From NCBI RefSeq assembly GCF_040359615.1, contig NZ_CP132942.1, forward strand, positions 3,410,001 to 3,474,000: DNA of 64,000 nt, in the 5' to 3' direction. The stretch is from Tunturibacter psychrotolerans. Lineage in GTDB: Bacteria > Acidobacteriota > Terriglobia > Terriglobales > Acidobacteriaceae. Positions 1-64,000 of this stretch are shown piece by piece; within the stretch, counting starts at the first letter, position 1, and every line of letters starts with the position of its first letter. Made by a program: the position numbers and the translations under genes. Under the pieces are notes generated by a model that was not told where the DNA came from, searched no databases, and was given only the letters and a program-made list of their open reading frames with translations.

Positions 1-164
1 ATGATCCAGGGGCTTTTGAGGGCGAAGAATAGTGCGCTGAGGTGGTGGAGGGAGACGGGGCCTAGCTGCTTCATGCCGATGCCAAGGAGCGCGTCGCCGA
101 TGGAGGCGCCGAGCATGACGGCGATAAGGACGAGCCAGCGGCGAGGGGTGAGGGTGTGTTGCAT
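1..164 (-). CDS. EamA/DMT-family transporter, N-terminal part (partial)
   Basis: Reading the minus strand from an ATG at 164 gives 54 uninterrupted codons that run off the left edge. The peptide opens MQHTLTPRRWLVLIAVMLG and continues with a hydrophobic helix followed by GDALLGIGMKQLG, the pattern of the first membrane segment of small-molecule EamA/DMT exporters. It lies 90 bases downstream of hpnJ in the same direction. A transporter at this place would fit a hopanoid gene cluster, but only the first helix is visible, so substrate and full length are unknown. The family call rests on a short stretch. Confidence 0.6.
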   Translation of the reverse strand, partial: MQHTLTPRRWLVLIAVMLGASIGDALLGIGMKQLGPVSLHHLSALFFALKSPWI

Positions 165-254
165 TCTTGTCGATCCGTTCAGGTGGTGAAGGCTAAGTGA
201 AAACGGCCAGCATCTGCATGCTGACCGCTTTTAGATGCTTTACGAACTGGATGG

Positions 255-1742
255 TTACGCGTTCATGCTGACGGATTCCTGCGCCTTGGCGGCGTTGGCT
301 TCCTTGACGGCGCGAACGGCTTTGTTGCGCTTGGAACGAAGCTCCATGAAGGACTTGGCTTCGGTGTAGAGGCGGGGTACGTCGCGATTGACAATGGCCT
401 GCCAGACTACGCGGAAGGCGGCCTTGGGGCGGAAGTAGTACTCGTCGTAGAACTTGTGCACCATCTCCATGACGTACTCGACGGGGAGGCCGGGGTATTC
501 GATGTGCGCCATTTGGTGGCCACCGTCGTCGTTCATGGCTTCGTTGGTGATGAAGCCGTTGTCTTTGGCGTAGTCGAAGAACTCGGTGCCGGGGAAGGCG
601 TGCGCGATGGAGACCTGGATGGTCTCGCAGTCGAGCTGCTTGGCGAAGTCGATGGTGTTGCGGATGGACTCACGGGTCTCGCCGGGGAGTCCGAGGATGA
701 AGTCGCCGTGGATGACGAGGCCGAGCTTGTGGCAGTCGCGAGTGAAGTCGAGCGCGCGCTGGACGGTGGCACCCTTCTTGATGTTCTTGAGGATCTGGGG
801 GTCGCCGGACTCGTAGCCGACGATGAGGAGGCGGCAGCCGGCTTCTTTCATGGCTTTGAGGGTGTCGTAGTCGGTGGTGACGCGCGAGGTGCAGGACCAG
901 GTGAGGCCGAGGGGCTTGAGCTTTTCGCAGAGCTCAATGGTGCGGGCCTTCTGGATGTTGAAGGTGTCGTCGTCGAAGAAGAACTCTTTGACGTGCGGGA
1001 AGAGCTCTTTGGCCTGCTTCATCTCGGCGGCTACGTCGTCGGTGGAGCGCTTACGCCATGCGTGGCCGCTGAGGGTCTGGGGCCAGAGGCAAAAGGTGCA
1101 CTGGGCGGGGCAGCCACGAGTGGAGTAGAGCGCGACGTAGGGATGCAGGAGAAACGGCACGTTGTACTTGGTGACGTCGAGGTCGCGGTGGTAGATCTCG
1201 GTGGCCCAAGGCATCTCGTCGAGCTGCTCGGGGGTGACCTGGGCGCGATCGGGGTTATGGAGGATCTTGCCGGTGGCCTTGTCCTTGTAGCTGACACCGA
1301 GGATTTCGTTGAGCGGCTTGCCGTTGGCGTACTCGACGACGGAGAAGTCGAACTCGCGGCGGCAGATGAAGTCGATGGCGGGGCACTCGTTGAGGGCCTT
1401 GTCGGGGGAGGTGGTCACCGGGGGGCCGACGAAGGAGATCTTGATGCTGGAGTAGGTCTGCTTGATGACCTCGGCCATTTTCTGGTCGCCGTCCCAGCCC
1501 ATGGTGCTGGTGAAGAGCACGAGGAATTCGTAGTCCTTGAGGATTTCGACGACTTCCTGCCACTTGATGTGGTGGGGCGGGGCGTCGACGAGACGGGAGC
1601 CTTCCAGCATGCCTGCCGGATAGGTGAGCCAGACGGGATACCAGTAGGACTCGATCTCGCGGGTTGCGGGCCAGCGGGAGCTGGCGCCACCGTCAAATTT
1701 TTCGAAGGAGGGCGGGTTCAGAAACAGCGTTTTTAGCGGCAT
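255..1742 (-). CDS. hpnJ: Hopanoid-biosynthesis radical SAM protein HpnJ
   Basis: The protein has 495 residues. It opens with the LFLNPPSFEKFDGGA signature of HpnJ, followed by a B12-binding-like N-terminal domain (roughly residues 1-190) and a radical SAM domain with the cluster motif C211-x3-C215-x2-C218. Characterised HpnJ proteins act late in hopanoid side-chain synthesis, after HpnI and HpnK, in converting bacteriohopanetetrol glucosamine into the cyclitol ether. The N-terminal signature, length and domain order all fit that family. The next gene downstream on the same strand is an EamA-type transporter. No clear Shine-Dalgarno sequence is visible before the ATG at 1742. The C-terminus is lysine- and alanine-rich. 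Confidence 0.88.
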   Translation of the reverse strand: MPLKTLFLNPPSFEKFDGGASSRWPATREIESYWYPVWLTYPAGMLEGSRLVDAPPHHIKWQEVVEILKDYEFLVLFTSTMGWDGDQKMAEVIKQTYSSIKISFVGPPVTTSPDKALNECPAIDFICRREFDFSVVEYANGKPLNEILGVSYKDKATGKILHNPDRAQVTPEQLDEMPWATEIYHRDLDVTKYNVPFLLHPYVALYSTRGCPAQCTFCLWPQTLSGHAWRKRSTDDVAAEMKQAKELFPHVKEFFFDDDTFNIQKARTIELCEKLKPLGLTWSCTSRVTTDYDTLKAMKEAGCRLLIVGYESGDPQILKNIKKGATVQRALDFTRDCHKLGLVIHGDFILGLPGETRESIRNTIDFAKQLDCETIQVSIAHAFPGTEFFDYAKDNGFITNEAMNDDGGHQMAHIEYPGLPVEYVMEMVHKFYDEYYFRPKAAFRVVWQAIVNRDVPRLYTEAKSFMELRSKRNKAVRAVKEANAAKAQESVSMNA

Positions 1743-1862
1743 AATGATAACTCGATTTTACCATTCAGTTAAGGGGTTAAGTGGCTTTTCTGGAGTTTCC
1801 TGTGGGGTATCTCCGACGATGCGCGAATAGGCCAGACGATTCATTACAAAAAAGTTAGGGGC

Positions 1863-3209
1863 CTATTTCGCTTGGGGTTTGGCAGGGGCTACGGGCTGAG
1901 CCTGAAAGGCGGCGGAGAGCCAGCTCTCCAAGTCGCCGGATTCTCTCATGAGACTGATCTGTGCCTGTTGTAAGTCGAAGTTGGCGTTGAGAACTGCGAG
2001 GAACTTTTCCCGCTCGGCGATGCGTGAGGTCTGCTCGTCTTTGGGGGTCATCTGCGCTGTGGCCGAGTTTCCGTTGCCTGAGTTCAGTTGAACCGTGAGG
2101 GCGTCGAGGTTTTGTTGAGCGAGCTGCTGGTCGAGGGTGGCGATTTCGGCCCTGACGGCAAGCTCAGCGGTGGCGTGTTGAGCCTTGAGCCGGATATCTA
2201 AAAACTGGTCGCGAACGGAGTCGGCGTCGTGTTCGGCGTGGGCTGCGTCCGCGTCGGCACCGCGTGCTTTAGCTTTACGAGCGGCATCGAAGAAGGGAAG
2301 CGTGATTTGTATGCCGATGGCGGCGTTGTTCTGCTGGAAGCGGAAGTAGTAGTCCTGAAGGTTGTTGAACTTTGCGAAGCGGCTGTATTGCGCATCGAGG
2401 GTGATCTGGGGACGCAGGAGATAGCGGTTTTCGGCGAAGGCAATCTCACGCTTCGAAGCAGCGAGCGCGTAGGCCGACGCGACGGCGGGACTGGTGGCCG
2501 AGATGATGGTTGTTGACGGATTGGCGGCCTGTGGGGGGGCAATGGGTGGAACACTGCTGACTGAGGTGCCCAGGCCCTGCGAGGGGAGACCGAGAAGACG
2601 GGCGAGGTGAGCCTGGTCTGCGATGGTTTCATCGTTCATACGCAGCCGGACGAGATGGATCTGTGCCGCGGTGAGGCGGGCGGAGGTCAGATCAATGGGT
2701 GTGTCCTGGCCGGCGGAGAGACGTTCCTGGACGATGGTGACGAGATGGTCTGCAAAGCCCTGTTGCTCCTGGAGGACGGCCTGCCGCTCTAGGTCGCGGT
2801 TGAGTGCGAGATAAGTGATGGCGGTGTCTTCAGCGACGGACTCACGAACGTCTTTCAGCGAGAGGGTGGATGCTTCGAGCGATGCCTTCGCGGCGCGGAC
2901 GTAGTCGCGTTGAGGATAACTGAAGACAAGAGATTGTGAGTTGAGATTGTAGATGGAGGGCTGGCCAAGAGGGAATCCGTAGGAGGGTGGGCCGATGGAA
3001 GATGCGCCGACAACGTTCGGGATGTAGGCGTCCTTCAACTCTTCGAGGGTCGCTCTCGCTTTGTCTACATCGGCCTGGGCAGTTTTTACCTTCGGGCTGT
3101 TCTTCAGAGCCAGAGTTACCGCGCTGGTAAACGAAATCTGCGCGACGGCGGGAGTTACCGCACAGGCCAGGGCAGAGCACGCGATCAATTGGCGACGAAG
3201 ACGAATCAT
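1863..3209 (-). CDS. TolC-family outer-membrane efflux protein
   Basis: A 448-residue protein with a signal peptide (MIRLRRQLIACSALACAVTP, cut probably after AVAQ). Two repeated long alpha-helical halves follow, with the TolC pattern of an early AVTLALKNSP segment and heptad-rich helices. TolC proteins form trimeric channels across the outer membrane for tripartite efflux or type I secretion. This is the last gene of a three-gene run read leftwards: adaptor (5481-4240), TPR protein (4237-3227), then this gene 17 bases later. The spacing suggests one transcript. No inner-membrane pump is encoded nearby, so the partner must be elsewhere. Confidence 0.85.
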   Translation of the reverse strand: MIRLRRQLIACSALACAVTPAVAQISFTSAVTLALKNSPKVKTAQADVDKARATLEELKDAYIPNVVGASSIGPPSYGFPLGQPSIYNLNSQSLVFSYPQRDYVRAAKASLEASTLSLKDVRESVAEDTAITYLALNRDLERQAVLQEQQGFADHLVTIVQERLSAGQDTPIDLTSARLTAAQIHLVRLRMNDETIADQAHLARLLGLPSQGLGTSVSSVPPIAPPQAANPSTTIISATSPAVASAYALAASKREIAFAENRYLLRPQITLDAQYSRFAKFNNLQDYYFRFQQNNAAIGIQITLPFFDAARKAKARGADADAAHAEHDADSVRDQFLDIRLKAQHATAELAVRAEIATLDQQLAQQNLDALTVQLNSGNGNSATAQMTPKDEQTSRIAEREKFLAVLNANFDLQQAQISLMRESGDLESWLSAAFQAQPVAPAKPQAK

Positions 3210-3226
3210 ACTTGCTGAGAGATTCC

Positions 3227-4237
3227 TTAGTGCTGGTTAGAACTCATGGTATCGCCTTTTGTCTGCGATGCTTGTAATGCTTTGAGTGCCGGTACATAGT
3301 TCGATGCGAGGGTTGTTGCTGCGAGGTATTCGCGATGGGCCCCGGCGGCGTCTCCGTCCTGTGCGAGGAGGCAACCTAACTGGAGATGAACTTTGAAGGC
3401 GGGGGCGCCGTCGGTTTTTGCGGAAGACCCCAGATAGGTGCGAAGAAGACTGATTGCGAGCTGAGGAGAGTGGTGGGCTTCTGTGAGGGTGCTTGCTGCA
3501 TCGACCAAAGGAGGACCGTCGCGTCGGTCGGCGGCTACGGCGGATTGGAGGGCGTCGAGCATCTTGTCGTGCTGATTCTGACGCCTGTAGAAGTCGCCTA
3601 GGTTGATGTAGGCTTCGGGTGTTTTACCCGCATCGACGGCGGCGAGATACTCGGCCTCCGCAGCTGCGCTGTCTTTCTTCTTCTCGGCTATGAGGGCCAA
3701 GAGACGGTGCGATTGAGCGGGGAATTTGGGTTGCATTCTGGCAGCAAGGGCCTGCGCTCGATCCAGTCCGCCGCCGATCAAGGACGGGGCTGCGACGTAG
3801 TATTCGCCGAGGTCGCTCATGGCGTGAAAGTTTTCCGGATCGAGTTGGACGGCGCGCTCGAATTCGTTGTGGACTTTGACGGCGAGGCTTAGCGCAGAAA
3901 AAGGGCTGGCGTGGGCTGCTTTGTATCCGTACGCGCGGGCGAGCCACATGTGATTGTCGCTGTCGTTGGGCGCATTGGCGACTGCGAGTTCGCATTGATG
4001 GATGGCGGGCTCGGCCTTGTTTTGCGCGTAGTAGACACGGCAGAAGAGTTGATGGGCCTGAGCGTTAGCGGGTTCGTCACTGAGTAGCTCTTGAAGCACC
4101 GCTGCGGCCTCGTCAACGCGTCCCTGTTGGAGCAGGGCGTTGGCCTGAGTTTCGTCGGCAACGAGGAGACGGGTCGTTGAGAGTAGAGCGAATAGAAACG
4201 CGTGGCGAAGACGAAACGGGTGGGTAAAAAGGGACAT
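3227..4237 (-). CDS. Secreted or periplasmic tetratricopeptide-repeat protein
   Basis: A 336-residue protein that starts with a hydrophobic export signal (RHAFLFALLSTTRLLVADE) and continues with successive TPR-like helix pairs. Examples are the segments beginning ANALLQQGRVDEAAAVL, AEPAIHQCELAV, FERAVQLDPENFHAMSDLG and AYINLGDFYRRQNQHDKML. TPR arrays bind other proteins, so a scaffolding role for the flanking adaptor and TolC-like protein is possible but is inference. It starts 2 bases after the stop of the adaptor gene and ends 17 bases before the TolC-like gene, so translational coupling within one operon is likely. I do not recognise a specific named family. Confidence 0.78.
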   Translation of the reverse strand: MSLFTHPFRLRHAFLFALLSTTRLLVADETQANALLQQGRVDEAAAVLQELLSDEPANAQAHQLFCRVYYAQNKAEPAIHQCELAVANAPNDSDNHMWLARAYGYKAAHASPFSALSLAVKVHNEFERAVQLDPENFHAMSDLGEYYVAAPSLIGGGLDRAQALAARMQPKFPAQSHRLLALIAEKKKDSAAAEAEYLAAVDAGKTPEAYINLGDFYRRQNQHDKMLDALQSAVAADRRDGPPLVDAASTLTEAHHSPQLAISLLRTYLGSSAKTDGAPAFKVHLQLGCLLAQDGDAAGAHREYLAATTLASNYVPALKALQASQTKGDTMSSNQH

Positions 4238-4239
4238 GG

Positions 4240-5481
4240 CTACTCGACTACTTTGACGGGGAGTCCATTGGTGAGTTCACGGTTGTTGACAGCGTTGAGC
4301 GCGACGGTGTCTTTTTCGCTGAGGCCGCTGAGGATCTCGACTCGTGTGAGATTCACTCCAACTCCGACCTGAACGGGAGTGCGAACGAGCCTATTGTTGA
4401 CGACGCGAAAGACAAAGTCTCCACCTTCGGTGTGGAGGGCCTCGCGGGGGACGCTGAGGACGTTGAAGCGCTGTGAAATGGTGACGGTGACGACGACGTT
4501 GGTGTTGGGCAGGAGGTCGCCGCGAGCGTCGTCGACGGTGATGATGCACTCGCCTACGTTGCGTGTGCCGTAGGTGATGACGGTGGTGGGGGCGCGGCTG
4601 ATGTGACCGTGCCAGGCCTGGGTGGGCTTTGCGTCCCAGGCGATTTTGACCGCCTGGCCAACCGCGAGTTTGCCGATCTCGGGCTCATCAAAGTAAGCGC
4701 GAACCTGAATCTTGTTGAGGTCGGCCATGTCGAGCAGATTTTCGCCGGCGGGGACGAAATCGTAGTTGGATACGGGAATGGAGTACACGGTTCCAGCGAA
4801 TGGCGCACGGATGTTGTCGTTGGCGTAGGCAGCCTGCGCTGCGGCGAGGGCTGCGCGCGCATCGGCCAGCTGGGCTTCGGCACGAGCGCGGTCGGTTGTG
4901 CTGTATCGCTGGGTGCTGCGTGTCTGAAGAGCTTTGACGGCGCTTTCATCGGTGAGCAGCCGCTGTTCGGCAGAAGCAACTTCACTGGCTGAGGCGGCTC
5001 CTTTTTGCTGAAGCGCCTGGAGAGCTGCGAGATCTTTTGCGGCTTGTTGTTGCTGCTGTTGCGCTCGGCTGAGATCGCCTGAAAAACCATTGCGCTCGTC
5101 CTGCGATCCACCCTGCTCGATGTCGTGAAGGGTCGCTTGGGCAGAGTGTACGGCGGCGTTTGCTGTAGCGATTTTGGCGACCGCGTCGGCGTCATCCAAT
5201 TTGAGAAGAAGCTCGCCTGCTTTTACCTTCTGACCAACGTCAACGTACACCTTTGCTACGACGCCGGGAGCGGGTGCGTAGGCGGGAAACTCATCGACGG
5301 GCTCAACCTTGCCGCTGGTCGATACTGATGTGACGATGTTTTGATGGTTCACGACTGCAACTCGAACAGCGACGAGGTCGCGTGTGGATGAGCGCACGAT
5401 GATGAAACCGATAGCGATGATTGCGAGGAAGATGCCCCACAGCATTACGGGATTCAGGCGTCTTGTCTCGGTAGTTGGCAT
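4240..5481 (-). CDS. Efflux periplasmic adaptor subunit (HlyD/MFP family)
   Basis: The 413-residue protein has one N-terminal membrane anchor (LWGIFLAIIAIGFIIV). A split biotinyl-lipoyl-like domain with EFPAYAPAPGVVAKVYVD and NIRAPFAGTVYSIPV encloses a glutamine- and alanine-rich coiled-coil hairpin (about residues 110-215, including QQQQQAAKDLAALQ). C-terminal beta-barrel domains follow. This is the membrane-fusion-protein layout that links an inner-membrane transporter to a TolC channel. It heads the operon with the TPR and TolC-like genes. Unlike most such operons there is no ABC or RND permease in the run. The start at 5481 lies directly before the positively charged MPTTETRRLNP leader. 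Confidence 0.85.
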   Translation of the reverse strand: MPTTETRRLNPVMLWGIFLAIIAIGFIIVRSSTRDLVAVRVAVVNHQNIVTSVSTSGKVEPVDEFPAYAPAPGVVAKVYVDVGQKVKAGELLLKLDDADAVAKIATANAAVHSAQATLHDIEQGGSQDERNGFSGDLSRAQQQQQQAAKDLAALQALQQKGAASASEVASAEQRLLTDESAVKALQTRSTQRYSTTDRARAEAQLADARAALAAAQAAYANDNIRAPFAGTVYSIPVSNYDFVPAGENLLDMADLNKIQVRAYFDEPEIGKLAVGQAVKIAWDAKPTQAWHGHISRAPTTVITYGTRNVGECIITVDDARGDLLPNTNVVVTVTISQRFNVLSVPREALHTEGGDFVFRVVNNRLVRTPVQVGVGVNLTRVEILSGLSEKDTVALNAVNNRELTNGLPVKVVE

Positions 5482-5575
5482 CAGTCGAAGGTTCAGTATA
5501 TAAGACGCTGCACAAGGTCAGAACGGACCAGAAACTTTTGAGGATAAGGTAGTTAACGCCCGCAATGGAGGCAAG

Positions 5576-7396
5576 TCACGAGAGTCGAAAATCGACAAGC
5601 TCCAGCTCCAGCCCGGGGAATTGGGGGTTGGTTTTGGCCTTCAATCTGTAGGCGACATCGATCAGGGAGCCGTTGCTGAGGGCCATTTCAGCGCATCGGG
5701 CAGGCCAATCGGTGGTGCGACTCCATCCAAGTGCACTGAAGCGAATGGTTTCGCCGGGAGGCTGAAGCTGCAGGCAGATGTGCTTTTCTTTGATGAAGCG
5801 TACGGGAGCGGTGAGGGTGAGCCTGCGGGTGAGGAAGACAGGTTCGCGGTTGCTGATACCGAAGGGTTCGCAACGAGTGAGCCAATCGAAAAAATCCTGA
5901 GTCAGATCGCTGAAGAGAAGTTCAGCATCGCACTCAAGGGGAGGCGTCATGATCTCTTCGGTAAGTCTTGATGAGCCGTAGAGCTGCATTCGGTCCCGCA
6001 GAAGCTGCGTCTGGTTGGAGGGCATGGAGAAGCCGACTGCATGAGCGTGGCCGCCGAAGCGTGAGAAGAGGGGAGCGTCTGACGGGGTGACCGGTTCGTG
6101 GACGGCGCTCAGAGCTTCCAGCAGGTGGAATCCTGCGATGGATCGGCCGGAGCCGTGGGCGTGGCCGTCTTCGTGCGTCATCACGATTGCGGGCCTACCG
6201 GTGCGGTCGACTACGCGGGAGGCGAGGATGCCGAGGACGCCTCGATGCCACTCGGGGTCGTCGAGGATGATGCATCCGGCGGGGAAGTCTCCGAGGTTTT
6301 CTCGTAGAGCTGCCAGTTGGAGTTCGATGGCTTCGAGGGCTTTTGCTTCGGTGGCGCGACGGTCGTCGTTGAGGCGGTTGAGCTTTTCTGCGAGGTCGGC
6401 GGCGCGGGCTGGATCCTTGGTTAGGAAGAGCTCTACGACGTCGCTAGCGATGTCCATGCGTCCGGCGGCGTTGATGCGAGGTGCGAGTCGGAATCCTACT
6501 TCAGTGGCGCTCGGAGGGCGGTTGATGGGGATCTGTGCTACTTGCATGAGGGCGCGGAGGCCAGGCTGGACAGGATTGCGGAGTTCTTTGAGACCAAGTG
6601 CGGCGATGACGCGATTTTCGCCTTCGAGGGGAACGGAGTCAGCGATGGTGGCGATGGCGACGAGCTTTAGAAAGGAAGGAATCAGGCCACGCTTTAACTT
6701 TGCTCGCTGCTCTTCAGTCTCCGCAGCGGCAAGCAAGAGCGCGTGTGCCAGTTTGAAGGCAACTGCGGCACCGCAAAGAGATTTGAACGGGTAGGGGCAG
6801 TTTTCCTGGGCTGGGTTGAGGACTGCAACTGCCTCCGGGACGCCGATGGCACCGTCGGGGAGATGATGATCCGTGACGATGAGGTCCATGCCGAGGGCTT
6901 TGGCTTCTTCTGCTGCTGCGAAGGCGCGGATGCCGGTATCGACGCTAATGACGAGGCGGATGCCTGAAGCAGCGGCTTCTCCGAGGACGCCGGTCTGCAT
7001 GCCGTAGCCCTCGCGGATTCGATGCGGGACGTGGTAGGTGACCCTGGCGGGAGTCTCTTTGGGGGCAATACGTTCGATGGCTGTTTTGAGGAGAACGGTG
7101 GCGGTGGTGCCGTCAACATCGTAGTCGCCATAAATGAGGATTGGGTCGCTGGTGCGAACTGCTTGCTGGATGCGAGCGACGGCGATATCCATGCCGAGCA
7201 TGAGCATCGGATCGATGAGGTCGTCGAGCGAAGGATTGAAGAAGGCGTGGGCGGCTGCGGGATCTGCGATGCCACGGGAGACGAGAAGCCTGGCGATGGC
7301 TTTGGGGCAGCGTAGATTCTCAGCGAGATGCTGGACGGCGGCATCGTCTGCTGAGCGTGTGATCCATTGCGGCGGCCCGATCTGGGCGGTGGACAT
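5576..7396 (-). CDS. recJ: Single-stranded-DNA-specific exonuclease RecJ
   Basis: A 606-residue DHH-superfamily nuclease. The metal-binding motifs are visible: DYDVDG at residues 91-96, D153 in SVDTG, and DHH at residues 176-178. The later DHHA1-type region carries GRSIAGFHL and FGGHAHAVGFSM. RecJ degrades single-stranded DNA 5' to 3' in RecF-type recombination and repair in the cytoplasm. The length is slightly above the usual size near 570-580 residues. A 152-residue conserved protein ends 9 bases before the start, so the two are probably co-transcribed. Confidence 0.95.
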   Translation of the reverse strand: MSTAQIGPPQWITRSADDAAVQHLAENLRCPKAIARLLVSRGIADPAAAHAFFNPSLDDLIDPMLMLGMDIAVARIQQAVRTSDPILIYGDYDVDGTTATVLLKTAIERIAPKETPARVTYHVPHRIREGYGMQTGVLGEAAASGIRLVISVDTGIRAFAAAEEAKALGMDLIVTDHHLPDGAIGVPEAVAVLNPAQENCPYPFKSLCGAAVAFKLAHALLLAAAETEEQRAKLKRGLIPSFLKLVAIATIADSVPLEGENRVIAALGLKELRNPVQPGLRALMQVAQIPINRPPSATEVGFRLAPRINAAGRMDIASDVVELFLTKDPARAADLAEKLNRLNDDRRATEAKALEAIELQLAALRENLGDFPAGCIILDDPEWHRGVLGILASRVVDRTGRPAIVMTHEDGHAHGSGRSIAGFHLLEALSAVHEPVTPSDAPLFSRFGGHAHAVGFSMPSNQTQLLRDRMQLYGSSRLTEEIMTPPLECDAELLFSDLTQDFFDWLTRCEPFGISNREPVFLTRRLTLTAPVRFIKEKHICLQLQPPGETIRFSALGWSRTTDWPARCAEMALSNGSLIDVAYRLKAKTNPQFPGLELELVDFRLS

Positions 7397-7405
7397 TGTC
7401 TTGAT

Positions 7406-7864
7406 CTACTCGTCGCTGTCGTCGACTACGATGCCGCCGAGGTCGGTGACGGTCTCCATCAGGTTCTGGAAGCTGTCGTACCAGTCGGTTGCGACTTCGA
7501 AGATGAACATGACGCCCTGATGGGCGAATCCGAGCTGAAGGTAGCCGACTTTGCCGACGTGGTTGACGAGGTATTCGGCGTCGTCGATCTCTTCAGAGTG
7601 GTCGTCGGGAAAGGTCTGGTCGCGAAGCTGATCGAGCAGGATGGCGACGTCGGCCTTCTCGAGGATGACTTCGCTCATGGTGACAAACGGGGAGCCTGCC
7701 GCCTTGGCGTGTTCGACGAAGTCCTTCCATCCATCGGGGTTTTCTTCTTCGAAGATAACGGTGGGGACGTCTTCCGTGACGTAAGCGTTGAGGCGACGCA
7801 TGCCGTGGCCGGCGATGAAGGCCACCATGTCGTCTTTAAGCGAGATAAGATTGTCAGGTTGCAT
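7406..7864 (-). CDS. Conserved acidic protein of unknown function upstream of recJ
   Basis: A 152-residue, strongly acidic protein without signal peptide or membrane segment. Visible stretches include AYVTEDVPTVIFEEENPDGW and VGYLQLGFAHQGVMFIFEV; the end is acidic (VVDDSDE). I do not recognise a domain. The open frame, its acidbacterial-style codon use and its position 9 bases before recJ on the same strand support a real gene, probably in one operon with recJ. Whether it acts with RecJ is not shown by the sequence. Confidence 0.7.
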   Translation of the reverse strand: MQPDNLISLKDDMVAFIAGHGMRRLNAYVTEDVPTVIFEEENPDGWKDFVEHAKAAGSPFVTMSEVILEKADVAILLDQLRDQTFPDDHSEEIDDAEYLVNHVGKVGYLQLGFAHQGVMFIFEVATDWYDSFQNLMETVTDLGGIVVDDSDE

Positions 7865-7959
7865 TCGATAAGTATTGTCTCAGAAACGCCGGTGCATCGC
7901 ACAGGAAAGACGCGGGTGCGCGCTTGGCGAAGGGGTTGTGAGAGAAAGGGAATTCAGGA

Positions 7960-8325
7960 TTGGCAAAGTTCAGGCATCACGTTTTTATTTGTACCAATGA
8001 GCGGGACGAGAGCGCCGCGCGACCAAGCTGCAGCCGGGAGCACAGTGGGAAGCTGAAGTCGGCTTTCAAGGAGGCAGTGAAGGAGGCTGGATTGAAGGGA
8101 CAGGTCCGCGCTAACGAATTGGGTTGCCTGGACCAGTGCGAGCATGGGCCGGTTGTGGTGGTCTATCCGGATGCCGTTTGGTATGGGTTTGTTCACGTGA
8201 AAGATGTGGACGAGATTGTGAACGAACATCTTGTGCATGGGCGGCCGGTGGAGCGGTTGCGGCTGGCGGATACGTGCCTGAATACGGAGCGTTGTCCGCA
8301 TAAACCGATGGGAGAGCGTAAATGA
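7960..8325 (+). CDS. Thioredoxin-fold (2Fe-2S) ferredoxin
   Basis: A 121-residue soluble protein. It begins HHVFICTNER and carries the four cysteines C11, C24, C56 and C60, the spacing (C-x12-C ... C-x3-C) of thioredoxin-like [2Fe-2S] ferredoxins, with GCLDQCEHGPVVVVYP around the second pair. Proteins of this type carry electrons or assist metal cofactor systems; no partner is obvious here. Translation probably starts at a TTG at 7960, because AGAAAGGG lies about 9 bases upstream and no ATG fits. It is divergent from the recJ pair. The C-terminal stretch has two further cysteines (C90 and C96). Confidence 0.85.
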   Translation: MAKFRHHVFICTNERDESAARPSCSREHSGKLKSAFKEAVKEAGLKGQVRANELGCLDQCEHGPVVVVYPDAVWYGFVHVKDVDEIVNEHLVHGRPVERLRLADTCLNTERCPHKPMGERK

Positions 8326-8397
8326 TAAAGCGCCGACGTAAGTGATGAATAGAAGGTGGATGCGTCGAGTTGCGTGGTATATTCGAAGGAAAGTCAA

Positions 8398-8676
8398 ATG
8401 ATTTTTTCAAAAGATTACGTTGGATACCTGGCGCGCCAGACTGTGAAACATTTGGTCGCGGAGAAGATGATCCACACCGACAAGCCAGCCTTGGTGAACG
8501 AACGCGTCGCTGTGGGGATGGTGGATGAACTGGCGCTGGAAGACCGGATCAATGATGAAGTTCGGGTGATTCTCGAAGCCTTCCAGGACGATATGCGCAA
8601 GTCGGGCGCGAGCTATCCGGAGATGTTCAAAAAGGTGAAGAACGAGCTCGCCCGCAAGTACAAGGCGGTGCTGTGA
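8398..8676 (+). CDS. DUF507 family protein, first copy
   Basis: A 92-residue protein beginning MIFSKDYVGYLARQTVKHL, typical of the DUF507 family of small soluble proteins of unknown function. The start at 8398 follows an AAGGA ribosome-binding sequence about 7 bases upstream. Its stop codon overlaps the GTG start of a second DUF507 gene by four bases (GTGA), which indicates translational coupling. The two proteins share the general pattern of an N-terminal conserved helix and a charged C-terminal end ending in Y-K segments, so they look like diverged tandem paralogues. Confidence 0.85.
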   Translation: MIFSKDYVGYLARQTVKHLVAEKMIHTDKPALVNERVAVGMVDELALEDRINDEVRVILEAFQDDMRKSGASYPEMFKKVKNELARKYKAVL

Positions 8677-8948
8677 GAATCTCTCGCGACAAACTGAATA
8701 AGCTGGCTCATACGGTCGCCGATACTCTGGCAGAGATTCCTGAGGTTGATTTTCTGGAGGATCGGAACACGATTCGGCAGGAGGCTCGGAAGGCGCTCGA
8801 GAAGTTGCTGACGGATGAGACGAAGATCGATGCGGCGGCTCGGCAGAAGATCTCTTCGCAGCGGAAGATCATCGTGGAAGGGTCGCAGGAGTGGGACATC
8901 CTGTACCGCAAGTACTACAACGATGAGGTGAAGAAGCTCGGGTTGTAA
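8673..8948 (+). CDS. DUF507 family protein, second copy
   Basis: A 91-residue protein (MRISRDKLNKLAHTVADTL) of the same DUF507 family as the gene before it. It starts with GTG at 8673 inside the stop of that gene, in a four-base GTGA overlap. The segments VDFLEDRNTIRQEARKALEK and EWDILYRKYYNDEVKKLGL fit the C-terminal part of the family. Two adjacent coupled copies suggest that they work as a heteromer; this is inference. No function is known for the family. The gene ends about 100 bases before the tRNA-Glu pair. Confidence 0.85.
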   Translation: MRISRDKLNKLAHTVADTLAEIPEVDFLEDRNTIRQEARKALEKLLTDETKIDAAARQKISSQRKIIVEGSQEWDILYRKYYNDEVKKLGL

Positions 8949-9046
8949 GAGCTTCTTTTTCAGAGAGGCGCGAGGCGGTCGGCGGCGCTATTAGCTGATA
9001 TAATTTGTTTATCGCAGTGGAGAAGTGCCTCTCCTGTTTGGTTTCT

Positions 9047-9123
<77 letters not shown>

Positions 9124-9151
9124 ATCCTTGCTTTCTGCAATTTCGTGTTTT

Positions 9152-9228
9152 GGCGCCATGGTGTAACTGGTTAACACGCGGCCCTTTCAAGGCTGAGAGT
9201 ACGGGTTCGATCCCCGTTGGCGCTACCA
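9152..9228 (+). tRNA. tRNA-Glu (anticodon TTC)
   Basis: A 77-base cloverleaf with acceptor GGCGCCA/TGGCGCT, anticodon stem CGGCC/GGCTG (with one G-T), loop CTTTCAA and an encoded ACCA end. The anticodon TTC is at 9186-9188 and reads GAA and GAG. It is nearly identical to the CTC gene just upstream except in the acceptor and anticodon arms, so the two arose by tandem duplication. Its 3' end faces the accessory region that begins immediately afterwards. Confidence 0.95.
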
Positions 9229-9342
9229 AACTATCAACTAAAGACGGAGAAGTGGCAAGAGGGCTCAGATGTAGATGGTCTGATGCGCTTACGTGCAGCC
9301 AGTTGCATCTTGAGGCTGGAGTCGCCAGACTGGCTAGGACCG

Positions 9343-10980
9343 ATGGCTAACAAGAGACCGGGGCACAGCCAATTGACAGATACCGCTGAACCGAGGTCGG
9401 CCCCACAGGGGGCGTCGAGCTTGTGGCGACCGTTGCGCGTACCTACCTTCCGCAATCTGTTGGCTGCGAATGTCGTCTCCGATATCGGCGCGTTCATGCA
9501 GACTGTTGGCGCTGCGTGGCTGATGGTGTCACTTCATGCGGGGCCGATTTACGTCGCGCTCACGCAAACCGCTTCGTCTCTGCCATATTTTCTGCTATCC
9601 CTCCCCGCCGGGTCTGCTGGAGATATTGTGGACCGCCGCAAGCTGATTCTCGCCGCCGAAGTGTGGATGGCGGGCGTAGCGCTCCTTCTCTGCGTGCTAA
9701 CCATCGGCGGATTTATGTCTCCTTGGTTGTTGCTGGTATTGACGTTTGCGCTATCGGCGGGGGAGGCATTCGAAACCCCATCGTGGCGCGCAGTCCTGCC
9801 CGAATTGGTGCCTAAGGAGGACCTAGCGGCAGCGTCAGCACTGAATGGGATCGAATTCAATCTTGCCCGAGCTGTTGGACCCGCGCTCGCCGGTGTCGTG
9901 ATAGCCGCCGCCGGTGTGGCTGCGGCATTTGTGACGAACTTCGTAGCGTTTTTCGGGGTCATCCTGGTTGTTGCGAAGTGGAAGAGGCCAGTTCGCAAGC
10001 TGACCACGCCACCGGAGACGTTCACAGGAGCCACGGTTGCCGCCATTCGCTATGTACGCTACTCGCCCGCAATTCTCACTGTCGTGGTTCGGACTGGCGT
10101 GGTCACATTTTTTGCGAGCGCGCTTTTCGCGTTACTGCCAACAGTTGCTCACAGCGTCAATAAGAGTGCAATAGGCTATGGACTCTTGCTCGGATGCTTT
10201 GGGTTGGGCGCAGTCTTAGGTGCATTGATTATGCAGCCGGCCCGTGCCAGATGGTCCACGGAGTCTATTCTTTCGTTGGGAGTGGTGATTCTCGGGGCCG
10301 CGATTGCAATGACCAGTGGTTTTCACCGGTTGAGCACACTCGCTCCCGTCATGCTGATTGGCGGTGCGGCATGGATACTTTTTATTTCTCTGATCAACAC
10401 CCTGGTACAGAATCTGGCGCCAGAGTGGGTACGGGCGCGAGTCCTTGCAGTCTTCATACTGGTTTTTCAGGGAAGTTTCGCTCTCGGGAGCGTGGTCTGG
10501 GGCGCTGTCGCCCAGAGAGCGGGCGTCGGGATTGCTCTCATCTCGGCCGGGATTGGAACAATCGCTACTACGGTGCTAGCGCTTTTCGCAAAGTTTCCTG
10601 ACGCGCCCGCGGACCTTAGTCCCTGGAACCACTGGCGTATGCCTCTTGTAGTTGGAGACAATGACTTTGAACAGGGACCCGTGCTGGTTACGATCGAATA
10701 CTCTGTTATTCCAGAACGAAATGCGGAATTCGTGGTCGCGATCCATCAGTATGGTCGGATACGACGTCGGGACGGTGCGTATAGCTGGGGAGTCTTTCAC
10801 GACATCGAAGTTGCGGACCGCTATCTAGAGGTAATGTTGGTGAATTCGTGGGCGGAACATCTGCGTCAACATGAGCGGCTTACCCGAGCGGACACCGAAT
10901 TGGAGCGCCGTATGCTGAGTTATCTCGCCAAAGATATGGTCTCGAGTCACCTGATCTATACACACTCGAAAGAAACGTAG
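9343..10980 (+). CDS. MFS exporter (EntS-like, MFS_3) with C-terminal monooxygenase-like domain
   Basis: A 545-residue protein. Residues about 25-420 form a 12-helix major-facilitator transporter of the EntS/MFS_3 type, beginning FRNLLAANVVSDIGAFMQTV and containing DRRKLILAAEVWMAG and FETPSWRAVLPELVP. After about residue 435 comes a soluble tail with PVLVTIEYSVIPERNAEFV and SWAEHLRQHERLTRAD, similar to antibiotic-biosynthesis-monooxygenase-like dimeric domains seen fused to some relatives. The open frame extends left into the tRNA-Glu gene, so the ATG at 9343 is chosen; only a weak AGGA precedes it. Substrate is unknown, although siderophore or drug export is known for relatives. Confidence 0.82.
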   Translation: MANKRPGHSQLTDTAEPRSAPQGASSLWRPLRVPTFRNLLAANVVSDIGAFMQTVGAAWLMVSLHAGPIYVALTQTASSLPYFLLSLPAGSAGDIVDRRKLILAAEVWMAGVALLLCVLTIGGFMSPWLLLVLTFALSAGEAFETPSWRAVLPELVPKEDLAAASALNGIEFNLARAVGPALAGVVIAAAGVAAAFVTNFVAFFGVILVVAKWKRPVRKLTTPPETFTGATVAAIRYVRYSPAILTVVVRTGVVTFFASALFALLPTVAHSVNKSAIGYGLLLGCFGLGAVLGALIMQPARARWSTESILSLGVVILGAAIAMTSGFHRLSTLAPVMLIGGAAWILFISLINTLVQNLAPEWVRARVLAVFILVFQGSFALGSVVWGAVAQRAGVGIALISAGIGTIATTVLALFAKFPDAPADLSPWNHWRMPLVVGDNDFEQGPVLVTIEYSVIPERNAEFVVAIHQYGRIRRRDGAYSWGVFHDIEVADRYLEVMLVNSWAEHLRQHERLTRADTELERRMLSYLAKDMVSSHLIYTHSKET

Positions 10981-11114
10981 CGTCTGAGAAAGGCTCCCCC
11001 GGTGTCTGGAAACTCTTCTGCTCTCTGCCAGCTTTCAGGCTGGGGACTGAAGGGTGGGTCAGCTAAACCGCTGTTTTTGCGGTATTTAGTTGATTCTTGG
11101 AGGCTTAGATTGTA

Positions 11115-12160
11115 GTGGCTGAGGAGATAGCCATATTATTGGAATCTGCGACCTCCGCTTTGCGAGTTAAAAATGATGGGCTTGTTAGGCAGCTTGATGA
11201 GCTGGCGAAGCAAATGGATGTAAGCCGGAGGGCACTCCTCGGGTTCTTCAGGATTTTGAAGGAGGATGAGGTCCCGCTGGAGCAACTTGCGGACAAGCTG
11301 GCCCTGGTGGCCCAGCGGCACAACGACCAACTTAGCCGCTTGAGGTCGCTTGATCCGGAGGATGACGGAGCGCGGAGCCTGATCGAGGCAGCGCGGGAGG
11401 TGATTCGCAACGCAGGGTCTTCTGCGGACTACGATCGCGCTGCCGATCTGATCTTCCAGGCGGAAGAGACGCAGGACAAGCTAGGGCTGAGGCGTTGGAG
11501 CGCGAGGCATATGACACTGCCCGACGGGCGCGTCTGATCAAAGCCGACTTCCGCGCGGAGCAGGCGGAATTGAGCCTCACACGGCTGGATTATCTGCGGG
11601 CGGCGAAGCACTTCAAGGGAGCGGCGGAGTTTGTGGGGGAGGCGATCCATCGCTTCGGTTCAAGTATATGACCCGGTCCGCAGATGCGTTTCAAGACCAT
11701 GGCGACCAGAAGGGAGACAATGTCGTTTTGGCGCAAGCGACGATGTATATCGTGAGTTGGTCTCTCGGTACACGCGCGAACCTGCGCCCTCGGAGTGGGC
11801 AAAAACTCAGAACAGTTTGGGCAACGCACTCCAGGTTCTCGGGGAGCGTGAGAGTGGGAATGAGCGGCTCGAAGAGGCCGTGCCTGTTTGTGAGGCGGCA
11901 CTCGAGGAACGTACGCGCGATCATGTGCCTTTCGAGTGGGCAAGAGCTCAGAACAATTTGGGCAACGCGCTCTGGGCACTAGCGGAGCGTGAGAATGGGA
12001 CGGCAGAGCTCGAGAAGGCGGTTATCGTGTTCAGAGCGGCGCTGGAGATACGTACTCACGATTGTGAGCCACTGGATTGGGCGCTGACCAGAGTTATCTC
12101 GGGGATGTACTCTGGCGTCTCGGAGAGCGGGAGTGCCTTGTGGCCGTGCTGGTGCAACCT
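11115..12160 (+). pseudogene. Decayed tetratricopeptide-repeat gene with several frameshifts
   Basis: A GTG start at 11115 with a GGAGG 11 bases upstream opens a plausible N-terminal coiled-coil region (KNDGLVRQLDELAKQMDVS). The frame then breaks near 11490: the continuing family sequence (ALEREAYDTARRARLIKADF) sits in another frame and stops at about 11670. Typical repeats resume in yet other frames: TRSADAFQDHGDQKGDN from 11668, YRELVSRYTREPAPSEW with two QNSLGNAL-type repeats to about 12085, and DQSYLGDVLWRLGERE after a further shift near 12090. At least four frame changes make this a dead gene. The intact family has repeated WA-TQNNLGNAL units. The end is approximate. Confidence 0.8.
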
Positions 12161-12373
12161 TGCACGCGATCAGAAGGTCCTCATCTTGATTGTTCGGGGG
12201 GATCCTCTCCCACAAGCAGCTGTTGTTCTCGCCCGCCGTGTTTTAGCACGACGGAGCGAGACGAGCAACTGAGTCAACGCGTGCAACATGGGTAATCGCA
12301 AATTTGGCCAATATTCGAGGTGCTGCTGATTAGGCAGATGCTTCAACCAACAGTTCCCGACGGGCGATGAAAT

Positions 12374-13450
12374 TTAGCGACGGCGTCTCTTTGGATTAAG
12401 GTCAGAAAGGGCATCCTTGGGGAGGCCAGTGGTCTGGCGTACTATCAGGCGCGTACTGATCTTGTTAGTAGCCCCTGGCTTTATGTTTGCCGGATCTAGA
12501 TTGGACAAGAGGGCACCCACTGCATTTTGTGCAAGGTCTTTGCAGGACATGCGGACGGTTGTAAGCGGTGGAATCGTGTACTCAGCTAAGTGGATGTCAT
12601 CGAAGCCAATCAGTGAAAAGTCTTCGGGGACTTTGAACCCCGCTTCAAAGAGAGCATGCTGCACACCGATGGCTGTCATATCGTTGGAACACATGATCGC
12701 AGTGGGTAAATGCTTTAGCGCGAGAATTTGCTGCATCGCATCCCGGCCCCCATCCAACGTATGATCTCCTTCGATCATCCACGAGAGGTCAACTTTGATT
12801 CCCGCAGACTTCAAGCAGTTTAGAAAGGCCGCTTTTCGACTTTCCGCGGAACGCAAGCGAAGGGGGCCGCTAATGAATCCAATCTTGCGATGGCCTAGAA
12901 CGGCTAAATGCTGCACGCCCTCATTGATGCCTGCACGGTAGTCAACTGCTAGAACACTGCTTAGTGGGCGCGAGGGCGCAGGATCGATAAAGACTACGGG
13001 TATGTTGTCGACGGCGAAGCGATCGAGAAGGAAGTCCTCGATGCCAAAGGTCATAATGGCGACACCATCTACCTTGCGCTCAAGCATCCGCCGCGCGCAC
13101 AGCTCCATTTTCGTGGTCTCATAGTTGGTTGAGCCGATTAGGATCTCGTATCCATGTTCTACTGCTACCTGTTCGAACTCTTGGATGAGTTCCGGAAAAA
13201 ACGGGTTGGTGATTTCGGAGACAATCAAGCCAAGGAGTTTGCTTTTGCCTGAGACCAGGGCTCGTGCTTGTGTGTTGGGAAAATATCCCAACTCGGCTAC
13301 GGCCTTCCAGACTCGTTCGGCCAACTGTGAATCGACCGTGGGTACGTGGTTGATCGTTCGCGATACTGTAGCGATGGAGACGCGCGCTCTTGCGGCAACG
13401 CCGTGAATATCGATCTTGGGTGTGGCATGGATCTTTGCTGAACGTCTCAT
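12374..13450 (-). CDS. LacI-family transcriptional regulator, divergent from araB
   Basis: A 358-residue repressor-type protein. Residues about 13-60 hold the LacI helix-turn-helix and hinge (VAARARVSIATVSRTINHVP, then YFPNTQARALVSGKS), and the rest is a periplasmic-binding-protein-like sugar sensor. It is transcribed away from araB across a 184-base gap holding a near-palindromic GGAAACGTTTAC site, so it probably represses the arabinose genes, in the manner of AraR-like LacI proteins. The real inducer is not shown by the sequence. An extended N-terminus of about 12 residues (MRRSAKIHATPK) precedes the DNA-binding domain. Confidence 0.9.
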   Translation of the reverse strand: MRRSAKIHATPKIDIHGVAARARVSIATVSRTINHVPTVDSQLAERVWKAVAELGYFPNTQARALVSGKSKLLGLIVSEITNPFFPELIQEFEQVAVEHGYEILIGSTNYETTKMELCARRMLERKVDGVAIMTFGIEDFLLDRFAVDNIPVVFIDPAPSRPLSSVLAVDYRAGINEGVQHLAVLGHRKIGFISGPLRLRSAESRKAAFLNCLKSAGIKVDLSWMIEGDHTLDGGRDAMQQILALKHLPTAIMCSNDMTAIGVQHALFEAGFKVPEDFSLIGFDDIHLAEYTIPPLTTVRMSCKDLAQNAVGALLSNLDPANIKPGATNKISTRLIVRQTTGLPKDALSDLNPKRRRR

Positions 13451-13519
13451 CGTGTTTGATCCTGAAACATCCTACAAGGATAAGGCGTGATGCAGTTACA
13501 AGCGAGAAGAGACTCAGGC

Positions 13520-13569
13520 TTGACATCCAAGCCCTTAGAACGCTACTGTCCCACTTAGGAAACGTTTAC
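13520..13569 (+). promoter_or_regulatory. Putative araB promoter with LacI-type operator
   Basis: TTGACA at 13520-13525 and a weak -10-like TACTGT at 13544-13549 (18-base spacing) are followed at 13558-13569 by the near-palindrome GGAAACGTTTAC. The operator would cover or follow the start point, where a LacI-type repressor commonly binds. The same right half-site (CGTTTACT) recurs before other sugar genes in the window. The promoter elements are weak; the operator is the better supported part. Confidence 0.5.
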
Positions 13570-13634
13570 TGAATTCTAAGACGGCCATAATATTAATAGG
13601 TTGCCGTCGTTTTTAGTTCCAACCAAGGATTTAA

Positions 13635-15242
13635 ATGACAATCGCCGCCGGGGTAGATTTTGGAACGTTAAGTGTGCGAGTGAGTCTTCTGGATAGTGAA
13701 CGTGGGAGGTTGGGCACCGCGTCCGCGAACTATCCGTTACACCGAAAACGGGAAGACCCAGACTTTGCAACCCAGTCTCACGAAGACCAGATGCACGCCC
13801 TGGTTCAGGCAATGCGTGACGTGCTTCAGCAGAGTGTGGTGAACGGTACCGATGTTGTCGCACTTGCACTTGATACTACTGGCTCAAGCGTAATTCCGGT
13901 CGACGCGCAGCTTCGACCACTTGATGAATATTTGCTTTGGTGCGATCACCGTGCGCACAAAGAAGCGCGGCAAATCACTGCATTGGCCCATGCTGAAGGC
14001 CTCGAAGCGATCGATTGGTGCGGGGGGTTTTACTCCCATGAATGGGGGTTTGCGAAGCTGCTTTATTGGCTGCGCAACAACCCAGAGAAGCGAAAACGTT
14101 TCGCCACGGCGCTAGAACACTGCGATATGGTCGCAGCAACCCTCATCGGCGTTACTGAGCCGGCGTTGGTGTCACGAAGTATATGTGCGATGGGGCATAA
14201 GTGGCTGTGGAATCCACGCTGGGGCGGACTGCCGCCGCAGGAGTTTCTTTCGCGTCTGGATCCTCTGTTCGAAGGGATTCGTGCCAAGCTGGATGGCATC
14301 TACCGCACATCGGACTACATTGCTGGCCATCTCAGCCATCACTGGGCTAGAGAGATGGGGCTGAAATCCGGAATACCAATTCCAGTGGGGGCGTTCGATG
14401 CTCACTGGGACGCGATCGGCGCCGGTTGTCGTGAGGGTGATGTTGTGAATGTCGTGGGCACATCCACGTGCATCATTGCTATGAGCCGCGAGACACGGCT
14501 TGTCCCGGGGGTCTGCGGAGTCGTTCCAGGAAGCGTGCACCCGGAGTTCACTGGTATTGAAGCTGGCCTGTCTGCTACGGGGGATATTTTTGATGCGATC
14601 GCCCGACGGGCAGCCACAGACGTTCGTACCCTCTCAGCAGGATTGGAGGAGTACAAGCCAGGACAAACGGGATTGCTGCGCGTGAGTTGGGATAACGGGG
14701 ACCGCACGGTACTGGTGAACCCCGATCTTGGGGGGCTGACGCTTGGATGGAACCTCATACATACTGCCAAGGACGAGCTCTTCGCTGCCATTGAGGGCAC
14801 GGCATTTCACACGCGAATCATTTTGGAGCGTCTCTCCGAGCATGGTGTTCCGGTTGAAAGAGTGATCAACGCAGGTGGAATCCCCCAGAGTAATGTTGTG
14901 CTGAATCAGGTATACGCGGATGTGCTCGGCAAGACCGTGCTGGTGCCGGATGGAGTTCCCACAAGCCTGGGGTCTGGGATCTTCGCGCTGGTCGCGGCTG
15001 GCGTGTTTGCCTCCATTGAAGAGGCGCAGCAGAAGATGTGCCTTCCGCTCAAGGCCTACACTCCGCGTCCTGAAGCTGTTGAGCGGTATAACGAGCTATT
15101 CCGGCTTTATCGAGAGGTTTATTTTGCGTTTGGCCGACCTGGCAGCGCTGCTGCGGAGATGGGCCATGTACTGCCGGAGTTGCGCCGCATTGCTGCGCAG
15201 GCGCGCATCGCGACTTCTGAGCCAAAATTGTCGTTGATGTGA
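13635..15242 (+). CDS. araB: Ribulokinase (FGGY family)
   Basis: The 535-residue protein has the FGGY carbohydrate-kinase layout, opening with the phosphate-binding AGVDFGTLSVRVSLLD. It carries the AraB-type WCDHRAHKEA, the central VVNVVGTSTCI ATP-binding region and the late NAGGIPQSNVVLNQVYADVL segment. Ribulokinase phosphorylates L-ribulose to L-ribulose 5-phosphate in the cytoplasm. The start at 13635 follows AAGGA five bases upstream. The adjacent araA and araD complete the isomerase pathway of L-arabinose. A 570-base gap with its own promoter-like site separates it from the symporter gene, so the araB and transporter-araAD units may be separate transcripts. Confidence 0.93.
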   Translation: MTIAAGVDFGTLSVRVSLLDSERGRLGTASANYPLHRKREDPDFATQSHEDQMHALVQAMRDVLQQSVVNGTDVVALALDTTGSSVIPVDAQLRPLDEYLLWCDHRAHKEARQITALAHAEGLEAIDWCGGFYSHEWGFAKLLYWLRNNPEKRKRFATALEHCDMVAATLIGVTEPALVSRSICAMGHKWLWNPRWGGLPPQEFLSRLDPLFEGIRAKLDGIYRTSDYIAGHLSHHWAREMGLKSGIPIPVGAFDAHWDAIGAGCREGDVVNVVGTSTCIIAMSRETRLVPGVCGVVPGSVHPEFTGIEAGLSATGDIFDAIARRAATDVRTLSAGLEEYKPGQTGLLRVSWDNGDRTVLVNPDLGGLTLGWNLIHTAKDELFAAIEGTAFHTRIILERLSEHGVPVERVINAGGIPQSNVVLNQVYADVLGKTVLVPDGVPTSLGSGIFALVAAGVFASIEEAQQKMCLPLKAYTPRPEAVERYNELFRLYREVYFAFGRPGSAAAEMGHVLPELRRIAAQARIATSEPKLSLM

Positions 15243-15650
15243 GCTTTAATCTGGGTCGGATTTCCCGCTGTTCACAAGTATTTTTTTTACGTAGGGATTC
15301 CGTGCGATTTCTGGGGTATTTTCAAAAAAGTGATGCGCAATCGTGGTGTTTCTGCATGGTAAATGTGGTGAAGTTGTGGTGATTTGTATGGCTGGAAACG
15401 TGCGATTTTCTGGGTCGAAAAAAGTGACAGGGTTTAAAGGTTTATTTTTGTGGTCAGATGCAGGCGCTACGAGGTAGGCGTCCGAGTCTGGGCCCGCGGG
15501 CGAGGTCGAGAGAAGTCGCTGAGGCCAAAATTTCGACCTGTCTTCCGAGGGCAGTTAGAAAAGACGGGCGAAGTGACGTTGCTTTCTGAGATCAAAGTTA
15601 TAGGCGCCGAAACCTATGCGATCGGACAGAGCGTTTCCAATGCTTTTCTA
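15243..15650. other. Non-coding stretch with dispersed GTGGTG/GTGATT words
   Basis: No convincing gene lies between araB and the symporter promoter. From about 15320 to 15450 the sequence is T- and G-rich and repeats short related words (GTGATGCG, CGTGGTGTTT, ATGTGGTGAAG, TTGTGGTGATTT), followed by AAAAAAGTGACAGGG. Words of this kind look like a low-complexity or repeat-derived intergenic element. Reading frames in this stretch have no protein-like features. Confidence 0.45.
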
Positions 15651-15701
15651 TTGACAGGGAAGAAGTTGACCTTGTAACGTGGGGCTTCAGAAAACGTTTC
15701 C
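15651..15701 (+). promoter_or_regulatory. Putative promoter and LacI-type operator for symporter-araA-araD
   Basis: TTGACA at 15651-15656 followed after 16 bases by a weak -10-like TGTAAC, then the near-palindrome GAAAACGTTTCC at 15690-15701. It resembles the GGAAACGTTTAC site before araB and GGAAACGTATAC before the arabinofuranosidase gene. The site lies about 115 bases before the symporter start, long for a leader, so an untranslated leader or a different start point is possible. Confidence 0.45.
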
Positions 15702-15815
15702 CAAGGTCGAAGCTCTGCGAATTCCCGGTCGGTATTCCGCCCCACCTTCTTGCAGGCTGAACATGAAAGCATCTGAGCTGTGTTCGAGAAGTACGCTGGA
15801 GAATACGCTTCAATT

Positions 15816-17558
15816 ATGAATTTGGACATAGCTCTTATCGCCTCTATGACCCTTATGAATCGTCAGCTCACGCATCTCGCGCCGATCGACATTCTGATCC
15901 TCGCGCTGTACTTCGTACTCGTGATCTTCATCGGTTTTTATGTGAAGGGGTCTACGAATACCAGTGAGGAGTTCTTCCTCGCGGGCCGTGAGATGACGGC
16001 GTGGATTGCCGGGCTAAGCTTCGTTTCGGCCAACCTCGGCTCGCTGGAGTTGATGGGCTGGGCAGGCGCGGCCTACCAGTACGGCATGCTGGCGATGCAT
16101 TGGTATTGGATAGGCGCGATCCCGGCCATGCTCTTTCTGGGCGTCGTGATGATGCCTTTTTATTACATCTCCAAGACACACTCCGTGCCTGGGTATCTGC
16201 AGCTTCGCTTTGGCGAGGGCTCTCGGGGGCTTAGCGCGATCAGTTTCGGTTTCATGACCATTCTGATGTCTGGGGTCAACATGTATTCGATGGCCCTGGT
16301 GATGAAGGTTGTTCTCGGCTGGAATATAAGCTTTTCGATCTGGGTTGGCGCGGTCACGGTCGCGGTCTACGTTATGCTGGGCGGCCTGCGATCCGCGATC
16401 ATCAATGAAGTCCTTCAGTTCGTACTGATCTGGGCGGGAGCGGCGCTGATTCCGATCCTCGGCCTGGTCGAGGCTGGAGGATGGGTAAACCTGAAGGCCC
16501 AGATCGCGCAGAATGTCGGATCTTCCGATTACACGCACCTGTGGACCACGCTGGGCCACTTCCGAGACAATCCGATGGGCGTCCACTGGACCGGTATCGT
16601 CTTCGGCCTGGGATTTGTGATCAGCTTCGGGTACTGGACCACTGACTTTCTAGTGGTGCAACGCGTGCTTTCTGCCAACAACCTGCGCGCCGCCAAGATG
16701 GCTCCAATCATTGGAGCAGCGTTCAAGATGGCTGTTCCTTTAATCGTGATCGTACCGGGCCTGCTTGCGCTGGCGGTGCTCAAGAACCCTGACGGCTCAA
16801 TCCTCCACCTGGTCGGGGAGAATGCAGTCAACGCACAACACCCCTACAGTTATAACGAGGTGCTTCCTCTGATGCTGATCCGCTACTGTGGACCTGGCCT
16901 GCTGGGGCTTGGAATCACAGCTTTGATTGCGGGTTTCATGAGCGGGATGGCCGGAAATGTTAGCGCCTTCTCTACGGTCTGGACCTATGACATCTATGGC
17001 GCCTTTATCAACAAGAGGGCTTCCGACAAGCACTATGTTTCGATGGGCCGATGGTCGACGGTGGTTGGGATGTTGATTTCGATCGGCACCGCGTACCTGG
17101 TTGCCAACGCCGCATCGATCATGGACTACGTTCAGGCGCTGTTCAGCTTCTTCATCGCCCCTCTATTTGGCACCGTGGTGCTGGGCATGCTGTGGAAGGG
17201 GGCGACTCGGGCCGGAGGCTTCTGGGGACTGCTCGCCGGAACCGTCAGTTCGATCGGAATGTGGCTTTATACGACTTATGGCGGAGCGGCAGCGCTCAGC
17301 CGTATCGCGCTCTCGGTCGATGCTCGACCCATGGCGGAAAATCTGTATCGGGCTCTGTGGAGCTGGATCATCTGTGTCGTTGTGACGGTGGCAGTGAGTT
17401 ATTGCACAGAAGCTACACCTGTCGCTAAGCTCTCGGGTCTGGTTTATGGCGCTACCACTCTCCCAGACGACGGTGCGGAGGGTCTGTGGCAGAAGCCGAC
17501 CTTCTGGGCGGTCGTGGTTATCGTGATCTTTTTCATTCTCAATATCGTTTTTTTCTAG
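15816..17558 (+). CDS. Sodium:solute symporter, probable L-arabinose importer
   Basis: A 580-residue membrane protein with the SSS-family pattern of about 13-14 helices: NTSEEFFLAGREMTAWIAGL near the start, SANLGSLELMGWAGAAYQYG, and GFVISFGYWTTDFLVVQRVL in the middle. SSS proteins import sugars and other solutes with sodium across the inner membrane. Its place between araB and araA makes L-arabinose the likely substrate, by context only. The open frame extends to a GTG at 15780; I chose the ATG at 15816, though ATG 15846 is also possible since no good ribosome-binding sequence decides. A small two-helix protein gene follows after 38 bases. Confidence 0.88.
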   Translation: MNLDIALIASMTLMNRQLTHLAPIDILILALYFVLVIFIGFYVKGSTNTSEEFFLAGREMTAWIAGLSFVSANLGSLELMGWAGAAYQYGMLAMHWYWIGAIPAMLFLGVVMMPFYYISKTHSVPGYLQLRFGEGSRGLSAISFGFMTILMSGVNMYSMALVMKVVLGWNISFSIWVGAVTVAVYVMLGGLRSAIINEVLQFVLIWAGAALIPILGLVEAGGWVNLKAQIAQNVGSSDYTHLWTTLGHFRDNPMGVHWTGIVFGLGFVISFGYWTTDFLVVQRVLSANNLRAAKMAPIIGAAFKMAVPLIVIVPGLLALAVLKNPDGSILHLVGENAVNAQHPYSYNEVLPLMLIRYCGPGLLGLGITALIAGFMSGMAGNVSAFSTVWTYDIYGAFINKRASDKHYVSMGRWSTVVGMLISIGTAYLVANAASIMDYVQALFSFFIAPLFGTVVLGMLWKGATRAGGFWGLLAGTVSSIGMWLYTTYGGAAALSRIALSVDARPMAENLYRALWSWIICVVVTVAVSYCTEATPVAKLSGLVYGATTLPDDGAEGLWQKPTFWAVVVIVIFFILNIVFF

Positions 17559-17596
17559 TTTATTGAGAGCACATACGGTGCGCGGAGGTAGTTGAG

Positions 17597-17839
17597 ATGG
17601 CTGAGGGGACAGGACGTGGCGAGATGCTCTCGATCTGGTTCTTCGTGGGCGGGCTAACGCTTCTTTACGGTTTGGTACTGCTGCCGTATGGGGCCTGGGA
17701 GTGGCTTGCGCATCGTGAAGCTCCGACAGTTCTCAATCAGCTTCATCCCACGTTCTGGTGGGGCCTGCTGCTGACTCTGTTCGGCGGCTTTTACACCGTT
17801 CGCTTCCGGCCGCGGACGGGTGACATCAATAAAACTTAG
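17597..17839 (+). CDS. Small two-helix membrane protein between symporter and araA
   Basis: An 80-residue protein with two hydrophobic segments (IWFFVGGLTLLYGLVLLPYG and FWWGLLLTLFGGFYTVRF) and a short soluble link, HREAPTVLNQLHP. I recognise no family function. It lies 38 bases after the symporter gene and 21 bases before araA on the same strand, so it belongs to the arabinose operon. A small accessory subunit of the symporter is a plausible guess, but nothing in the sequence proves it. Confidence 0.72.
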   Translation: MAEGTGRGEMLSIWFFVGGLTLLYGLVLLPYGAWEWLAHREAPTVLNQLHPTFWWGLLLTLFGGFYTVRFRPRTGDINKT

Positions 17840-17860
17840 AGCTGCTTAGAAAAGAGAAAC

Positions 17861-19315
17861 ATGAATAATTTTGAGGGTCTTGAAATATGGTTTGTGACTG
17901 GGAGCCAGCATCTTTATGGTCCCGAAGCGCTGGCCCGGGTAGCAGAGAACTCGCAGAAGGTTGCTGAGTCTCTGAGCGCAGAAGATTCGATCCCGTTCAA
18001 GGTCGTGTTCAAACCCGTTCTCACGACGGCAGAGGAGGTGCGCGGGCTCTGCCGAGAGGCGAATAACGCGGAGAAATGCATTGGGCTCGTTCTGTGGATG
18101 CACACTTTTTCTCCGGCAAAGATGTGGATCTCGGGCCTGAGTTCGCTTGTCAAACCGATCCTGCACTTTCACACACAGTTCAACCGTGAGCTTCCTTGGT
18201 CCTCCATCGATATGGACTTCATGAATCTGAATCAGGCGGCCCATGGAGACCGTGAGTTCGGATTCATTACTGCGCGTCTACGGCTGGCACGCAAGGTGGT
18301 GGTCGGCTTCTGGCAGGATCCGGAGACGATCGCGGAGATCGCTGCATGGACGCGGGCCGCTGCGGGCTGGCACGAATCCCAGAATCTGAAGGTGGCTCGC
18401 TTCGGTGACAATATGCGCGAGGTTGCGGTGACAGAGGGCAACAAGGTCTCCGCGGAGGTACAACTTGGGTATAGCGTGAACGGGTATGGCGTGGGCGATC
18501 TCGTTGTGCGGATGAACGAGGTTACAGACGCTGAGGTGGACAGGCTGGTCGCGGAGTACCGTGAGTCCTATTCGATAGCGAAGGAACATGACAGGATCGA
18601 TGCGTTGCGCGAGGCGGCCAGGATTGAGTTAGGTCTTCGTGCTTTTCTCGAAGACGGTAACTTTGGCGCCTTTACCGATACCTTCCAGGATCTGCATGGG
18701 ATTGGACAACTTCCTGGAATTGCGACACAACGTCTGATGGCTGACGGTTATGGGTTCGGCGGTGAGGGAGACTGGAAGACCGCAGCCCTGGTTCGCACGA
18801 TGAAGGTGATGGCTCATGCGCTGCCGGGTGGCACGTCCTTTATGGAGGATTACACGTACGATTTCAGCGGAACTCCGAAGGTTCTTGGATCGCACATGCT
18901 GGAGGTGTGCCCATCGATTGCGGCAGGGAAGCCATCGCTTGAGGTACATCCTCTTGGGATTGGCGGGAAGGCCGATCCGGTGAGGCTTGTCTTTACGGCC
19001 CCGAGCGGGCCGGCGGTGGTGGCTTCGATGATTGATATAGGAGATCGGTTTCGGCTGATTGTGAATGAAGTGGATGTGGTTCAGCCGGATGAGCCTCTGC
19101 CGAAACTGCCAGTGGCGCGGGCTGTGTGGCTGCCAAAGCCGAGCCTGAAGGTTGCTGCGGCTGCGTGGATCTATGCCGGGGGAGCGCATCATACGGGCTT
19201 CAGCCAGGCCTTGACGACGGAACATATGGAGGACTTTGCGGAGATCGGAGGGATCGAGCTGATCGTTATTGATGCGGAGACTCGGCTTCGTGAGCTGCGC
19301 CGGCAACTTCGATAA
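17861..19315 (+). CDS. araA: L-arabinose isomerase
   Basis: The 484-residue enzyme interconverts L-arabinose and L-ribulose in the cytoplasm with a bound divalent metal. It begins [17 protein letters not shown], the classic AraA opening. The metal-ligand positions are visible as E302 in GEGDWKT, E329 in MEDYTY, H345 in [10 protein letters not shown] and one of H443/H444 in AHHTGFS. Length fits the family (about 500). It sits between the small membrane protein and araD, 43 bases before the chosen araD start. Together with araB and araD it gives the complete route to D-xylulose 5-phosphate. Confidence 0.97.
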
Positions 19316-19358
19316 GCGTGTGTGTTTTTTAGCTTGGAAGAAGGGAAGCGAGGAAGCG

Positions 19359-20078
19359 ATGTTGCTGGAGAAGCTGAGGGAAGAGGTGCTGGAGGCGAAC
19401 CTGGAGCTGGTGCGTCAGGGGCTCGTTCTGTACACCTTCGGAAATGCTTCGGGCGTTGATCGGGAGCAGGGGCTTGTCGTGATCAAGCCTTCCGGCGTTG
19501 CTTACGATGAGATGAAGCCGGAGCATATGGTCATCGCCGATCTTGAAGGAAAGATCGTTGAGGGTGAGCTGCGGCCATCGTCAGATCTGGATACGCATAC
19601 TCTGTTGTACCGGGAGTTCCCCGAAATCGGCGGAGTGGTGCATACGCACTCTGAGTTTGCTACGAGCTTTGCGCAGGCCAGACTTCCAATCCCTGCGCTG
19701 GGCACGACGCATGCGGATTATTTTTACGGGCCTGTCCCGGTGACGTTGCCGCTCTCGGATGAAGCGATCGGCGGCCGGTATGTTCACGAGACCGGATTGG
19801 CGATTGTAGCGCGCTTTAAGGGGGAGGGTGATTCGAAAGCGATTGATCCGATGGCAGTGCCGGCGTGCCTGGTGGCCGGCCACGCTCCGTTTGTGTGGGG
19901 GAAGACGCCGCACGATGCCGCGCACAATGCCGTGGTGCTGGAGGCGGTGGCACGCATGGCTTATCGGACGGTGTCGCTTGAAGCAAATGCGATAGGGGTT
20001 TCGCAGGCGCTGCTGGACAGGCATTATTTTCGCAAGCACGGAAGAGACGCGACGTACGGGCAGGGGAAGTCGTCATAA
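19359..20078 (+). CDS. araD: L-ribulose-5-phosphate 4-epimerase
   Basis: A 239-residue class II aldolase-fold enzyme that converts L-ribulose 5-phosphate into D-xylulose 5-phosphate. The N-terminus (LREEVLEANLELVRQGLVLY, then TFGNASGVDREQG), the zinc-binding HTHSEFATSFAQ, the THADYFYGP segment and GHAPFVWG are all typical. The open frame begins earlier, overlapping the end of araA, but the ATG at 19359 with a purine-rich GGAAGCGAGGAAG upstream gives the family N-terminus and normal length. It is the last enzyme gene of the arabinose operon. Confidence 0.95.
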   Translation: MLLEKLREEVLEANLELVRQGLVLYTFGNASGVDREQGLVVIKPSGVAYDEMKPEHMVIADLEGKIVEGELRPSSDLDTHTLLYREFPEIGGVVHTHSEFATSFAQARLPIPALGTTHADYFYGPVPVTLPLSDEAIGGRYVHETGLAIVARFKGEGDSKAIDPMAVPACLVAGHAPFVWGKTPHDAAHNAVVLEAVARMAYRTVSLEANAIGVSQALLDRHYFRKHGRDATYGQGKSS

Positions 20079-20161
20079 GGCGTCGACTGGGAGAAGGCAT
20101 TTCCCATGTAGCAAAGCTTTGTCTGTTGGTAGGAGAACGGATTCGTCGCACAGAGTGTCTG

Positions 20162-20173
20162 GGAAACGTATAC
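20162..20173 (+). promoter_or_regulatory. LacI-type operator-like site before the GH51 gene
   Basis: GGAAACGTATAC lies 45 bases before the arabinofuranosidase start and matches the sites before araB (GGAAACGTTTAC) and the symporter (GAAAACGTTTCC) in layout. A shared regulator, most simply the LacI protein next to araB, would link hydrolase and catabolic genes. Matching by eye only. Confidence 0.45.
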
Positions 20174-20217
20174 TCGGGCGCGTCTCGAAAAACCTAATAC
20201 TAAGGGAATTTTATTTT

Positions 20218-22101
20218 ATGAAATGCGTCTCCGGATTTCTTGCCTACACCCTTCTGGCCGGCTCGGTTTGTGTGACGGCTCAAACCGCCAAACTTACGAT
20301 AGACGCTTCGGTGAACACATCACCGGTCAGCCCCACGCTGTATGGGTTGATGACGGAGGAGATCAACTTCTCCTACGACGGAGGGCTCTATGGCGAGATG
20401 GTGCGGAACAGAACTTTCGATGCGCACTGGCCGCGCTTCGAGCATTGGGTGACAGTGACGCAAGGTAACGCGCAAGAGAAGTTCGACGCGGACGAGACTG
20501 GGCCGAGCGAGGCGCTGCACAAGAGCCTGAGGTTGACCATCAAACAGAGTTCTCCCGGGAACGAGGCGGGTTTGGCTAACGCCGGTTATTGGGGGATGGC
20601 AGTGCGGCCTTCGACGATCTATCGAGGATCTTTTTATGCGAAGGCGGAAGGGGTGGGTACCGCTCGTGCGAAGTTAGTCGCGGATGAGACGGCGGCAACG
20701 CTGGCCGAGACTACCGTGGATGTGAAGGATGGCGATTGGCGGCGGTATAGCTACAGCCTGAAGACTGCGGCGGGTGTTAAACCAGGCATGAAGAACCATC
20801 TTGAGATCACCTTCACCCATCCGGGCAGCGTTTCTTTCCAGCTGATCTCTCTGTTTCCACCGACGTTTCACGATCGCCCAAATGGCAACCGGCCGGACCT
20901 GATGGAGATGCTCGCGTCCATGCATCCGAACTTTCTACGATTGCCAGGTGGCAACTACCTCGAGGGCGATACTGTTGAAGAGCGGTTTAATTGGAAGGAA
21001 ACTGTGGGTCCTCTGATTGACCGTCCGACGCACCGTAGCCCTTGGAACTATCAGTCTACCGACGGAATGGGTCTGCTTGAGTTTCTGGAGTGGTGCGAAG
21101 ACTTGAAGATGGATCCGGTTCTGGCGGTCTACGCTGGATATTCCTTAAAAGGACAGCATGTGGGCGGTAAGGAGCTCGAGCCGTTCATTCAAGATGCGTT
21201 GGATGAGATTGAATATGTCACGGGGGATGCCAGCACAAAGTGGGGTGCAGTGCGGGTCAAGGATGGACATCCGGTGCCGTTCGCATTGCACTACATTGAG
21301 ATTGGCAATGAAGATGAGTTCGATAAGTCGGGGAGCTACGAGGAGCGATTCGAGCGATTCGCCAAGGCGATCCGGTCGAAGTATCCGCAGTACAAGTTGA
21401 TTGCGACGACCCCAGTGAAGAGCGCGATACCGGACGTTATCGACGATCACTACTATTTGACTCCGCAGGAGTTCTTCGATTTGGTTCATAAGTACGACAC
21501 GATGGACCGAAACGGTCCAAAGATTTTTGTGGGCGAGTGGGCGACGCGGATGGGTTCTCCGACGCCGAATTTCGGTGCAGCACTGGGCGATGCGGCGTGG
21601 ATGACAAGTATGGAGCGAAACAGCGACCTTATCGTGATGGCTAGCTATGCTCCGCTGCTGACAAATGTGAATCCGGGCGGTATGCAGTGGTCGACGGATT
21701 TGATCGGCTACGATGCGCTTCACTGTTACGGATCACCAAGCTACTGGGCTCAGGTCTTGTTTGCGCAACATCTTGGCGATCATACTGTGATGTCGGAAGC
21801 GGAACAGGTGAATCCGCGCTTCTTCTGGTCGGCAACCGTATCCACAAACGATAAGATGCTGCACCTGAAACTGGTGAATGGTTCGGACAAGACTCAGGAA
21901 CTCATGATGGATGTGACAGGAGCAAAGGATGGTCCCGCGGCAATGAATTCGCTGCATGCTGCAACATGGTGGGATACAAACACCATCAGCAGGCCGGATG
22001 TTATCAAACCGATCTTTTCAAAAGTAACGGTCACCCCGAAGAACTGGAGACACAGTCTGACGGGAAATACGATTGAAGTTATCGACATTCCTCTGCAATA
22101 G
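20218..22101 (+). CDS. Secreted alpha-L-arabinofuranosidase (GH51)
   Basis: A 627-residue exported hydrolase with a Sec signal peptide (CVSGFLAYTLLAGSVCVTAQ). A beta-sandwich region to about residue 220 is followed by the GH51 catalytic barrel. The acid/base glutamate is E365 in EIGNEDEFD and the likely nucleophile E440 in GEWATRMG. It also has the NPGGMQWSTDLI segment common in the family. The enzyme releases L-arabinose from arabinan or arabinoxylan outside the cytoplasm, feeding the adjacent symporter-araBAD genes. The start at 20218 follows TAAGGGA about 10 bases upstream; longer in-frame starts would lack a leader. Confidence 0.92.
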   Translation: MKCVSGFLAYTLLAGSVCVTAQTAKLTIDASVNTSPVSPTLYGLMTEEINFSYDGGLYGEMVRNRTFDAHWPRFEHWVTVTQGNAQEKFDADETGPSEALHKSLRLTIKQSSPGNEAGLANAGYWGMAVRPSTIYRGSFYAKAEGVGTARAKLVADETAATLAETTVDVKDGDWRRYSYSLKTAAGVKPGMKNHLEITFTHPGSVSFQLISLFPPTFHDRPNGNRPDLMEMLASMHPNFLRLPGGNYLEGDTVEERFNWKETVGPLIDRPTHRSPWNYQSTDGMGLLEFLEWCEDLKMDPVLAVYAGYSLKGQHVGGKELEPFIQDALDEIEYVTGDASTKWGAVRVKDGHPVPFALHYIEIGNEDEFDKSGSYEERFERFAKAIRSKYPQYKLIATTPVKSAIPDVIDDHYYLTPQEFFDLVHKYDTMDRNGPKIFVGEWATRMGSPTPNFGAALGDAAWMTSMERNSDLIVMASYAPLLTNVNPGGMQWSTDLIGYDALHCYGSPSYWAQVLFAQHLGDHTVMSEAEQVNPRFFWSATVSTNDKMLHLKLVNGSDKTQELMMDVTGAKDGPAAMNSLHAATWWDTNTISRPDVIKPIFSKVTVTPKNWRHSLTGNTIEVIDIPLQ

Positions 22102-22149
22102 GTGGAGAAGCTGTATATGAACCCGATTTAGGAGATATCTTTTTACTGA

Positions 22150-22891
22150 TCGGTCAGTTGGGCCAACAACGAGTTGCAGCTCTATATTGACGCCGTAGGG
22201 GAAGCCTCTAAGCCCCTAAAGCTGGATCGCCTATTCGAGTCCTTGGACGACAAAGGAGGTCGATTCTTGGCAGGGCCCCGTCAGAGGCCGGTGTGGAACA
22301 AATCCAACCGCGAACATCTCATCATCAGATCAGAGCCGGATGCGACTCGCAAAGCTGCAGATTCCGCCGTAAGAGAGCTCGGCTGGAGCAAGCCCTACTT
22401 TGTTGACGCTGACCATATCAACATGAACACTGTGAGCCGCTTTCTTGCTCCGTGCGACTTCTTCACGTTGGACGTCGCAGACCTGATCGGAAAGCCGGCC
22501 GATCCGAAAGAGGTGGCAAGGTTCGTGCAAAGTCATCCTGAATTGGTCGGCACGGTGAATATTTCAAATGTAGAGCTACCTTTTAAAACGGACCGACAGT
22601 TTGTGGAAGGCGTGGCGCACAAGCTTCTTGCGGCGGTTGAGATTGCTGCCGACGCCGGAGGCTGTCAATGAATGGGGCAGTGAGCAGTTCACCTCGGCGC
22701 TCCGGCACGATCAGAACAACGGGAAGTACAATCGCAGCCTTCGGCAGCTGCTTCATGTGGGGTTCAAAGTGGCGGCTAAGCTGGGAGACCGCTACCTCAA
22801 GGAGTTGGAGAGTCATGAGACCGTCATCTCGCGGAACGTGACAGCCAACCTATTTGAGCGGCACATGCGGCCTGTGTTTCTGGGCTTGTGA
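22150..22891 (+). pseudogene. Remnant of tagaturonate/fructuronate epimerase (UxaE type)
   Basis: Two pieces of one family appear in different frames. The first (about 22150-22671) reads through YFVDADHINMNTVSRF and CDFFTLDVADLIGKPADP, N-terminal features of UxaE-type epimerases. The second (about 22640-22891) contains LRQLLHVGFKVAAKLGDRY and SRNVTANLFERHMRPVFLGL, which are C-terminal. The total of about 740 bases is roughly half of the usual gene (about 480 residues). The middle of the protein is missing, and a frame change and deletion must lie near 22640. No proper start codon is visible. It sits after the arabinofuranosidase gene and is probably a dead hexuronate gene. Confidence 0.72.
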
Positions 22892-22957
22892 CCGCTCATC
22901 TGGCATGGAGTCGACGGACTGTTTCTTAGAGTTCGAAATCAGTGTGCTTAAAGAGAT

Positions 22958-22984
22958 CGGGGCCAGAACACTGTTCTGGCCCCG
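22958..22984. terminator. Perfect inverted repeat, probable bidirectional terminator
   Basis: Bases 22958-22984 form a perfect 13-base-pair stem (outer arm CGGGGCCAGAACA, mirrored as TGTTCTGGCCCCG) around one central base. It lies 18 bases after the stop of the TonB-receptor gene (minus strand) and 67 bases after the epimerase remnant (plus strand). There is only a weak T-rich tail on either side, so rho-independent action in the classic form is uncertain. Confidence 0.6.
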
Positions 22985-23002
22985 CGGTTTGCTTCTTTGT
23001 GG

Positions 23003-26000
23003 TTAGAACTCCACGCGGAAGGTGAGTTGGAGAGAACGTGGGCTATTGGCTGTCGACCCAACGGTACCGAAGCCGGAGTCGTGGGGATTGTTGTCAGGAG
23101 TATTGAAGACGTGTCGGTTGAAGGCGTTGAAGGCTTCGGCACGGAACTGGAAAGCTACGCGTTCGGTGATGAAAGTCCGCTTGATCAAGCCGAAGTCTTC
23201 TTCGAGGTAGCCGAAGGCGCGGTCGTCGGCCTCATAGGCGGGTTTGTCGCCGAAGGCATAGGAGGTTGTTCTTGTGATGTTGGCGTTGGGATCGCTAACG
23301 CCAGCGGGGTTGTACCAGAGGTTCGATCCCGCGACTGCAGGGTTGAACGATCCGTTCCTTCTGGCAGCTGAACGCAGGCTCTGTCCAGGCACGAAGTTGT
23401 AGCGTATGCAGTTGTCGTATCCGGGAATAGCAGTTGCGCAGCCGAAGCTCAGGGGCTGGCCACTCTGGTATCTCTGGATGCCACTGACTGACCATCCGCC
23501 GACAATGTAGTTGAGGGCGCGGCCTTGGCTCAGGAAGGCCTTGTTCTTACCAAAGGGCAAGTCATAGATGTAGCTGATGACGAAGATCTGCGGCGTGTCC
23601 TGTGGGGAGACGGCTTTTTCTGCTTTGAGGTTGAGGGGGTTCTGGATGCTGGCGGTGTAGGCGCCTCCGAGGCTGCCACCGATGATGTTGCCGGTATCGG
23701 TGAGGATCTTCGACCAGGTGTAGGAGGCGAGGAGGTTGAGTCCGTTGCGATAGCGGCGTTCCAGCTTTGCCGTCAGCGCGTTGTAGGACAACTGGCCGTG
23801 GTTTTCGCCGTAGGCACCGGTGTTGACGGTGTGGTATTGGGGGAAGGGCCTCAGGGCCTGCGCAACGGTTCCCTGGAAGCCAGCGTAGGGTTCGGGAACT
23901 CCGTCGACCGGCGCACCTGTGCCCGCGAATGGATCGCTGAGTTGGGAGCCGAGGTTGAAGTTTTGCTGAGGGAGATTGTTGAGGTAGAGCAGGTTGGAGC
24001 CGAGGTGAATGCCTCGCTCACCGAGGTATCCGAGGGTAAGGATCAGGTCGGTCGCGAACTGTTGTTGAACGGTGGCGGTCCAGGTCTGGTCGTACCCCGG
24101 TTTGCCGAAGTCGCGTCGAGTGTAGTTGACGTTCTGGCCGTTCAACTGGCTGCGGTCAAAGCTGGGGCTCGTGGGAATGTTTGGAACGCCAAATTCTCCG
24201 GGATTGGCGATGCCGGGGCTATGGAGCGAGCCGGGATCGAGTAGTTCGCCGGCTGTGAAGGGGTTCGCGTTGTTATTGATCTGGCTGATGGAGGAGTAGC
24301 CTGCAGGGACTCCACCATATATCTGCTGCCATTGGAGGATGGGAGCATTGAGTCCACTGTAAGCAGCGGAGAAGACGGTCTTGTGATCGAGCGAACTCGG
24401 AGCCCAGGTAACGCCTACGCGCGGCTCGACGTTCTTGTAGTAGACGTTGGAATAGCGGGAGCTGAAGCCGTCCTTTCCTGCGCCGTTGCCGGCGAACTCC
24501 AAAGCTCCAGGGGTATTCGTGCCCTGCGCGCCGGTGTTGATGATGTTGGGGTTGAACTGCGACCCGAAGTTGTGGAACTCCTTGAACGGGAGATCGACGT
24601 CGTAGCGAAGTCCGAGGGACAGGTTGAGATCTTTGTTGAGTTTGAACTCATCCTGAACATAGAGTGCACTGTATTGGCCGACGTTCCGAATGGTGACGAA
24701 GTTCTGCTTGACGGTGGCCTGTGCGACCTGCCCGAGGAGGAAGCTCGCGAATCCGTCTCCACTGTTGGCGGTGGTGGTGGGGGTTCCGGCTGTCTGTGCT
24801 CGGCCGAAGACAGTGCTACCGCTATCCACGCTGATGAAGCTGGAGATGGAGACTGCGTAACGGTATTCGCCACCGATGGTTAGGTTGTGACGGCCCTTGG
24901 TCAAGGAAATGGCGTCGCTGATGTAGTAGGAGTTGTCGGAGATCTTTGAGTTGAACCCGTTGTTGTTCGGATCAACGTAATCGCCGAAGTTTACCCTACT
25001 GCTCTCATTGTTGTTAGGACCATTGATGAGAATGCCGGGAAAGTAGAACCCGCTGCCGCCTGGAAGTCCGACAATTTGAGAGTAGTCTTTGCCCTGTGAT
25101 GGCGTGATGAAGCCTTCCTTGTTGAGCACACGAGTGAAGGCAATCAAGGCGTGGTTCAGCAGGGTTGGCGAGAAGATGTGATCGTACCCAACGCGGACCA
25201 GGTGTGTTGGAAGATCCTGGGATGTTAGAAACGAGGTGACGGGGAGTTGGAATTGAGGAAGATTGTTGTTGTTCCGGACGTTGTCGCGGACGTTGTAGGA
25301 GACGAACACTCTGTTGTTCTGCCCGAAGGCCTGATCGATGCGAATGGATTCGGCAGTACTGATAATGGGGTAGGTTCCGGCAAAGGTGAAGTTGTTGGTG
25401 AGCGCATTGGACGCCTGCGGAATGTAGCCGACGATGGCTTTGGCTACCGGGCTGATCGGAGAGCTGATGATGTTGTTGAGATAGGCAGTGCGACACTGTT
25501 GGCCGTTAACGGTCTGGGTGGTTGAGGGGTCAAAGACCTGGCCTGCGCGGATGGGAGTTCCATCGCAGGGATTGATGATCTGTTTGTTATTTGAGTCGAG
25601 GATCGGTGCGCCGATGTTGGCCGAGAAGTCGCCCTTAAGGTTGGCTGGCGTTGGCAGAGTGATGAGGTTGGAGTAGCCTTGGGTTTGGCGGAATTGCTCC
25701 CAAGCGAAGAAGAAAAATGTCTTGTCCTTGCCGTTGTACAGATGCGGAATGCGCACGGGTCCGCCCAGGGCAACGCCATAGTTATTTTTGTTGTCGGGCG
25801 GGGTGCCGTTGCTGGAGGTAGGGCCGTTGCGACCGCGATCGAGATTGTTGAACCAGGTGTTGGCATCGAGATCTGTGTTGCGATAGATCTCGAAGGCTGT
25901 GCCGTGATAGTCGTTGGTCCCGGATTTGGACGCGTAGCTCTGGATACCGCCGGTGGTTCGTCCATATTGTGCCGGGATACCGCCGATCAGGACCTTGAAC

Positions 26001-26674
26001 TCACCGGTCGCTTCGACGGAGGGAAGGATTTCGTTGGCGAATCCGTCGCCGAAGCTTTCTACCTGAAGGCTGGCTCCGTCGAAGAGGATTTCGCTGCCGA
26101 AGGCCTGCCCGCCGGAGACGCCGCCCTCAAAGGTGCCACCGCTGGTTCCAGTGCCGTAGGTCGCGGGAGTGAGGAAGACGAAGTCCTGCGAGTTGCGGAT
26201 GGCAGAACCATTTGTAGATAGTGGAAGATCAAGCACTTGCTTGGGCGAGACGACCGTTCCGACGTCGGCGCTCTCGGTCTGAACCTGCGGCGCGTCGACG
26301 TTGACTGTAACAGTTTCGGTTTCGGAACCGATGGAAAGGCTCACATCGAGCGTGGTTACGGACTGGATCTGCACGACTACGTTCGTCCTGTCGATCTTGC
26401 GAAAGCCGCGGGCCGCAACGCTGACGGTATAGCTGCCGATTTGGAGGGACGGGAAGTGGTAGTCTCCGGCGGAACTGCTGACGGTTGTTGCAGTCTGGCC
26501 TGTGGCGACGTTGAGCGCGACCACCGCAGCTCCGGCGACGGTTGCTCCGCTAGCGTCTGTGACAAGCCCTGAGATCGCTCCCTGATTGGACTGCGCGTTG
26601 GCATAGTTGCTGAAGGACAGGAGAAATGTGATCATCAGCCCGAGGAGAGAGGTGTATCTGATTAGAAATCGCAT
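23003..26674 (-). CDS. Large TonB-dependent outer-membrane receptor with carboxypeptidase-regulatory domain
   Basis: A 1223-residue protein with signal peptide (RFLIRYTSLLGLMITFLLSF). An N-terminal carboxypeptidase-regulatory-like domain follows (GAISGLVTDASGATVAGAAV to about residue 115), then a plug region with VSPKQVLDLPLSTNG, and a long outer-membrane beta-barrel ending in the aromatic LQLTFRVEF. This layout is typical of the expanded Oar/SusC-like receptors of Acidobacteria that import oligosaccharides or other large nutrients. The ATG at 26674 follows GGAGG; a longer frame to 26821 is excluded because it crosses operators. Its neighbours are arabinose and fucose genes, so a plant-glycan substrate is a fair guess. 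The divergent TPR gene starts 332 bases away. Confidence 0.88.
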   Translation of the reverse strand: MRFLIRYTSLLGLMITFLLSFSNYANAQSNQGAISGLVTDASGATVAGAAVVALNVATGQTATTVSSSAGDYHFPSLQIGSYTVSVAARGFRKIDRTNVVVQIQSVTTLDVSLSIGSETETVTVNVDAPQVQTESADVGTVVSPKQVLDLPLSTNGSAIRNSQDFVFLTPATYGTGTSGGTFEGGVSGGQAFGSEILFDGASLQVESFGDGFANEILPSVEATGEFKVLIGGIPAQYGRTTGGIQSYASKSGTNDYHGTAFEIYRNTDLDANTWFNNLDRGRNGPTSSNGTPPDNKNNYGVALGGPVRIPHLYNGKDKTFFFFAWEQFRQTQGYSNLITLPTPANLKGDFSANIGAPILDSNNKQIINPCDGTPIRAGQVFDPSTTQTVNGQQCRTAYLNNIISSPISPVAKAIVGYIPQASNALTNNFTFAGTYPIISTAESIRIDQAFGQNNRVFVSYNVRDNVRNNNNLPQFQLPVTSFLTSQDLPTHLVRVGYDHIFSPTLLNHALIAFTRVLNKEGFITPSQGKDYSQIVGLPGGSGFYFPGILINGPNNNESSRVNFGDYVDPNNNGFNSKISDNSYYISDAISLTKGRHNLTIGGEYRYAVSISSFISVDSGSTVFGRAQTAGTPTTTANSGDGFASFLLGQVAQATVKQNFVTIRNVGQYSALYVQDEFKLNKDLNLSLGLRYDVDLPFKEFHNFGSQFNPNIINTGAQGTNTPGALEFAGNGAGKDGFSSRYSNVYYKNVEPRVGVTWAPSSLDHKTVFSAAYSGLNAPILQWQQIYGGVPAGYSSISQINNNANPFTAGELLDPGSLHSPGIANPGEFGVPNIPTSPSFDRSQLNGQNVNYTRRDFGKPGYDQTWTATVQQQFATDLILTLGYLGERGIHLGSNLLYLNNLPQQNFNLGSQLSDPFAGTGAPVDGVPEPYAGFQGTVAQALRPFPQYHTVNTGAYGENHGQLSYNALTAKLERRYRNGLNLLASYTWSKILTDTGNIIGGSLGGAYTASIQNPLNLKAEKAVSPQDTPQIFVISYIYDLPFGKNKAFLSQGRALNYIVGGWSVSGIQRYQSGQPLSFGCATAIPGYDNCIRYNFVPGQSLRSAARRNGSFNPAVAGSNLWYNPAGVSDPNANITRTTSYAFGDKPAYEADDRAFGYLEEDFGLIKRTFITERVAFQFRAEAFNAFNRHVFNTPDNNPHDSGFGTVGSTANSPRSLQLTFRVEF

Positions 26675-26803
26675 TGGTAGACCTCCAAAATGTAGGCCCG
26701 TCCTGATCCATGGACAGAGAGGATTGGATGGAGCCCGTTCTAAGCGATTCAGCAGTCGGTTCTTGGCTCTTAAAGCTTCGACGTAGGTATACAATTCCGT
26801 TTC

Positions 26804-26819
26804 AAGTAAACGATTACTC
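26804..26819 (-). promoter_or_regulatory. LacI-type operator proximal to the TonB-receptor gene
   Basis: CAAGTAAACGAT followed by TACT gives the near-palindrome AGTAAACGATTACT at 26806-26819, 132 bases upstream of the receptor start. The same 14-base pattern with C in place of A stands before the GH95 gene at 39039-39052. The match makes a common regulator likely. A second copy of CAAGTAAACGAT lies inverted at 26906-26917. Confidence 0.6.
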
Positions 26820-26905
26820 AAAGATTTTCAACGCGACGATCCTATTTGGTCGCAATTGAAAATGTCAATCAAAAGTATTACTTTTTTGGGTCCGTTTGGT
26901 TCAAA

Positions 26906-26917
26906 ATCGTTTACTTG
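26906..26917 (+). promoter_or_regulatory. Second, inverted operator copy in the receptor-TPR intergenic region
   Basis: ATCGTTTACTTG is the exact reverse complement of CAAGTAAACGAT at 26804-26815, about 90 bases away between divergent genes. Two such sites facing each other would suit a tetrameric or looped LacI-type repressor that controls both the TonB receptor (minus) and the TPR gene (plus). Exact 12-base identity is seen directly; regulation is inference. Confidence 0.55.
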
Positions 26918-27006
26918 ATCGTCTATTGAGGATCCGGCAACGCAATTTGACCTCTTAGAAGAGGGAGTTTCTGTCCCGAATAAGATCACGGCTGTGTAGA
27001 ATTTGC

Positions 27007-28125
27007 ATGTTACTCCGTGTGGTATCGAGATCGTCTAAGAAAATGTTTACACTGAATGACCTCGGAACGGGCATGATGCGAACAAAAGGAAATTCGACGG
27101 CATTTCGGATCTGGCGAGCGAGACTTTATTTGCTGCCAATGGCTGTTTGTGTCATTGGACCGCTCACGGTTCCGTTAATGGGTTTGTCGTTTTCTCCGGT
27201 CAAGAGTTTGGATAGTTTGAGCAGTGCTTTCACTCCATTTGCCGACCAGATGGCTTCAAGTGGCGGAACGGAAGCAGCTAAAGAAGATCCGTTGCGACGC
27301 GCGAAGCAGGACATGCACAACTCCGACTTTGCAAACGCAGAGGAGGTCCTGCGAGAGTTTGTAGAACACGAGCCAAATTCCGCAGACGGTCTCTATCTTC
27401 TCGGCGAGGTTCTAATGCGGAGAGCTCAACCGAAGGAATCACTACGCATATTTACGAAAGCTGCGGCTGAACGCCGTCCTACGGGCGAAGAACTGCGCCT
27501 CGTCGGGCTGGACTATATTCTCCTAGAGGATTACGCCGATGCGATCCGTTGGCTAAGGCGTGCAGCCGAGCTTTCTCCGAACAATGCTGACACTTGGTAC
27601 AGCCTGGGACGTGCGCAGTACAGTAATGGGGACTTTTCGGGTGCGGAGTCTTCGTTTCGGCGAGCACTTGTTTTCGATAGCCAAAGCATGAAGGTGGAGA
27701 ACAACCTCGGACTGGCGCTTGCGGCTCAGAATCAGCCCGAGAGGGCGATGGAAGCGTATCGCCAGGCTGTGGCGTTGCAAAATAACACGGCGTCCCAGAG
27801 TGAGCAACCGCTGCTGAACCTCGGGATACTGCTGATCGACCAGAACCGGCCTCAGGAGGCCTCTGAGGAACTGATGCGGGCCACCGTAATTGCGCCAACT
27901 TGTGCGCAGTGCCATGAGGCATTGGGTAAAGCCTTAGTGGTTTTGAACCGACTACCTGAAGCGGAAAAAGCGTTGGAGACGGCCGTTGCGCTGGAGCCGT
28001 CGAACCCGCGGTTTCATTACTTGCTGGGACGGGCGTACAAACGGAGCGGCGAAATGGAAAAGAGCCGGAACGAACTGCAACGGAGTGCGGAACTCTACGG
28101 ATCGCACTCAACGCCTACGCGATGA
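27007..28125 (+). CDS. Membrane-anchored tetratricopeptide-repeat protein
   Basis: A 372-residue protein. After a charged N-terminus comes one hydrophobic segment (LYLLPMAVCVIGPLTVPLMG, about residues 38-57), then seven or so TPR units, for example ANAEEVLREFVEHEPNSADG, DTWYSLGRAQYSNGDFSGAE and PRFHYLLGRAYKRSGEMEKS. It probably projects into the periplasm. It starts 332 bases from the divergent TonB-receptor gene and shares its paired operator region, so it may be co-regulated. The start at 27007 is chosen among several in-frame ATGs (27043, 27073, 27076) and is not certain. The specific partner is unknown. Confidence 0.8.
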   Translation: MLLRVVSRSSKKMFTLNDLGTGMMRTKGNSTAFRIWRARLYLLPMAVCVIGPLTVPLMGLSFSPVKSLDSLSSAFTPFADQMASSGGTEAAKEDPLRRAKQDMHNSDFANAEEVLREFVEHEPNSADGLYLLGEVLMRRAQPKESLRIFTKAAAERRPTGEELRLVGLDYILLEDYADAIRWLRRAAELSPNNADTWYSLGRAQYSNGDFSGAESSFRRALVFDSQSMKVENNLGLALAAQNQPERAMEAYRQAVALQNNTASQSEQPLLNLGILLIDQNRPQEASEELMRATVIAPTCAQCHEALGKALVVLNRLPEAEKALETAVALEPSNPRFHYLLGRAYKRSGEMEKSRNELQRSAELYGSHSTPTR

Positions 28126-28233
28126 AGGTTGGGGCCCCGAGTCTTGTATTCAGGTGCCCTTAAACTTCCACTATGCTATGCGCAATAAGACTCTCGGTTG
28201 CCGCGCGGATGTCCGATTCGACTGGCAACGCCA

Positions 28234-29910
28234 TTACTCAAAAGATATCTTGTAAACGTAGGCGTACTTGCCGGGGTTGACGGAAGGAATCTGGATGTGC
28301 AAACCGTCGGCCTCTTGCGTGAACGGTAAGTTGCCGTCATGCCCCAGAAGACTTACACTGCCGACACTCCTCGCACCAGTTTCGCCGCTGCCAAGGGTTT
28401 GTATTACAGCCTCTGCGTTTGCGGGCCATTCCATCTCAATGGCGTAGAGAACACCCCCCTTTGTGGTGAAGCGAAAGTCTTGCGGGGTATAGGGGACCGT
28501 GTCGGTGTCGTGGAACGAGCCTTCCTTTACTTTTGTGGGACCTTCGCCGAAGACGGACCAGGGACGAGTCCCGTAGATGGCGTCGCCATTCACCTTTAGC
28601 CAGCCCCCTACGTCGAGCAGGATGTGCTGCACTTCATCCGGGATTGTACCGTCAGAGCGCGGACCGATATTCATTAGCAAATTGCCGTTCTTGCTGACGA
28701 CATCGGCGAGCTGCTGAATGATGACGGCGGGTGTCTTGAAGGTGTCATTTTCTATATATCCCCACGATTTGTTGCTTACGGAGGTGTCGGTTTGCCAAGT
28801 GACCGGCAGAATTGAGGAGGTCTGGCCGCGCTCGATGTCGAGAACCGCGGAGTGCTTTTCCATATCGACGAGCTTGTAGTTGATGATGCCGATAGTGCCG
28901 TGTCTCAAGGACTCGTTGTAGTAATAGGCTGCAAACTGAGCGAGATATGGACGTACCGATGGCTGTCCGATCCACCAGTCGAAGTAGATTAACTCAGGGT
29001 TATACTTTTGCACAATTTCAGCATTGCGCGCGACCCAGTCTCTGGCATAAGCGGGACTTAGGTAGGTCCAGTCTTCGGCCAATACATCGTGATTGGCATC
29101 GATTCTGGGATGAGCTGGGCCGTAGAAATCTGCATACTTGGGCTCGTTGACATCAGAATCCTGTTTGCGTCCTCCGTCCAAGAACCAATCGTGTTCAATG
29201 CGGTGTGACGAGGCACCCAGATGAAGGCCCTCGGCACGTATGGCTGCTGCGAGTTCTCCATCCACATCCCGGTGGGGGCCCATCTTTTTTGAAGTCCAGT
29301 CAGAGAGATCGCTGTCGTACATGGCAAAGCCATCGTGGTGTTCAAAGACCGGCACGACGTAGCGTGCACCTGATTCTTTGAAGAGTCTCGCCCATGCCTG
29401 GGGGTCGAATTTTTCAGCCTTAAACATGGGGATAAATTCCTTGTAGCCAAAACTGGTCACCGGGCCGTATTTCGCCAAGTGGTGTTTATTGACCTCCGAT
29501 CCTTTGACGTACATCTCGCGGGGATACCATTCACTGCCGAAGGCCGGAACCGAGTATAGGCCCCAGTGGATAAAGATGCCGAACTTTGCGTCCTTGTACC
29601 ATTCGGGGACTTCGTAGGTTGAAAGGGATTGCCAGTCGGGTCGGAAGGGCCCTGCGGCGGATACTCTTTGAACAGTCGCAAGAATGTCATCGCGTTGTTT
29701 GTCGTATTTAGAGCTGGCTTTCTGCCATGCTTCGTCGATCGCGATTGCGCTTTGACCTTCGGTAGGGTGATCCGCCTTAGCACCTTGAGCGTGCAGTGGT
29801 GGACACACTGAACTCAAGGCGAGAAAGCATGCTGCTATCGATAGGAATGTTGGGTGCAGCGGGGTATAGGGATTTGTGCTCATTCCTGACTTTCGCATTC
29901 GAATCATCAT
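28234..29910 (-). CDS. Secreted alpha-L-fucosidase (GH29)
   Basis: A roughly 558-residue glycosidase with a signal peptide (LSIAACFLALSSVCPPLHAQ). It shows GH29 segments: WYKDAKFGIFIHWGLYSVPA, RYVVPVFEHHDGFAMYDSDL, the probable nucleophile region PELIYFDWWIG, and LLMNIGPRSDGTIPDE. It removes alpha-linked L-fucose from polysaccharides outside the cytoplasm. Starts at 29919 (GTG), 29910 or 29883 are all possible; a TGTGGAA stretch favours 29910. Operator half-sites lie directly upstream at 29920-29960. It is divergent from the fucose-catabolic operon that begins at 30177. Confidence 0.9.
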   Translation of the reverse strand: MMIRMRKSGMSTNPYTPLHPTFLSIAACFLALSSVCPPLHAQGAKADHPTEGQSAIAIDEAWQKASSKYDKQRDDILATVQRVSAAGPFRPDWQSLSTYEVPEWYKDAKFGIFIHWGLYSVPAFGSEWYPREMYVKGSEVNKHHLAKYGPVTSFGYKEFIPMFKAEKFDPQAWARLFKESGARYVVPVFEHHDGFAMYDSDLSDWTSKKMGPHRDVDGELAAAIRAEGLHLGASSHRIEHDWFLDGGRKQDSDVNEPKYADFYGPAHPRIDANHDVLAEDWTYLSPAYARDWVARNAEIVQKYNPELIYFDWWIGQPSVRPYLAQFAAYYYNESLRHGTIGIINYKLVDMEKHSAVLDIERGQTSSILPVTWQTDTSVSNKSWGYIENDTFKTPAVIIQQLADVVSKNGNLLMNIGPRSDGTIPDEVQHILLDVGGWLKVNGDAIYGTRPWSVFGEGPTKVKEGSFHDTDTVPYTPQDFRFTTKGGVLYAIEMEWPANAEAVIQTLGSGETGARSVGSVSLLGHDGNLPFTQEADGLHIQIPSVNPGKYAYVYKISFE

Positions 29911-29919
29911 TTGTTCCAC

Positions 29920-29960
29920 AGTTTACTTGGAATCGGCTTACTATAACGTTTACTATAACG
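29920..29960 (-). promoter_or_regulatory. Cluster of LacI-type half-sites before the fucosidase gene
   Basis: AGTTTACTTGG at 29920-29930 and CGTTTACT at 29947-29954 carry the same half-site (AGTAAACG on the other strand) as the TonB-receptor and GH95 operators. A tandem 11-base repeat TTACTATAACG at 29938-29948 and 29950-29960 overlaps them. The cluster lies between the divergent fucosidase and aldo/keto reductase genes, so both directions may be controlled. Visual matching only. Confidence 0.5.
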
Positions 29961-30176
29961 ATGCAAATTTATTTCATCTCTACATTTAACGCAGAAATTC
30001 AAGAAGCGTTCCAAGAGAGACGATCAGGCGAGGGTGCTAACAAAGAAGGCAGCACGAGGCAATTCTGAAATCACTGCGCTTCTTTCGAGAACTCTGTTAC
30101 TTCAAATGCGGGACTCGAGCGTTGGGAACATCTAGTCAGACCGAGGGAACTGTAGACTTTTGAAAGGGTCTGTGCG

Positions 30177-31109
30177 ATGCGCTACCGGAAGCTTGGTCTG
30201 ACTGAATTGAATGTCTCCTTGTTGGGGTTTGGGGCGTCCCCCCTTGGGGACGTATTTTTTCGGACGAATCCTGAGGAGGGGACGCAGGCTGTCCATCATG
30301 CTATCGATGAAGGCGTGAATTTATTCGATGTATCCCCTTACTACGGGCTAACTTTGGCTGAAGAACGTCTCGGGAGCGCTCTTGTAGGAAAACGTGACTC
30401 CGTTATTCTCGCGACGAAGTGCGGTCGCTACGGCGACCATATATTTGATTTTTCCCCGAGGGGCGTCACCAGCGGTCTGGAGGGCTCACTGCGCCGACTT
30501 CGCACGGACTACGTCGACCTACTACAAGTGCATGACATAGAGTTTGGTGACACGGAACAGGTTATAAACGAGACTCTTCCGGCGTTGAGGCAACTACAGA
30601 AACAGGGGAAGGCTCGCTATATCGGCATTACTGGATATTCCCTAAAGACGTTGCTTCGTGTGGCTGCCGAATTGCCGGTAGACGCCATGTTGAGCTACTG
30701 CCGCTATAACCTGTTGGTCACGGACATGGACGTAGCCCTAGTTCCGTTCGCGCGTCAACACGAAATTGGCCTGATCAATGCGTCTCCGCTGCACATGGGA
30801 ATGCTTACAGAGAACGGGGCGCCTGAATGGCATCCCGCTGAGCCCGCAGTCCATGCAGCAAGTCGACGAGTGGAGGCTATTTGCAAGGCGAAAGGCGTGA
30901 GTCTGCCAGAGCTTGCGATTCGTTTTTGTCTTGCCCATCCTTACGTATCTAGCACACTCGTCGGTATGGCTACACAGCGTCAGGTAGATGAAAATTTGAG
31001 AGCACTCAACGCCGTAGATGATGATGAGCTAATCGCAGAGATACAAGCGGTCATTGTGCCAGATCAAAATGCCGTGTGGCCGTCTGGCAGGGAAGAGAAT
31101 TATGGTTGA
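30177..31109 (+). CDS. Aldo/keto reductase, probable L-fucose dehydrogenase
   Basis: The 310-residue protein has the AKR layout with catalytic residues D51 and Y56 in FDVSPYYG, K81 in ATKCGRYG and H119 in LLQVHD. It is closest in style to L-galactose/L-fucose dehydrogenases that oxidise the sugar to its lactone with NAD(P). Its gene overlaps the start of a lactonase-like amidohydrolase by eight bases, which supports a dehydrogenase-lactonase pair in the non-phosphorylating fucose pathway. It follows the divergent GH29 fucosidase gene. The substrate is inferred from context: GH29, GH95, FucP and FucU genes lie within 9 kb. Confidence 0.85.
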   Translation: MRYRKLGLTELNVSLLGFGASPLGDVFFRTNPEEGTQAVHHAIDEGVNLFDVSPYYGLTLAEERLGSALVGKRDSVILATKCGRYGDHIFDFSPRGVTSGLEGSLRRLRTDYVDLLQVHDIEFGDTEQVINETLPALRQLQKQGKARYIGITGYSLKTLLRVAAELPVDAMLSYCRYNLLVTDMDVALVPFARQHEIGLINASPLHMGMLTENGAPEWHPAEPAVHAASRRVEAICKAKGVSLPELAIRFCLAHPYVSSTLVGMATQRQVDENLRALNAVDDDELIAEIQAVIVPDQNAVWPSGREENYG

Positions 31110-32016
31110 TCGGAATAAGGACCAGTTGGTGACCGCCCAAGGTCGCGCGCGTAGACGCATCGATGCTCATCACCACTTCTGGCGCTACTCGGCCGAACAA
31201 TATGCATGGATTGACAATTCGATGAGTGCGTTACGACAAGACTTTCTTCCTGAGGATTTGGCTTTGGAGTTGAAAAAGTGGGTATAGATGGCGTGGTAAG
31301 CGTACAAGCGCGACAGAGCATCGAGGAGACACGCTGGCTGCTGGAACTTGCCGAGGCACAACCGGAGGGAGAACGCTGGATCTGTGGCGTGGTTGGTTGG
31401 GCGCCTCTTACTAGACCTAAATTTCCGGCGGTATTGGAAGAGCTTCGACGGCATCGCCTGCTGAAAGGGCTTCGCCACGTCCTACAGGCCGAACCGGACG
31501 ACTACATGCTGCGTGATGCCTTCAATGAAGGTATTGCCGCCGTCGGCAGGGCAGGTCTCGTGTATGACGTTCTGGTTGTAAACCACATGCTGCCGCAGGT
31601 GATCGATATGGTGGATCGTCATCCTAACCAGATTTTTGTGTTGGACCATATGGCCAAGCCCAGTATTGCTGCGGGAGCTCTGGAGCCATGGAGCAACCAG
31701 ATCCGTGAACTGGCGAAACGGGAGCACGTCTACTGTAAGGTCTCTGGCCTGGTAACTGAGGCGGCTTGGCAAACATGGGCGGCTGATGATTTGAGACCAT
31801 ATTTCGACCTAAGCCTGGAGGCGTTCGGCCCACAACGTTTGATGGCCGGTTCCGACTGTCCTGTGTGCACGGTGGCCTCAAGTTATGAGCGTTGGTTTGC
31901 AACTGGACCTGCTGCTTTCGGCCCTTACGGCTTCGGAAAAGGACTTCATCTTTGGAGTGGTCGCAGCAAATGTTTATCAACTAGACGCAGAACTGGATTC
32001 TTATTCGAAGAATTGA
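31102..32016 (+). pseudogene. L-fuconolactone hydrolase-like amidohydrolase, broken by two indels
   Basis: Translation starts at ATG 31102, overlapping the end of the reductase gene, and gives RRIDAHHHFWRYSAEQYAWI, the amidohydrolase-2 metal motif. Near 31276 an AAAAAG run has lost one base relative to the frame, causing a stop (LKKWV then TAG). The continuing sequence VGIDGVVSVQARQSIEETRW runs in another frame to ERWF near 31898. One extra G there shifts it back to the first frame, which ends QLDLLLSALTASEKDFIF and ANVYQLDAELDSYSKN with a stop at 32014-32016. With both indels undone the protein is about 304 residues and complete. Inactive as read, or a sequencing fault. Confidence 0.85.
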
Positions 32017-32045
32017 GAGATGAAACTTCGAGTTAGGGGATTGCT

Positions 32046-33059
32046 ATGCAGGCATTGATATTGAAGAGACCGGGAGAGGTGGCAATCGAAGAGGTGCCTC
32101 CGTTGGTATGCCCGGAGGGTGAGGTTCGATTGCAAGTGAAGAGAGTGGGCCTATGCGGCAGCGATCTGAACAGTTACCGGGGAAAGAATCCGATGGTTTC
32201 ATTTCCTCGTGTTGTTGGACATGAGGTCGCGGCTACGGTGTTGGACGATACGCCTGGACACCCCGCTCTATCCGCAGGGACGAACGTGACTCTTTCACCT
32301 TATACAAGCTGCGGGCACTGCGCCTCCTGCAAACGCGGTCGGCCCAACGCGTGCCAGTTCAACCAGACGCTCGGCGTTCAACGAGACGGCGCTTTGACGG
32401 AGTACATTGCACTGCCGCCTGAGAAGTTGTATCCCGCTAACCTTTCGTTGAAAGAGCTTTGCCTGGTTGAGCCGTTGACTATTGGATTCCACGCCGTTGC
32501 ACGCGGACGCGTCACTGAGACCGATACCGTGGCAATCATTGGTTGCGGCGGTGTGGGCTTGGGTGCCGTGGCGGCTTCCAACTGTAGGGGAGCGAGAACC
32601 ATTGCGATCGATGTCGACGATGAAAAGTTGAATATCGCACGGAAGTCTGGTGCGACGGACACGATCAACACCAGGCAGGAGGGATTGCACGAACGTCTGG
32701 TAGAGATGACTGGCGGACTCGGTCCCGATGTTGTGATCGAGGCGATCGGTCTTCCAGACACGTTTCGTGCGGCAGTGGAAGAGGTTGCGTTTACGGGACG
32801 CGTTGTTTACATCGGCTACGCGAAGGAGCCTGTGGCCTACGAGACGAAGCTCTTCGTGCAAAAAGAATTGGATATCCTTGGCTCGAGGAATGCTCTGCCG
32901 GAGGATTTTCACGCTGTCATCCAGATGCTGGAGCAGGGGCTCTTCCCCTTAGACGAAGCGGTTAGTATCGTTGTCCCCCTAGAGGAGGCGGCGGAGGCGC
33001 TTGCCGCATGGAGCGGCGATCCGTCTCGATTCTCCAAGATTATGATTCGTCTCGATTGA
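32046..33059 (+). CDS. Zinc-dependent medium-chain alcohol/sugar dehydrogenase
   Basis: A 337-residue MDR enzyme. The catalytic zinc ligands are C37 in GLCGSD and H59-E60 in VGHE, the structural zinc uses C89, C92, C95 and C103, and the Rossmann motif is IIGCGGVGLG. Such enzymes oxidise polyols or sugar acids with NAD. It lies 30 bases after the broken lactonase gene and 28 bases before fucP in the same direction. That position suggests oxidation of a fucose-derived intermediate, but the exact reaction is unknown. It starts at an ATG preceded by AGGGG at the usual distance. Confidence 0.87.
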   Translation: MQALILKRPGEVAIEEVPPLVCPEGEVRLQVKRVGLCGSDLNSYRGKNPMVSFPRVVGHEVAATVLDDTPGHPALSAGTNVTLSPYTSCGHCASCKRGRPNACQFNQTLGVQRDGALTEYIALPPEKLYPANLSLKELCLVEPLTIGFHAVARGRVTETDTVAIIGCGGVGLGAVAASNCRGARTIAIDVDDEKLNIARKSGATDTINTRQEGLHERLVEMTGGLGPDVVIEAIGLPDTFRAAVEEVAFTGRVVYIGYAKEPVAYETKLFVQKELDILGSRNALPEDFHAVIQMLEQGLFPLDEAVSIVVPLEEAAEALAAWSGDPSRFSKIMIRLD

Positions 33060-33087
33060 CCTTATCTGTACTCGTGAGAACACCACT

Positions 33088-34440
33088 ATGCTTCCTGTTC
33101 CGACTCCTTCCGTTGAACAATCCGCCGTAGGGCGGACGCCGGATCCTTCGCCGCGCAAGACACTAATCAGAGAGGGCAATACTGTTCCTTTTGTTCTGGT
33201 GACATCTCTATTTTTCCTGTGGGGTATCCCGAACAACCTGAACGATGTCTTGATTCGTCAGTTTATGAAGTCATTTACGATTACCCGCTTCGAAGCTGGG
33301 CTCGTGCAATCGGCGTTTTATATGGGGTATTTTCTACTGGCGATGCCGGCGGCAGTGTTGATGCGAAAGGCGGGATACAAAATAGGAATGATAGTGGGAC
33401 TTCTGCTCTTTGGTCTGGGCACATTTCTTTTCTGGCCGGCAGCGCTGGTGGGGCGGTACAGTTTTTTTCTGGCTGCCCTATTTGTAATCGCGAGCGGTCT
33501 CGCCTTTCTGGAGACGGCTTCGAATCCTTTTATTACTCAGTTGGGCGATTCTGCAGGCTCTGAGCAGCGACTCAATTTGGCCCAGGCGTTCAACCCTCTT
33601 GGCGCGATCACAGGGGTGCTCATCGGCACGATCTTTATCTTCTCTGGCGTAGAGTTGTCTCCGGAGGCGATTAGTCTAAGTAAGGCGCAGCATACCTATG
33701 AGGCTTACTTGCGTTACGAGACCTTGCGCGTTGTCAAGCCTTACCTGGCACTAGGTTGGATTGCAATCGTTCTGGCCGTGATTCTGATTTGTACTAAATT
33801 CCCGAGTATTTCAAACGAAGACGCCACTAAGATCTCGGAGGAGAAATATGGACGGATCTCTGACTTATTGGGCAGCGCGCGTTTTCTGATGGCGGTGGCA
33901 GCTCAGTTTATGTATGTGGGCGCTCAGGTGGGAACGTGGAGCTACTTTATTCAGTATGTACAAACCTACGTCCATCAGACCGAGAAGCTAGCCGGGCTAG
34001 TTCTGACCGGAACGCTGATCGCGTTTGCTTTGGGACGGTTTGGTTCGGCGTGGCTGATGCGAAGGATCGCGCCGCAAAAGCTCATGGGTTATTACAGTCT
34101 GGTCAACGTTGCACTCGTTGCGGTTGCGATATTTTTTCCGGGGTGGGTGGGGCTATTTGCTGTGTTCTTCACCAGCTTCTTTATGTCGATCATGTTTCCT
34201 ACCATCTTTGCGTTGGGGTTGAAAGGGCTTGGTCCGAATACAAAGATTGGCGGTTCTTTTCTGGTAATGGCTATCGTTGGGGGGGCCGTGTTGACGCCAC
34301 TAATGGGATTGATCTCTGAGTGGTGGCATAGCGTTGCGCTGGCTTATATCGTTCCGTTGGTGTCGTATATTTGCGTGGCTGCGTTTTCCTTCTCAGCAGC
34401 GGTGGCGAAGGCCGGAAAAGCTGACTTCGTTCGAAGCTGA
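33088..34440 (+). CDS. fucP: L-fucose:H+ symporter FucP (MFS)
   Basis: A 450-residue, 12-helix major-facilitator permease. The family signature FFLWGIPNNLNDVLIRQFMK lies near residue 40, followed by ARG-rich loop MRKAGYKIG and FLETASNPFITQLG. FucP proteins import L-fucose with protons across the inner membrane. It stands last in the fucose operon, directly after the zinc dehydrogenase, and convergent with a LacI-type regulator that ends ten bases later. The substrate call rests on the family and context; some relatives carry other sugars. Confidence 0.9.
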   Translation: MLPVPTPSVEQSAVGRTPDPSPRKTLIREGNTVPFVLVTSLFFLWGIPNNLNDVLIRQFMKSFTITRFEAGLVQSAFYMGYFLLAMPAAVLMRKAGYKIGMIVGLLLFGLGTFLFWPAALVGRYSFFLAALFVIASGLAFLETASNPFITQLGDSAGSEQRLNLAQAFNPLGAITGVLIGTIFIFSGVELSPEAISLSKAQHTYEAYLRYETLRVVKPYLALGWIAIVLAVILICTKFPSISNEDATKISEEKYGRISDLLGSARFLMAVAAQFMYVGAQVGTWSYFIQYVQTYVHQTEKLAGLVLTGTLIAFALGRFGSAWLMRRIAPQKLMGYYSLVNVALVAVAIFFPGWVGLFAVFFTSFFMSIMFPTIFALGLKGLGPNTKIGGSFLVMAIVGGAVLTPLMGLISEWWHSVALAYIVPLVSYICVAAFSFSAAVAKAGKADFVRS

Positions 34441-34449
34441 ATTGCAGAG

Positions 34450-35484
34450 TTATTCTTTCGCGGTCTGGCGCGAAGTACGAGCCGTGGATGCGCGTTCCAC
34501 CAGATGCGGTTCAAGCAGTACACTCTTCGGTTGCGGCGTTGCCTTAGACTCGACAATGCTGAGCATCAACTTTCCCGCACGCGCGCCAATCAGGGCGCTC
34601 TGCTGGTCTATGCTGGAAAGCGGAACCCGCAAGAGATCAGAGTAGTGCAGATTGCCACATCCGATGATGGCGATATCTTTAGGTATGCGGAGCCCAGCGG
34701 CTAGAATCGCTTCCATCGCTCCAATGGCCATAGGGTCGTTGTAGCAAAAGACTCCATCGGGCTTCGGATGCATCGCCAAAAGACGCTGCATGGCAAAGTT
34801 TCCCTGGAGTCTGCTTTCGATGTCCACAGTCTCCCGTAGAATGACGTATTTGTCGGAGAAATTCAGGCCGCCGCGCTCCAATGCACGCTTGTATCCTTCC
34901 AGGCGTTTCGCGCCGGTGCTGTTCTCCCGCCCGCGAATATGCGCGATGCGCTTACAGCCGCGGTTGATGAGATGCGTGGTTGCGAGATCTCCAACTGCGA
35001 TATCATCGGTACCAACGAAGTTTGCCGAAAGTCCGGTAAATTTGCGATCAATCAGAACATAAGCTTGTTGCTGCTCGTCGAGTCTCTGAAGAATAGCGGA
35101 CGATAGGGTCGATGCGGCGATGACCAGGCCATCAGGACCTCGCGCAACCATGTGTTCGATCTCCTGTTCTTCGAGTTCGGGATCCTCCTCTGACGATGCG
35201 ATGATTAACGAGTACCCACGGGTTCGGATGACGCGAGCCAGAGATTTTGCCACTTCTGCGAAAAAAGGATGAAGGAGGTCTGGGACGACGAGACCTATGA
35301 GGTAGCTGCGTCCAGTCACCAGACTGCGGGCTGTGACATTTGGCCGATAATGAAGCTCTTTTACACGCTGCAAAACCCGTTGGCGGGTCTCCTCTCCGAT
35401 ATCCGGATGGTCGCGGAGGACCTTTGAGATCGTGACGACGGAGATGCCGAGATCTGCGGCGATGTCTTTCATCCTTACAGGCAT
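34450..35484 (-). CDS. LacI-family transcriptional regulator of the fucose region
   Basis: A protein of about 344 residues with a LacI DNA-binding N-terminus (MKDIAADLGISVVTISKVLR, then YRPNVTARSLVTGRSY) and a sugar-sensor core (IAIIGCGNLHYSDLLRVPL). It reads opposite to the fucose operon and ends ten bases after it. The operators AGTAAACG[A/C]TTACT before the receptor, GH29 and GH95 genes are natural targets. The start is unclear: a TTG at 35493 and ATGs at 35484 and 35472 are all in frame. I chose 35484. Inducer not shown. Confidence 0.87.
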   Translation of the reverse strand: MPVRMKDIAADLGISVVTISKVLRDHPDIGEETRQRVLQRVKELHYRPNVTARSLVTGRSYLIGLVVPDLLHPFFAEVAKSLARVIRTRGYSLIIASSEEDPELEEQEIEHMVARGPDGLVIAASTLSSAILQRLDEQQQAYVLIDRKFTGLSANFVGTDDIAVGDLATTHLINRGCKRIAHIRGRENSTGAKRLEGYKRALERGGLNFSDKYVILRETVDIESRLQGNFAMQRLLAMHPKPDGVFCYNDPMAIGAMEAILAAGLRIPKDIAIIGCGNLHYSDLLRVPLSSIDQQSALIGARAGKLMLSIVESKATPQPKSVLLEPHLVERASTARTSRQTAKE

Positions 35485-35716
35485 AACGAGCAATATACAA
35501 GATGGGAGCGTGTCATGAATCCGAGGTCTGCATTACGAGATTGAATAAATTCGCCGAAGAAGTTCTTACGGAGTTGCCGGATTCGCGGGGCGATGCCGTA
35601 TCGTCATTACCTTTCGCAAGCATGGAAAAGTTGTGACGTATGTGCAGGGCGGCTATCTTAGCGCAGTCATATCCGATTGGCAGAGTTCTCGAGCGGATGG
35701 AGGTGGTGTATTTTCA

Positions 35717-36106
35717 TCATGCTGATTCAAGGATGATATTGGCGTAGGGACGGACATCTCCGGTGCGGATGAGACCTATGGCTGATGGGACGAGCAGCTT
35801 GAACTCGACGTGTGGAAGAAATTCCAATGATATGCAGCCGAGCAATTGGAGAAGAGCGGTTTTGACTGGATCTGGGTTTTCACTGTTGAACTCTGAGGCC
35901 ATGCGGGCGCCACCGACTTGAAAGTTCGGCAGGATTGCTTGCAGCACTTGTAGAACGGTGGGCTGATCATCGGTGAGAGATATGTCGACGGTCTCAACCT
36001 GTGGCCAGAAGGGAAAACCGCGATCGGCAATGACGAGGGTGTTCGTATGCCTCACGCGGCAGAGGAGAGATAGAATGGCCGGATTAATTACGCCTGTCTT
36101 GATCAC
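35717..36106 (-). CDS. fucU: RbsD/FucU-type sugar mutarotase
   Basis: A 129-residue protein opening IKTGVINPAILSLLCRVRHT, with NTLVIADRGFPFWP, the conserved fold start of RbsD/FucU proteins. These small enzymes interconvert pyranose and furanose or alpha and beta anomers of sugars such as L-fucose and ribose before catabolism. Its position beside the fucose operon and the GH95 fucosidase favours L-fucose (FucU), but RbsD-like activity cannot be excluded from sequence alone. It reads in the same direction as the GH95 gene further right, 177 bases downstream of it. Confidence 0.85.
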   Translation of the reverse strand: MIKTGVINPAILSLLCRVRHTNTLVIADRGFPFWPQVETVDISLTDDQPTVLQVLQAILPNFQVGGARMASEFNSENPDPVKTALLQLLGCISLEFLPHVEFKLLVPSAIGLIRTGDVRPYANIILESA

Positions 36107-36283
36107 AGAATCCTTATGGTGATGACTGACGTCGCTGAGGCTGCGGCAGAGGGCTTTAGCATGTGGCAGTACTCGGGATTATATGATTTCTCTGCGTTGC
36201 CATCGCTGATCAGGTAGCGATTAGCTTGAGATGGATAACCTCGGTCAGGTTGGTGGTTATGGACGGCTCTTGACTTGCCGCCA

Positions 36284-38956
36284 CTAAATAGTCGCGATAT
36301 TCAGTTGGTACCGCTTCCCTTTGCGTACTGAAAGGGTAACGGTTTCAGGTTCGATGCCGACGGAGAGCTTCGTGGCAACTCCGGAAGTGGCCGCATGGGC
36401 GACGCGTAAACCTTTCTGGACGCGAAATTGGTGGGTTCCTGTACGCAATGCAAGAACCTCGGCCGCAATGAGCCTGGCGCCTTTCCACTGCAAGGAAACC
36501 TCGAGTCCGCCGCGCGCGCGCAAACCACGTACTGAGCCGTCCTTCCACGCCGAAGGCAATGCGGGCAATAAGGCGATCTCTCCATCATGACTATGCATCA
36601 GCATCTCGGCAATCGCGGCCGTCGTGCCGAAGTTGCCGTCAATCTGGAAGATGCTATGCGGTTTTGGGGCCTGACCTACATCGGCGCGATTCACTCCACT
36701 ACTATTAGCAACGGCAGTCTTCATTGAGTCCCAGGATGGATGTGTATCGAAAAGATTCGGCCCTGTGCTGTGCTGAATCAACATTCTGAGAGACTCCCAC
36801 GCCATGTCGCCATCTCCCAAGCGTGCCCACAGCCCGATAACCCAGGCGCGACTCCACCCCGTGTAAGCACCGCCGTTTGCGAGCCGTCGCTCAACCGATT
36901 TGCGAGCTGCCGCTGCCAGTCTTGGGTTGCTGCGAGGCGTTATCTCGGCTCCTGGGTATACCGGATAGAGATGCGACATATGGCGCTGCCCCGGCTGGTT
37001 CTCCCCAAAGTCGATTGACCACTCTTGTAGCTGCCCCCACCGGCCGATCTTATACGGCGGCAGCCGTTTGACAGCCTCTGCAAGTTTCGCTGAAAAGTCC
37101 TGATCAAGCTTGAGAATTACTGCCGCTTGTTGAACGTTGCCGAAGAGTTCTCGAATCAGCGCAAGATCCATCGTGCACCCCGCGCTGACGTTCGCAGGTT
37201 TGCCGTTCGGCGCAAAAAAACTGTTCTCAGTAGAGAAGGATGGACAGGTGGTCAGCTTGTCATTTCCGTCTTCAATCATCCAGCTCATGCAAAACTCGGC
37301 TGAGCCTCGCATCACCGGATAAACGGTGCGCAGAAAGGCCTCCTCACCACAGAACAGGTAGTGCTCCCACAAGTGTGCGCAAAGCCATGGGCCGCTCATG
37401 GCAAAGTTGGCCCACGTCGGGTCGGCGAATTGCATGCCCATGCCGACGGGGCCAGATTGTCGCCAAAGGTCGATGTTGTGATGCGAAACCCAACCATCGG
37501 CCCCATAGTTGACCTGCGCAGTAGTGTGACCATTGTGGCTAAGGTCGGTGATCATTTCAGCGAGAGGCAGATGGCATTCGGAGAGATTACAGGTTTCCAC
37601 TGGCCAGTAGTTCATTTGCACGTTGATATTTGAGGTCCAATTGGCGCTCCACGGTGGCCGCAACTCATTGCTCCAAATTCCCTGTAAATTGGCGGGTTGG
37701 GTGCCAGGTCGTGAGCTGGCTATCAACATGTATCGTCCGAAATTGAAGTAAAGCGCGAGTAACGCCGGATCTGGTTGTCCGTCGAAGTCGACCACACGCT
37801 TATCGGTCGGCGTAGACACATCACCTGGCTCTTTACCGAGATCGATCGCGACGCGACGATAGAGCGCCTGATGATCCATTAGGTGCGCAGCGTAGAGCTT
37901 CTCGTACGATTCACCCTTTGCTCGGGCCACCGGTTTTTCGGCCGCAGCAATAATCTCCGCCAAAGGCATATCGGGCGCTACGTTGTAGCCTCTGTAGCCT
38001 GTAGAAATACCCACCAGAAGCAAGGCCGCGGTGGCACTTTCTATTCTGAGACTTCCATCTGCCGTACGCTCGATTCTGCCGTCGATCGTTCGTGTGCCGG
38101 TAGGTGAACCCAGCAGCTGTGCATTAAGCACCGCTGCGAAACGCATCCCCTTGCCCTCTTCTTTACTGTATTGAATGGGGTTGTCACTCTTCAGATAGAA
38201 CGGCACAGACTCGCTTGGTGCCTTCCCTGTGAGGTGCAGCGTCTGGCCGTCGATCGCCTCTATCTTTGATTGCAACTGGCTCACAAAGCTGACGGTGCAA
38301 TTCAGTCCGCCTTTTCGGCTGCAAGCCAGGTGCACCACAATAACCTGCGCGGGAGCGGAGACAAATACCTCTCGCGTGTAGATCTCTGCAACTCCATTTG
38401 CCGAAGGGAGTGAAGTTGGCAGCGCGTAACGTACAGTAGCTATGCCCCTATCAAGATCCAGCTCGCGACGGTAGCCGGTCACCGCCTCTTGATGATCGAG
38501 TTTTATAAGGAGGTCGCCCACCGGCTCGAAGGCCTGATTGTAAGGGCCCTGCATTTTGCGACACTCCTGGTCCGCGGCTTGATAGTCAGCCTCTTCCAAC
38601 ACGAGCTTGCGAACTACCGGCAGATGGGCTTTGGCCTCGGAATTATTCCAATCTCGGGGGTTGCCCGACCAAAGCGTGTCTTCATTGAGAGCGATTCGTT
38701 CTTGTCCCACATCTTGGGCGTCTGTTTCACTACCCCCGAAGACCATCGCACCCAACCGCCCGTTCCCGAGCGGCAGCGCATCAGCCCACTGGGCCGCGGG
38801 TTGCTGAAACCAAAGCAGAGATTCTGTTCCTTCTGCCAGTCCTTCATTGAAGGCGGCTTTCGCAAATGCGGAGCCATGGCTTGCGGGCAGCTTGGAAGAG
38901 GCGAAGGTGAGTCCGAGAAGTCCCAAGAAGCGGCGGCGTGTCGTTGCGGAGGTCAT
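36284..38956 (-). CDS. Secreted alpha-1,2-L-fucosidase-like enzyme (GH95)
   Basis: An 890-residue protein with a twin-arginine export signal ([17 protein letters not shown]). The GH95 segments are visible: [20 protein letters not shown] near the start, [12 protein letters not shown] (equivalent to the substrate-binding asparagines), [17 protein letters not shown], and [19 protein letters not shown] (including the catalytic aspartate region). GH95 enzymes cleave alpha-1,2-linked fucose, or alpha-galactose in some cases, as on xyloglucan side chains. It is preceded by the operator AGTAAACGCTTACT at 39039. Length fits the family (about 800-900). FucU lies 177 bases downstream. Confidence 0.92.
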
Positions 38957-39038
38957 ATGGCTTCCTCTTGCTTGTTTTGAAACCAGAAATTTCTGTTTGA
39001 CAACTGATGAGCTATACAGGTATTCATGCTTTCGTCAA

Positions 39039-39052
39039 AGTAAACGCTTACT
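39039..39052 (-). promoter_or_regulatory. LacI-type operator before the GH95 gene
   Basis: The 14-base near-palindrome AGTAAACGCTTACT, 83 bases upstream of the GH95 start. It matches AGTAAACGATTACT before the TonB-receptor gene in 13 of 14 positions. It also lies upstream of the divergent GH27 gene (start 39278), so it could serve both. Confidence 0.6.
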
Positions 39053-39277
39053 GAGCGATGGGCAAGAGCTAAATAGAATTTTATTTTTGAGTATCGCTTC
39101 AAACGGGCGTGGTCGATGAGGTCGCAATTAGTCGTGCCAATCGTACAACTGTCAATATCGATCGTTCTCGCAGAATTCCTGCTATCACACTTACGCAGGT
39201 CCTGCCCATATTCTCGGACGCTCTTACCAGTTCGTCTGACAATTGTTTTTCAACGATGCTTTGCAAAGGCCATTGGA

Positions 39278-40660
39278 ATGAAATTTCGTTACATCTTGTG
39301 CCATCTCACCACTCTCGCCATTTTGGCCTCATCAATTTTCTCCCGATCGCAGACGCAGAGCGCAAACCGCTCACTCCTCGCTCCTACTCCGCCTATGGGT
39401 TGGAACAGCTGGGATTCGTTTGGCCCCTCCGTACGCGAAGATGAGGTCAAGGCGAACACGAATGTTTTAGCGGCGAAACTGGCAAAGTTTGGATGGCAGT
39501 ACATCGTCGTCGACATCGAGTGGTATCAACCCGATGCCCATGCCCATGGCTACATACCTCGGGGCAGAGTCACAATGGATCAATTCGGCCGCTTCATTCC
39601 GTCGTACAATCGCTTTCCCTCTGCCGTGAATGATGGGGGCTTTAAGCCGCTCGCCGATTACGTTCATAGCAAGGGTTTGAAGTTCGGAATCCACATCATG
39701 CGCGGAATTCCTCGCGAGGCTGTAGATAAAAATTTACCGATCCAGGGCTCGAAATATCACGCCGCCGACATCGCCGATAAGGTGAATGTTTGCAAGTGGC
39801 CGCAGATGGAGGATACCTATGGCATCGACATGAGCAAGCCGGGCTCACAGGACTATTATGACTCGATCGCCCGGCTGTACGCTTCGTGGGGTGTGGACTT
39901 CGTCAAAGCCGATGATATGAGCCGGCCGTTTCGGGGACCTGAAATTCGTGCGCTAAGTGTCGCGCTGAAAAAAACTGGTCGTCCAATCATACTCAGTCTT
40001 TCGCCAGGCCCTTCGCCTATCTATAAGTATCGTGAACTTAAGACAGACGCACAGATGTGGCGTATCTCCAATGACTTCTGGGATAGATGGGCTGATGTAA
40101 AAGAGCAGTTTGATCGTGCGCATCTGTGGGAGAACGACTCTTCTCCTGGTGGCTGGCCGGATGCTGACATGCTGCCGCTCGGACACATCTCTATTCGTGG
40201 CGAGCGTGGCAATGATCGTAGTAGCCTCTTGAGTCATGATGAACAGATCACCCTGATGACCCTGTGGTCGATCTTCCGCTCGCCGCTCATGTTTGGTGGC
40301 GACCTTCCAACTAGTGATGACTTTACCTTTGGTCTTCTCACCAACGCCGATGTAATCGCGGTCAATCAAACCAGCACGCACGGCCATGAGGTGTACCGCA
40401 AGGATGGGGTTATCTCCTGGACCGCTGAAGGAAGCATGTCGGGCAGTGAGTCTCCGGCACGGTACGTCGCAGTCTTCAATATTGCGGATACCACTAAATC
40501 AGTCCAGCTGTCGTGGCAGAGCCTTGGTTTAGTCGCCCAAGCTTCCAGCGTGCGAAATCTATGGAAGCAACGCGATGCGGCGGGTGATGAGGCCGACCGA
40601 AGTGGCATACATCTCTCGTTAGCCCCGCATGCCAGCATGTTCTACAAAGTCACGCAGTAA
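39278..40660 (+). CDS. Secreted GH27 alpha-galactosidase-like enzyme
   Basis: A 460-residue exported protein with a signal peptide (CHLTTLAILASSIFSRSQTQ) and the GH27/GH36-clan opening PTPPMGWNSWDSFGPSV. The probable nucleophile is D212 in FVKADD and the acid/base lies in PDADMLPLG (D295 or D297). Family members remove alpha-galactose or beta-L-arabinopyranose from plant polysaccharides. The open frame reaches back to 39116, but the ATG at 39278 gives a proper leader peptide. It diverges from the GH95 fucosidase across a shared operator region, in line with a xyloglucan or fucogalactan role. Confidence 0.88.
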   Translation: MKFRYILCHLTTLAILASSIFSRSQTQSANRSLLAPTPPMGWNSWDSFGPSVREDEVKANTNVLAAKLAKFGWQYIVVDIEWYQPDAHAHGYIPRGRVTMDQFGRFIPSYNRFPSAVNDGGFKPLADYVHSKGLKFGIHIMRGIPREAVDKNLPIQGSKYHAADIADKVNVCKWPQMEDTYGIDMSKPGSQDYYDSIARLYASWGVDFVKADDMSRPFRGPEIRALSVALKKTGRPIILSLSPGPSPIYKYRELKTDAQMWRISNDFWDRWADVKEQFDRAHLWENDSSPGGWPDADMLPLGHISIRGERGNDRSSLLSHDEQITLMTLWSIFRSPLMFGGDLPTSDDFTFGLLTNADVIAVNQTSTHGHEVYRKDGVISWTAEGSMSGSESPARYVAVFNIADTTKSVQLSWQSLGLVAQASSVRNLWKQRDAAGDEADRSGIHLSLAPHASMFYKVTQ

Positions 40661-40917
40661 CAAGTATCGTCAGCGCTGTGAACCCGTGGGTACAGTTTTA
40701 CCCCACTGCCGTCTGTTCCACGGAGACGACCGATTCGGTCAATGATTGTTTAGATTTCGTTCGAAAGGGTTTGAAGGCCGGCCTCCTGTCGTATCCGTTT
40801 TAATTTGTTCTCGCTGGCTGGACGCCTGAGGCAGGGCTGGCTGCCATCTTCCATCGCGATGAGTGCATGACGTGCTTGACTTAAACCGGGGCTGTAAGTG
40901 AGCACGATTTTGAGGGT

Positions 40918-42006
40918 CTATTCAGCGGCATCTTTCTGCCCCAGCGTGCATTGAGCTCTGGCTAGATTCTGGCCTAGCTCCGGGATGTCGGCGTTCTGAC
41001 GAAAGGTCTGTTTCCATAGAGTCGCCGCAGCTTCGAGGTCACCTGAATTTGCTAGGAGCGTTCCTAGATTCGTGCCAGCCGCCAGGTTGTCCGGGTTCTT
41101 CTTCAAGACCGCCACATAATAGTTTCTTGCGTGGGCGTCGTCCCTGTTCAACTCAGCTGTAATTCCAAGCGCTCTTAGCACTGCGAGATCATTGGGGTCG
41201 GATCGCTCGGCGGCGAGGAGCATCTGCCATGCCCTCGGCCGTTCGGCGGTGAGCCCTTTAACAACCACCAGATTGTAGTAAGCCAAAGCGAAATCGCGTG
41301 GGCTGCTATTCTCGGTCAAGATTGGGACCAGCTCTCGTGTTTTAGTGGGAACTGCTGCAAGGTCTGGTTGGTTGGGATGCTGGCGGATTCGGTGATCGGT
41401 CCAGGCGATATGAGGAATGTTCTGTGCCCCGGTCCGCGGCATGTGGCAGTTGGTGCAATCTGGATTGGATGGGTAGTGTTGGGCCGCATATTTGACCTGC
41501 GAGTGACAGACGAGGCATTTCGTTCGGAAGAAATCAACTCGCGAGATGTGAGGATCATGACAACTCATACACGACATCCTTGGGCCGCTAGCGATCCTAC
41601 AGCGACTGGAGTTGAACTGCTCGATCTCGCTGACAGCGCGGCGAGTGGTGTTCTCACCGATATAGATGAAGTACGATATGAAATCGTTGAGGTCATCTCC
41701 TGGCTTGAAGTCGAGTACGGAACGATCTCGGTGTTCGACGCTGGTGTCGCCTTCGAGATGACAGACGTTGCAGATGCCGTCTCTCCGAACCTGAGAGAGT
41801 TTCATAGGATTGACGACCGGTGCTTGTCCGCGCGATGCAAGATGTTGCCGGCTGTCACCGTGACAGCTCTCACAAGTAATGCCGGCGTGTTCAAAGGGTA
41901 GCCCGGTGTAGAGATTATCAGTGTAAGCGCGGAAGGCGCGGAGCCTAGTTTCGATTATCCATAAGAACAATTGATTTTCTATCGTCGTGATTAGATTGAG
42001 CTCCAT
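40918..42006 (-). pseudogene. Truncated multiheme cytochrome c with TPR tail
   Basis: The reading frame of about 362 residues carries five CxxCH haem motifs (CESCH, CNVCH, CMSCH, CLVCH, CTNCH) between about 45 and 190, then TPR-like repeats (AYYNLVVVKGL, DPNDLAVLRALGITAEL) to the end. Family members normally have a signal peptide and further haem sites before the DNLYTGLPFEHAGITCESCH segment. Here the first 30 residues (MELNLITTIENQLF...) contain no export signal, so the front third of the gene is missing. Haem attachment needs the periplasm, so the product should be non-functional unless it starts elsewhere. No mobile element is seen at the break. Confidence 0.7.
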
Positions 42007-42087
42007 AGGTTCCGTTATCTGTGAGTGCTTGTGTCAGGCAGTGCTGCAGTAAATGATCGAGTTGAGAACCGTAGTGGGAGAAAATGA

Positions 42088-42489
42088 ATGGGCTGCAGCA
42101 GAGGCAACGAAACTGACCTAGAACGCAAGAACGCGCAAGAGGGACGCCGCCGTTCGCTCAAAGAATATTGGCTGGAGCACGCACGCGTTGAAGAGTTGCG
42201 GCTGAGAATCATGAACGACGAAGAAGAAGCTCAACGTAGGGCCTCCTTCTTTGTGAGTCACGGATTTTGGCCACCTCTGCCGGCGCTGTCTCCGTGGCCA
42301 GACTTTCCTCGAGAGTGCCGGGGGATGGTGTGTGGCGGCAGAGGGCGGCAGTCTGGACATCCTTGCCAAAGCCAGGAAATATATCCGAACGGGCGTTGCA
42401 AGTGGCACGGTGGGGCGAGCACCGGTCCGAAGACGGCCGAAGGTAGGGCCCGAAGCCTAAGCAATCTGACACGCGGCCTGAAGTTATAG
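42088..42489 (+). CDS. Small protein with HGG-GPKT motif, mobile-element type
   Basis: A 133-residue protein with a charged helical N-terminus (SLKEYWLEHARVEELRLRIM) and a C-terminal motif GRCKWHGGASTGPKTAEGRA. The HGG-x-S-x-GP-x-T-x-EG motif with nearby cysteines is a recurring short motif in proteins carried by phages, integrating elements and their remnants; the function is unknown. The ATG at 42088 has GTGGGAG about 7 bases upstream. Its surroundings are gene fragments on both sides, in line with a mobile-element scar. Confidence 0.6.
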   Translation: MGCSRGNETDLERKNAQEGRRRSLKEYWLEHARVEELRLRIMNDEEEAQRRASFFVSHGFWPPLPALSPWPDFPRECRGMVCGGRGRQSGHPCQSQEIYPNGRCKWHGGASTGPKTAEGRARSLSNLTRGLKL

Positions 42490-42989
42490 GGGACTGAGAA
42501 AAGCTTAGATACGAAGTGCTTATCGGTGTCAGATGCGCTATTAGGTACAAGCTCTGTACCGCCGTGACAGGGCGAATTGCGGTGATTTGGGTTGGCTTGT
42601 ATGAACGATAAGACGAAAGTGATTTATGGTCAGATGGCGGTTCTCGACAAGTGATTAATCGCCGGGTCGCTCAATGATTGCGAAGGCCTGTTATCAATGG
42701 TTCAGATTCAGGTTCTGAGAATTACTGGCCTGAGGGCTGGTGCCTACTCCGTCTCCATCAAGCACGAACTGGACCATGCAGCATACGACTACCTGTTGCG
42801 GATCAACTGAAGGGCCTCGCAGCTTCTTGCGTAAGCGCTTTACTGTCTCGCCTGCGCAAACACCTAATCAGCGCATTTTCCCAGAATGCCGAAGGCGTGC
42901 GAGGCCGCGGGGTCAGTTCGATCAGGACCATGTCCGGTCCGAGCTCGGGAGAGTAAGGTGCGGTTTGCCGACAAACCGCGAAGTGCATC
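42490..42989. other. Gene-free stretch with one perfect inverted repeat
   Basis: I find no convincing gene in these 500 bases. Bits with protein-like composition exist (around 42720-42810), but they stop early and have no start. Near the end, 42960-42979 forms a perfect 8-base-pair inverted repeat (GCGGTTTG, loop CCGA, CAAACCGC) just beyond the stop of the DUF4386 gene. It could act as a weak terminator, though no T-run follows on either strand. Confidence 0.4.
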
Positions 42990-43703
42990 CTAACTAAGCG
43001 CCGACGATAAGGCTGTGGCGTCCAGCGTTGGCGCCCTGGCGCCTTTGATGACAAGCCACAGCATAAACGCTACCTCCCCGAAGGAGGCGGGCTGAGCGTA
43101 GGTAAACACCTTGTCGTAGTATTGCGGCAACAGTAGGCCCGTAAGGCTCAAGAACACCCACGCCAAGCCATCGATGGCGAGCCAGACGCCCAGGAAGCGC
43201 GGCAGCAATCGCGACCCGTACACGAGCAGCGCGAGCGGTAAAAGCCACAGACCAAAAAATATCTCGTCAACAAAAAGTCCTTGAAAATGAAGATTGAGGA
43301 ACAGCATAGCCAGAGCATCCCGCTGAGGCTTTTCAAATAGGGATAGGAAGTCAGCCCCGCGCACGAGAACGAGGGCAGCGATTGAGTTCAGCTCATTCAG
43401 AAACGCTATCGGGATCGAGACAACAACCAATATCACCATGAGCGAGGCGTACCGCCGGTTGACCCCCTTGAGCAGGTCGTATAGCACCAGAGCCACGAAG
43501 ATAAAACCGGCCTGGCTGATGAGTTGGGCCACGATGCCGAGGCGAAAAAGCGTCTCGGAGGCCGCAATGTTGTTGGCCGTCGCCGCTGCGTTTCCGTGCA
43601 CGATTAGCTTGCTGGGAACATAGACCATGGCGAAGACGCCCGGTATTGAGAAGAGTACATACAGCAGACCTGCGAGTCTGCCTGGGTTCTTCATGGAACT
43701 CAT
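42990..43703 (-). CDS. DUF4386 family membrane protein
   Basis: A 237-residue integral membrane protein with about six hydrophobic segments, opening KNPGRLAGLLYVLFSIPGVF and containing LRLG-type VAQLISQAGFIFVALVLYDL and RFLGVWLAIDGLAWVFLSLT. The pattern fits DUF4386, a family without established function. The ATG at 43703 follows GGAAGGGA; a longer in-frame reading to 43811 seems unlikely. Neighbours do not reveal a role. Confidence 0.8.
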   Translation of the reverse strand: MSSMKNPGRLAGLLYVLFSIPGVFAMVYVPSKLIVHGNAAATANNIAASETLFRLGIVAQLISQAGFIFVALVLYDLLKGVNRRYASLMVILVVVSIPIAFLNELNSIAALVLVRGADFLSLFEKPQRDALAMLFLNLHFQGLFVDEIFFGLWLLPLALLVYGSRLLPRFLGVWLAIDGLAWVFLSLTGLLLPQYYDKVFTYAQPASFGEVAFMLWLVIKGARAPTLDATALSSALS

Positions 43704-44089
43704 CTTCCCTTCCTTGTTGTAAGGAGCCTGGTCTATCGGAGAGACGCCGAAGGCTGCTGAAATGTTACGCCAGACAACAAAACCAGGAGATTTTGCACAG
43801 AACCTCTGCACCCAGGGCTAATCCGGATTCCGGTTGTATGACGGGCAACCCGCACGCACCTTACCCCGTCGTTGGCCGTTCGGGCGCGTAACGGAAGGGT
43901 TGCCGACCATCCGGGAGTCAAGTGACGAGAAGCGCGTTTCCGAGAACTGAACCGAAGATCGGATCCTAACCCAGGTTTCATCAGCCCCTGTTATCGTCAA
44001 CTCACCCGGCGTTCACCATAGAGACGGTAAAGAGTCATGGATCCGGCTGTTAACTAACAAGAGCAGACAACCCGACAGGAGAACGACTC
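43704..44089. other. Gene-free stretch before the chloroperoxidase-like gene
   Basis: These 386 bases contain no supported gene on either strand. The only clear signal is a strong ribosome-binding sequence (CAGGAGAACGA) just before the ATG at 44090. Promoter elements were not evident to me. Confidence 0.4.
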
Positions 44090-44914
44090 ATGAGCAGCAT
44101 CACAGTGAAGGACGGTACAGAGATCTACTACAAGGATTGGGGAACAGGTCAGCCGATCGTGTTCCACCACGGCTGGCCGCTGAGCGCAGACGATTGGGAC
44201 AATCAGATGCTGTTCTTCCTGCTGCGCGGATACCGAGTGATCGCGCATGACCGCCGCGGTCATGGACGGTCGACCCAGACCGATCTCGGCAACGACATGG
44301 ACACCTATGCAGCCGATAGCGCCGCCCTGGTGGAGCATCTCGACCTCAAAAACGCCATCCACATCGGCCATTCGACCGGCGGCGGCGAAGTAGCCCGCTA
44401 TGTCGCCCAGTACGGAGGCAACGGCCGCGTCGCCAAGGCAGTGCTCATCAGCGCCATCACTCCGGTGATGATCAAGTCGGCGTCGAATCCGGGTGGTCTG
44501 CCAATCGAATTCTTCGACGGCTTTCGCGCCGGCATGGCCAACCGCGCGCAGTTCTACCGCGATGTCCCCGAAGGCCCCTTCTACGGCTTCAACCGTCCCG
44601 GCGCGAAGGTTTCGCAAGGAGTGATCGATAACTGGTGGCGCCAGGGAATGATGGGTGGGACAAAGGCTCAATATGACTGCATCAAGGCCCTGTCGGAAAC
44701 CGACCTCACCGAAGACCTCAAGAAGATCACCGTTCCGGTGCTGGTGATGCATAGCGAGGACGACCAGATCGTGCCGTTCGCCGACGCAGGTCCGCTGGCT
44801 GCCAAGCTCTTGAAGAACGGCATACTGAAGGTCTACCAGGGCCTGCCGCACGGGATGCCGACCACGCACGCCGACCAGATCAATGCCGATCTTCTCGAAT
44901 TCATAAAGTCGTAA
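44090..44914 (+). CDS. Alpha/beta hydrolase, non-haem chloroperoxidase/arylesterase type
   Basis: A 274-residue cytoplasmic hydrolase. It opens with [22 protein letters not shown], the usual start of non-haem chloroperoxidases, and has the nucleophile S95 in GHSTGGGE. The acid is probably the aspartate in [11 protein letters not shown] and the histidine lies in [12 protein letters not shown]. These enzymes hydrolyse esters and can form peracids; the natural substrate is generally unknown. The ATG at 44090 follows AGGAGAACGACTC. A second, truncated hydrolase of a related fold follows at 45166. Confidence 0.87.
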
Positions 44915-45165
44915 ACGCAAATTGCTCGGCGAGTTAGAGGTATCTCTTCCTTTGGTTCGCCGAGTACCGAGCCGACATTAGACCTTGTCGGCATGACAGG
45001 CAAGACCAACGGCCAGATATTGGTCAGTTGCGCCCTGCCATCCTGCAAGGACTAGCGAAGGTCTCGGGCTGGTCGATGAACATCGCACAGAAAGCTATTT
45101 AAGCCCTAGCAAGACGTCAGGGTATCTTGTTAGGTCAAGCGAATCGGAAGCACTGGGAGATTGCT

Positions 45166-45573
45166 ATGTCTTCGGTCGTAAAGAACATCGTTCTTGTTCA
45201 CGGCGCGTTCGCGGATGGCTCTAGTTGGTCGAAGGTCATTCCGTTGTTGCAAGAATTGGGCTACAAAGCAGTCGCAGTACAGAATCCAATGACTTCGATG
45301 GCTGACGAAGTGGCTTTCACAAAAAGAATTATCGCACTACAGGATGGTCCTGTGATTCTCGTAGGCCACTCCTGGGGCGGTGCTGTGATTACCCAGGCGG
45401 GCGACGACTTCAAGGTGGCAGCTCTTGTGTATGTAACGGCCTATGCGCCTGAAGTGGGGCAATCTGCAAACGATGCAAGTAGCCCGTTTGGATGCTATTG
45501 GGAAATTCCGTGGTACTGTTTTCTGCCCGTGGTACTGTTTTTATGTAGAAAAGGCGCAAAAACAGGGTATTAG
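45166..45573 (+). pseudogene. Truncated alpha/beta hydrolase fragment
   Basis: The first 105 residues are a good match in style to small alpha/beta hydrolases: VVKNIVLVHGAFADGSSWSK, then the nucleophile motif GHSWGGAVITQAG, and VTAYAPEVGQSANDASSPFG. At that point the family sequence stops and the frame runs into an unrelated tail (YWEIPWYCFLPVVLFLCRKG) and a stop at 45571-45573. The lid and the catalytic histidine region are missing, so the gene is broken. The tail holds two copies of a 15-base repeat. The tRNA-Ser 3' end is only 85 bases further right. Confidence 0.72.
45508..45541 (+). repeat. Two 15-base direct repeats at the break of the hydrolase fragment
   Basis: CCGTGGTACTGTTTT occurs at 45508-45522 and again at 45527-45541, with four bases between (19-base period). 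The repeat lies exactly where the hydrolase homology ends. It could be the scar of an excised or integrated element or of a slippage event. Confidence 0.65.
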
Positions 45574-45657
45574 CGAGAAAAGCGAGACAGCGATTGTCTC
45601 GGCTAAAGCGCTAATTTTGTTGTACTTTATTGACCTGTAGGGGTTTAGGTAAATCAG

Positions 45658-45745
45658 TGGCGGAGAGACAGGGATTCGAACCCTGGATACCTTGCGGTAT
45701 ACACGCTTTCCAAGCGTGCGCCTTCAGCCACTCGGCCATCTCTCC
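45658..45745 (-). tRNA. tRNA-Ser (anticodon GGA)
   Basis: On the minus strand the 88 bases form a class II tRNA. The acceptor is GGAGAGA/TCTCTCC, the anticodon stem CACGC/GCGTG holds loop TTGGAAA, a long variable arm TATACCGCAAGGTAT follows, the T arm is CAGGG-TTCGAAT-CCCTG, and the gene encodes the CCA end. The anticodon GGA is at 45709-45711 on the plus strand and reads TCC and TCT. Its 3' end points toward the fragment-rich region to the left. Confidence 0.95.
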
Positions 45746-45817
45746 GCAGCATTTGTGAGCCTTTTTGAATCTAACACAATTCGAGGCTTGTATTTTGCCT
45801 CACACCTGTCTTGATCC

Positions 45818-47572
45818 TCATGGTGTCTGAGCATTTATGTTCTGCTTCATCGCCACGGACGGTCTTAACTCGATCGGTACACCATGCGTTAAATAGCGAC
45901 GCAGTGTTGATCGATCTCCCCAGTTGATCTGCCATCCATGATCGATGGCCACCAAGATGTATCGTCCCGGAATTACATTATCGATATCGAAACTTCCGTC
46001 TGTATTGGTCTGGTCCTGCCGTAAGAAACCAATCGAGTCGGGCTCTTCGATCGTGATAGGGACCAACAGGACCATTGCGCCGACCACAGCCCTTCCTTCA
46101 AGAGTCGCGATTCCGCTGAGATTCGCGCGGCCACTCGCAACATGCACTGTCAGAGTTGTCTCACCTGCTGACACCGTAACGTACCGTCCCGACGCCTGGG
46201 CTCCCTTGGCGCTTAGTCCAGTGAGATAGATGGTCGGTCGTCCCTGCAAAACGACCTCGTAACGTCCCGGAGGAGCCTCAATGATGCGATCTGCGGTCGG
46301 GTTTCTCGATTCGGTGCGGCCAGCAAATCCACCCTCGCCGTTCATAGAAGAAAATGTCCCACGCTGGGTATCGGTATCGACTAAGCTGACGCTGAGGCCC
46401 CCGCCGCGTCTGCCGCCGAACTCTTCCGCTGCATCAGAAGATCCATCGATATGAATGGTAATTCTGGCGATGTTGGTCGGCGGAGCGCCGAGATCAAGTG
46501 TTCGAACCGAGTTCGCTGTCACTTCGACCATTGTTGCGTGCCGCTCCTGGCCCGGCGTCGCCAGCCTCACCTGATACAGACCGGGAGTCAGACCGCTAAC
46601 ATCGAATTGCCCTTGTGAGTCCTGTTGGGTCGTAATCGAAATTGGGCGGGGACCTTCTGAACCTGGAGCAATTTCTTCGACCATAGGAAATGCCAGCCTC
46701 TGGCGGCCGTCGACTGTCGCCGCCACCCCGAACGGCGGAACAATTTTCAGATGGATAGAAGGGATGGGGATAAGATGAAAATCTGCCTGACGGGTGTCTC
46801 CGGCATGCAGAACAACCGTCTCAGATGTCGCAGCATCGTCGCTGCCTGGGAACCATGTCAAGGGATATGCGAAGTCGAGTGAAGGATCGGCTGCCGAGGC
46901 TCCGCCTTGTTGCGCAGCCTGAGCGTACCAGGGGTGCGCCTGCACCGCAACGCGATAGCTTCCCGGGGACAGATTGGCTAACTCATACGCACCACGGTCA
47001 TCGGTTTGGGCGAACGCTCGCGTGCTTGCCGCAGCCTGCGGACCCCCCGGACTCGGCGGCGGCACAAAATGAAGTGCGACTTGCGCGTCTCTGACGGCGT
47101 CCCCGGCTTCATCTAGAACGAAACCTTTGATGCTGGCTTCAGGGCTAATTGTGAATTGGATATCGAGCGTCGGCGAGTCTGCTGTCAGCACAACGGCGGA
47201 AGCAAAAGCACCGTGCTCCTCATAAGCCTGGCTGACATAACCCCGGGCGCTCGCTCTAAGATGCCAAGCTCCAGCCGTAGGAAGCGTTATCGAGAAACGA
47301 CCATGGTCATCGGCTTCGAAGCTTTCGGTCGACGGAGGAACGCGGCGGCGGTTGCCAAAGTTTCCAGACATCTCCGGACTAGGCGTTAGCCTGCAATGCG
47401 GTACCAGGCTCCCATCGACACTGCTGACAACGATACCTGTAATTCCATACTGTGCGACAGGGTTGTGTTTCGCCTCGGGTTTCGTCTGCGGTCGAGTTTG
47501 GGTGTGCCCGACGCCTCCGCACAACGCAGCAGCAAAGACCAGAAGAGCAGCGCATACCAGTCTCCGTATCAT
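45818..47572 (-). CDS. Secreted carboxypeptidase-regulatory-like domain protein
   Basis: A 584-residue protein with a signal peptide (RLVCAALLVFAAALCGGVGH) and several beta-sandwich carboxypeptidase-regulatory-like modules, visible as repeated units such as ITGIVVSSVDGSLVPHCRLT, SIKGFVLDEAGDAVRDAQVA and LAVTA-type GQFDVSGLTPGLYQVRLATP. Each unit ends with a GxY-type strand as in these modules. In Acidobacteria such proteins are abundant, probably at the cell surface, with unknown function. It overlaps the end of the upstream gene by four bases (47569-47572), so the two are translationally coupled. Confidence 0.82.
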   Translation of the reverse strand: MIRRLVCAALLVFAAALCGGVGHTQTRPQTKPEAKHNPVAQYGITGIVVSSVDGSLVPHCRLTPSPEMSGNFGNRRRVPPSTESFEADDHGRFSITLPTAGAWHLRASARGYVSQAYEEHGAFASAVVLTADSPTLDIQFTISPEASIKGFVLDEAGDAVRDAQVALHFVPPPSPGGPQAAASTRAFAQTDDRGAYELANLSPGSYRVAVQAHPWYAQAAQQGGASAADPSLDFAYPLTWFPGSDDAATSETVVLHAGDTRQADFHLIPIPSIHLKIVPPFGVAATVDGRQRLAFPMVEEIAPGSEGPRPISITTQQDSQGQFDVSGLTPGLYQVRLATPGQERHATMVEVTANSVRTLDLGAPPTNIARITIHIDGSSDAAEEFGGRRGGGLSVSLVDTDTQRGTFSSMNGEGGFAGRTESRNPTADRIIEAPPGRYEVVLQGRPTIYLTGLSAKGAQASGRYVTVSAGETTLTVHVASGRANLSGIATLEGRAVVGAMVLLVPITIEEPDSIGFLRQDQTNTDGSFDIDNVIPGRYILVAIDHGWQINWGDRSTLRRYLTHGVPIELRPSVAMKQNINAQTP

Positions 47573-49194
47573 GGGATCACCTCGACGGCCGGCACAGCGT
47601 CGAGGTTTAACGTGGGCTTGTCGCCGACGTTAATCGTCACGGAACTTGCGCGATCGTCGAATGGAGACAGGCCACCGGGAGTGCGGTAGTCCACCGCGTG
47701 CTGCCGCTCAAACGCGATCGCCTTATAGCTTCCCGGCGGGAGATGAGCAAAGTTGTAGCTCCCCGTCGAGCTACTGCGGGTGTTGTAGTTCGCTTGCGCG
47801 CTCGGCCCGTTCGGAATCAAATAGACCCAGGCTGCTACGGGATTGCCGTTGAGCTTTGCCGCTCCTTGCAGACTGCCGGTCTCACTGCTGACAGTAATGC
47901 GAATCGGAATACCTGAGGCTCCTGGTGCGACAACGAGATTTTGCGTTAGTAAATCGGAGTCACCATAGCTGACAGACTTGATATACCAGGTGCCGCTGTT
48001 GCGACCTACCAATCGATAGTTGCCGGGCGGAGCCAGGAAGAAGAAAGTCTGATTGGGCTTGGACGACAGCCCCACTCCGGCGTACCCACCATCTGAATCG
48101 GCCTGTTCACTGTTCAGGACAAGTCCCAACTGGGACAGCCCCGGTGGAGTACCATCCGTATTCGAAGAGCCATCGACCACCAACTCCAGCGGAATTGATG
48201 GCACAGGAGAGAATCTTAAAACCACTCCGGAGATGTCGTGATCCGGAACCGTAATTGTGGTCTCGGCCATCTCGGCAGCATCTGCGTTTGCCATCAACCT
48301 CGCCGTCAACGTATACGTTCCCTGAGGTAGTTGAATCTTCGTCTCGTCGCCGTTGCCTGCGGTAGAGTTCACCTGTAAAGTGCCTCCATTGCTGGCGCGG
48401 GCAGAGATTCTCATGAAGCCTCGATCGGACCCGGAATGCGATATTCCGACCGTGTGCGTAGGGTTCACGGTCGGCCGGAGCTCAAAGTTTTCTTCCCCTC
48501 CACTGTGAATCCTGATTAGCTGTGACGTATCACCGGAGCTTATATTCGGAACCGCGACTGGTAGCACGGCTTCACCAATAGTGCGATCCCGCAGAATGTA
48601 GCGGGTTTGCAAGCGGTACTGGCCTGCTGGCACGGGGATTCTAAAACCTCCATGCGAGTCCGTTTGACCCTGGCCCACCGGCATCCAGCGACGCGCGGAA
48701 TCGTCGTAAACACTCCTCATCGCACTCACCGAAATACCCGAAAGTGGAGTTCCGTCGGGAGCCAACACTACGCCGGTGAGCAGCGCCTCCGGGTAGAGGC
48801 GAAGTTCAAGCGGTATCGCCAGTTGGGAGGATTGTAGATAAAGATTACCGGCATCACCGTACTCTGGGCTGGCATAAAACCCAGGTTTTGTTGCGAGGAT
48901 ATTCGCGTTGGTGTCGGTGTTCTGCTCGAACCTGAACTTACCCTCGCTATCGGTCAACACAGCTCGGTTATTGAGTCGAACCAGAGCTCTGCGAACGGGT
49001 TGGTCCGTGACGGCATTGATCACTCGACCAATTACCGAGTCCGGCGCGCCCGAAGACGCAACCAATGTGCCTGGTCCTGTACTAGTCTGGGCGCCGCAGG
49101 TGGCCTGGAGAGCGAGCAAGATACAAACTAGAGTTAGAAAGGCAGGTATCGAACCGTCGCGTGGGGAACGGCAAACGATTCGGTGTGGAGACAC
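47569..49194 (-). CDS. Secreted carboxypeptidase-regulatory-like domain protein (paired gene)
   Basis: A 541-residue protein with an export leader (GSIPAFLTLVCILLALQATC). Repeated carboxypeptidase-regulatory-like modules include DSVIGRVINAVTDQPVRRAL, ALLTGVVLAPDGTPLSGISV and GSLQGAAKLNGNPVAAWVYL. The last ends in FAHLPPGSYKAIAFERQHAV. It is the first of two similar genes that overlap by four bases, which suggests joint production of two related surface proteins. No enzymatic motif is visible. Its role is unknown. Confidence 0.82.
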   Translation of the reverse strand: MSPHRIVCRSPRDGSIPAFLTLVCILLALQATCGAQTSTGPGTLVASSGAPDSVIGRVINAVTDQPVRRALVRLNNRAVLTDSEGKFRFEQNTDTNANILATKPGFYASPEYGDAGNLYLQSSQLAIPLELRLYPEALLTGVVLAPDGTPLSGISVSAMRSVYDDSARRWMPVGQGQTDSHGGFRIPVPAGQYRLQTRYILRDRTIGEAVLPVAVPNISSGDTSQLIRIHSGGEENFELRPTVNPTHTVGISHSGSDRGFMRISARASNGGTLQVNSTAGNGDETKIQLPQGTYTLTARLMANADAAEMAETTITVPDHDISGVVLRFSPVPSIPLELVVDGSSNTDGTPPGLSQLGLVLNSEQADSDGGYAGVGLSSKPNQTFFFLAPPGNYRLVGRNSGTWYIKSVSYGDSDLLTQNLVVAPGASGIPIRITVSSETGSLQGAAKLNGNPVAAWVYLIPNGPSAQANYNTRSSSTGSYNFAHLPPGSYKAIAFERQHAVDYRTPGGLSPFDDRASSVTINVGDKPTLNLDAVPAVEVIP

Positions 49195-49340
49195 GAAGGG
49201 GCACCTCGCCAGAAATAAGACGTTCTCAACTCATATTAGTGAGAATGATGATGCTTCCACCACATTTCTGGCTGATCACTTTGGTTGATGGAGCCAAATG
49301 CACAAAACTCGAACGAAGAAGGTCAGGAGTTGCCGTTTCG

Positions 49341-49646
49341 TCAGCCTCTTTCAGATTCGGTCAGAGAGTTCGCATTGATCTTTGACAGGGATTCCAGGAG
49401 ATGTTTCGTATACAAACCGCTTGCTACAAACCTCGCTCCATCCTTCATCATCATCAGGAGTACCTGTTCGCCGTCTTTATCGATACACGTAACCTCGTCA
49501 AGATCGACGACACGATTCTGTGCTGGCCGACGATCTTGACTGACTCGCCAACTTTCGGTCAGATCCTTCAAAAACGATGATGTCATCCGGCCTTGAAGCA
49601 CCCACCGTTGCTCCGATGAATCCTCGGTCATCGTGATTCGTAACAT
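49341..49646 (-). CDS. STAS-domain protein (anti-sigma-factor-antagonist type)
   Basis: A 101-residue protein with the STAS fold pattern: a first strand-loop QRWVLQGRMTSSFLKDL, then RVVDLDEVTCIDKDGEQVLL and DGARFVASGLYTKHLLESL. STAS proteins commonly bind partner kinases or anti-sigma factors and are often switched by phosphorylation of a serine in the second strand; here the expected position has aspartate or cysteine (VTCIDKDG), so phospho-switching is doubtful. No kinase or sigma gene is adjacent. The sigma-54 activator gene on its right reads in the same direction. Confidence 0.72.
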   Translation of the reverse strand: MLRITMTEDSSEQRWVLQGRMTSSFLKDLTESWRVSQDRRPAQNRVVDLDEVTCIDKDGEQVLLMMMKDGARFVASGLYTKHLLESLSKINANSLTESERG

Positions 49647-49944
49647 CTTGCTCGTCCTTACAAACTGATGTGTCGGTGAGTGTTCTCCGGTCGCAAACTA
49701 CATGACTGGTTTCTCCGGTCTGGATTGCGAAGACCGAAGGCCGAGGCACAGTTTGCTCCCCAAGCTTCACTAACGTCCATCCTGTAATTCATTGCTGCTA
49801 GCAATCCGCATTCCTAAAATGCGATGAGTCTCTATCTTTGGTGGCAGGAGCTATTTACATCGACACATAACGTCGATGCTCTCGGAAGGCATGCCGGTAA
49901 GTTGGCAGCATGCCAAAGCGTTGGCACAAATACGGCGGTTTTCT

Positions 49945-52038
49945 TCAGGGTTTTCTGGGACGCGAGATTCCTAACTTCTGCATTCGAAACTGCAAGGTGG
50001 GACGCTTTAATCCGAGTCGTGCTGCAGCGCCATTCGGGCCTGCAAAAACCCAGTTAGTTTGCTCCAGTATAGATAAGATATGCTTCCGTTCGATCTCTTC
50101 CAGGGTCGTGGCTCCATTCGTTTGGATGCCCATTTCGGCGTTCTTCACCTTTAGGCCGTCCAGCGGCACCTGAAGTTCTGGGCCCTTCGATAAGATGACC
50201 GCCCGCTCGATGACATTTTGCAGCTCACGAATATTTCCAGGCCACGGATAGCCAACCATTGAATTCATAGTCTCGGTTGAAATAGTGTCAATCTCTTTAG
50301 ACATGTTGCGCGCAAAATGTTGGGCGAAGTGTCTCACCAGAAAGGGAATGTCTTCCTTGCGCTCTCTAAGGGGCGGGACATGAATGGGGAACACATTAAG
50401 TCGATAAAACAAGTCGGACCGAAAAATCTGTTCTTCCACCATCGCATTGAGATCGCGGTTTGTAGCTGCGATCAAACGTGCATCTGTGCGTAAGGTGCGC
50501 GAGCTTCCCAACCGTTCGAACTCTCGCTCCTGCAGGACGCGAAGCAGCTTCGGCTGGAGATCCAGTGGAATCTCACTCACTTCATCGAGAAAGATGGTCC
50601 CTTGCGATGCCAACTCGAATCGGCCCATTCTCTGAGCGATTGCGCCAGTAAATGCTCCTTTTTCATGCCCAAAGAGTTCGCTCTCCAGCAAACCGGTAGG
50701 AATCGCAGCGCAATTCAGCTTCACAAAGGGATGGGTGCGACGGCGGCTGAGGTTATGCACAGCACGAGCGATGAGTTCCTTTCCGCTTCCCGTCTCACCC
50801 TCAATAAGAACCGTTGAATTGGTAGGCGCAACTGCTTCGACTTGCCGCAGCACCTGTCGAAGCACAGCGCTGTTCCCAATTATCTCCTCGAAGTTGAGCT
50901 CGCTGCGAATCTCATCTTCAAGGTAGAGCTTCTCCTGCGTGAGTTTGTCTGAAAGCTCAGTAATGCGTCGATAGGCAAACGCATTGTCGATAGCAATAGC
51001 TACTTGACCTGCGATCTGCGAGAGAAACTCAACATCCTCCCGCATGAACGCGTTCTTCTGTGCCCTGACTAAACACAGGACGCCTAACACATTTCTGCAG
51101 CGAAGCAGCGGAAGCAAGCAGATACTCATCGAGTCCTCGCCGTGGCGAACGGTGTTGTCAAAACCCGATCGGCTCCATTCTTCAAGATCCCCAATCCAAG
51201 GCTTTCCGGAGCGAAAGACCTGCCCAGCGAGCGACCCTTCGAGCGGCTTCGACAGATCCTGTAGCAGCTCGCCTTTCCCATCTGGAAAATCCACCGCGTA
51301 AAGTTGAAGATGCTCAGCTGTTGCGTCGGGCAGAATCACCGCCACGCCTTGCAGTCGCATGGTCTTGCGAATATTTGGCGAAACTGAGCGGAGCATCTCA
51401 CCCAATTCCAGATTGGACACGACGCTATTGCTGAGATCGAGAAAAAGATTGAGCTTCGTTTGTTCGCTCTGTAGCTGAGCCCTGGCAGCCTCTGAGTGCG
51501 CGAGATTTAGCCTGTCATCAATTGCTAACCCGACATAATCCGCCAAGAAAAAGAGAAGGCTAACCTCTTTCTCAGAAAAACCGTCGTCTTGCTTCTTGGC
51601 AAAGCAGATAGCTCCCAGTCCACCGGATGATCCATTTAGAGGAAGGACGCAAAGCGAATGGTTTCCGTGGGCACGGAAGAATTGAAAGACGCCAGGAAAT
51701 CGAGCCTCCCGATCCAGCGACGTGACGAGCACTGGCTGCGGGTGTCCGGATAAAAACTCCTCTATTTCAGCTCGCCATTGTGGCAACTCGGGTTCGAGAT
51801 TGATTGTGAAGCCGTCAGCGTCGACCGCATACGCTGATGAATCGCCGCCAATCACATGAACCAAAGCGGTGGTATTTGAACCTGCAACGGAGGATAGTTC
51901 TGCAGGGAGGGAACGCAGGAGTTGCCCTGGATCGCGATAAACATCCAGGTTCCGCGCAAAGCGTAAGAGCACCTCGATCTCTTCGACGTGCGAGGTGCTA
52001 CCTTCCGAAGAAACACGGCGAAGAGGTGAACTCCTCAT
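49945..52038 (-). CDS. Sigma-54-dependent activator (GAF-GAF-AAA+-Fis)
   Basis: A 697-residue bacterial enhancer-binding protein. Two GAF-like sensor regions (roughly residues 20-170 and 180-350) precede the AAA+ domain with Walker A GETGSGKE at 415-422 and the sigma-54-contact loop GAFTGA at 461-466. A Fis-type helix-turn-helix closes it ([20 protein letters not shown], then [16 protein letters not shown]). The architecture resembles FhlA-type regulators. It diverges from the radical SAM operon, whose start has a -24/-12 promoter. The ATG at 52038 lies 13 bases after AAGGAGG; a longer frame to 52107 is possible. Confidence 0.9.
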
Positions 52039-52161
52039 ACCTGGCTGATAACCTCCTTTTCTTCCATCGATTTCTGATAGATGAAGATATGGGCGATAAG
52101 GTGGCAAGCTGTCACGACATTGGCGTGGAATTGGAAGTTTCGTTGGTTAGTTAGACGCCGC

Positions 52162-52177
52162 TGCCAACAATTTGGCA
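52162..52177. promoter_or_regulatory. Inverted repeat, probable activator binding site
   Basis: TGCCAA-CAAT-TTGGCA is a perfect 6-base-pair inverted repeat with a four-base spacer, about 115 bases upstream of the sigma-54 promoter. A Fis-type activator normally binds such upstream dyads. A related TGGCATGC word is repeated close by (52173 and 52192). Whether the divergent activator binds here is inference. Confidence 0.55.
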
Positions 52178-52288
52178 TGCAGTCAATACGCTGGCATGCG
52201 AATCTCCGTTCCAACCTCACTTATTTATGAACAAGGAATTTATCGCTTTATTATCAAATGCTTGCGGAACCAATAACTTCTGCGTTTT

Positions 52289-52306
52289 CTGGCAACAGGG
52301 TTGCTT
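52289..52306 (+). promoter_or_regulatory. Sigma-54 (-24/-12) promoter of the radical SAM operon
   Basis: CTGGCAACAGGGTTGCTT matches the sigma-54 consensus: TGGCA at 52290-52294, TTGCT at 52301-52305, with the conserved GG and GC exactly twelve bases apart. It lies 77-94 bases before the radical SAM start (52383), right for a leader of about 65 bases. The divergent gene encodes a sigma-54 activator. The site excludes the longer in-frame start at 52227. Confidence 0.78.
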
Positions 52307-52382
52307 ATGCGTTGGTGAGCAACGTCGGCTAGCTTTTCAAACCTTTCCACATACTAACCAGTGTCTTTATTTAGGGGGCTCG

Positions 52383-53669
52383 ATGCACCTGGAGGAACAC
52401 ACCGAACCACCGGCGAGCTTCAGGCTCGACGTCCCGCTGCATGATCTACTCACCAAACCCACCCCAAGCCTGCCAGGGTTACAACCCATCGGAACGCCGC
52501 AGACTTTTCCTGATCCCGTGTTTCCGCAACATCCCGAACTCATGGCGCCAATCGATTGGAATGATGCCTGGATTCCTCCGGAAAAGCGCAAATATAGACC
52601 GGGACAGATCTACCACGCGATGCAGGGGTGGCTCTTCCCCTATATCCGTTCAAGGGTGACAGAAGGCGACTTTCACCCGCTCATTTCCTACCTTTTTACC
52701 GAGTTCAAATGCAATCTCGACTGCCACTACTGCTGGGCTTTCGACAATAAAGTGAAGGGGATGAGTGAGGATACGGCCAAGCGATCGATCGATTGGCTTC
52801 ACGGCACTGGATGTAGGGTGCTCGCCTATATGGGCGGCGAACCTCTCCTCAGACCTGATTTGATCCAGCGCATTACCTACTACGCGGCCAAAAAGAACTT
52901 CTGGATCTATCTCCCAACGAACGCCCGCCTCTTGCGTACCGATGTCATCGACAAGTTGGCTGACGCCGGCATCTCTACCTTCAACATCGCCGTCGACGCG
53001 GTTGATTTGAAAGAAGGTCTACCGAAGGCGCTCGTCCCAATACGCAAGCAGTTCGACTACCTGGTGCGCAAGCAATACGGTTACGGCTATTCCGTGTTCC
53101 TCAACATCAATATCTGCCGAAACAACCTCGATGACGTTCGGCAGCTAACCGAAATAGCGCATGAGAACGGTATAGCCACGGATTATCACATCAACGAATC
53201 TCCCCTCCTCGAGCAAGACGAGCACTTCAAACACGCGGCCAACAATGTCACCTACATCACGAAAGACGATTGGCCAGTTGTGGAAGAGACGATTCAGTGG
53301 CTTACCGAAAAGCAGGACTCCGGATACAAGATGGTGAATTCAAACGCACGGCTTTGGCAGATGGTTGATTTCATGAAAGGGAATCACTTCCCCTGGAACT
53401 GCCGCGCCGGGCAAAATTCAATGATTATTCGCGTCGATGGAACCTTAGCACCGTGTTTCCCAATGTATACGGCAAGCTATGACTGGGGCGTGGTCGGCAA
53501 TCACAAATTCGAGACTAAGCAACTCGACCACCAGAAAAAGACTTGCCAGACCCACTGCTTTTCGACGCTTAACCATATCTTGGGCTGGTGCTACAACGAC
53601 CAGCGGGTCATCAAGTATTTCTTCAAACAGCTCGCGAACGGCTTCCAGGGAGCGAAAGGCCAGATGTAA
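52383..53669 (+). CDS. Radical SAM protein with SPASM-like C-terminal cysteines
   Basis: The 428-residue protein binds the catalytic cluster through C110-x3-C114-x2-C117 in FKCNLDCHYCWAF, followed by YMGGEPLLRPDL (SAM-binding GGE). The C-terminal part holds further cysteines (NCRAGQNSMIIRVDGTLAPC, then CQTHCFSTLNHILGWC) in a SPASM/twitch-like arrangement for auxiliary clusters. Such enzymes modify peptides, cofactors or small molecules using a radical; the substrate is unknown. The ATG at 52383 follows AGGGGG and lies just after the sigma-54 promoter. It is followed in 65 bases by the dehydratase-like gene, so it forms an operon with the activase genes. Confidence 0.87.
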   Translation: MHLEEHTEPPASFRLDVPLHDLLTKPTPSLPGLQPIGTPQTFPDPVFPQHPELMAPIDWNDAWIPPEKRKYRPGQIYHAMQGWLFPYIRSRVTEGDFHPLISYLFTEFKCNLDCHYCWAFDNKVKGMSEDTAKRSIDWLHGTGCRVLAYMGGEPLLRPDLIQRITYYAAKKNFWIYLPTNARLLRTDVIDKLADAGISTFNIAVDAVDLKEGLPKALVPIRKQFDYLVRKQYGYGYSVFLNINICRNNLDDVRQLTEIAHENGIATDYHINESPLLEQDEHFKHAANNVTYITKDDWPVVEETIQWLTEKQDSGYKMVNSNARLWQMVDFMKGNHFPWNCRAGQNSMIIRVDGTLAPCFPMYTASYDWGVVGNHKFETKQLDHQKKTCQTHCFSTLNHILGWCYNDQRVIKYFFKQLANGFQGAKGQM

Positions 53670-53734
53670 CGCCGAGCGATTCCCAATCATCGACACGATA
53701 AAAAAAACGACCTAGTAAGCATAAGGAGATGCAA

Positions 53735-55522
53735 ATGCCGGGAACCGAAGAGATCGTTCAGACAGCCTTCGAAGTAGAGATTCAGGCTCGTATCGACGCC
53801 GAACGTGCACGTCTTCGCGCTGAAGCTGGTTTGGCACGTATGCGCGAATTCAAGAAGCCGGTTGAGCGAACGTTCACTGCGAATGAGCGCGACTATGTCA
53901 CGATTCTCTTTGGTGGCCTCACATGGAAACATGAGGAGATGATCAAAGCCGTATTTCACGGCAGTGGCTATCGGTGTGAAAACATTCCCACGCCGGTGGT
54001 TGCCGATTTTCAGGCCGGGAAGGAGTTCGGCAACAACGGCCAATGCAACCCGACCTACTTTACTGTGGGCAATCTAGTTCGTCATCTTCAAATGCTCGAA
54101 CAGCAGGGCCAGACTCGTAAACAAATTATCGACAACTACGTCTTCTTCACGGCCGGTTCCTGCGGTCCGTGCCGATTCGGTATGTATGAAGCAGAGTACC
54201 GATTTGCCCTCCAGAACGCAGGCTTCGACGGTTTTCGCGTTTTGTTGTTTCAGCAAACGGATGGCATCAAGGCTGCGAGCGGTGAGCCTGGCCTGAAGTT
54301 TTCGGTCGACTTCGGCATGGGGATGCTGAATGCGCTCAACCTCGGAGATGTCATCAATGAGCTGGCATACCAGGTGCGTCCGTTTGAGGTTAACAAAGGA
54401 GAGACCGATCGAGTAATTCACGACTCCGTGAAGACGTTGACTGATACGCTCCGCGACCGCAAGCGCTGGCACATTGTGGATGCGGCACCGACGTGGGCCA
54501 AACCTTATCTCGAGAAGAGTGGAAAGCTCGCAGGCATCAGCTGCACACTCGGGAAGATCGGTCACAACCTATACGGCAAGGAATATTTGGATGCACTTCA
54601 TACTTGTCGCGACAGTATCAATGCAATCGAAGTGGACCGTCTACGTGTCAAGCCGGTCATCAAGATCACAGGCGAATTCTGGGCGCAGACAACGGAAGGC
54701 GACGGCAACTTCAACATGTTTGCCTTCCTCGAGAAGGAAGGTGCGCAAGTCTTGGTTGAACCGATCGCTACTTGGATCGCCTATATGATGTACGTCGCCA
54801 AAGAAGGCGCGAAGGCCCGAGCGGACGCGGAGGCTCCCTATCGCGATCCCAAGTGGTATGAGCTGAAGAAGCGTCTTGCAAACGACTTCAAAGTCTTCAA
54901 GAAGACTGGAGGCCTGAGCGCCGGTAGCGCCATGTGGAACTTCTTCTATCACCGCACGATCAAACATATGGGAGACACAGCCCACCACCTAATTCCGCAG
55001 AAGGAGCTCTCCCGTCTGGCGCATCCCTTCTACCATCAACTCGCCCGCGGTGGTGAGGGTTATATGGAAGTCGGCAAGAACGTCTATTACACCGTGAATC
55101 ACCTGTGTCACATGGTTCTTGCTCTGAAGCCTTTCGGCTGCATGCCATCCACGCAATCCGACGGAGTTCAGTCCCGAGTCGTGAACAAATACAAAGACAT
55201 GATCTTCCTGCCGGTTGAGACCTCAGGCGAGGGTGAAGTGAACGCGCATAGCCGGGTCCAGATGGCGCTAGCAGAGGCGAAGGCGAAGGCGCGCGCAGAG
55301 TTTGACGGTGTACTGCAGGAGACAGGAAAGTCTCTCGAAGAGTTGCGAGACTACGTCGATCAGCATCCGGCTCTCAAACAAGCGCTTTACAAGGTACCGC
55401 ATCGGAAAGGTCTTGCCGGGACCGCTGCACAGTTCGCGTGGCATGTGAGCGAGTTGATCGACAAAGATGGTGCCTATCGTCGCTCAACTCGGGTCTCCGC
55501 ACGGTTACAGCGAGTCGCGTAG
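53735..55522 (+). CDS. 2-hydroxyacyl-CoA-dehydratase-like protein (HGD family, activase-associated)
   Basis: A 595-residue protein with cysteines typical of the HgdB-related, CoA-activase-associated family: C104 in GQCNPTYF and C143-x2-C146 in GSCGPCRFGMYE. These ligate an iron-sulfur cluster in relatives. No signal peptide. In many bacteria this segment is fused to a large activase; here it is a separate gene directly before the activase. The second ATG (53735) has AAGGAG six bases upstream and is chosen over the one at 53729. The enzymatic reaction is unknown; such proteins usually receive electrons at very low potential from an ATP-driven activase. Confidence 0.82.
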   Translation: MPGTEEIVQTAFEVEIQARIDAERARLRAEAGLARMREFKKPVERTFTANERDYVTILFGGLTWKHEEMIKAVFHGSGYRCENIPTPVVADFQAGKEFGNNGQCNPTYFTVGNLVRHLQMLEQQGQTRKQIIDNYVFFTAGSCGPCRFGMYEAEYRFALQNAGFDGFRVLLFQQTDGIKAASGEPGLKFSVDFGMGMLNALNLGDVINELAYQVRPFEVNKGETDRVIHDSVKTLTDTLRDRKRWHIVDAAPTWAKPYLEKSGKLAGISCTLGKIGHNLYGKEYLDALHTCRDSINAIEVDRLRVKPVIKITGEFWAQTTEGDGNFNMFAFLEKEGAQVLVEPIATWIAYMMYVAKEGAKARADAEAPYRDPKWYELKKRLANDFKVFKKTGGLSAGSAMWNFFYHRTIKHMGDTAHHLIPQKELSRLAHPFYHQLARGGEGYMEVGKNVYYTVNHLCHMVLALKPFGCMPSTQSDGVQSRVVNKYKDMIFLPVETSGEGEVNAHSRVQMALAEAKAKARAEFDGVLQETGKSLEELRDYVDQHPALKQALYKVPHRKGLAGTAAQFAWHVSELIDKDGAYRRSTRVSARLQRVA

Positions 55523-55572
55523 TCGGCGGCTGCAGCTTTTGTCCACCACCTGGAAGTCGCGGAGGAAACGGG

Positions 55573-58500
55573 ATGCAGGAATTTCTGGTAGGCCTGGATG
55601 TAGGTTCTACAACTGTTAAGGCGATTGTGGTCGATGCCGCGTCCGACAAGACCATCTGGCAGGACTATCAACGTCACGAGACCCGCCAACCAGAAAAAGT
55701 TCTCGAATTTCTGCGCCGCATGGAAGCTGACACGGGCATCTCTCCCGCAAATACACGTATCTTTATTACGGGATCAGGCGGTGGAACAATCGCTGAGATG
55801 GTCGGCGCAAAGTTTGTCCAGGAGGTTCACGCCGTCTCGCTCGCGGTCGAGAAGCTGCACCCTGAGGTGTACTCCGTCATTGAATTAGGCGGTCAGGACG
55901 CGAAGATCATCGTCTTTAAAGACGACGAAGAGACGGGGCGTAAGAAGAAGATCCCATCGATGAACGACAAGTGTGCCGGCGGAACCGGAGCGGTCATCGA
56001 CAAGATCAACGCCAAGCTAAAAATTCCTGCTGTAGAACTCGCGAACCAGGGATATCACGATATCAAGCTCCATAAAGTAGCAGGGAAGTGCGGAGTCTTT
56101 GCTGAGACCGACATCAATGGTCTGCAGAAAACCGGAACGCCGCCCGACGAATTGATGGCCTCGCTCTTCGAAGCTATCGTGTTGCAAAATCTCAGTGTCC
56201 TCACCCGCGGACACACGCTGCGTCCTCACGTTCTACTGCTCGGCGGCCCGAATGGCTTTATTCGTGGCATGCGCGAGGCGTGGCAGACCAACATCCCGCG
56301 CATGTGGAAAGAGCGCAAGGTCGAGATTCCCGAGGGCATGGCCCCAGAAGACTTGATTAAAGTTCCTGACAACGCTCAATACTTTGCGGCGCTCGGATCG
56401 GTGGAGTTCGGTAAGGAAGAAGAGCCGGAAGTCGGGCACTATCTTGGTGTCGAAAAACTTCTCTACTACATTGATTACGGCCGTGCAGAGGAGAAGGCCA
56501 TCTCTGGCGGCAAAGGACTTGTCGCCGAAGACGCGGAGCTCGTTGCCTTCAAGTCCGCTTACAAGAAAAAGAAATTCCTCCCTGCAGAGTTCTTTCCTGG
56601 CCAAGTCGTCTCAGGTTTTGTCGGCATCGACGGCGGATCCACCTCCACCAAGGCAGTCGTCCTGGGGAAAGAAGGAGAGATTCTTTGCAAAACCTACCAG
56701 CTCTCTAACGGCAATCCGATTCAAGATACGATCGAGATGTTCGAGCAGTTGCGAGAGCAGATCGAGAGTAAAGGTGCAACTCTCGAGGTGCTTGGCGTTG
56801 GCTCGACGGGCTATGCAAAGGACATCATCAAGGATGTGTTGAACGCCGATGTGGCCCTCGTTGAAACCGTCGCCCACACCGAGTCTGCGCTGAAATTCTA
56901 CGACGACCCTCACGTCATCGTCGATGTTGGTGGGCAGGACATCAAGCTTATCGTTCTCAAAGACGGTCGCGTAAAAGACTTCAAACTGAACACACAGTGC
57001 TCGGCAGGAAATGGGTACTTCTTGCAGTCGACTGTAGAAGGATTTGGCCTGAAGGTGGAGGAGTTCGCCGATCTCGCCTTCTCCGCTAAATCCATGCCAT
57101 CCTTCGGATATGGATGCGCGGTTTTCATGCAGTCCGACATCGTTAACTTTCAGCGTCAAGGTTGGCGATCGGAGGAGATCCTGGCGGGTCTCGCAGATGT
57201 GCTACCCAAGAATGTATTCCTCTATGTCGCTAGTATTCCCAATCTCGCGGCGCTCGGATCGCGTTTCGTGCTTCAGGGGGGCACTCAGAATAATCTCGCC
57301 GTGGTCAAGGCCGAGGTAGATTTCATCAAGTCGAGTTTCCGCGCTAACGGTAAAGAGCCGGAGATTATCGTTCACGAACACTGCGGTGAGTCCGGCGCGA
57401 TCGGCGCGGCCCAGGAAGCTTTGCGTCTATGGCGCAATGGTCGGCAAACCACATTTGTCGGTCTCGAAGCAGTCGCTAACATACGCTATCGCACCACACG
57501 AAACGAAGACACACGCTGCTACTTCTGCAAAAACAATTGTCTGCGCACCTTCATCGATGTCGATGTGACGGGGCAACAAAACTCTGAACATAAGCACATT
57601 CACGCCGTCGATGAAGATCGTGCCGCTACTCCCGCAGAGGTTGCACAAGTACTCAACACGTTGCCTGCACTCGAACATATCCAAGCCAATCTTCCTCCCG
57701 TCGAATCTCACGGGTCCTGCAGCACGGGCGGGAGTCAGACCTCTCCATCCGTGTTCAAAGCAAAGATAGAGCCGCTCGTTCAGATCCAGCTCACGCCCGG
57801 ATCAAACAAGATTGTCGAACTGCCAAAGCCAGTCGAATTCCAGCCCCGCAAGACCAAGGTTCCTCTCCGAAAAGGCGAACAGCGCCTCATCATCGCGACC
57901 TGTGAAAAGGGAACTGTGGAAGACCTCGACGAGATGAAGGACATCAAAGCTGATATCGACGAGATCAAAGCCGTCAATCCAAACTTCGTCGATATTGCGG
58001 CCCATGATGTCTTCCGTCAGCGTGAGGTCGAACTCGTTGCGGATGCCCTGCCAATTACCAAGGGTCTCTTCATCTCGAAAGCGACGAAGGAGCGGGCCTC
58101 ACGGATGACGCAACGCAAAGACTTTCGTGTGGGGATCCCGCGTCTCTTAAACACATACACCTACGCTCCGTTCTTCAACGCATACTTTGCCAGCCTCGGA
58201 CTGAAGTCAGAAAACATTATTTACTCTGACTACACGACACCGGAGCTATATCGCGCGGGCGCTAGCCGGGGTGCCATTGATCCCTGCTATCCGTCAAAGA
58301 TCGGTATTGCACACGTCTACAACCTGCTTGCGGTCAAGCATGCGAAGAAACCTCTTAATGCGATCTGGTTCCCAATGTACGACGTCCTGCATTCGCACCT
58401 TGTAAACCTCACTGGTTCAAACGCTTGTCCGACTGTGACTGCAACGCCTGAGACGGTCAAGGCTGCATTTATGAAAGAGAGCGATATCTTTGCCGAGAAC

Positions 58501-59286
58501 AACGTACTCTACATCGATCCGATCCTGAACCTCCAGGATGAAAGGCTCTGTGCCGATCAGATGTTCAAGACCTGGGGCCCCATTCTGGGCCTCGCCCGCG
58601 AGGAAAATGAGAGGGCCATCGCCGTCGGCTTCAAATCTTTGCAGGAGTGCGAAGCCGAAATTCGCCGACAGGCGCGAGAGACCCTCGATCAACTCGAACG
58701 CGAAGACCGCATCGGTATTGTCATGCTTGGCCGTGTCTACCATCACGACCCCGGCCTGAATCACGAGATCATGGAGGAGTTTCAAAAACTGGGTTACCCC
58801 GTATTCTCACAGAGCACGTTGCCTCTCGACGAAGATTTGTTGGACCGTCTCTTCGGTGACGAAGTTCGAGCTGGTCTAATCACACATCCACTTGACATCA
58901 GCGATGTATGGAAGAATCGTTATTCGACCAGCACCAATCACAAAGTATGGGCGGCGAAGTTCACAGCACGCCACCCGAATCTTGTTGCTCTCGAGGTCTC
59001 GAGCTTCAAGTGCGGCCACGATGCTCCAATCTACGGGGTCATAGAAGGAATCATCGAACAATCGGGCACGCCCTACTTCTCGTTCAAGGATTTGGATGAA
59101 AACAAACCCTCCGGTTCTATCCGCATCCGTGTGGAGACAATCGACTACTTCCTACGTCGCTATCGCGAGGACATCGTTAAGCGACGCACAGCTGAAGTGG
59201 GTATCGAAGCTCAACTTGCGGCCTTCGAACAATCACTTCGAACTCAGGCAGGGAATTCCTACGAGATGGCAGTGGCAGGAGACTAG
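55573..59286 (+). CDS. Double-ASKHA CoA-enzyme activase with DUF2229-type domain
   Basis: A 1237-residue protein with two BadF/BadG-type ATPase domains, at about 3-280 (GLDVGSTTVKAIVVD, ELGGQDAKIIVF) and 350-630 (FVGIDGGSTSTKAVVL, DVGGQDIKLIVL). Each keeps a cysteine pair 39 residues apart, C134/C173 and C476/C515, the spacing of the cluster ligands in the HgdC activase. A short cysteine motif C649-x2-C652-x3-C656 follows. The rest is the DUF2229-like domain with C905 in DPCYPSKIG and C1147 in FKCGHDAP. It should use ATP to drive electrons at very low potential to a partner. ATG at 55573 follows GGAGG. Confidence 0.88.
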   Translation: MQEFLVGLDVGSTTVKAIVVDAASDKTIWQDYQRHETRQPEKVLEFLRRMEADTGISPANTRIFITGSGGGTIAEMVGAKFVQEVHAVSLAVEKLHPEVYSVIELGGQDAKIIVFKDDEETGRKKKIPSMNDKCAGGTGAVIDKINAKLKIPAVELANQGYHDIKLHKVAGKCGVFAETDINGLQKTGTPPDELMASLFEAIVLQNLSVLTRGHTLRPHVLLLGGPNGFIRGMREAWQTNIPRMWKERKVEIPEGMAPEDLIKVPDNAQYFAALGSVEFGKEEEPEVGHYLGVEKLLYYIDYGRAEEKAISGGKGLVAEDAELVAFKSAYKKKKFLPAEFFPGQVVSGFVGIDGGSTSTKAVVLGKEGEILCKTYQLSNGNPIQDTIEMFEQLREQIESKGATLEVLGVGSTGYAKDIIKDVLNADVALVETVAHTESALKFYDDPHVIVDVGGQDIKLIVLKDGRVKDFKLNTQCSAGNGYFLQSTVEGFGLKVEEFADLAFSAKSMPSFGYGCAVFMQSDIVNFQRQGWRSEEILAGLADVLPKNVFLYVASIPNLAALGSRFVLQGGTQNNLAVVKAEVDFIKSSFRANGKEPEIIVHEHCGESGAIGAAQEALRLWRNGRQTTFVGLEAVANIRYRTTRNEDTRCYFCKNNCLRTFIDVDVTGQQNSEHKHIHAVDEDRAATPAEVAQVLNTLPALEHIQANLPPVESHGSCSTGGSQTSPSVFKAKIEPLVQIQLTPGSNKIVELPKPVEFQPRKTKVPLRKGEQRLIIATCEKGTVEDLDEMKDIKADIDEIKAVNPNFVDIAAHDVFRQREVELVADALPITKGLFISKATKERASRMTQRKDFRVGIPRLLNTYTYAPFFNAYFASLGLKSENIIYSDYTTPELYRAGASRGAIDPCYPSKIGIAHVYNLLAVKHAKKPLNAIWFPMYDVLHSHLVNLTGSNACPTVTATPETVKAAFMKESDIFAENNVLYIDPILNLQDERLCADQMFKTWGPILGLAREENERAIAVGFKSLQECEAEIRRQARETLDQLEREDRIGIVMLGRVYHHDPGLNHEIMEEFQKLGYPVFSQSTLPLDEDLLDRLFGDEVRAGLITHPLDISDVWKNRYSTSTNHKVWAAKFTARHPNLVALEVSSFKCGHDAPIYGVIEGIIEQSGTPYFSFKDLDENKPSGSIRIRVETIDYFLRRYREDIVKRRTAEVGIEAQLAAFEQSLRTQAGNSYEMAVAGD

Positions 59287-59452
59287 TTTTCGCGAGTGTC
59301 CACTCTCGCCAACCTAGAGATATGAACCCTAACGCTTGGTGCCAGTCACCGTTGGTATGCTGGCCGTGAATTGGTTAGCGCGATTCTCTAAACATAGTTG
59401 CACTTTCCAATATAAGGATGCCCGTGAAAGGATGGGGCATTCAGGTATAGGC

Positions 59453-60127
59453 ATGTCGACGAAGACAAGAATTGAATCGCGCGTGGGTGCTATTGTTCTG
59501 GCTGCCGGCAGTTCCAGCCGCATGGGAGAAGCAAAGCAGCTTCTCCCATTGGCCGACAGTACCGTACTTGAGCGAACGCTTGGAAATCTTATTGGCTCCA
59601 ACGTCGATGAGATTGTTCTTGTACTCGGCTCCTCGGCGGAGACGATCCGCGAACGGCTTGCAGAGTCGTCCACGAGACAACTGAGAATACTCGTGAATCC
59701 CGACTATGGTCAGGGAATGGCAACGTCACTACGGGCTGGGTTGGCCGTCTTGGATAAGAACATAAAAGCCGCGCTGATCGTGCTGGCGGATCAGCCATTC
59801 GTTCGGACGAAAACGTTCGATCGAATTATCGATCAATATCGACGATCCGATGCACAGATCGTGATCCCGATGTTTCAGGGTTTTCGCGGCAATCCTGTTC
59901 TTTTGGATCGTTCTGTCTTCCTTGAGGTTATGGCGCTTCGAGGAGATATCGGCTGCCGAGCGATCTTTGGGAATCACTTGGACAGGATAGTCAAAGAAGA
60001 AGTAAACGACGTAGGGATTCTCCTCGACATCGATAATAAGGACGACTACGAGCGACTTCGAGATTTCGGGCCGCTAGGGCCGCCTCCATCGTGGTTAGCA
60101 ATGAAACTACGACACTCCGCTTCCTAG
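59453..60127 (+). CDS. MobA/MocA-like nucleotidyltransferase
   Basis: A 224-residue protein with the molybdopterin nucleotidyltransferase pattern: LAAGSSSRMGEAKQLL (nucleotide-binding loop), VNPDYGQGMATSLRAGL and LADQPFVRTKTFDRI. MocA-type enzymes attach CMP to molybdopterin for xanthine-oxidase-type enzymes. It follows the activase gene after a gap of about 166 bases in the same direction, so it may be the last gene of the sigma-54 operon or a separate gene; no molybdoenzyme is encoded nearby. The ATG at 59453 gives a normal N-terminus; a longer open frame reaches to 59336. Confidence 0.82.
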   Translation: MSTKTRIESRVGAIVLAAGSSSRMGEAKQLLPLADSTVLERTLGNLIGSNVDEIVLVLGSSAETIRERLAESSTRQLRILVNPDYGQGMATSLRAGLAVLDKNIKAALIVLADQPFVRTKTFDRIIDQYRRSDAQIVIPMFQGFRGNPVLLDRSVFLEVMALRGDIGCRAIFGNHLDRIVKEEVNDVGILLDIDNKDDYERLRDFGPLGPPPSWLAMKLRHSAS

Positions 60128-60133
60128 AAACTA

Positions 60134-62374
60134 TCATTCGCGACTCGTCGTTACGGGCTCTCTCCGTGCCGTGGCGAGGCCGCCCGGCCACCAGTTCCAA
60201 TCGCCTGCGATACGAAGGAGCGCGGGACCTATCACGATACGTACAAGTGTCGCGTCGATGAACACGGCAATCGCCAACGTAAATCCGATCATCTTGACCA
60301 CCAGGAAATCTCCAATGGTGAAGGCCGCAAAGACCACGATCATGATTGCGGCGGCGCTCGTAATTAGGCCTGCGGTTCTAGCCATGCCCTCTGGAATCGC
60401 ATCCATTTCACTGAGCCCGCTCCTTCTGGCTTCGAGAACGCGTGCGACCAGAAATACCTCATAGTCCATGCTTAATCCGAAGACGATGGCAAAGGCGACG
60501 ATCGGAACAAGTGGAAACACGCTACCGGTTCCCCCAGGAACTCCCAGGAACCTGCTTCCGTGTCCGTCTTGGAAGACGAAAACTAATGCTCCGAAGGAGG
60601 CCGCGACCGACAGCAGGTTGAGTGCAATGGCCTTTAGGGCTGCGAAGATTGATCGAAAGCCACAGAGCAATGCAAGGAGCGTTCCCCCTACTACCAGCGC
60701 CGTTACCGACGGAAAGCGGTCTTTGATGATCGTTTCATAATCGGCGTTGAGTGCCGGGATGCCCCCGACGAGAAGGGTCGCTCCAGGCACGCCTGTGAGA
60801 GCTGGCGCGCCGGTCTTCCGAAGCTCCCGCACCCAAGTCACCTGGTCACGTAGGGAGACCGAACCCTTGGGTATCAGCTCAAGCAGCGCCGCCCGTCCGT
60901 CACTACTCAGAAACGTTCGACGCGTCTCTCGTGAGAGGCCATTAAGGGAAGACTGGTTGCCCTCCGCAAGCGTAGTGATAGAAATCACCCGGTCACAGCG
61001 AGGGTCGCTTGCGAGCCGCTTTGTGAGACGATCGAGCACATTCCACCCCGCGTCGGTTTGAGCGATGGAATCCGTTGGAAGTTCGACGATGACGCGCAGC
61101 GATTCAACAACGCCGTCTCGATCCATCTGTTCGAGGGTGTTGAGCGCATGGACTGATTCCGCTGTCTTCGGAAGCCAATCCCCTCTGGGGAGACTGGTAT
61201 CCAGGTGTCTGGCCTGCCAGGCGAGCAAAAGCAAAGGAGTTCCTGCCACCAGGAGGGCAATCCAAGGATGCGCGACGATCACTTTCCCCCAGCGGCGCCA
61301 GCGGTCTCCCGTACGCGCGGCCCGATCGGCATCCAGCTTTGGAGTAAAGGGTAATCGGCCAAGGTTGATCCGGGTACCGAGTAAGGCCAAGACCGCCGGA
61401 ACGAGGGTATTCGTAAGCAACACACTCATTCCTGCCACCAGGAATCCCGCGATACCGATGGAACGGATTTCGCTGATCGGAACCGTCAGGAGGGCTAGAA
61501 ATCCAATGGCTACCGTTGATGCTGAAATCAATAGCGTGTGACCTGCCTGACGTGCCGCGATGACCGATGCCTCGGGTCCGCTGTGCCCGGCGGAGATCGC
61601 TTCGCGAAAGCGGCTGACCATGAGGAGCGCGTAGTCGATTCCCAGGCCCAGGCCAAGCATGGTGGCTAAATTCTGAACCAGAATGGACAAGTGCCAACGC
61701 TGGGCCAGCAAACCCGTAATCGCCAGTGTGGTCGCAATCGCAAGCTGGCCGACCGCCAATGGAATGAAGGCGGCCATCAGGCTTCCAAAAGCCAATAGAA
61801 GAAGTGCGAGCGTCGCGGGGATCACCAGCCTTTCGCCCCGTTGCACGTCGGCGGCGCTGGCTTTGCGGATGTCAAAATTCAGCGGAATTTCGCCTGTAAG
61901 CTCGAGCTTCACCGCCGGATAACGGCCGCGCAGTTGATTTTCTAGAGAGCTCGCCAGCTGGTGAAGTTTCGGGACAAGCGACTCCACCGGGCCGTCGGAC
62001 GAGGTGAGGCCCACCAGAACAAACGTTCCCCCTCCCCGGCCCAGAAAGATCGGATCTCGCAGGTCGAGGTAGGACACTACTCCTGAAACGCCGGGTTGAT
62101 CTTTCAGTCCTGCCGCGATGACATCTAACGCTTTCCCGCCTGCATCTGTGTCCGCTGGTGGAAGTCCCTGGATCACCAGGACCACACGGTCCACAAATGG
62201 CGACCGAAAACGATCGGCCAGCTCCTGCCGGACCGTCTCAGCCTGGCTCCCTTCGACACGGGTTGCGGTCTCCAGGTGGCGCTCTGCGTGAAAAGAGAAG
62301 GGAAGAAGTGCAATGGCTGCTGCCAAAACGATCCCCGACACCCAAAAACGGCGCACATGCATAGCATTGATCAT
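60134..62374 (-). CDS. MMPL/RND-superfamily membrane exporter
   Basis: A 746-residue, roughly 12-helix protein of the MMPL type. One helix (VSGIVLAAAIALLPFSFHAE) precedes a large extracytoplasmic loop, then a block of helices with LGLGLGIDYALLMVSRFREA, where the GIDYALLMVSR motif contains the conserved proton-relay aspartate and tyrosine. The second half repeats it (IVFGLSMDYEVFLVARVLEA). Such proteins export lipids, hopanoids or drugs. It is convergent with the nucleotidyltransferase gene, ending six bases later. The start at 62374 (or 62362) is chosen; frames that begin at 62728 overlap an opposite gene and lack a leader. Confidence 0.85.
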   Translation of the reverse strand: MINAMHVRRFWVSGIVLAAAIALLPFSFHAERHLETATRVEGSQAETVRQELADRFRSPFVDRVVLVIQGLPPADTDAGGKALDVIAAGLKDQPGVSGVVSYLDLRDPIFLGRGGGTFVLVGLTSSDGPVESLVPKLHQLASSLENQLRGRYPAVKLELTGEIPLNFDIRKASAADVQRGERLVIPATLALLLLAFGSLMAAFIPLAVGQLAIATTLAITGLLAQRWHLSILVQNLATMLGLGLGIDYALLMVSRFREAISAGHSGPEASVIAARQAGHTLLISASTVAIGFLALLTVPISEIRSIGIAGFLVAGMSVLLTNTLVPAVLALLGTRINLGRLPFTPKLDADRAARTGDRWRRWGKVIVAHPWIALLVAGTPLLLLAWQARHLDTSLPRGDWLPKTAESVHALNTLEQMDRDGVVESLRVIVELPTDSIAQTDAGWNVLDRLTKRLASDPRCDRVISITTLAEGNQSSLNGLSRETRRTFLSSDGRAALLELIPKGSVSLRDQVTWVRELRKTGAPALTGVPGATLLVGGIPALNADYETIIKDRFPSVTALVVGGTLLALLCGFRSIFAALKAIALNLLSVAASFGALVFVFQDGHGSRFLGVPGGTGSVFPLVPIVAFAIVFGLSMDYEVFLVARVLEARRSGLSEMDAIPEGMARTAGLITSAAAIMIVVFAAFTIGDFLVVKMIGFTLAIAVFIDATLVRIVIGPALLRIAGDWNWWPGGLATARREPVTTSRE

Positions 62375-62492
62375 GTCATACAAGATCGTTGTCACTGAAG
62401 CTCCGGGTATCGTTTGTATACACTTGCGCAGGACGGGCCTAAGATAGCTTTCTGAATTTGCTAAACTCTTCCCCGTCAGCTTAGGAGGATCA

Positions 62493-63272
62493 ATTCGTAC
62501 CCTACTGTTGCTTGCACTTCTTGTCGGTATCCAGCCTGGAGGGGCAGACCCTCGCGTTGGCTCCTGGACGCTCATCTCCGCGCAGTCCAGTCTGGATCCT
62601 CCGAATCGGCTGTCCATTACACCTCTCAAAGACGGGGCGCATGTAGTCATGTCTGGCGAAACCCATCTCGATTTCACTGCGAATTGGAATGGACACGAAT
62701 CGTCCGCACCGGGCAATCTCGGGTTCAATCAAATTGGGCTGCGCAGGATTGATAAGAGGCAGGCGGAGGTCAAAGAAAAAAAAGATGGGACTACTGTTGC
62801 GACGGTTCGGGAAAAAATCTCGAATGATGGAAATGAGCTAACGACCACGACTTCGGCTACGGGCAAAGCCGATCAGATCACGGTGTGGACGCGAAGCGGA
62901 GGCGCGAAGGTCGCCAATAACCTCTTCGCAGGCGAGTGGACGCAAGATCTCAGTAAGACCCGTTTGCGGCAGGGTTCGGCGCTGAAAATCGAGCCGGACG
63001 GAAGCGGCGGGATCCGTTTTCTGGGCGATTTCAGCTATACCGCCCGCTTTGACGGAAAGCAATACGACCTGAAGAACTCGCGCAACGATACCGTGACCCT
63101 TGAACTTATCGATCCGCACACGGTGGACGCGATCTACCGACGGGACAACCAAGTCACTCAAAAGGACAGGTGGGTAATTTCCGCAGACGGGCAGCAGATG
63201 ACACTATCCACCGCTGGCACGTTAGAAACGGGCCAGCGGGTAACTGAGAAGCTCTTGTTTAAGAAGCAGTAG
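62493..63272 (+). CDS. Exported protein of unknown function, probable ATT start
   Basis: A protein of about 259 residues. Reading from ATT at 62493 gives a textbook Sec signal (RTLLLLALLVGIQPGGADP), and AGGAGG lies at 62483-62488, only four bases before it. The next in-frame start, TTG at 62508, would cut the leader's charged end. The mature part is beta-rich, with repeated PLKDGAHVVMSGE-like and LFAGEWTQDLSKTRLRQGSA segments, and no recognised domain. Its end overlaps the stop region of the convergent reductase gene by 14 bases. A role cannot be assigned. Confidence 0.68.
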   Translation: MRTLLLLALLVGIQPGGADPRVGSWTLISAQSSLDPPNRLSITPLKDGAHVVMSGETHLDFTANWNGHESSAPGNLGFNQIGLRRIDKRQAEVKEKKDGTTVATVREKISNDGNELTTTTSATGKADQITVWTRSGGAKVANNLFAGEWTQDLSKTRLRQGSALKIEPDGSGGIRFLGDFSYTARFDGKQYDLKNSRNDTVTLELIDPHTVDAIYRRDNQVTQKDRWVISADGQQMTLSTAGTLETGQRVTEKLLFKKQ

Positions 63273-64000
63273 CGGATAATGCATCTGGTAACGCTTCGGA
63301 GCAGTCCAGAATTGGATTGCCCCGTGGCACCTCGTCTGCCTCGCGAGGAGCGATCGAGATGATCCCCTTGCGATGCATGAATTTCAAAATGCCGTTGACC
63401 GTATCTTCCAGCGACGGATCCGCTTTGCCCCACACGGAGGCATCCCGGGCCATCTGATAAGAAGAGTTGTCATAGCGTTTGAACTCCATCGCTGAGATGT
63501 TGTCGACAGAGCCGACCAGAAAATCCAGTAGCGGGAAGAGAAGATCTTCCTTGCGGCATCTCCGGATTAGTTCGGGAACGAAATCGGGAAGGCTGTATGC
63601 TTCGAATTGCCGGCCAGTCGCCTGGGTAATCAGCCCAGTGATATCCATCATGTTGGAATAGTCGTCGCGCACGATGTGGTATGTCTTGTTCGCTGTGCCG
63701 GGTGTGGTGGAGATCGCAACGATGTTGTTCGCCACGATGTCGGCCGGAACAAAGCTGACCTGATTGAGTGTATCGACGCCAATGCCGTGGTTGACCATAA
63801 AAGCAACCAACCGAACAGCGATATCGAAGTTGTTGCCTCCTCCTGTGACCGAGGGGCTGACGAGAGCCGGTCGGAAGACACGCGCAGAAAGTCCCCGTCT
63901 GCGGGCGTCGAAGACCACCTGTTCCGCTACCCATTTCGATTGGCTGTAGCCGAAATCGAGAAGCTCCATGTCTTCGTTATGGTCGGTTTCATAGAGGACC
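63259..64000 (-). CDS. Thioester-reductase/male-sterility-like NAD-binding protein (partial)
   Basis: The last 247 codons of a gene that continues beyond the right edge. The extended short-chain-dehydrogenase catalytic motif YSQSKWVAEQ is visible, followed by RGLSARVFRPALVSPS and VDTLNQVSFVPADIVANNIV, and the end reads LMHRKG-type KFMHRKGIISIAPREADEVP. This is the C-terminal part of thioester reductase domains found in carboxylic acid reductases, NRPS release modules and fatty-acyl reductases. Only the reductase end is in the window, so whether adenylation and carrier domains precede it is unknown. It converges on the secreted-protein gene with a 14-base overlap. Confidence 0.82.
   Translation of the reverse strand, partial: VLYETDHNEDMELLDFGYSQSKWVAEQVVFDARRRGLSARVFRPALVSPSVTGGGNNFDIAVRLVAFMVNHGIGVDTLNQVSFVPADIVANNIVAISTTPGTANKTYHIVRDDYSNMMDITGLITQATGRQFEAYSLPDFVPELIRRCRKEDLLFPLLDFLVGSVDNISAMEFKRYDNSSYQMARDASVWGKADPSLEDTVNGILKFMHRKGIISIAPREADEVPRGNPILDCSEALPDALSATAS

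Follow-up and report, generated by a model that had tools for sequence, protein, structure and literature searches.

A candidate sigma-54-controlled operon of Tunturibacter psychrotolerans joins a radical SAM gene to a probable split, order-reversed relative of PlsA/PlsR and Ger

The window, a 64,000-nucleotide stretch of Tunturibacter psychrotolerans DNA (NZ_CP132942.1, positions 3,410,001 to 3,474,000), encodes a sigma-54 activator, a radical SAM protein, an HgdB-like protein and a double activase. The ORFs and their Pfam matches confirm that these genes, described in an earlier note made from the sequence alone, are real. The features of the locus, numbered from the first letter of the window, are as follows.

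49341..49646, minus strand: small STAS-like protein of 101 aa (weak STAS_2 matches), probable second target of the activator
49800..49815, minus strand: candidate −24/−12 promoter of the STAS-like gene, AGGAATGCGGATTGCT (GG-N10-GC, three mismatches)
49892..49907, minus strand: second of the tandem operators before the STAS-like gene, TGCCAACTTACCGGCA, recognisable in the window, genome G233 and loci L115 and L116
49911..49926, no strand: candidate palindromic operator TGCCAA-N4-TTGGCA before the STAS-like gene
49945..52107, minus strand: GAF-GAF-AAA+-Fis sigma-54 activator (Pfam), probable ATG at 52038, 697 aa
52162..52177, no strand: candidate palindromic operator TGCCAA-N4-TTGGCA, ~130 bp before the −12 box
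52181..52196, plus strand: candidate second operator half, AGTCAATACGCTGGCA, whose GTCAAT-like and GCTGGCA letters recur across the footprint
52290..52305, plus strand: candidate −24/−12 promoter, TGGCAACAGGGTTGCT, one mismatch
52383..53669, plus strand: radical SAM protein, 428 aa (PF04055)
53729..55522, plus strand: HgdB-like reductase subunit, 597 aa, equivalent of Red2/PlsR (BCR/HAD-like model)
55573..59286, plus strand: double activase with DUF2229, 1237 aa, equivalent of Act1-Act2-Red1 (two PF01869 matches, PF09989)

The radical SAM and HgdB genes are separated by 59 bp, and the HgdB and activase genes by 50 bp. Because the −24/−12 site at 52290–52305 lies inside a longer ORF that begins at 52227, the radical SAM start is best placed at the ATG at 52383. 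The activase holds the single DUF2229 match in the genome (5.64 Mb, two contigs searched).

In the activator, two GAF stretches are followed by a Sigma54_activat domain and then by a Fis-type HTH, as in FhlA/NifA-type activators; an FhlA-type model covers residues 72–716, although the protein scores below the curated cut-offs and differs from that type in its proposed operator. Orthologues at least 62% identical are encoded divergently from the radical SAM gene in genomes G359 and G329, and RpoN was found in all four genomes searched. Alignment of the intergenic regions of the window, G233, L115 and L116 (57% mean identity), each with a divergent activator, revealed a footprint that keeps TGCCAA-N4-(T/C)TGGCA, then GTCAAT-like and CTGGCA letters, and a TGGC-N8-TGC element; one half of the palindrome reads CTGGCA in L115 and L116. 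A whole-genome search for the exact palindrome gave only the copies at 49911 and 52162, one on each side of the activator gene, and none in the backwards control; G233 also has two copies, one at the operon and the other away from it. The second palindrome of G233 overlaps a perfect −24/−12 consensus, TGGCACTCTGATTGCA (L220 1501–1600, G233:C1:2093777), and precedes an ORF resembling an OmpA-type lipoprotein.

Two further activator-bearing genomes, read afterwards as a test, carry the palindrome exactly (G329) or with a CTGGCA half (G359), a relaxed palindrome arising in 9 and 3 of 5000 shuffles for the two test loci. The GG-N10-GC promoter before the radical SAM gene is perfect in G329 (TGGCACGCCAGTTGCA) and has three mismatches in G359; with its spacing preserved it is present at all six activator-bearing loci (0, 1, 1, 1, 3, and 3 mismatches), and shuffled window intergenic sequences yield a site in 10% of cases when three mismatches are allowed and in 0.55% when one is. 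A first scan for −24/−12 sites with up to two mismatches gave 4 of 27 loci, three with the activator and one (L137) without. A plain −24/−12 scan gave sites at chance level and was dropped as evidence. The palindrome is absent from seven loci that have no adjoining activator (Edaphobacter aggregans, G325, G334, and L117–L120), as searched with the relaxed pattern over 500 bp in the first three and over only ~1.1 kb upstream in L120. Six of the seven have no −24/−12 site with up to two mismatches and G325 has one; in genome G007 no such site precedes the HgdB gene at up to three mismatches.

Control by the divergent activator through sigma-54, which the earlier note had proposed, is therefore supported by the comparative evidence on operators and promoter, and the joint presence of a cognate AAA+ activator, upstream candidate sites and RpoN is consistent with a sigma-54 switch of the operon in some lineages. 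The activator would bind the tandem TGCCAA-N4-TTGGCA sites and so stimulate sigma-54-dependent transcription of the operon. In those parts of the open-licence literature that were available, no paper was recognised that connects PlsA/Ger with sigma-54 or with any radical SAM gene.

The same activator probably drives the small STAS-like gene on its other side. STAS_2 matches of the encoded protein are below the cut-off (E 0.013 in the window, 0.003–0.044 in three relatives). Its candidate promoter is near-identical in G233, has counterparts with two mismatches in L115 and L116, and is perfect in G007 (TGGCACCTATATTGCA), where a STAS-like relative flanks the gene set (L064 13234–13554). Tandem operators lie upstream of the STAS-like gene in the window, G233 and L116, and are degenerate in L115; G329 has tandem palindromes downstream of its activator gene, and none were found there in G359.

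By their modules and shared cysteines, the HgdB-like and double-activase/DUF2229 proteins are a split, order-reversed relative of the plasmalogen synthase PlsA/PlsR and of Ger, whose Act1-Act2-Red1-Red2 module set they carry between them. PlsA/PlsR is known as an operon in Clostridium perfringens and as a single gene in Enterococcus, Lactococcus and Listeria, and excerpts of one source describe it as two activase and two reductase modules (PMC12838417). Single-chain homologues of ~1410–1525 aa are colinear Act1-Act2-DUF2229-HgdB, and the window HgdB aligns to the C-terminus of these fused proteins; they had been considered the phylum's only Ger/PlsA candidates, a view that was dropped once they proved to hold these modules in fused form. 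A single comparison of the window HgdB with a separate PlsR-type protein, that of Fusobacterium, gave 20% identity (E 9e-12). The operon proteins differ from PlsA/PlsR in being only 22–31% identical to the single-chain rows and in forming a clade of their own, in having the HgdB gene first rather than last with a radical SAM gene adjoining, and in the presence of a sigma-54 activator, whereas a TetR-like regulator precedes the gene in E. faecalis in the portion of PMC9702350 available. Ger (Thermotoga maritima Tmari_0479, D. alkenivorans) has two PF01869 activation domains, a feature given for alkyl-ether makers in the accessible text of PMC13274423; the operon has two genes instead, and its likeness to Ger is drawn from such descriptions. 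The T. maritima genome also gave a DUF2229 match in a control search.

Fourteen alignment columns are cysteine in all 11 split rows and all 12 PlsA/single rows, namely activase residues 134, 173, 476, 515, 649, 652, 656, 777, 905, 952, and 1147 and HgdB residues 106, 148, and 471. The alignment includes the Listeria protein, leaves out L106 (a long branch in the tree) and has no row for a Ger or C. perfringens PlsA confirmed by experiment, so that the cluster-type cysteines of PlsA/PlsR/Ger are shared with the operon proteins as represented by the PlsA-type rows compared; the 14 would presumably pair into clusters. Listeria plsA/plsR orthologues are seemingly active in anaerobic growth, which fits the plasmalogens reported in L. 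monocytogenes (PMC9702350, in part). In a tree of 24 rows, which likewise holds no validated Ger or C. perfringens PlsA and in which Listeria is counted as a member by literature only, the split proteins form one group on a long branch (100/100 support), apart from the proteins of Listeria, Fusobacterium, Collinsella, Acetoanaerobium, Haliovirga, and Subdoligranulum and from acidobacterial single-chain proteins. The separate clade and the shared anatomy together make the operon pair PlsA/Ger-like by anatomy, yet place it outside the sampled PlsA clade.

The system, which the earlier note did not recognise by name, thus has known relatives in PlsA/PlsR and Ger with the same four modules; a named pathway with the same set exists in part, to the extent of these modules and the 14 cysteines of the PlsA-type rows. 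Two PlsA-type genes that fall into different tree clades share a single Collinsella replicon, each beside a TetR-type regulator gene (L235, L236). At another locus, in a same-genus genome (L084, G155:C1:693991–696231), only about the last 750 activase residues are left and the 19 kb read contain no HgdB or radical SAM gene; it looks like a decaying remnant.

The predicted HgdB model is BCR/HAD-like, and the combination of an HgdB/D-component fold with an ASKHA activase that marks the BCR/HAD family is found here, which supports the ATP-driven, low-potential electron system of that kind proposed earlier. The solved BCR/HAD enzymes and the double-cubane reductase (3o3m, 8s02, 6eno, 9g87) differ from the operon, whose activases are fused in tandem with DUF2229. 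These enzymes are nevertheless the closest solved structures to the HgdB model, and the activase domains match benzoyl-CoA reductase models, all below cut-off, as would be expected if the pair were a BCR/HAD reductase of a small CoA ester or other substrate, on the model of 2-hydroxyacyl-CoA dehydratase, benzoyl-CoA reductase or the double-cubane reductase, and not a lipid enzyme. We consider this unlikely: the architecture and the 14 cysteines fit the fused double-activase PlsA type, which acts on lipids in published work, and the sole DUF2229 system found in E. aggregans is of the operon type. The genome of E. aggregans DSM 19364 has one DUF2229 match in all, the activase of a row in the order radical SAM, HgdB, activase (L182).

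A split PlsA/Ger-type reductase of glycerol esters is thus the preferred identity of the pair. The fused activases would hydrolyse ATP and send electrons of low potential by way of [4Fe-4S] clusters to DUF2229 and HgdB; this pair would act on a membrane glycerolipid and reduce its ester carbonyl to a vinyl or alkyl ether. Of the reductive or cofactor-building pathway suggested earlier, cofactor building is less likely than lipid reduction.

Scanning named-species genomes with the HgdB alignment gave 498 confirmed places, of which the best 80 were used; the loci are therefore biased to near relatives, and the closest named HgdB relatives among the matches listed are Edaphobacter and kin. An activase match is present in 74 of these best 80 loci. 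In 24 of them a radical SAM gene (at least 150 bits) adjoins the HgdB or activase gene, always on the same strand and with gaps of at most 1070 bp; it comes first in 16 (five of which have no activase match in the locus), after the activase in five and between the two in three. Of the 56 loci that have no linked radical SAM gene, half (28) have flanks of 1.8 kb or more on each side, and the other 28 have shorter ones. Among 100 Acidobacteriaceae genomes, taken as one sample, 39 have the activase (E 1e-100) and 27 the radical SAM gene (E 1e-60); all 27 fall among the 39 (Fisher 2e-15, ignoring relatedness), and 14 of the 27 have the genes no more than 6 kb apart. The radical SAM–reductase linkage claimed for the window is thus conserved, in three gene orders and in co-occurrence across the family. 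In a phylum sample of 297 genomes, the radical SAM gene is present in 25 (E 1e-40) and the activase in 30 (E 1e-60), the latter count including two genomes with only a 33% single-chain homologue (G102, G228) and the fragment of G155; 11 have both and 14 of the 25 have the radical SAM gene without the activase. With 27 of 27 within the family against 11 of 25 across the phylum, the link is strong in Acidobacteriaceae and loose outside. G329 seems to hold two sets: on C25 the radical SAM gene is beside an activase (66%), and a second radical SAM gene on C48 (L275), with 83% identity and truncated where the contig stops, adjoins the activator.

The radical SAM protein has core cysteines C110, C114, and C117 in a CxxxCxxC motif and, further along, C340, C358, C388, and C392, all invariant in 19 diverse rows. 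Its predicted model is closest to BlsE, SkfB, and PqqE. It shares the radical SAM core with the lipid-coupling enzymes Tes and Mss, and Tes is its best PDB sequence match (E 3e-6), although over the core only, so that similarity does not run the full length. That match and the linkage to the reductase might suggest that the protein is itself the membrane-spanning coupling enzyme, in the role of Mss/Tes, and that the operon builds whole tetraethers. Such a role is very improbable and was set aside as an identification: other folds are closer, and a Tes-type homologue is encoded elsewhere in the genome (E 5.7e-61 over residues 92–586), as in 88 of the 100 Acidobacteriaceae genomes. Elsewhere, and unlinked to the window, six PF04055 matches stand in a run with methyltransferase-like ORFs, judged by eye, between them (G000:C1:3135245–3146265, L225).

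The protein might instead mature the reductase, a small peptide or a cofactor and not act on lipid. Peptide maturases of the SPASM type, for example SkfB, are among the nearest folds, the gene occurs without the activase outside Acidobacteriaceae, and ORFs of 61–75 aa lie between the HgdB and activase genes in L115–L118; in the window, G233, and E. aggregans, however, the gaps between operon genes contain no ORF of at least 30 aa, and we regard a maturase as doubtful. Since 12 of the 39 activase genomes have no radical SAM gene, it is dispensable for the reductase in general. The small ORFs (L115 10786–11004, L116 10791–11018, L117 9764–9949, and L118 10776–10964) show by eye an N-terminal hydrophobic stretch. 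The preferred reading places the radical SAM protein in the same lipid pathway as the reductase, where it would perhaps finish or modify the ether chain.

Branched GDGT (brGDGT) ether lipids serve as proxies of past temperature and pH, and to our knowledge the soil bacteria able to make them and the trigger of synthesis are poorly known. Strain DSM 19364 is, we presume, the E. aggregans strain studied in the brGDGT papers. E. aggregans makes brGDGTs, and more of them at low oxygen, according to the sections available of PMC13274423, PMC8941075, and PMC10087280. For Solibacter usitatus, a species without ElbD, PlsAR homologues have been proposed to form the ethers in the account given in part of PMC10087280; this species is not among the best 80 of 498 HgdB places, an absence that is uninformative. 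Myxobacterial ElbB, at one point taken for a sigma-54 activator, is a HAD-like phosphohydrolase in the available text of PMC9131029.

Taken with the genomic evidence, an ether-lipid function is the best-supported reading, though unproven: most likely, the gene set would rebuild ordinary membrane lipids into ether lipids. We put at roughly 60% the probability that the operon pair is a split PlsA/Ger-type glycerol ester reductase, with the radical SAM protein in the same lipid pathway and a sigma-54 switch. In Acidobacteriaceae the reductase would supply the ether bonds of brGDGT-type lipids, and the Tes-type radical SAM enzyme encoded elsewhere would join the chains. If so, the gene set would mark the capacity for ether bonds in this family, a radical SAM enzyme would join the pathway, and the sigma-54 switch would have a testable signal. 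Oxygen limitation is a guess at that signal, from the published cultures of E. aggregans, a species that has no activator beside the operon; FNR-like boxes were found neither in L182 5000–6000 nor in window positions 49000–53000. It can be suggested, tentatively, that Acidobacteria own an ether-lipid machine made up of the split, reversed reductase, a dedicated radical SAM enzyme that completes or modifies the ether chain and, in some lineages, a sigma-54 switch; the patchy reductase, set against a near-universal Tes-type gene, would then determine in which soil acidobacteria, and at what times, brGDGTs are made.

Behind the operon, the MobA-like gene that the earlier note had counted with the system is a bystander, with matches in none of the 80 loci (E 1e-8), many of which have short flanks. 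Farther downstream (60134–62728 and 63259–63999, on to L248 1259–7702) are an MMPL transporter, a 1110-aa protein that resembles a fatty-acyl AMP ligase by eye and has a reductase domain (NAD_binding_4) at its C-terminus, and one desaturase-like and one P450-like ORF, also by eye. An MMPL relative (76%) adjoins the activase in L142 as well.
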